Virus record (IMG/VR): IMGVR_UViG_3300044858_000891
Location: 1 to 20,073 of that record
Length of the DNA: 20,073 bases
Direction: 5' to 3' (one strand)
Origin: a virus
Part shown: one piece after another, positions 1 through 20,073 of the stretch
Layout of the letters: each line of letters starts with the position of its first letter
Position numbering within the stretch: the first letter of the stretch is position 1
The notes under the pieces: generated by a model
Database searches by the model: none
Told to the model about the DNA's origin: nothing
The model's input: the letters and a program-made list of their open reading frames with translations, nothing else
Position numbers and translations under genes: made by a program

Positions 1-1
1 G

Positions 2-172
2 CAGTTCATTGCCATAGAAACCAAGGCTGGTAAGGGGAAGACGACTGCGCTACAAGAACGAGAACTATCACGCATCAAGACAAATGGTGGCACTACGTTT
101 GTTATCAATGAAGATAATCTCGATGACTTAGGACTTTATTTTATGACGTTTGATGACGACGGGAGATGCTGA
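2..172 (+). CDS. VRR-NUC domain nuclease, 3' end only (5' end lies outside the window)
   Basis: The frame is open from the left edge and ends with TGA at 170-172. The 56 visible residues read as the second half of a VRR-NUC (PD-(D/E)XK superfamily) domain. A strand carrying the E-x-K catalytic pair (ETK at fragment residues 6-8) is followed by AGKGK, a conserved-looking Gln at residue 18, and a helix then a Gly-Gly-x-x-Phe-Val-Ile strand. VRR-NUC proteins in phages are stand-alone nucleases of about 90-130 aa, often near replication genes, with structure-specific or recombination-related roles. The first catalytic residues lie to the left of the window, so activity cannot be judged. The next gene starts inside its stop codon (TGATG), which suggests translational coupling. 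Confidence 0.75.
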   Translation, partial: QFIAIETKAGKGKTTALQERELSRIKTNGGTTFVINEDNLDDLGLYFMTFDDDGRC

Positions 173-405
173 TGAGAGCAAAGAAAGAGTATGAAAGATG
201 GTGTGCATTAGAAAGAATGTGGGAGGAATCTCGATTTGGTGCAATGCAAGAAAAGGCATATATCGCTGGGTTCAGTAAAGCGATAGAATTAGTTGAGCAA
301 TCTTTAAAAGGAGAAGTAAATGAACAAATTGAAAACCTTCCGTCAGTTGAGAGCCGTCGAGAACGAACCACGGAAACCATCGTTCCACTATGCCGTGGAA
401 ACTAA
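172..405 (+). CDS. small hypothetical phage protein (77 aa)
   Basis: I do not recognise a function. The reading begins MRAKKEYERWCALERMWEES and is mostly charged and helical. ATG at 172 is chosen over an in-frame ATG at 166 because GGAG at 162-165 sits about 6 nt before 172 but directly against 166, and because 172 overlaps the preceding TGA. The last 29 residues (from about nt 319) overlap the next gene in another frame by 86 nt. This tail looks less protein-like than the first 50 residues. It also crosses a TAA at 317-319 that would be the natural stop if one nucleotide were gained or lost upstream, so the C-terminus may be an artefact of a frameshift. The N-terminal part is more secure than the tail. 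Confidence 0.55.
   Translation: MRAKKEYERWCALERMWEESRFGAMQEKAYIAGFSKAIELVEQSLKGEVNEQIENLPSVESRRERTTETIVPLCRGN
306..324 (+). promoter_or_regulatory. Shine-Dalgarno/start cassette, identical to the one at 712-730
   Basis: A 19-nt stretch containing AAAAGGAGAAG, TAA and then ATG occurs here and again, exactly, at 712-730. At 712-730 the TAA is the real stop of the upstream gene and the ATG starts the next gene. Here the ATG (320) starts the next gene, but the TAA (317-319) is out of frame with the upstream gene. The AAGGAG core is the ribosome binding site for the gene at 320. Confidence 0.6.
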
Positions 406-538
406 TTCAAGATTTGTGTGGACAACGGGCGCAGACGTAATGAAGACATGGAAACGTCACGGGTTTGTTCCACCTACTGAGTATCGTGACGATTACTTCT
501 TTAAGAAGAATCGTGAGGGAAAGGAGAACAATGAGTGA
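320..538 (+). CDS. small hypothetical phage protein (72 aa)
   Basis: Function unknown. The start at 320 is fixed by AAAAGGAGAAG immediately upstream with good spacing. The protein is basic and rich in aromatics. Its middle (about residues 30-62) reads as a compact small domain: FVWTTGADVMKTW, then RHGFVPPTEYRDDYF. Short proteins with a Trp-Arg-x-x-Gly-x-x-Pro-Pro-x-Glu stretch of this kind are, as I recall, common in early regions of tailed phages without an assigned role. It overlaps the following gene by 8 nt (531-538), which supports co-translation. Confidence 0.65.
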   Translation: MNKLKTFRQLRAVENEPRKPSFHYAVETNSRFVWTTGADVMKTWKRHGFVPPTEYRDDYFFKKNREGKENNE

Positions 539-725
539 GCAAGATAAAGAATACCTAGAAGCTTTGTATGCTGGTTTTGCTATGGTAGGTTTAGTAATCA
601 ACGGAGACTACTCTGCTGAAGAGATTCCTTCCCGAGCAAAACAGCTTGCAAAGTCAATGATGGTAGAAGAACCCGATAAGGGTATTGTTGCAGTAAAACG
701 TCGTTTTATTAAAAAGGAGAAGTAA
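531..725 (+). CDS. small hypothetical phage protein (64 aa)
   Basis: Function unknown. The open frame extends back to 465, but ATG at 531 is preferred. AAAGGAGAAC lies just before it, and the extra upstream residues coincide with the preceding gene. The protein is acidic to neutral in its first half, with a short Ala/Gly-rich helix (LYAGFAMVGLVI, about residues 11-22) that is too short and polar-flanked for a confident membrane segment. It ends in a basic tail (KRRFIKKEK). Its stop codon (723-725) directly abuts the next ATG, and the shared AAAAGGAGAAG sits inside its last codons. Confidence 0.65.
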   Translation: MSEQDKEYLEALYAGFAMVGLVINGDYSAEEIPSRAKQLAKSMMVEEPDKGIVAVKRRFIKKEK

Positions 726-1151
726 ATGAAAAGAGTAAATGGTAGTAAAAAAATAGTAAATTATATTGCTAAACACCCTCATGCAAAACCGAAACAAGTA
801 GCGTTAGCTACAGGCACGAACGTTAAGCTTGTCTACAACGTAGCATCAAGATTACGCAAGATGACCGAAGTCCATGAGAAAGAAGTAGATCGTGTAGCAG
901 ACATCGTAAATGCCGTTACACAGGGTCGTGGAAGATTAAGGATGCAAGGTGCTGATAACGTCAATCACCCAGCGCATTACAAAGTCGGTGGCATAGAAGT
1001 TATAGATTTCATAGAGTCTAAAAACTTTAGCTACAACCTAGGTAATGTAATCAAGTATGTTTCTCGTGCGGATCATAAAGGGAACAAACTTGAGGACTTA
1101 AAGAAGGCGCAATGGTATCTCACCCGTGAGATTAATAATTTAAGTAAGTAA
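726..1151 (+). CDS. HTH-like N-terminus joined to a DUF3310 domain
   Basis: The protein has 141 aa in two parts. Residues about 1-50 (KKIVNYIAKHPHAKPKQVAL, then ATGTNVKLVYNVASRLRK) read as a winged or simple helix-turn-helix, so DNA binding is inferred. Residues about 80-138 match the phage DUF3310 pattern: NHPAHYK, GIEVIDFIE, then GNVIKYVSRADHKG, then LEDLKKAQWYL. DUF3310 proteins are widespread in phages, usually near replication or nucleotide genes. They are sometimes annotated as nucleotide-kinase-like, without solid biochemistry known to me. The start abuts the previous stop behind AAAAGGAGAAG. A strong terminator follows within 5 nt, so this is the last gene of the first operon. Family assignment of the C-terminus is firm. 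The HTH is a fold guess. Confidence 0.85.
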   Translation: MKRVNGSKKIVNYIAKHPHAKPKQVALATGTNVKLVYNVASRLRKMTEVHEKEVDRVADIVNAVTQGRGRLRMQGADNVNHPAHYKVGGIEVIDFIESKNFSYNLGNVIKYVSRADHKGNKLEDLKKAQWYLTREINNLSK

Positions 1152-1155
1152 CCCC

Positions 1156-1190
1156 TAGGGAGTTAGGCTTCGGCTTTGCTCCCTATTTTT
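1156..1190 (+). terminator. intrinsic terminator with UUCG tetraloop
   Basis: TAGGGAG (1156-1162) pairs with CTCCCTA (1179-1185). The inner arms AGGC and GCTT (1165-1168 and 1173-1176) close a TTCG loop at 1169-1172. A five-T run follows at 1186-1190. The site separates the HTH/DUF3310 operon from the DNA polymerase gene, whose start is only 32 nt further on. Confidence 0.9.
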
Positions 1191-1222
1191 GTAACTATTG
1201 GTTTTGTTATTTAAGGAGAAGT

Positions 1223-3100
1223 GTGAATCTAATTGCCTTGGACTTTGAGACGTACTACGCTCAAGACTACTCGCTAACTAAGTTGACAACTGAGGAATAC
1301 ATCAGAGATAAACGCTTTGAGGTAATCGGTGTCGGTGTCAAGGTTGGCGAGGGCGAGACCAAGTGGTTCTCAGGGTCGCACATCGACATCCAAAAATACC
1401 TTTCCACCCTCCCGTGGAACGATTCTGCTCTCCTTTGTCATAACACTATGTTTGATGGGGCAATCCTTGCTTGGCGCTTTGGCATCAAGCCCTCTCTATA
1501 TTTAGATACATTGTGCATGGGTCGTGCGGTGCATGGTGTAGAAGTTGGTGGCTCTTTAGCGTCGCTAGTTGAGCGTTACAAATTAGGCGAGAAAGGCAAG
1601 GAGGTTATCGAAGCCAAGGGCAAGCAGATAACTGGTTTCACCTCTTTAGAACTCGAGCGCTACGGCGAATATTGCAAGAACGATGTCGAGTTAACTTTTA
1701 AGCTTTTCCAAGTATTGTCGAGCGCGTTTCCAAAAGAAGAATTACAACTCATAGATTTAACTTTGCGCATGTTTATTCACCCCGTACTGGAGGTTGATGA
1801 TGCGTTGCTGGTTCAGCGTTTGGACGAGCTAAAGCATGAGAAGTTACAGTTATTAGGGACACTCAAGGAGAAACTGGGGTGTGAGAACGAAGAAGCGGTG
1901 CGCAAGAAGTTAGCAAGCAACAAGCAGTTTGCCGAGTTACTACAAACATTTAACGTACCTGCCCCGATGAAAGAGTCCAAGACTACGGGCAAAGACACCT
2001 ACGCTCTTGCTAAGAATGACGAAGGGTTCATTGCGTTGACAGAACATGAAGACCCGTTTATACAACAGCTATGTGCGGTGCGTCTTGGTACTAAGTCTAC
2101 AATCGAAGAGTCAAGGATAGAAAGGTTCATTGATGTTGGTTCTCGCAATAAAGGTCGTTTGCCTATTCCTCTTAAGTATTATGGCGCTCATACTGGTCGT
2201 TGGGCTGGTTCTGACAAAGTTAACTTTCAAAATCTCCCCTCCCGTGATGTCAAAAAGAAGACGCTCAAAAATGCCGTTGTTGCCCCCGAAGACTACGTTG
2301 TAATTAATTGCGACTCCTCACAGATTGAGGCTCGTGTCTTAGCGTGGTTGGCTGGGCAAGACGATGTGGTTGAGCAGTTTGCTAAAGGTGAAGATGTTTA
2401 CTCCATATTTGCTACATCAGTCTATGAGCGACCCATTAGTAAGAAAGATCCTATTGAACGGTTTGTGGGTAAGACCTGTATCTTGGGACTTGGTTACGGG
2501 ACTGGCGCATTAAAGTTACAGCACACACTAAAGACAACACCCCCTGGGGTTGTGATTGACGAGACAGAATCCAAACGGATTGTGGATTTGTATAGAGAGA
2601 AGAACGCCAAGATCATCAGTTTATGGAGGAAAGCCGACAAAGCTATTGGGGATATGGCTAATTGGGAGGACATCAAACCATATTACCTTGGTAAGCACAG
2701 ATGTTTGACTGTGACCAAGGAAGGTATAAAACTACCGAACGGGTTGTATATACGTTACCCTGACCTAAAACTCAATGATGAGAAAGCTAATAGCGGATAC
2801 ATATATCAGTCACGTAAAGGCCCCGTGTCTCTATGGGGCGGGTCTGTGGTAGAGAACGTAGTTCAAGCACTTGCTAGGATTATTGTGGGTCAACAGATGA
2901 TTAAACTAACTGAGCGCTATCGCCCCGTGTTAACAGTTCACGATGCGGCGGTGTGCGTAGTCCCCGAAGACGAGGTAAATGAGGCTTGTGCTTGGATCGT
3001 CGAGGTCATGTCAAAGCCACCTGATTGGGCTAAAGGATTACCTGTAGCGTGTGAAGCACATTACGGACAGAACTACGGAGAGATGGAGGAATGGAAATGA
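1223..3100 (+). CDS. DNA polymerase, family A, with 3'-5' exonuclease domain
   Basis: Replicative phage polymerase of 625 aa. It has no 5'-3' exonuclease domain, as is usual for phage family A enzymes. The proofreading domain (about 1-170) has ExoI (D7, E9), ExoII (NTMFD, 74-78) and ExoIII (YCKND, 150-154), so proofreading should be intact. The polymerase domain has HTGRWAG (323-329), motif A (D364, E369), motif B (R413, K417, Y425, G426) and motif C (H573, D574). Two positions differ from textbook enzymes. The residue equivalent to E. coli Pol I Phe762 is Leu421, and motif C is HDA instead of HDE. Both metal-binding aspartates, D364 and D574, are present. Translation starts at GTG 1223 behind AAGGAGAAGT. 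The stop overlaps the next ATG (ATGA). Confidence 0.97.
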   Translation: MNLIALDFETYYAQDYSLTKLTTEEYIRDKRFEVIGVGVKVGEGETKWFSGSHIDIQKYLSTLPWNDSALLCHNTMFDGAILAWRFGIKPSLYLDTLCMGRAVHGVEVGGSLASLVERYKLGEKGKEVIEAKGKQITGFTSLELERYGEYCKNDVELTFKLFQVLSSAFPKEELQLIDLTLRMFIHPVLEVDDALLVQRLDELKHEKLQLLGTLKEKLGCENEEAVRKKLASNKQFAELLQTFNVPAPMKESKTTGKDTYALAKNDEGFIALTEHEDPFIQQLCAVRLGTKSTIEESRIERFIDVGSRNKGRLPIPLKYYGAHTGRWAGSDKVNFQNLPSRDVKKKTLKNAVVAPEDYVVINCDSSQIEARVLAWLAGQDDVVEQFAKGEDVYSIFATSVYERPISKKDPIERFVGKTCILGLGYGTGALKLQHTLKTTPPGVVIDETESKRIVDLYREKNAKIISLWRKADKAIGDMANWEDIKPYYLGKHRCLTVTKEGIKLPNGLYIRYPDLKLNDEKANSGYIYQSRKGPVSLWGGSVVENVVQALARIIVGQQMIKLTERYRPVLTVHDAAVCVVPEDEVNEACAWIVEVMSKPPDWAKGLPVACEAHYGQNYGEMEEWK

Positions 3101-3255
3101 GAAAAGTAAGCATACGAACAGTTGAAAATACTATTGGGCTGGCACGTAGTGTTGCTAATGGAACAACCAAATTTCCTTTTATGGGTTATTGCGCAGACTT
3201 GATGGAAAAGATGTTGGAAGAGATTAAACAGGCAAGAAAGGCACAAGAGAAATGA
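3097..3255 (+). CDS. small hypothetical protein between polymerase and 3252 gene (52 aa)
   Basis: A short frame that fills the gap exactly. ATG at 3097 overlaps the polymerase TGA (ATGA), and its own TGA at 3253-3255 overlaps the next ATG (3252). Such double four-base overlaps are strong positional evidence for a real gene despite its size. It reads MRKVSIRTVENTIGLARSVA at the N-terminus, then a short Phe/Pro segment and a charged amphipathic helix rich in Lys, Glu and Met. I see no known motif. Expression is probably by translational coupling to the polymerase. AGATGGAGGA (3081-3090) upstream could serve as its ribosome binding site. Confidence 0.65.
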   Translation: MRKVSIRTVENTIGLARSVANGTTKFPFMGYCADLMEKMLEEIKQARKAQEK

Positions 3256-3887
3256 CATTTTTAGTAGCCAACATACCCCCAGTAAAATGTTTTGTGCGTA
3301 AGGAGTTTCTCTATAACCACGAGAAGGGGCATGGAGAACTAGAGCCTTGTGTGTGGATAACTGCCAAGGCAATCAAGGGTCAAGCGTTTCGTATCGAGTC
3401 GATGCTGACCAACTACGGGGCGTTGTACGACAAGCTACCAATCCATGCCTATGTATGGAAAGAGGTAGCTGAGCCGTTGCCATTAGACCATTTACAAATA
3501 TGGGATTGTCTATCGTATGACATGGCGGTGATTGAGAAGTCTAATTTAAGAGGGCTCAAGGTTAAGTTCTTTGGCAAGGACAAACAGTTTCACTTTGGTA
3601 ATTACTTGTTTACCATTGACTTTGCCTCGCCCGAATCCAATAGACTAGATACTAGCTTTTCAGAGGGTGTTGAGGAGCATAAGAGCTATAACTTTATCCG
3701 TTTAGATAACGGGCAGTTTGCTTGTCAACCCAACAACCGATGCCTTTGGTACGATGTGTCGCTCGTACCAGCAGTTCTAAAGACTCCTGACTTTCGTATA
3801 CCTACCGAGGTATATAGTGTTGAGAACCATGCTAAGTGGAGTGCTAAGGATGAATGGTTTTATAACTTTGAGGAGATTAAAACATGA
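3252..3887 (+). CDS. conserved-looking phage protein of unknown function (211 aa)
   Basis: I do not recognise a named domain. The protein is soluble, mixed alpha/beta and unusually rich in Trp, Tyr and Phe (for example ALYDKLPIHAYVW at about 57-69, LQIWDCLSYDMAVIE at about 81-95, and a final WFYNFEE). It contains three short segments with the look of strict conservation: CFVRKEFLY near residue 13, GLKVKFFGKDKQFHFGNYLF at about 100-119 and LDNGQFACQPNNRCLWYD at about 152-169. From memory, proteins with this layout recur between polymerase and nuclease genes of environmental podovirus-like phages, but without an assigned role. It is ATGA-coupled on both sides, so it is probably made together with the polymerase and the nuclease. 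No signal peptide or membrane helix is seen. Confidence 0.8.
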   Translation: MTFLVANIPPVKCFVRKEFLYNHEKGHGELEPCVWITAKAIKGQAFRIESMLTNYGALYDKLPIHAYVWKEVAEPLPLDHLQIWDCLSYDMAVIEKSNLRGLKVKFFGKDKQFHFGNYLFTIDFASPESNRLDTSFSEGVEEHKSYNFIRLDNGQFACQPNNRCLWYDVSLVPAVLKTPDFRIPTEVYSVENHAKWSAKDEWFYNFEEIKT

Positions 3888-4105
3888 CAACTTTTACAAC
3901 TGAAGATAGACAGAACGCATCTCCCCCACACATTGTGGATAGTGGTGCTAGTGTTAAAACCCTAGCGGATTACATCGAGCAGGAGACTCGTGAGGAGATG
4001 TTACGTAATCAAATGCACTTGCTACACGAAAGAGTTAAAGAATTAGAAATGGAAAATGTTAAATTAAAAAGAGAAATAGAAAATTTTATGAACGGAAAAC
4101 GTTAA
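3884..4105 (+). CDS. small coiled-coil protein (73 aa)
   Basis: ATG at 3884 overlaps the previous TGA (ATGA), and the TAA at 4103-4105 overlaps the next ATG (TAATG). The N-terminal 25 residues are polar and probably disordered. Residues about 30-70 form a continuous heptad-type coiled coil (LHERVKELEMENVKLKREIE), which predicts a homodimer or an adaptor. No enzymatic motif is present. Its position directly before the Fe-S nuclease suggests a partner or scaffold role for that nuclease. That idea rests only on gene order. Confidence 0.7.
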   Translation: MTTFTTEDRQNASPPHIVDSGASVKTLADYIEQETREEMLRNQMHLLHERVKELEMENVKLKREIENFMNGKR

Positions 4106-4755
4106 TGTTTACTTGGTCATTCTCCTCTCTCAAAGATTACATTAATTGTCCAAGACAGTATCAAGAAATAAAGGTACTTAAGCGCTACATTAAATATCCT
4201 ACTGAACAGATGCGTTATGGCACGGAGGTGCATAAAGCTTGTGAAGATTATGTAAGTGAGGGTACACCCCTAGCTGAAAACTATAAGCGTTTTAAACCAG
4301 CATTAGATTCTTTAGTTGAGATTTCAGGGACTAAATATCCTGAGCACCGCATGGCGCTGAATTATGACAAAGAACCATGTCAATACGGTAAAGGTTACTG
4401 GGTACGTGGCATAGTAGATTTACTAATCATAGACGGAGATCATGCATTTATTGTTGACTACAAGACTGGTAATAATCGCTATCCTGACCCTAAACAGTTA
4501 AAACTAATGGCGCTAATGACCTTTGCTCATTTTCCTGAAGTAATGGTAATTAAAGCTGGTCTACTATTCATAGTGCATGAAAGTTTTATGAGTGAAGAAT
4601 ACACTCGGGACGATATAAACAAGCTCTGGAGGTCGTTTGAAGGAGACCTTGCCAGACTCCAACTTTCGTACGAAAATGATGTGTGGCAAGCTAATCCTAC
4701 CCCCCTATGTGGGTGGTGTCCTGTCAAATCATGTGAATTTTATAAGGAAAAATAA
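4105..4755 (+). CDS. Cas4/RecB-like PD-(D/E)XK exonuclease with a four-cysteine Fe-S site
   Basis: The protein has 216 aa and carries the full RecB/Cas4-type nuclease signature in order. These are C15 in the first helix pair (NCPRQY), H43 (EVHKAC), D105 (GIVDLL), D118-Y-K120 (the D-x-K catalytic core), Q131 in the following helix, and C202-x2-C205-x4-C210 near the C-terminus. One early cysteine plus a C-terminal triplet is the arrangement that binds a 4Fe-4S cluster in Cas4 and AddB. Family members are Mg- or Mn-dependent DNA exonucleases. In phages they are thought to act in recombination, end processing or host DNA degradation. No Cas1, Cas2 or CRISPR repeats are nearby, so a CRISPR role is not indicated. 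Its position between polymerase and helicase genes supports a replication/recombination job. Confidence 0.9.
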   Translation: MFTWSFSSLKDYINCPRQYQEIKVLKRYIKYPTEQMRYGTEVHKACEDYVSEGTPLAENYKRFKPALDSLVEISGTKYPEHRMALNYDKEPCQYGKGYWVRGIVDLLIIDGDHAFIVDYKTGNNRYPDPKQLKLMALMTFAHFPEVMVIKAGLLFIVHESFMSEEYTRDDINKLWRSFEGDLARLQLSYENDVWQANPTPLCGWCPVKSCEFYKEK

Positions 4756-5069
4756 TGCCTTACGTTACTAAACCAAGACCTTACAAAAAAGAATACCAAC
4801 AACAAAAAACTCGTGGCGAACACGGTAACCGCATGGAGCGTCAACGGGCTAGACGAGGTATCGATAAAAAACTTCCTGACGGTAATGGCAATGGCAAAGC
4901 TGATGCACGAGAGGGTAAGGATGTAGCTCATCGCAAAGCAATGGATAAAGGGGGTTCTAATAAAGACGGAACATACATTACTACCGCCGCTAAGAATCGT
5001 TCATTTAAAAGAGACTCTAAAGGTAATTTAGTATCAGAAACAAGTAAGAAGGAAAGAAAGAAAAAGTAA
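4755..5069 (+). CDS. small basic HNH-like phage protein, degenerate motif (104 aa)
   Basis: Very basic protein with N-terminal PYKKEYQQQKTR and RMERQRARRGIDKKL, then DVAHRK (56-61), KGGSN (65-69) and AKNRSFKR (79-86). I recall a common phage family with the order Tyr-Lys-x-Glu-Tyr, then Arg-Ala-Arg-Arg, then Asp-Val-Asp-His-Lys, then an Asn/Gly stretch and finally Lys-Asn-Arg-Ser-Phe. It looks HNH-like and is widely annotated as HNH endonuclease. Here the Asp before His is Ala (A58-H59), and the family's usual Asn-Leu-Arg-Val strand reads TYITTA, so nuclease activity is doubtful. Nucleic-acid binding through the basic ends is likely. It starts by TAATG overlap with the nuclease gene and is the last intact gene before a 197-nt gap. 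Confidence 0.7.
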   Translation: MPYVTKPRPYKKEYQQQKTRGEHGNRMERQRARRGIDKKLPDGNGNGKADAREGKDVAHRKAMDKGGSNKDGTYITTAAKNRSFKRDSKGNLVSETSKKERKKK

Positions 5070-5092
5070 CTGCTGTAAGGCATGAGTGGGCA

Positions 5093-5116
5093 GTAGGGGG
5101 TTTATGATGACCCTAC
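5093..5116 (+). promoter_or_regulatory. hairpin that would enclose ATGATG
   Basis: GTAGGG (5093-5098) and CCCTAC (5111-5116) form a perfect 6-bp stem. The 12-nt loop holds ATGATGA (5104-5110), the start of the methyltransferase-like relic. The stem takes up the purine-rich AGGGGG that could otherwise act as a ribosome binding site. There is no T tract, so this is not a terminator. Confidence 0.4.
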
Positions 5117-5217
5117 AACCATGTCAGTTGGGCGACGTTCGTGAAGACTGAGTTTTTCCCTTTCTAGAAACAGGGTTTGTTATCTCAGCTACTTCTCCTT
5201 GGCGTGACAGGTCTGAC
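5104..5217 (+). pseudogene. possible relic of a DNA methyltransferase N-terminus
   Basis: Read from ATG 5104 (or 5107), one frame gives MTLQPCQLGDVRED, then a TGA at 5149-5151. In the same frame it continues VFPFLETGFVISATSPW, then RDRSD. N4/N6 DNA methyltransferases of phages often begin with a Leu-x-Gly-Asp-x-Arg-Glu segment. About 14 residues later comes a hydrophobic strand ending in Thr-Ser-Pro-Pro-Tyr-Trp, followed by Leu-Arg-Asp. Here the spacing between GDVRE and TSP is 15 codons, Pro-Tyr is missing and one in-frame stop interrupts. The rest of an enzyme is absent, because the helicase gene starts at 5267. Chance resemblance cannot be excluded at this length. Confidence 0.3.
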
Positions 5218-5221
5218 CGAC

Positions 5222-5240
5222 TAACCCCCGTAAGGGGTTA
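5222..5240 (+). promoter_or_regulatory. hairpin in the leader of the SNF2 helicase gene
   Basis: TAACCCC (5222-5228) pairs with GGGGTTA (5234-5240) around a CGTAA loop, giving a 7-bp stem rich in G:C. It ends 16 nt before the AAAGGA ribosome binding site (5257-5261... GTG 5267). There is no T run after it. Possible roles are an mRNA 5' stabiliser or a processing site, and both are inference. Confidence 0.45.
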
Positions 5241-5266
5241 CGTTAATAATCTAGTAAAGGACAGTT

Positions 5267-6838
5267 GTGGAACTAATAGAACAAGAAGCATTACGCCTCA
5301 CGGTACGGTCAGATTATGTGCCTTACATAACAAATTATCTTGAAAAAAGCGAGGTACTAAAAGATAACGGCAAGACCGCCGATATTGTGGTTCATTGGGG
5401 CATCAAGGAAATGCAACACATTGCTAAGTTTTACAGTGAGCTAAAACTTCCTTCACCGATGCTAAAAGAGTACGCCTGGCCCGGATTGTTCACACCATTC
5501 GACCACCAAAAAACAACCTCTGCGTTTCTATCACTACGAGACAGGGCTTTCTGCTTCAATGAGGCAGGTACAGGCAAGACCTCCTCTGTAATATGGGCGG
5601 CTGACTATCTAATGACAAAAGGGTTAGTCAAACGAGTGTTAGTTGTTTGCCCTTTATCCATTATGTATTCGGCATGGCAAGCAGATATATTTAAAACTGC
5701 TATGCACCGCACCGTTGCTGTGGCTTATGGTGACGTCAATAAACGCAGAAAAATTCTTAACGGCTCATATGAATTTGTCATTATTAATTACGATGGCGTA
5801 GGAATTGTTAGCGATGTAATATGTAAACTAGGGTTTGACCTAATAGTAATTGATGAAGCTAACGCTTATAAAACAGTTACTACCAAACGTTGGAAAACAC
5901 TAGCTAAATTACTCATGCCCTCAACTAAACTTTGGATGCTAACAGGCACCCCCGCTTCTCAATCACCGCTAGACGCTTATGGTTTGGCTAGGTTAGTAGC
6001 ACCCGGAAACGTACCTAAATACTTTACTGCGTGGCGAGACAAAGTTATGCATCAAATAACTCGTTTTAAATACGTGCCTAGACCTCATGCTAAACAAGAA
6101 GTATTTAGTGCTTTACAACCTGCTATTCGTTTCACCAAAGCAGAATGTTTAGATTTACCCTCAGTAACGTATCAAACTAGAGAGGTAGCACTTACCCCTC
6201 AAGTAAAGAAATATTACAGCGCAATTAAGAATCAAATGCTTGTTGAGGCAGCGGGTGAGCAGATTAGTGCTGTGAATGCTGCGGCAAAGTTAACAAAGCT
6301 ATTACAGATTTCGGGAGGGGCTGTCTATACAGACACCCATGAAGTTGTGGAGTTTGATGTATCACCACGCTTAAATGCCCTTACAGAGGTACTAGATGAG
6401 ACTGAACATAAAGTCATTATCTTTGTGCCATACCGCCACACCATTGAGTTGGTGGCTAAATACTTAAATGAACAAGGAGTCAGCAATGAAATAATTAATG
6501 GACAAGTAGCTGCTAAAGAACGAGGAAACATTATTAATCGTTTCCAAACCAATGAATTTCCACGAGTTTTAATTATTCAACCGCAAGCAGCATCGCATGG
6601 TGTGACTCTAACCGCAGCTGATACAGTAGTTTTCTGGTCGCCGGTTATGAGTGTGGAAACATACCTGCAATGCGTGGCTCGTATTGATCGTGTCGGTCAG
6701 GTTAACAAGATGACGATAGTTCATTTGCAAGGCTCTGAAATTGAAAGAAAAATGTATCAAATGTTGCAGAGCAAAATAGATAGCCATGAAAAGTTGGTTG
6801 ATTTATACAAGGAAGAGTTAGGAATAAAAGATGAGTAA
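5267..6838 (+). CDS. SNF2-family superfamily 2 DNA helicase/ATPase
   Basis: The protein has 523 aa with both RecA-like lobes. Lobe 1 has a Walker A (NEAGTGKT, 98-105), motif Ia (VVCPLSIMYSAWQ, about 126-137), motif II DEAN (196-199, a variant of DEAH) and motif III LTGTPASQ (225-232). Lobe 2 has motif IV near HKVIIFVPY (381-389), motif V ASHGVTLTAADTVVFW (441-456) and motif VI QCVARIDRVGQ (468-478). These belong to the SNF2/Rad54-like group, which translocates on double-stranded DNA using ATP. Phage versions are short, with no accessory chromatin domains, and probably help replication, recombination or roadblock removal. The start is GTG at 5267 behind AAAGGA. The stop overlaps the next ATG by 8 nt. 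DEAN in place of DEAH/DEAD is the only departure from consensus. Confidence 0.95.
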   Translation: MELIEQEALRLTVRSDYVPYITNYLEKSEVLKDNGKTADIVVHWGIKEMQHIAKFYSELKLPSPMLKEYAWPGLFTPFDHQKTTSAFLSLRDRAFCFNEAGTGKTSSVIWAADYLMTKGLVKRVLVVCPLSIMYSAWQADIFKTAMHRTVAVAYGDVNKRRKILNGSYEFVIINYDGVGIVSDVICKLGFDLIVIDEANAYKTVTTKRWKTLAKLLMPSTKLWMLTGTPASQSPLDAYGLARLVAPGNVPKYFTAWRDKVMHQITRFKYVPRPHAKQEVFSALQPAIRFTKAECLDLPSVTYQTREVALTPQVKKYYSAIKNQMLVEAAGEQISAVNAAAKLTKLLQISGGAVYTDTHEVVEFDVSPRLNALTEVLDETEHKVIIFVPYRHTIELVAKYLNEQGVSNEIINGQVAAKERGNIINRFQTNEFPRVLIIQPQAASHGVTLTAADTVVFWSPVMSVETYLQCVARIDRVGQVNKMTIVHLQGSEIERKMYQMLQSKIDSHEKLVDLYKEELGIKDE

Positions 6839-7229
6839 TTTAGAAGATTTAGTAAAAGCGTACTTGACAATAAGAATTGAGCGTGAGAAGATTCTTCATG
6901 AGTATGAAGAACAAGATAAAAAATTAAAGGAAGACATGACCCTCATCGAACAGTCAATGCTTAGTGTATGTAACGATACTAATGCAGATAGCATTAAGAC
7001 TCAACACGGTACTGTCATCCGTAAATTAAACGAACGTTTTTATTGCAACGACTGGGACAATTTTAGAAATTTTGTTCTAGACAATGAAGCCGTTGAACTG
7101 CTGGAACGTCGTATCCATCAGGGCAACTTTAAAGAATTTATGTCCGAGCATCAGCAAGATGGTTTGCCGCCCGGTGTAAATGTAATGCGGGAATTCGGTA
7201 TAGTAGTCCGCAAACCCGCCTCTAGTTAA
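6831..7229 (+). CDS. coiled-coil phage protein of unknown function (132 aa)
   Basis: Residues 5-45 form a charged coiled coil (RIEREKILHEYEEQDKKLKE). The rest is a compact domain with a short beta segment (SIKTQHGTVIRKLNERFYC, about 55-73) and a helical region (FRNFVLDNEAVELLERRIHQ, about 79-98). It ends with LPPGVNVMREFGIVVRKP. I recall this C-terminal pattern (Glu-Arg-Arg-Ile-His-Gln-Gly-Asn, then Leu-Pro-Pro-Gly-Val-Asn) from phage proteins found next to helicase or ssDNA-binding genes. I know no established function. Overlap with the helicase stop suggests coupled synthesis and perhaps a helicase partner. The long helix followed by a small domain is loosely reminiscent of Gam-type nuclease inhibitors, but I see no diagnostic motif. 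Confidence 0.75.
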   Translation: MSNLEDLVKAYLTIRIEREKILHEYEEQDKKLKEDMTLIEQSMLSVCNDTNADSIKTQHGTVIRKLNERFYCNDWDNFRNFVLDNEAVELLERRIHQGNFKEFMSEHQQDGLPPGVNVMREFGIVVRKPASS

Positions 7230-7250
7230 ATTTAGTTAAAAGGAGTAGTT

Positions 7251-8108
7251 ATGAGCACAGAATTAACCGCAGTAAATCTAAGCGCCCTAGCAACAACGGG
7301 TGGTCTTGACGAAGATACCTTAGCAGTAGCGGGTGGTAATCGCCAAGGAAATAAACGCATCTCTATTAAAGGAGGTGTATTCCGTAAATATACTGGTGGC
7401 AAAGAAATCGGTGCTATTGAAGACCGTCATATGAATGTCATCATTGTAAAGATGGCACACAAAGCCTCACGTATGTACTATGACAAAGGCTACAAAGAAG
7501 GAGAGAAGGTATCTCCCGCTTGTTGGTCTAGTGATTCAGAGACACCCGACGAGGGAGTTAAGAGTCCAGTCGCAAATAGTTGTACAGCTTGTCCAAACAG
7601 CGCAAAAGGTTCAGGAGATAACGGTTTAGGAACTAAATGTAAACTGTCATGGCGCACCGCAGTCGTGTTACCACAAGACCCAGCGGGTGATGTTATGCAG
7701 TTAGTTCTCCCAGCTACCTCAGCGTTTGGTAAAGAAGATAATGGTCGTTGGCCTTTCCGTCCGTACATTCAGCACTTGGCGTCACACAATGTGTCCGCCG
7801 GTCGCGTGATTACTAAGATGGCTTTTGATACAAAATCTCCTACGCCAAAGGTGTTGTTTGCCCCTGTAGGTGCTGTACCTGATGATCAGCTAGAGATAGT
7901 TGCCCGTCAAGCAAAGAGCGCTGCCGCAGAAGCTGCTATTAAACTCAATGTTTTCCAAACGGATAGCATTGCGGAAGAGGCAGTTGAAGTAGCACAACCT
8001 GAAGTTCCTGAACCAATTAAGCGTGACTCAGACGCTCCTGTTGGTGAAACGGCTAAGGATGTGTCAGCTATTGTTAAAAAATGGTCTAAAAAGACCGCTG
8101 CTGTTTAA
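7251..8108 (+). CDS. Cys4 phage protein, candidate ssDNA-binding protein (285 aa)
   Basis: The N-terminal 30 residues are flexible. Residues about 35-190 form the main domain, with basic and aromatic strands (RISIKGGVFRKYTGGKEI, about 36-53). Four cysteines suit one zinc site: C91, C111-x2-C114 and C130. The segment around them (PACWSSDSETPD, SCTACPNSAKGS, TKCKLSWRTAVVLP) recurs in my memory of environmental phage proteins that lie between helicase and primase genes. The C-terminal 60 residues are low-complexity, Ala/Glu/Pro-rich, with a basic end rather than the acidic tip of T7 gp2.5 or SSB. No other ssDNA-binding protein is visible in a module that holds polymerase, helicase and primase. 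That and the zinc site (T4 gp32 also binds zinc) are the only reasons for the suggestion. AAAAGGAG at 7239-7246 fixes the start. Confidence 0.75.
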   Translation: MSTELTAVNLSALATTGGLDEDTLAVAGGNRQGNKRISIKGGVFRKYTGGKEIGAIEDRHMNVIIVKMAHKASRMYYDKGYKEGEKVSPACWSSDSETPDEGVKSPVANSCTACPNSAKGSGDNGLGTKCKLSWRTAVVLPQDPAGDVMQLVLPATSAFGKEDNGRWPFRPYIQHLASHNVSAGRVITKMAFDTKSPTPKVLFAPVGAVPDDQLEIVARQAKSAAAEAAIKLNVFQTDSIAEEAVEVAQPEVPEPIKRDSDAPVGETAKDVSAIVKKWSKKTAAV

Positions 8109-8118
8109 GGAGTAGGGA

Positions 8119-8430
8119 ATGCCACGGACGTACAGCCAAGAGTTTATCAATCAAGTAAAACAGCAAGACCCCAACGAGTCTGGTATTGCATTAGCACAAG
8201 CATGTGTTGGCGCTAATCTTCCAGCAAAGTATGTAGCGGTTGCGCTAAAAGTTACAAGAATGACAGTTTATAGCTGGTTCCGTGGCAAACCAATTCGTGA
8301 TAAGAATAGAAAGTTAGTAGAAGTATTTACCGATCTAGTTGAAAGTGACACGGCTAAAGGGATGTTGCCCGCAAAGAACACTCAAGAAGCTAAGACATAT
8401 ATAGAGGAGATGATCGGGCAAAAGATTTAA
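8119..8430 (+). CDS. helix-turn-helix DNA-binding protein (103 aa)
   Basis: Residues about 33-56 form a clear helix-turn-helix: LPAKYVAVALKVTRMTVYSW followed by FRGKPI. The second helix (TRMTVYSWF) is of the type seen in Cro/C1-like or resolvase-like recognition helices. The N-terminal part is helical, and the C-terminal 40 residues (LVEVFTDLVESDTAKGMLPA, then AKTYIEEMIG) form a further helical cap. Small proteins of this type are frequent in phage early regions and are presumed regulators. AAGGAG (8107-8112) overlaps the stop codon of the preceding gene and lies 6 nt from the ATG, so the two are co-transcribed. The inverted repeats just downstream (8459-8494) could be its binding sites. That link is inference from proximity only. 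Confidence 0.8.
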   Translation: MPRTYSQEFINQVKQQDPNESGIALAQACVGANLPAKYVAVALKVTRMTVYSWFRGKPIRDKNRKLVEVFTDLVESDTAKGMLPAKNTQEAKTYIEEMIGQKI

Positions 8431-8458
8431 ACGACGAGGGAAAGTGCGTTTGTTACTA

Positions 8459-8479
8459 AACATGCTTCACATACATGTT
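8459..8479. promoter_or_regulatory. inverted repeat, AACATG - 9 nt - CATGTT
   Basis: Perfect 6-bp arms at 8459-8464 and 8474-8479, placed 28 nt after the HTH gene. It may be an operator for the HTH protein or an RNA hairpin. No promoter boxes with proper spacing could be found beside it. Confidence 0.35.
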
Positions 8480-8481
8480 GC

Positions 8482-8494
8482 GTGAGTACCTCAC
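8482..8494. promoter_or_regulatory. short palindrome GTGAGTACCTCAC
   Basis: Five-base arms around TAC, 2 nt after the preceding inverted repeat and 9 nt before the terminator stem. Its size and symmetry fit a dimeric repressor half-site pair, but it is short enough to arise by chance. Confidence 0.3.
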
Positions 8495-8503
8495 CTATTA
8501 ACC

Positions 8504-8526
8504 AAGGCGGAGCAATCCGCCTTTTT
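8504..8526 (+). terminator. intrinsic terminator or attenuator directly before the primase-helicase start
   Basis: AAGGCGGA (8504-8511) and TCCGCCTT (8516-8523) form an 8-bp G:C-rich stem with a GCAA tetraloop, followed by a run of five T (8522-8526). It ends 13 nt before ATG 8540. It closes the helicase to HTH operon. Because there is almost no room for a promoter and leader after it, the primase gene must be reached by read-through, antitermination or a start site inside this hairpin. Confidence 0.88.
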
Positions 8527-8539
8527 AGACTCTGCGCAT

Positions 8540-11383
8540 ATGTTAAAACAATTTTACGAGAAAGCATTACCAAAGCAGGGTGTTTATTGCGTTAGCGGAA
8601 TAGAACAAGAATCTAAAAAAATAATAAACCGTTTTGCAGAAACCCTCGACGATGTATTTAAACAAATTGAGAAGATTAAAAAGCAAGGATTAAACACTTA
8701 TGTAGCATTAGGTTCATTTGACGGATTTAGTAGGAAGGCAGACAATGCGTTATTTTATCGGTCATTCTTTATTGATTTAGACTGCGGCGAAGATAAAGCT
8801 GCTGAAGGTAAAGGCTATGCTAATAAAGACGACGCTCTAGTAGCTTTAGATAAATTTCTTGAAGAGTCTGAACTACCCCCTCCTGTAGTCCTAGACTCAG
8901 GCACAGGCATACACGCCTATTGGATATTGGAAGAAGATGTACCCATCGCTGAGTATCTTCCTTATGCAGAAAAATTTAAGTCTTATGTATTAGCAAGAAT
9001 AAAGGCTGATGCAGCGGTGATGGCAGATGCGGCACGGATTATGCGTTGCCCTGAGACTTTGAATTACAAGACTGATCCGCCATCAGAAAGTAAGATTCTT
9101 AGTGACGAGATTCATACCTATAGCTTTGATGCATTTAAAGAGTTTCTTGGCGAAGCTGAGCTGTCCCCTGATGATGTATTAGCGCATGTAAAGAAAGGGT
9201 TGGACGAAGAAACCCGCAAAGCGCTAAACATGGACAACTTTAAGTACGTCTTTGCGGAAATTGCCGAGAAGAGCCTTACTGGTACAGGGTGTAATCAGAT
9301 ACGTTACATGCTAGAAGAGCCTAATTCTGTGTCGCGGAATTTATGGGCTGGCGGTTTAACCATAGCCGTACATTGCGAAGATGGGGCGACAGCTATCCAT
9401 CAAATGTCAGAAGACTACGAGAACTATAACCACAATGAAACAGAAAAAACTGCCCATTCTTTTAATGCTCCAAGAACCTGTGATTGGTTTATCAAAGAAG
9501 ACTCAAGTAAATGCGAAGGATGTCCCCACAGAGGAAGAATTAAAACCCCAATCGTCCTTGGAAAAGAGTTCCAAGTTGCCGCCTCGCCAAGTAAAGAGGA
9601 CGCAGTTTGGGAGGCACCGACTGCCCAAGAAGTTCCTGCTTTCCCAAACTTCTTAAACCCATTTGCACGAGGCATGCATGGTGGTATTTATTTTACACCC
9701 CCACCTAAGATAGATAAGAAAGGGGTAGTACACACCCAACAACCTATATTAATTCTGCCACACGATCTATATCCTGTTCAGCGCTTATATAGCAAGATAG
9801 ATGGCGAGTGTTTAACAATGCGCTTAGTGTTACCTAACGACGGTGCGCGAGAGTTTTTGTTACCGATGAAAAATGTGTATGCACAAGAAGACTTTAAAAA
9901 GATTATGGTTAGTAGTGGCGTAATGCCTCAAACTGAACATATACCGCACTTAGCAAACTACGTAATTAAATGGGAACAATACATGATTAACTTTCAAAAA
10001 GCCGAAATAATGCGTATGCAGATGGGCTGGACTGAACCTAAATTTGATGGCAAGTGGGCTGAACGTTCTTTTGTAATTGGCAATAGCGAAGTTACAGCTG
10101 AAGGCAAAGTTGTTAAATCAGCTGCATCTCCTATGGTACGTATGATCTCACGCCACTTAAAACCAATTGGTTCATTTGACAAGTGGAAAGCCGCTGCTAA
10201 AGAGTTAAATAGGCATGAGCTAGAAATCCATGCATTCGGCATGTTATGTGGATTTGGGTCGCCTTTAATGGAGTATATGTCAACTTCAGGCGTTGTATTG
10301 TGCCTTACTGGGGGTACAGGTAACGCTAAGACAGGAGCTATGTACGCAGGGCTTAGTATCTTTGGCAATCCAAAAGAGCTAAGCGTTTTTGATGCGACTG
10401 ATAATGGTATGACAGGGCGTTACTTAGGATTGCATAGTTTGATGCTAGGCATTGATGAGATTAGTAACAAAGACGGTAAAGTGCTTTCTCAGTTAATCCA
10501 CAAAATATCTCATGGCAAAGCTAAGATTAGGATGCAGGCTTCTGTTAACGCAGAACGTGAATACGAACAGTCCGCCGCTTTGATTGCGCTTCTTACTAGT
10601 AACCGTTCTATTTATGGCAAGTTAGAAGCAGAGTATGCAAACCCTGATGGTGAGGCAGCTCGTGTAATTGAGTTTATGGTTAATAAACCTAATCTATTAC
10701 AGGGCGAAATGGGTGGTACTTTGGGGCGGCAGATATTTGATACTTTCCGTACTAACTTTGGGCACGCAGGTATCCCCTATGTCCAAGAGGCATTAAGACT
10801 AGGCGACAACTATATAGAAGACAGGGTTGGTAGTTGGCGGGATAGGTTTACTAAAGATTTCTGTAATGACAACTCTTACCGTTTTTATGAAAACTTAATT
10901 ACCGCAGCTATGACAGGTGGCGACATAGCTACTTCTGCTAATTTAATATCTTTAGAGTTAGATCGTGTTTACGATAACGTTGTACAGCGCATGATTAATG
11001 TCCGTGAAAATGTGATTAAGGTTAATAAGGTTGATTACGAGTCCATACTCGGTGACTTTATGAATATGCACATACCTAATACCTTAGTTATTAAAGACGG
11101 TAAGATGACATACGAACCTAGGGGCCAGCTCGTAGCGCGTTGTGTCTCTGATGAAAGTCTTTACCAAGTGTCTAAAACTAAGTTTAAAGAATACCTACAT
11201 CTAAAACACATTAACGTGGCTGAATTTGAGGACTACATGAAACAGAAGAATATTTTAATTGACACCAAGAAAGTAAGACTAAGTTCTGGTTGGAGAAGCA
11301 CAGGTAATCCTGAGAACGTTTGGGCTTATAACTTTAAATCAACTTTACCTGATCTGCCACATGGAACCGACGAAGATAATTGA
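8540..11383 (+). CDS. primase-helicase: AEP primase domain fused to DUF927-like ATPase
   Basis: The protein has 947 aa. Residues about 1-205 form an archaeo-eukaryotic primase (RepB/PrimPol-like) domain with D79-L-D81 (FFIDLD), H125 (GIHAYW) and R166/R169 (ARIMRCPETLNYK). A middle region (about 245-335) has C251, C314, C325 and C328 (ECGCP-like KCEGCP), a probable zinc-binding linker typical of this fusion. Residues about 370-720 form the DUF927-type P-loop domain, with Walker A GGTGNAKT (591-598), Walker B LMLGIDE (634-640) and sensor-like ALLTSN (683-688). The C-terminal 200 residues resemble a wHTH tail. The enzyme should make primers and unwind DNA at the phage fork. ATG 8540 has no Shine-Dalgarno sequence in front (CTCTGCGC), and no better start is seen downstream, because the N-terminal YEKALPKQGVYC already looks domain-like. 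Confidence 0.93.
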   Translation: MLKQFYEKALPKQGVYCVSGIEQESKKIINRFAETLDDVFKQIEKIKKQGLNTYVALGSFDGFSRKADNALFYRSFFIDLDCGEDKAAEGKGYANKDDALVALDKFLEESELPPPVVLDSGTGIHAYWILEEDVPIAEYLPYAEKFKSYVLARIKADAAVMADAARIMRCPETLNYKTDPPSESKILSDEIHTYSFDAFKEFLGEAELSPDDVLAHVKKGLDEETRKALNMDNFKYVFAEIAEKSLTGTGCNQIRYMLEEPNSVSRNLWAGGLTIAVHCEDGATAIHQMSEDYENYNHNETEKTAHSFNAPRTCDWFIKEDSSKCEGCPHRGRIKTPIVLGKEFQVAASPSKEDAVWEAPTAQEVPAFPNFLNPFARGMHGGIYFTPPPKIDKKGVVHTQQPILILPHDLYPVQRLYSKIDGECLTMRLVLPNDGAREFLLPMKNVYAQEDFKKIMVSSGVMPQTEHIPHLANYVIKWEQYMINFQKAEIMRMQMGWTEPKFDGKWAERSFVIGNSEVTAEGKVVKSAASPMVRMISRHLKPIGSFDKWKAAAKELNRHELEIHAFGMLCGFGSPLMEYMSTSGVVLCLTGGTGNAKTGAMYAGLSIFGNPKELSVFDATDNGMTGRYLGLHSLMLGIDEISNKDGKVLSQLIHKISHGKAKIRMQASVNAEREYEQSAALIALLTSNRSIYGKLEAEYANPDGEAARVIEFMVNKPNLLQGEMGGTLGRQIFDTFRTNFGHAGIPYVQEALRLGDNYIEDRVGSWRDRFTKDFCNDNSYRFYENLITAAMTGGDIATSANLISLELDRVYDNVVQRMINVRENVIKVNKVDYESILGDFMNMHIPNTLVIKDGKMTYEPRGQLVARCVSDESLYQVSKTKFKEYLHLKHINVAEFEDYMKQKNILIDTKKVRLSSGWRSTGNPENVWAYNFKSTLPDLPHGTDEDN

Positions 11384-11567
11384 GCCTGAATGGTTACTGC
11401 CATTTGAAAGTATGGACGTGGGGGATAGTTTTTTTATTCCTACCATCCGTCCTGCAGAGTTAATTTATTCTGTTGACTGTGGCGCTAAGCGCGTTGGCAT
11501 CCGTATAAAGTCTTACGTTACAACGAATGAAGGATATCTTGGTGTGCGTTGTTGGCGTACAGGTTAA
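11361..11567 (+). CDS. small conserved-looking phage protein (68 aa)
   Basis: ATG 11361 lies 23 nt inside the primase-helicase gene. The protein reads EWLLPFESMDVGDSFFIPTI, then a basic alpha/beta stretch (CGAKRVGIRIKSYVTT) and ends GYLGVRCWRTG. Short proteins with Met-x-Val-Gly-Asp-Ser-Phe-Phe near the start and Gly-Val-Arg-x-Trp-Arg at the end are, as I recall, common at the end of replication operons in phages. No role is known to me. No Shine-Dalgarno sequence is visible, so expression by coupling to the upstream gene is probable. Its TAA (11565-11567) overlaps the stop of the convergent minus-strand gene. Confidence 0.75.
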   Translation: MEPTKIIEPEWLLPFESMDVGDSFFIPTIRPAELIYSVDCGAKRVGIRIKSYVTTNEGYLGVRCWRTG

Positions 11568-14500
11568 GGTTTAATACCGTATGCTTTGAAATCTTCTATT
11601 AAGAAATATTTTATAATGTTCTGTTCAAGAGTATTTTCCTTGAGCAATAGAGTTTTGTCTTTAGGCGTGTACGCTTGACTACGACGGATTTCGTTTGCTT
11701 CTTGCCGTAGTTTATTTAATTTTCCACCAGATTTGTTGTATATTTCAATAACTACTTCAGCTAACGGATCTTTATCCAATATTCTGAAATAAGTTTCAGG
11801 GTCGTTTTCTTTAGTCATATTGAGACGTTGTTGTTTCTCAATAATTTCTTTTTCAAACTTTTTAAACTCACGACTGTCAACGTTAGGAACCGCACCTATA
11901 AAGGAACCTAAAAATGGTAAATCAGTTTTAGCTTTAAATTCTTTTGTGCCAGCAACTAAGTAACCCGCGTTAATCATAGAATCAATAACACGTGCAGGAC
12001 CGTCTATATAGCTGTTGGCAAGAAAATAAAGAGTATTAGGTGATATATCAATTGATCCGCCAGAACGTTTAAATAAATTAGTGGCTATTAGTTTATAAGT
12101 TTCTGGGATGTTGTCACCCCCAAGGTATGCGTCGCCCATACGACGGTTAGAGTCGTTATAAATATCTTGCCCAAGACCGTTTTTGTTCATGACAAATTCA
12201 ACTATAGGACGAAACATACTTGGCGTTAATGAATCTACAAACCATGCTCCAGGATTATCTGTTGCGTCCATTCTAGATACAGGAATTGGCACAAATGAGT
12301 CTAACGATATTTGAGTAACAATATTTTGGAACGCCCCTCCCATTGACTGATGCCCACTTATTACACCTGCAAACTGTGAACCTGCAGCTAAAAATGCGCC
12401 ATTTCCAAAGCCCCATGGTAGTTGAAGTGGAGTCTCAAACCCTGGAATATAAATACGCCAGAAACGAGACCATTGATTCATATCATCGTTCATGACTTTA
12501 TTTCTACCTAAATCATCTTCATCTGCCATCATTAAAGCCATGGCGTATGCAAAAGCACCCGCACCCATCAAAGCCGTAATCATGTAACGGGCTGATTTTT
12601 GTTGGAAAGCATAGTTAGCTTTAAACTCTGCTATGGCTTGAGGATCTTTATATACTCTAGGACCGCCTTTTACTTGTTCGTAAGCAAAAGCTCCTTCATT
12701 AGGAAGTGTATCAATTATTTTATTTAATTTTGAAAACGCTGGCGCTACAGACTCAATGGCACGTACAGCACCTGTAGCAGCTGGACGGAAGAACATAAAA
12801 GCTGCACCCATTTCTTTACCGTACTTACCTACTTGCTCAAAGTTAGCTAAGTTTTTAGCGTAAGCAGCGGCTTTTGTTCTAGCACCTTCTTCAGTGAGAG
12901 TCTTGTCTCTAGCCTTAAAGTTTTGTTTAGCAATAGCATATGCCGCAGAACGGCTAGACAATTCAAACATGTTAGTCCAAATATCTATGACTCTATTTAA
13001 CTGATCTACTTTCGTCATAATGCCACTGCGCCCTACTTCTTTAAATAGTTGTTGGGCAGTAGACTTAAGAGATATACCTTGCAGATAGCTAACTAAACCA
13101 CCTTCTTCTATAAACTCCACCATTTCTTTATAGATTGGGTCTTTTTCAGCATACTCTCGTATTTTGTTGTAGTCTTTAGTTTCATATAGTTGTGCAAGTT
13201 TCATACCTTTACGCAAACTATTACCTATAACTACTTTGTTTGTTATCTGCCCAATAAAACGAGCGGCTTCCTGTGGCCCCATTTGTGCGCCAAGTGTCCA
13301 AGCATTGGTTAACGCATCACGCACAAAGTTAAGAGGCGCAAAGTTATAGTTATAACGGGTATGCATCATACCTAAACCGCTTGTAATCTGGTTAGCAAGA
13401 TTAGTTAGCGTATTAGTATCTGTATAAGTACGGCGAATGGCTTCTCGTTTTGCTTTGTCTCTAATTACAATTACGTCAATACTACCGTCTGGGTTGTAAT
13501 GAAATATAGTATTGTCTTTGGGTAGAGCATCTAAAACACTTTTATCTTGGCGCTCTTCAAACGTAATATTTCTAAGTACTTCACCTTCCAAAAGACCTTG
13601 TCCTTTTGGATTAAATTTATTTGCATTAACAGAGTTCTTAATAGCTTGAGTTAAATCAACACGTCCTGCACGCATTGCTGCACGTACAGCATCTGATAGC
13701 GACTGTAGTACTGGGTTGTCTGACACAGACATACGACCATCAAATCCATACGCAACTTCTTGTAACTCTTTACCTAACTTTGCCCCGTCAAAATCCATCA
13801 TTTCATCGGCTTCAGAGTGTTTATCTATACCTTTTAAAGGCACATAATTATTAAACCCATAAAAAGCTACGCGATTGCTAACCGGTTGAGACCAGTAGTT
13901 TGCAGATTGGTTAAGCCCAGTTGTAATTTTGTGTAGCTTCTGTTGGTTAACTATGATCTCATCTATTAAAGCTTTTATTTTAGGGTCTAAATTATCGTAT
14001 TCATTTTTACGCTCAGCAGCTGCGGCGGGACTTAGACCGGTTGCATTGTATATTTCGTTATTAGGATCTATTGAATCTCTTTTAGCTCCTGGACTAGAGC
14101 CTGCCAATGTTACATATTTAGGATTAGGTATTTGATTACCGTTAGCATCGGTAGTAAAAATAATATTGTTAAGTTGTTTTCTTAAATCTTTAGCTTGATC
14201 TTCTGTAATAGTTCTGGTGTTTAAAATTTTTATAATTTGATCACGGCGATCAGCAGCGCTAATCATAACGCCATTCTGAGGTATGTCTTTTACAGTAGAC
14301 AGAGGCACTGATAGTATGTATTTAACTAGACGACGCTCAGGATCGTGCAGTGCCTCCATAATACGATGTAACGAATCTAAAGTATCTTTTGAATCTATAC
14401 CAAGTTCATTAGAAAGTTTAATAACACCGTTGTTTATCGCTTCATAAGTTTCTTGTACGGTGTCATAGAAGATATTCTTAGCTCGTGAGACAGATAACGT

Positions 14501-17500
14501 TAACTGTCCGTAGATGTTGTTAATTTTATCTTTACCGTCGTATTGAATCTTTTTAGCTAAAGCTAAAGTATCTTCCCAAACTTTTATTGCATAACGTTCA
14601 TTTTGCAGTGCGGTAGCAATACGTTTCCAACCTTGTTTGGTAAAGAATAAATTTTTAATGTAGTTTAAGTCTTTAGGTTTGTACTCGTCTTTTACGCCAT
14701 AAGCAGAGTTTTTATAATCTTTTAAGAATATTTGACCGTCGGTTCTTAAATCATCTCCTACTTTTTTCAGATAAGAAACTTCTGTGCCACGTATACTTTT
14801 GCTAGGTAGCGAAATAAGCTGGGCTAAATCTTCAGCTATTTCTTTAAATGCTACACCCTCACGAGGATTACTAATACCTAAAGCAGCTGCTATGCTTTTA
14901 ACAATTGTAGTAAAAAAGTTTTCTTTAGGGGTATAGGGCGTGGGTGATGACATTAATGCTAAATCCATTTGAAACTGTGAGTTACTCCAAAATTCAGCCG
15001 CAAATTCTTTAAGGGACTCAATGTTGTATTTTTTGCCGAATTTAGTTAAAGCAACTTTGTGATTTTGTTTAAGTCGATTTAGCGCTGCCCTTACGTCTCG
15101 TACAACTGGGGCAGGTTTATTAAATTCTTTAAGTAGTTCTCTTCGTTGTGCGACGGCAGCGGCAACTTCTGTTTCATTCTTTTTATCGGCTTTTAGTTTT
15201 TTTATCTTTGCTTCTAAAGCTTTAATTTCTTTATCTAATTCTGTGCGACGTGCCGAATCTTTAGCAGCTTGGTCTTCTAATGACTTAATAAATGCAGCTT
15301 CGTTGTCAAACACATGGTCAAGGGTTGCGTGAGACACTTCGTGCATGACTGTCTCAGCTAATGGGCGCGCCCCGGTGTAACCGTCTTTATTAGTACCTTT
15401 TATGGTAATAGTGTTTGTCTTGGGGTCAAACTGACCGTCTTCGTTAGCTTCTAACTTACCAAACTTAATCTTAGTTTGTATTTGGAAATCAGTTAGTATG
15501 TTTAAAAATTGATTTGCAATAGTGCCCGTCATGCGGTCATTAAGCGTACGGTCCTTAATTGTGTCTAGTATGCTGTCTTTACTTAGCGTTAAGTCATTAT
15601 TAACAATAGCTGACTCTATTTTAGATACAAGCTTAGACTTTCTTTCTTTAGCCTCAGCTTGAACTTCTTTGGTTACTTTTTTCCGCTCTTCGGCACGGGC
15701 AGCAATGCGCTCAGCTTTGGCTTTTTCTTTTGCCTCTGCTTCTTCAACGCTAAGTTCAGCCTCTGCAAGCTGCTCTTTAACATCTTTAATAACTTGCTTT
15801 TCTTGTTTCTGTCTGTACGCTTCCGTACGGCGGTCGCCGGCGGTAGTAATTTTATTGTCTCTAACAGCCGAAATAATCTCTAAATCAAGTATGGCTTCGG
15901 TCATCATGCCAAACTTAAGTGCATCATCTACATTTGCTGCGGCTTGCTCTGCTATAAAGACTTGTCGATCTTTACCTGCATTAATTCTTGCTTGACCACC
16001 TTCCTTTACCATTTGAGCTTCGGTTTTGGTGCCAATGTTCTTCTTAAATAAATCCAGCACCTCTTGCTCAGACATAAACTCAAGCGGTTTTTCCTGGGAG
16101 TATTTAACTTTAGGAGCATCTTTAATTACAGACAAAGCTTCTTTAATGACTTTTTCGCTCTTGCCATCACGAGTCATTTGTGCCCGTTTAGTTTCACGAT
16201 TAGCTTTACGTTCTTTGTTAAGCGCGTCTATCTCTGCATTTTTAGCAGTTTGACGCTCAGCCATTACTTGTTTGATTTCTGGCAGCACCATTTTTTCATA
16301 GGCAATACTGTCATACAAGTCATATGCTTCGTCAAAAGCAGCAGCTTCAATCCCCGCCTCTATAGCATCTTTTGCAACAACGTTTTTATTTTTCTTGGCA
16401 AGTGCTTGGCTTTGCTTTGCAATTTGCTCAGGGGACTTATCAGAATAGTAGCTATTTTTGTTTAAGAAGTTGTAAGACGATGGGTCCTCTGTTTCAGTGT
16501 CTTTTGGACCACGCCATTTAATTGGTTTAGCTACCTTCTCTTCCTTAAAGACGTCACCCTGCACCCCTTCTTTAGTCTTCTTACCAATGTCACCTAGTTT
16601 TTCAGGGGACGACAATAGCTTACGGATGTCTTCAAAAGCACTTACCTTAGTAACTATTTCATCACGTTTTGTTTGAGCGGCGGGTGTGGTTACTTCGGGA
16701 ACAGTTACTTCGGGCGTAACTTCAGCGGCAACTTCTTCTACAGGAGGCGTAACTTCAGCGACAACTTCTTCTACAGGAGGCGTAACTTCTTCAACTGGTT
16801 CAACGGCAGCTTGTTCTGCTTCTAACGCAGCTTGTTGTTCTGCGGCTAGTCTTTGTTCTTCTGCTAAGCGTGCTTGTTCTGCGGCTTGGGCTTGAGCTTC
16901 TGTAGCTAATCTTTGTTCTTCTGCTAAGCGTGCTTGTTCTGCGGCTTGGGCTTGAGCTTCTGTAGCTAATCTTTGTTCTTCAGCTAAACGTGCTTGTTCT
17001 GCGGCAGCGGCATCTAGTGCAGACTGCTGTGCTCCTGCTCCGTCTTCAATTGGGCTGACAGTACTCGTAGTGTCAACCACTCCAGGTCGTCCATCTGCGG
17101 CAATTCCTGCGGGGGGTCCTCCTGCTTCGGGTCCGCTAAGAATTTGAGCGCCATCTCTAGTTGTTGTAGTGTCAACTTGTTGAGTAACATCTTGACCTCC
17201 TCTAAGTGCATTAATACTTGCTTGTTGTCTAGCTATTTTATTTTTTGCGGCGGTTTTAGCTTTATCATTTGCATACTTATTATTATCTAAGTTATTTTGT
17301 ATTCTAACGTTGTCGGCTTCCAACTCTGCAATTTGCTTTGCCTTCTCATCACTAGTTTGTACACTAATTGTTTCGTCTGCCTTAACAGGAGGGGCAGGGG
17401 GTGGTGCCATATCTTTTTGTAGTAATTCTCCAGACTCATTAATAACAGGAGGTAACAAACTTTGAAGCTCTGCATCACTTATTGTGGGTGGTGGGGGAGG

Positions 17501-18523
17501 CAAGTTTTGGAAGGCAGCTTCCTGATCTTTTACTTCTTTACTCTTAGTTTCGTCTGATATAGTTTTTGTAGGAGCGTCTGGTCCACGAACAGCGCCAACA
17601 GTCGAGCCAACTAACGCACCAACTGCAGCATCACGAGCCGCAGCGCCAAGAACACCTTCAAACGTGCCGACCTCAAAGCCTTGTTTCTGTAACGCACGGT
17701 TGATAGCAAGTTGTTCTTGTCCAGCTTGCGCTCCTTCTAATGGGGCTTCGGCAAGAGCCGCTTTGCCCATACGGGGTAGTAGGTTAGCATTTAACTTAGC
17801 AGCTGCACCGGGAGTTAATAAATTCTCAACACCAACCCTAGCAGCTACGCCACCCAGTGCAACGCCACCCATAATGTCTAAGAAGTTAGCCCCTAGATAT
17901 TCCTGAGCCTGTCTAGCTTGTCTATCTGCTTCTTGTTCACTAGTGCCAGACTTAACTAATTCATTCTTAACGTTGTCGTATAGAGAACCTTTTACAGCAC
18001 CGGCACCTTGCACTGCACCAACTGCAGTGTTAACAGCTCGAACTGTGGGGGCTGCTAGTTTACCAATTGCACCAATAATACCTGTACCAACATAAGGAAC
18101 AATAGAGCCAAGTCCTTGGGCTAATGCTTGTACAGGAGCCTCTGCAACACCTGCAAGGAAAGTGCTAATTTCATCTTTACCAGTCTTAGCGGCTTGCTGC
18201 TGTAGCTTTTCACGCCTAGCCATTTCTGCTTTGCGCTCTGGTGTATAAGCCTCGCCAAGAGTTTTTTGCACTGCACCAAGTTGAGAAGAGACAACGTTTT
18301 CTGCACCGAATGCATCGGTAATTGATTTAACAGAACCAACAACACCTTGGCTTAATGCAAGCGCAGTATCTTTTAGAGAGAACCCTGCGTCAACGGGAGG
18401 TGGCGCTGCTTCTTTTTTAACGTTGGGTAGTATGTCACGTTCAATAGCATTAATAATGTCTGCCTGAGACATACTGTCAGGAAAGTTAACTTTCCCAACG
18501 CCGGGTACATTTACAGACGGCAT
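11564..18523 (-). CDS. giant polyvalent-type virion protein with zincin site and LPD38-like region (2319 aa)
   Basis: The N-terminus (MPSVNVPGVGKVNFPDSMSQ) is a short motif I recall from phage internal virion proteins. Residues about 115-315 are Gly/Ala-rich and hydrophobic and could insert into the host membrane. Residues about 400-620 are coiled coil and repeats (Ala/Glu/Gln 20-mers, Pro-Val-Glu-Glu-Val 11-mers). Residues about 980-1200 hold a zincin-type metallopeptidase: MHEVSHATLDH with H1061, E1062 and H1065, and EFAAE (E1173/E1177) as third-ligand candidates. About 1715-2180 resembles LPD38 of phage polyvalent proteins (NFVRDA at about 1733-1738, and a hydrophobic segment at about 1980-1999). 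Such proteins are thought to be packaged and injected with DNA. The start has no Shine-Dalgarno sequence and lies 2 nt after the upstream stop. No terminator follows. Confidence 0.88.
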   Translation of the reverse strand: MPSVNVPGVGKVNFPDSMSQADIINAIERDILPNVKKEAAPPPVDAGFSLKDTALALSQGVVGSVKSITDAFGAENVVSSQLGAVQKTLGEAYTPERKAEMARREKLQQQAAKTGKDEISTFLAGVAEAPVQALAQGLGSIVPYVGTGIIGAIGKLAAPTVRAVNTAVGAVQGAGAVKGSLYDNVKNELVKSGTSEQEADRQARQAQEYLGANFLDIMGGVALGGVAARVGVENLLTPGAAAKLNANLLPRMGKAALAEAPLEGAQAGQEQLAINRALQKQGFEVGTFEGVLGAAARDAAVGALVGSTVGAVRGPDAPTKTISDETKSKEVKDQEAAFQNLPPPPPTISDAELQSLLPPVINESGELLQKDMAPPPAPPVKADETISVQTSDEKAKQIAELEADNVRIQNNLDNNKYANDKAKTAAKNKIARQQASINALRGGQDVTQQVDTTTTRDGAQILSGPEAGGPPAGIAADGRPGVVDTTSTVSPIEDGAGAQQSALDAAAAEQARLAEEQRLATEAQAQAAEQARLAEEQRLATEAQAQAAEQARLAEEQRLAAEQQAALEAEQAAVEPVEEVTPPVEEVVAEVTPPVEEVAAEVTPEVTVPEVTTPAAQTKRDEIVTKVSAFEDIRKLLSSPEKLGDIGKKTKEGVQGDVFKEEKVAKPIKWRGPKDTETEDPSSYNFLNKNSYYSDKSPEQIAKQSQALAKKNKNVVAKDAIEAGIEAAAFDEAYDLYDSIAYEKMVLPEIKQVMAERQTAKNAEIDALNKERKANRETKRAQMTRDGKSEKVIKEALSVIKDAPKVKYSQEKPLEFMSEQEVLDLFKKNIGTKTEAQMVKEGGQARINAGKDRQVFIAEQAAANVDDALKFGMMTEAILDLEIISAVRDNKITTAGDRRTEAYRQKQEKQVIKDVKEQLAEAELSVEEAEAKEKAKAERIAARAEERKKVTKEVQAEAKERKSKLVSKIESAIVNNDLTLSKDSILDTIKDRTLNDRMTGTIANQFLNILTDFQIQTKIKFGKLEANEDGQFDPKTNTITIKGTNKDGYTGARPLAETVMHEVSHATLDHVFDNEAAFIKSLEDQAAKDSARRTELDKEIKALEAKIKKLKADKKNETEVAAAVAQRRELLKEFNKPAPVVRDVRAALNRLKQNHKVALTKFGKKYNIESLKEFAAEFWSNSQFQMDLALMSSPTPYTPKENFFTTIVKSIAAALGISNPREGVAFKEIAEDLAQLISLPSKSIRGTEVSYLKKVGDDLRTDGQIFLKDYKNSAYGVKDEYKPKDLNYIKNLFFTKQGWKRIATALQNERYAIKVWEDTLALAKKIQYDGKDKINNIYGQLTLSVSRAKNIFYDTVQETYEAINNGVIKLSNELGIDSKDTLDSLHRIMEALHDPERRLVKYILSVPLSTVKDIPQNGVMISAADRRDQIIKILNTRTITEDQAKDLRKQLNNIIFTTDANGNQIPNPKYVTLAGSSPGAKRDSIDPNNEIYNATGLSPAAAAERKNEYDNLDPKIKALIDEIIVNQQKLHKITTGLNQSANYWSQPVSNRVAFYGFNNYVPLKGIDKHSEADEMMDFDGAKLGKELQEVAYGFDGRMSVSDNPVLQSLSDAVRAAMRAGRVDLTQAIKNSVNANKFNPKGQGLLEGEVLRNITFEERQDKSVLDALPKDNTIFHYNPDGSIDVIVIRDKAKREAIRRTYTDTNTLTNLANQITSGLGMMHTRYNYNFAPLNFVRDALTNAWTLGAQMGPQEAARFIGQITNKVVIGNSLRKGMKLAQLYETKDYNKIREYAEKDPIYKEMVEFIEEGGLVSYLQGISLKSTAQQLFKEVGRSGIMTKVDQLNRVIDIWTNMFELSSRSAAYAIAKQNFKARDKTLTEEGARTKAAAYAKNLANFEQVGKYGKEMGAAFMFFRPAATGAVRAIESVAPAFSKLNKIIDTLPNEGAFAYEQVKGGPRVYKDPQAIAEFKANYAFQQKSARYMITALMGAGAFAYAMALMMADEDDLGRNKVMNDDMNQWSRFWRIYIPGFETPLQLPWGFGNGAFLAAGSQFAGVISGHQSMGGAFQNIVTQISLDSFVPIPVSRMDATDNPGAWFVDSLTPSMFRPIVEFVMNKNGLGQDIYNDSNRRMGDAYLGGDNIPETYKLIATNLFKRSGGSIDISPNTLYFLANSYIDGPARVIDSMINAGYLVAGTKEFKAKTDLPFLGSFIGAVPNVDSREFKKFEKEIIEKQQRLNMTKENDPETYFRILDKDPLAEVVIEIYNKSGGKLNKLRQEANEIRRSQAYTPKDKTLLLKENTLEQNIIKYFLIEDFKAYGIKP
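16713..16790 (-). repeat. 33-bp in-frame tandem repeats (11-aa unit)
   Basis: Two units at 16713-16745 and 16746-16778 differ at one base (position 16 of the unit), and a third, partial copy begins at 16779. They encode PVEEVxAEVTP-type 11-residue repeats at about residues 580-605 of the giant protein. This is an acidic, proline-spaced linker between the coiled coil and the next domain. Confidence 0.85.
16841..17010 (-). repeat. 60-bp tandem repeat, two identical copies plus partial flanks
   Basis: Positions 16861-16920 and 16921-16980 are identical over all 60 bases. The identity extends to 71 bases when 16850-16920 is compared with 16910-16980. Diverged partial copies flank them on both sides. 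The unit encodes 20 residues (EQARLAEEQRLATEAQAQAA) of a long Ala/Glu/Gln coiled coil at about residues 505-560 of the giant virion protein. Complete synonymous identity points to a recent duplication. Confidence 0.95.
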
Positions 18524-18525
18524 GT

Positions 18526-20073
18526 TTAAGTTTTAGGAATATAAGTAAAAGTACCGTCTTTATTTTGAGTTAACCCTCCACCCGGTGCGGTAGTGCTAGA
18601 TGTGTTGTCTACAACACGCTCTTTTCTACGTTTACTAAAGTCTGCTTCAAACTTTTGTAAAGCTTCTTCTGCATCTGCTACTCTTTTTTGCATAGTAGGA
18701 TTTTTAGCATAATCTGGAAGTTGTTTAAACCTTAAAGCCTTTACATGGTCTTTATACACATCACTGTTTTTTACTTTATCAATACCTTCTTCAATTTGAC
18801 GCTCAAGGTTTCTTTCTTTAAGGTCAGATATAGGACCTGCAGTAATTTGAGCTGCTTTAATTTTAGCGGCAACAGTTTTATCAGTATTATATATAGATTG
18901 ATGATACGCAAGAAGTTTGCCAACCGCTGTAAATTGATTTTTAGCGGTTTCTGCAACAACTTTTTCAGCTGCATCATAATTCCCTGATTTTTCTAAACGC
19001 GCTGCTTTATCAAGATCAACTAAACCTTTATCAATCTCTCTAAAAAGTTTTCCTTTTTCTTTATCACTAGCTACAAAAGTAGGTATTGTATTTTTAAGTG
19101 CTGTTAAAGCAGCAAAAGCAACATTGCCAGGGGTAGTTGCCATTTTTGCAAAGAATAAAGCCGCGTTCATATTAAACTCACGATATTTTTCGTCTTGTAT
19201 ATTACTTTTTGCAGACATCAACCTAGCACGTTCTTTTTGCACAGAATCATCTGGACCAAGATATTTTTCTTTTTTAGCAATTTTTTCTTCTACAGTTTCT
19301 GGAGTTTTACTTAAATATTTTCCAAAAAAGTCTTTTAACTCTGGTGGTAGACTATCTAAAACAGATTTAGCATCAGGTGCAGCAGCGGCAGGTCCACCGG
19401 CAGGGGCAGCGGCAGGGGCAGTTTTATTAGCAGGGGCAGCGGCTGGGGCAGCGGCTGGGGCAGTTCCACCAGGAGGCGCTACAGGTGGAACACTGGTTAT
19501 AGCTGCAGGGAGGGGAGCACCTTTAACAACTGCATTAGGTTTATTAACTAAAGCTGCGTCATAATCAATTTCAGACTGTCTTGCTTCTGCATTTAAAACT
19601 TTAGCGCTATCAGCACTTGCTCTACGCCTTTGTGTAGCTTCTAAATTAGGAGCCATTGAACTATAGTCCCCAGGGATATAAGGCGTGTCAATTCCTAAAG
19701 AACGGACACCTCTATTAACTGTGTTATATGCGCCACTTAAAGCACGACCAGGCAAAGTTAAAACATCTTTTTGTAACGCTGAAGCATAATCTCCAATAGC
19801 TCCAAGAGTTTCTTTTGTTCCAGCTCTGTCTCTAAGTGTTTGCGGATCTGTTTTTTGTTTGTCTTTAACAACACCTTGGTTGTTCTCTTCATCTGGATTT
19901 TTAAACGCAATAATCCCACCACCAGCTTTACCTACCTTATCACGTAGAACTTCTTCAGCTAACTCTTTTGCTATTGGACTAGAAGTTTCTTTAATGTAGT
20001 CTCTAAGATCATCAAGACTCATATCGTAGAGTTTGCCTTTTACTTGACTACCTACGCTGTACGATTTGATACC
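18526..20073 (-). CDS. probable internal virion protein, Ala/Pro-rich linker; 5' end beyond the window
   Basis: An ATG at 20022 would give 498 aa, but the frame stays open for 17 more codons to the window edge (GIKSYSVGSQVKGKLYD before MSLDD). No good ribosome binding site precedes that ATG, so the true start probably lies outside. Near the N-terminus is KAGGGIIAF. Its Gly-Gly-Gly-Ile-Ile-Ala-Phe kernel is frequent in phage virion proteins as I recall them. Residues about 175-225 (counted from ATG 20022) are a low-complexity Pro/Ala/Gly linker. Residues about 240-470 are helical and charged, with Ala-rich stretches (MNAALFFAKMATTPGNVAFA at about 285-305) and basic coiled-coil segments. No enzyme motif is seen. 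It lies immediately upstream of the giant polyvalent gene, so both are probably made from one late transcript and assembled in the same virion structure. Confidence 0.75.
   Translation of the reverse strand, partial: GIKSYSVGSQVKGKLYDMSLDDLRDYIKETSSPIAKELAEEVLRDKVGKAGGGIIAFKNPDEENNQGVVKDKQKTDPQTLRDRAGTKETLGAIGDYASALQKDVLTLPGRALSGAYNTVNRGVRSLGIDTPYIPGDYSSMAPNLEATQRRRASADSAKVLNAEARQSEIDYDAALVNKPNAVVKGAPLPAAITSVPPVAPPGGTAPAAAPAAAPANKTAPAAAPAGGPAAAAPDAKSVLDSLPPELKDFFGKYLSKTPETVEEKIAKKEKYLGPDDSVQKERARLMSAKSNIQDEKYREFNMNAALFFAKMATTPGNVAFAALTALKNTIPTFVASDKEKGKLFREIDKGLVDLDKAARLEKSGNYDAAEKVVAETAKNQFTAVGKLLAYHQSIYNTDKTVAAKIKAAQITAGPISDLKERNLERQIEEGIDKVKNSDVYKDHVKALRFKQLPDYAKNPTMQKRVADAEEALQKFEADFSKRRKERVVDNTSSTTAPGGGLTQNKDGTFTYIPKT
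19381..19470 (-). repeat. short GC-rich repeats coding Ala-Pro linker
   Basis: Irregular tandem copies of a 12-bp unit of the type GCAGCGGCWGGG, which read as Pro-Ala-Ala-Ala on the minus strand. This is much richer in G+C than the surrounding gene and encodes a flexible Ala/Pro/Gly linker. Confidence 0.8.

Follow-up and report, generated by a model that had tools for sequence, protein, structure and literature searches.

A conserved predicted zincin metallopeptidase domain in the giant, putative ejection protein of a virus record

The DNA analysed here, referred to as the window, is a virus record of 20,073 bases. Its plus strand carries replication genes coding for a DNA polymerase A, a PD-(D/E)XK exonuclease, an SNF2-type helicase and a primase/helicase, and two late genes on the minus strand converge on them. 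Within the replication module, the gene at positions 3252-3887 matches the ferredoxin family phrog_3704 (7.2e-84). The coordinates of the features discussed below are collected in Table 1.

Table 1. Features of the two minus-strand late genes, with coordinates in the window and residue numbers of the giant protein.
Feature	Position	Strand	Residues or length	Basis
Giant ORF, putative ejection (internal virion) protein of polyvalent type	11564..18523	-	2319 aa	LPD38; gene order as in N4/KP34 cassettes
Predicted zincin metallopeptidase domain	14816..15592	-	978-1236	AlphaFold2 model m7d4535ea281e, 23-row alignment A3
HEVSH, with probable zinc ligands H1061 and H1065 and general base E1062	15329..15343	-	1061-1065	Motif conservation
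E1173, probable third zinc ligand, first Glu of EFAAEFW	15005..15007	-	1173	Glu in 72/73 proteins
Coiled-coil insert between HExxH helix and Glu helix	15116..15277	-	1083-1136 (54 residues)	Alignment gap, predicted helical
LPD38 domain	11933..12469	-	2019-2197	Pfam PF18857, E 7.9e-20, 72.2 bits, cut-off 27
Gene upstream of the giant, C-terminal part, medium cassette member	18526..20073	-	515 aa, 5' end beyond window	

HEVSH is the sole HExxH motif of the giant protein, and composition shuffles of this protein give rise to an HExxH in 74 of 20,000 cases. The original prediction, made from the letters of the window, of an intact HExxH in a protein of this length is borne out. The motif is part of MHEVSHATLDH (residues 1060-1070), which follows DPKTNTITIKG (1033-1043) and precedes EFAAEFW (1173-1179). 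The distance to EFAAEFW had been put at about 110 residues, and we count 107 residues between H1065 and E1173.

The conservation of the site was counted with a query that does not contain it. Query A5 covers the C-terminal residues 1600-1800 and was built from 14 zincin-carrying proteins. It retrieved 136 relatives, the best 80 of which were retained, and the count is made over the 70 ORFs among these best 80 of 136 that extend 900 residues or more upstream from the centre of the match. All 70 carry an HExxH 400-1000 residues upstream, none carries a second one, and 67 match the A3 profile at E < 1e-3. By contig name, 57 of the 70 are new, the other 13 having already been found with zincin queries. 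Ten short ORFs were left out before the count: two of them still carry HExxH, one (L145) has it in another frame, and the remaining seven are cut by the locus end. The giant gene of L145 (4115-11008) is fragmented across several reading frames, possibly through a sequence fault, and one piece still contains HExxH. A reading of this split gene as a sign of natural cleavage was rejected, because several frames are broken and the sequence may be at fault.

A second set of 73 proteins, with rows cut out around the single HExxH, joins 65 giants to 8 named-phage proteins. The 65 giants are what is left of 71 giants longer than 1800 aa after removal of 6 near-identical ones, some of those kept still being close to each other. 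HExxH is present exactly once in each of the 73 aligned proteins, and conservation is highest in the four columns of H1061, E1062, H1065 and E1173. HExxH was used in no search pattern; the KEFxAE columns of A3 are biased because the search patterns used KEFxAE. The conservation of HExxH is far above chance; the homologues keep the motif as the original prediction needed them to. All relatives of sufficient length retain the site, and a genuine function during infection is therefore very probable. The strict retention of the whole site, general base included, suggests that catalysis is what is selected.

The one exception to Glu in the E1173 column, as aligned, is N4; its NEF motif, which follows the second His at a distance of 77 residues, was missed by the alignment. 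Column 1177, the second Glu of EFAAEFW, is Glu in 21/73 and Tyr in 44/73, and E1177 was rejected as third ligand because so few proteins have Glu there. This pattern points to E1173, not E1177, as the likely third zinc ligand. The spacing of 107 residues is found only in the window protein and in its nearest relative (L079, on the L002 contig); it is 42-64 in the other 71/73 as aligned, with N4 at 77 after correction. Apart from L002, the other members of alignment A1 lack the 54-residue insert and show 54 gap columns in its place; the AlphaFold2 model predicts it to be helical. The MPTases of Iyer et al. 2017 have a variable insert separating their two C-terminal core helices, and the window protein shows this feature. 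For one clade, the same authors describe a His at the end of strand 2 and an Asp three residues after HExxH; D1069 follows H1065 after three residues, but this column is Asp in only 19/73. Compared with L002, nucleotide divergence in the giant gene is 2-7% at residues 601-1000 (window 15524-16723) and 13-48% in all remaining 100-residue blocks. The low-divergence tract points to recent recombination just before the zincin.

For structure prediction, alignment A3 with relatives from virus contigs served as AlphaFold2 input. The resulting model has a mean pLDDT of 90.7 and a pTM of 0.84; a first model from 5 sequences (pLDDT 67.7) was set aside. Two N-terminal helices are followed by three strands (1018-1022, 1030-1033 and 1038-1044), the HExxH helix (1055-1073) and the Glu helix (1171-1180), where model residue n is protein residue 977+n. 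Between the last two lie helices at 1075-1134, comprising most of the insert, and a further helix at 1139-1162. This order of elements is the zincin layout, and a zincin-like fold is what the original prediction had expected of such a model. In a second-look structural alignment, lethal-factor chains reach Z 6.4-7.7 with 138-143 residues aligned, and PPEP/Zmp1 chains reach Z 5.3-5.7 with 121-131 residues aligned; these values overlap with those of coiled-coil proteins, which match mainly the insert and reach Z 8.1. In Foldseek against the PDB, the best match of the model is selecase at E 0.2. Against BFVD, one row has E < 0.001 and is a large polyvalent protein; the best 14 also include crAss-like proteins, internal core proteins and an N4-like vRNAP, and the query-normalised TM-score is below 0.5 in all 50 rows listed. 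Pfam gives no model at cut-off for the window domain, its sub-threshold matches being largely coiled-coil, and phmmer and an 8-row profile find no relative among PDB sequences. As the plain Foldseek matches are weak, the fold assignment rests mainly on the model layout, the conservation pattern and the sequence links. On these grounds, the predicted domain is strongly supported as a zincin (gluzincin-like) metallopeptidase with Glu as third ligand, in agreement with the class originally proposed.

The sequence links extend to named phages. A profile of the 65 giants, independent in that it contains no named phages, was searched with E values at Z 1000, and 48 reversed or shuffled controls gave E of at least 8.8. 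It matches phi14:2 g065 (1.1e-20), Vibrio phage 1.205.O gp20 (9.7e-18), CX5 (1.5e-15), VP17802 (2.8e-14), PM75 (5e-9), Gaspode gp52 (2.2e-8) and residues 2215-2268 of the N4 vRNAP (1.7e-4). KP34 gp48 is marginal, with 0.0043 for the whole protein and 0.49 for the best stretch, and has HExxH and HEM in place. The giants' profile also gave weak N-terminal matches to named phages, the best at 0.0076; these were not used, because a shuffled control reached 0.032. For the N4 vRNAP domain, a lethal-factor match is described in the accessible sections of Iyer et al. 2017 (PMC5512222). In our second-look alignment, the N4 row (PDB 9pnr, gp50) aligns residues 2379-2576 with Z 5.9, at the start of C2 and beyond HExxH (2228). 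As it falls outside the HExxH domain of N4, this row gives no support for homology; it may be noise or a second zincin-like fold that has no HExxH.

In profile libraries, the window sequence is not listed for MPTase-PolyVal (PF18818) at E 1, and 2/8 relatives match it, the best at E 0.056; phrog_2206 is matched by 6/23 members (best 4.6e-7), the window sequence itself not being one of them. Searched by tblastn in the phage collection, the window domain gives no match at E 0.1, the L025 domain none at 0.01, and the giant and medium proteins of L003 none at 1e-5. The L034 domain finds 11 records and the CX5 domain 304 at 1e-3. The whole window giant finds 102 records, through its C-terminal part in the 60 listed. 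Among 40 pattern matches in genome contigs, no relative was confirmed.

The neighbourhood of the gene bears on the role of the protein. In L002, the giant (2425 aa) is preceded by genes for proteins of 138 and 871 aa, and the window protein upstream of the giant is 36% identical to the 871-aa protein over 287 aa. The L003 counterpart of this medium gene (876 aa) matches phrog_4287, 'DNA ejection protein', at 1.4e-8. N4 has the identical gene order (16.5 kDa, 66 kDa, vRNAP), and small-medium-giant is also the order in KP34 (gp46-48), Gaspode and phiHAO78-1. The L005 contig carries terminase, portal and endolysin genes, LPD38 is found in 11/12 of the relatives' records chosen for searching, and phi14:2 g065 is annotated from MS/MS proteomics. 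The giant is probably an ejection protein of a short-tailed phage, carried in the particle. The label 'virion-type' in the original prediction agrees with gene order and homology, and it is from these two that we infer it. The link to polyvalent phage proteins is upheld by LPD38 in the giant and by the proteins described by Iyer et al. 2017 (PMC5512222).

Profile A4 (26 rows, including phi14:2 g065, Vibrio phage 1.205.O gp20 and CX5) connects the domain to solved structures. Among PDB sequences it matches PhiM1 gp48 (8vb2, 5.4e-13), an internal virion protein (9sfn, 7.8e-6) and, weakly, gp10 (23sg, 0.07). Because CX5, which is closely related to 8vb2, is one of the A4 rows, the value of 5.4e-13 is not independent, as that of the 65-giant profile is. 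Over 154 residues (360-513 of 8vb2), 8vb2 and Gaspode gp52 have the same sequence, which includes HEAAH at 385-389 and HEF with Glu 449. All six KP34/PhiM1-type core proteins looked at contain HExxH. The segment 268-528 of PhiM1 gp48 was termed an 'endolysin/exotransglycosidase-like domain' on the basis of BLASTP and DALI, and the terms protease, peptidase, metallo- and HExxH did not turn up in a word search of the paper's main text (PMC11440229). Gaspode gp52 is annotated as 'internal virion protein with endolysin domain'. Among the 25 CX5-matched phage records listed of 304, the labels 'endolysin domain', 'peptidoglycan lytic exotransglycosylase' and 'diguanylate cyclase/phosphodiesterase' occur. 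The HExxH and Glu motifs of the PhiM1 segment argue for a zincin, and we infer that the endolysin-type label of gp48 is inherited. For annotation, this means that the PhiM1 gp48 segment and KP34-type core proteins labelled endolysin-like look like zincins, and solved structures as well as the laboratory phage N4 exist for checking this reading.

We propose that the giant brings a latent virion zincin into the cell, which acts after ejection, and assign this explanation as a whole a probability of roughly 0.57. Judging from predicted fold and conservation, H1061, H1065 and E1173 would hold the zinc and E1062 would be the general base. Gene order and relatives suggest that the giant, encoded by the last gene of the late operon, would be packaged in the head within the ejection core and pushed into the cell along with the DNA. 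The peptidase would be latent in the virion and would become active once it has been ejected, either at the inner membrane or inside it. Its substrate may be a host protein or ejected phage proteins, which we consider about equally likely. In more general terms, an intact virion zincin may be a part of the ejection machinery in short-tailed and crAss-like phages (the window family, KP34/PhiM1, N4 and phi14:2) that is delivered and cuts a host or ejectosome protein at DNA entry, with the PhiM1/KP34 proteins mislabelled as peptidoglycan hydrolases. We put this generalisation forward tentatively, as a possibility that falls somewhat short of probable. Among titles and abstract openings in the open-access literature, no paper reporting a test of this site was found.

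The timing is where the proposed action after ejection has to be weighed against self-processing, in which the zincin would cut its own polypeptide or other ejection proteins, at assembly or at entry, and free separate units. Iyer et al. 2017 consider the same alternatives for the role, leave it open and favour processing for the class (PMC5512222). In the window protein, a long low-complexity stretch at about residues 320-620 lies between conserved parts and would suit such a cut. For P1 DdrB, autoproteolysis is inferred, and the protein is reported to be cut before packaging (PMC5512222), which is a counter-example to latency in the virion. Against this, the N4 vRNAP is described as packaged unprocessed (PMC5512222), and a preprint notes 'no evidence of degradation' for purified recombinant gp50 of full length (PMC12633501). 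Proteolysis ahead of ejection is therefore unlikely in N4. PhiM1 gp48 retains the domain in the core: residues 268-528 are modelled in the packaged core, with loops inside the domain disordered (PMC11440229). As these loops are disordered and the study, in its accessible text, contains no mass spectrometry, a cut chain may exist there. N4 grids contain classes of isolated RNAP and probably of isolated CTD, for which the authors of the preprint blame flexible linkers (PMC12633501). Taken together, the published N4 and PhiM1 data speak against cutting before ejection, and we favour a peptidase that acts after it. We regard self-processing as rather unlikely, and where it would take place only after ejection it overlaps with the explanation we favour.

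Two further explanations place the domain outside proteolysis of delivered or host proteins. T7 gp16 carries a transglycosylase, and the domain could replace it and help to cut the path through the cell wall. Its position in PhiM1/KP34-type phages, within the largest of the ejection proteins and the third in order, would fit, as would the 'endolysin domain' and 'lytic exotransglycosylase' labels in several of the 25 CX5 rows listed and the label that the PhiM1 authors derived from BLASTP and DALI (PMC11440229). However, the segment has HExxH and Glu motifs, lysozyme and transglycosylase Pfam models do not match the Gaspode, KP34 and VP17802 proteins at E 0.1, and the published N4 model has the polymerase and the C-terminal part, anchored to the membrane, refolding in the cytoplasm, which places the domain there (PMC12633501). 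An envelope hydrolase is improbable on this evidence. The zinc site could also be a structural relic, kept for stability or packaging and not for cutting, and according to work cited by Iyer et al. 2017 (PMC5512222), encapsidation in N4 depends on the region that includes the domain. Yet E1062, which is no zinc ligand in zincins, is kept alongside the ligands, and the motif persists in each of the long ORFs counted, so that we give the relic a slim chance at most.

The proposed latent zincin acting after ejection can be compared with several known systems. Among them are the solved zincins lethal factor and Pro-Pro endopeptidase. They resemble the model at the level of the fold (Z 5.3-7.7), but no sequence match is found among PDB chains, and they are different proteins with different delivery. 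Tetrameric PhiM1 gp48 (8vb2) and the KP34-type proteins share the zincin profile match, the HExxH and Glu motifs and the place in the gene order; they differ in length, with 1230-1293 aa in the six looked at against 2319, and in their endolysin/exotransglycosidase-like label. Vibrio phage 1.205.O gp20 matches both the zincin and the C-terminal part of the window giant, but is longer (3130 aa), with 23.5% identity across the C-terminal part.

The C1 domain of N4 gp50 (PMC12633501) has a single HExxH, HELVH at 2228-2232, and a later NEF with Glu 2310, and like the window protein gp50 is the giant of a small-medium-giant cassette. In contrast to gp50, the window protein has no detectable RNA polymerase: RNA polymerase Pfam models do not match it, and the RNA polymerase and C2 parts of N4 reach best E values of 0.15 and 0.066 against the 65 giants, so that the zincin is the only part detectably related by sequence. 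The MPTases of Iyer et al. 2017 (PMC5512222) share the HExxH helix followed by a Glu helix, the variable insert, the large multidomain protein and an LPD domain. Unlike these, the window domain has a 54-residue coiled-coil insert and no Pfam MPTase-PolyVal match. The giant adds, by its sequence, to the polyvalent-protein metallopeptidases predicted there. Such sites in phage proteins had thus already been predicted; here the site proves to be retained in all relatives that are long enough.
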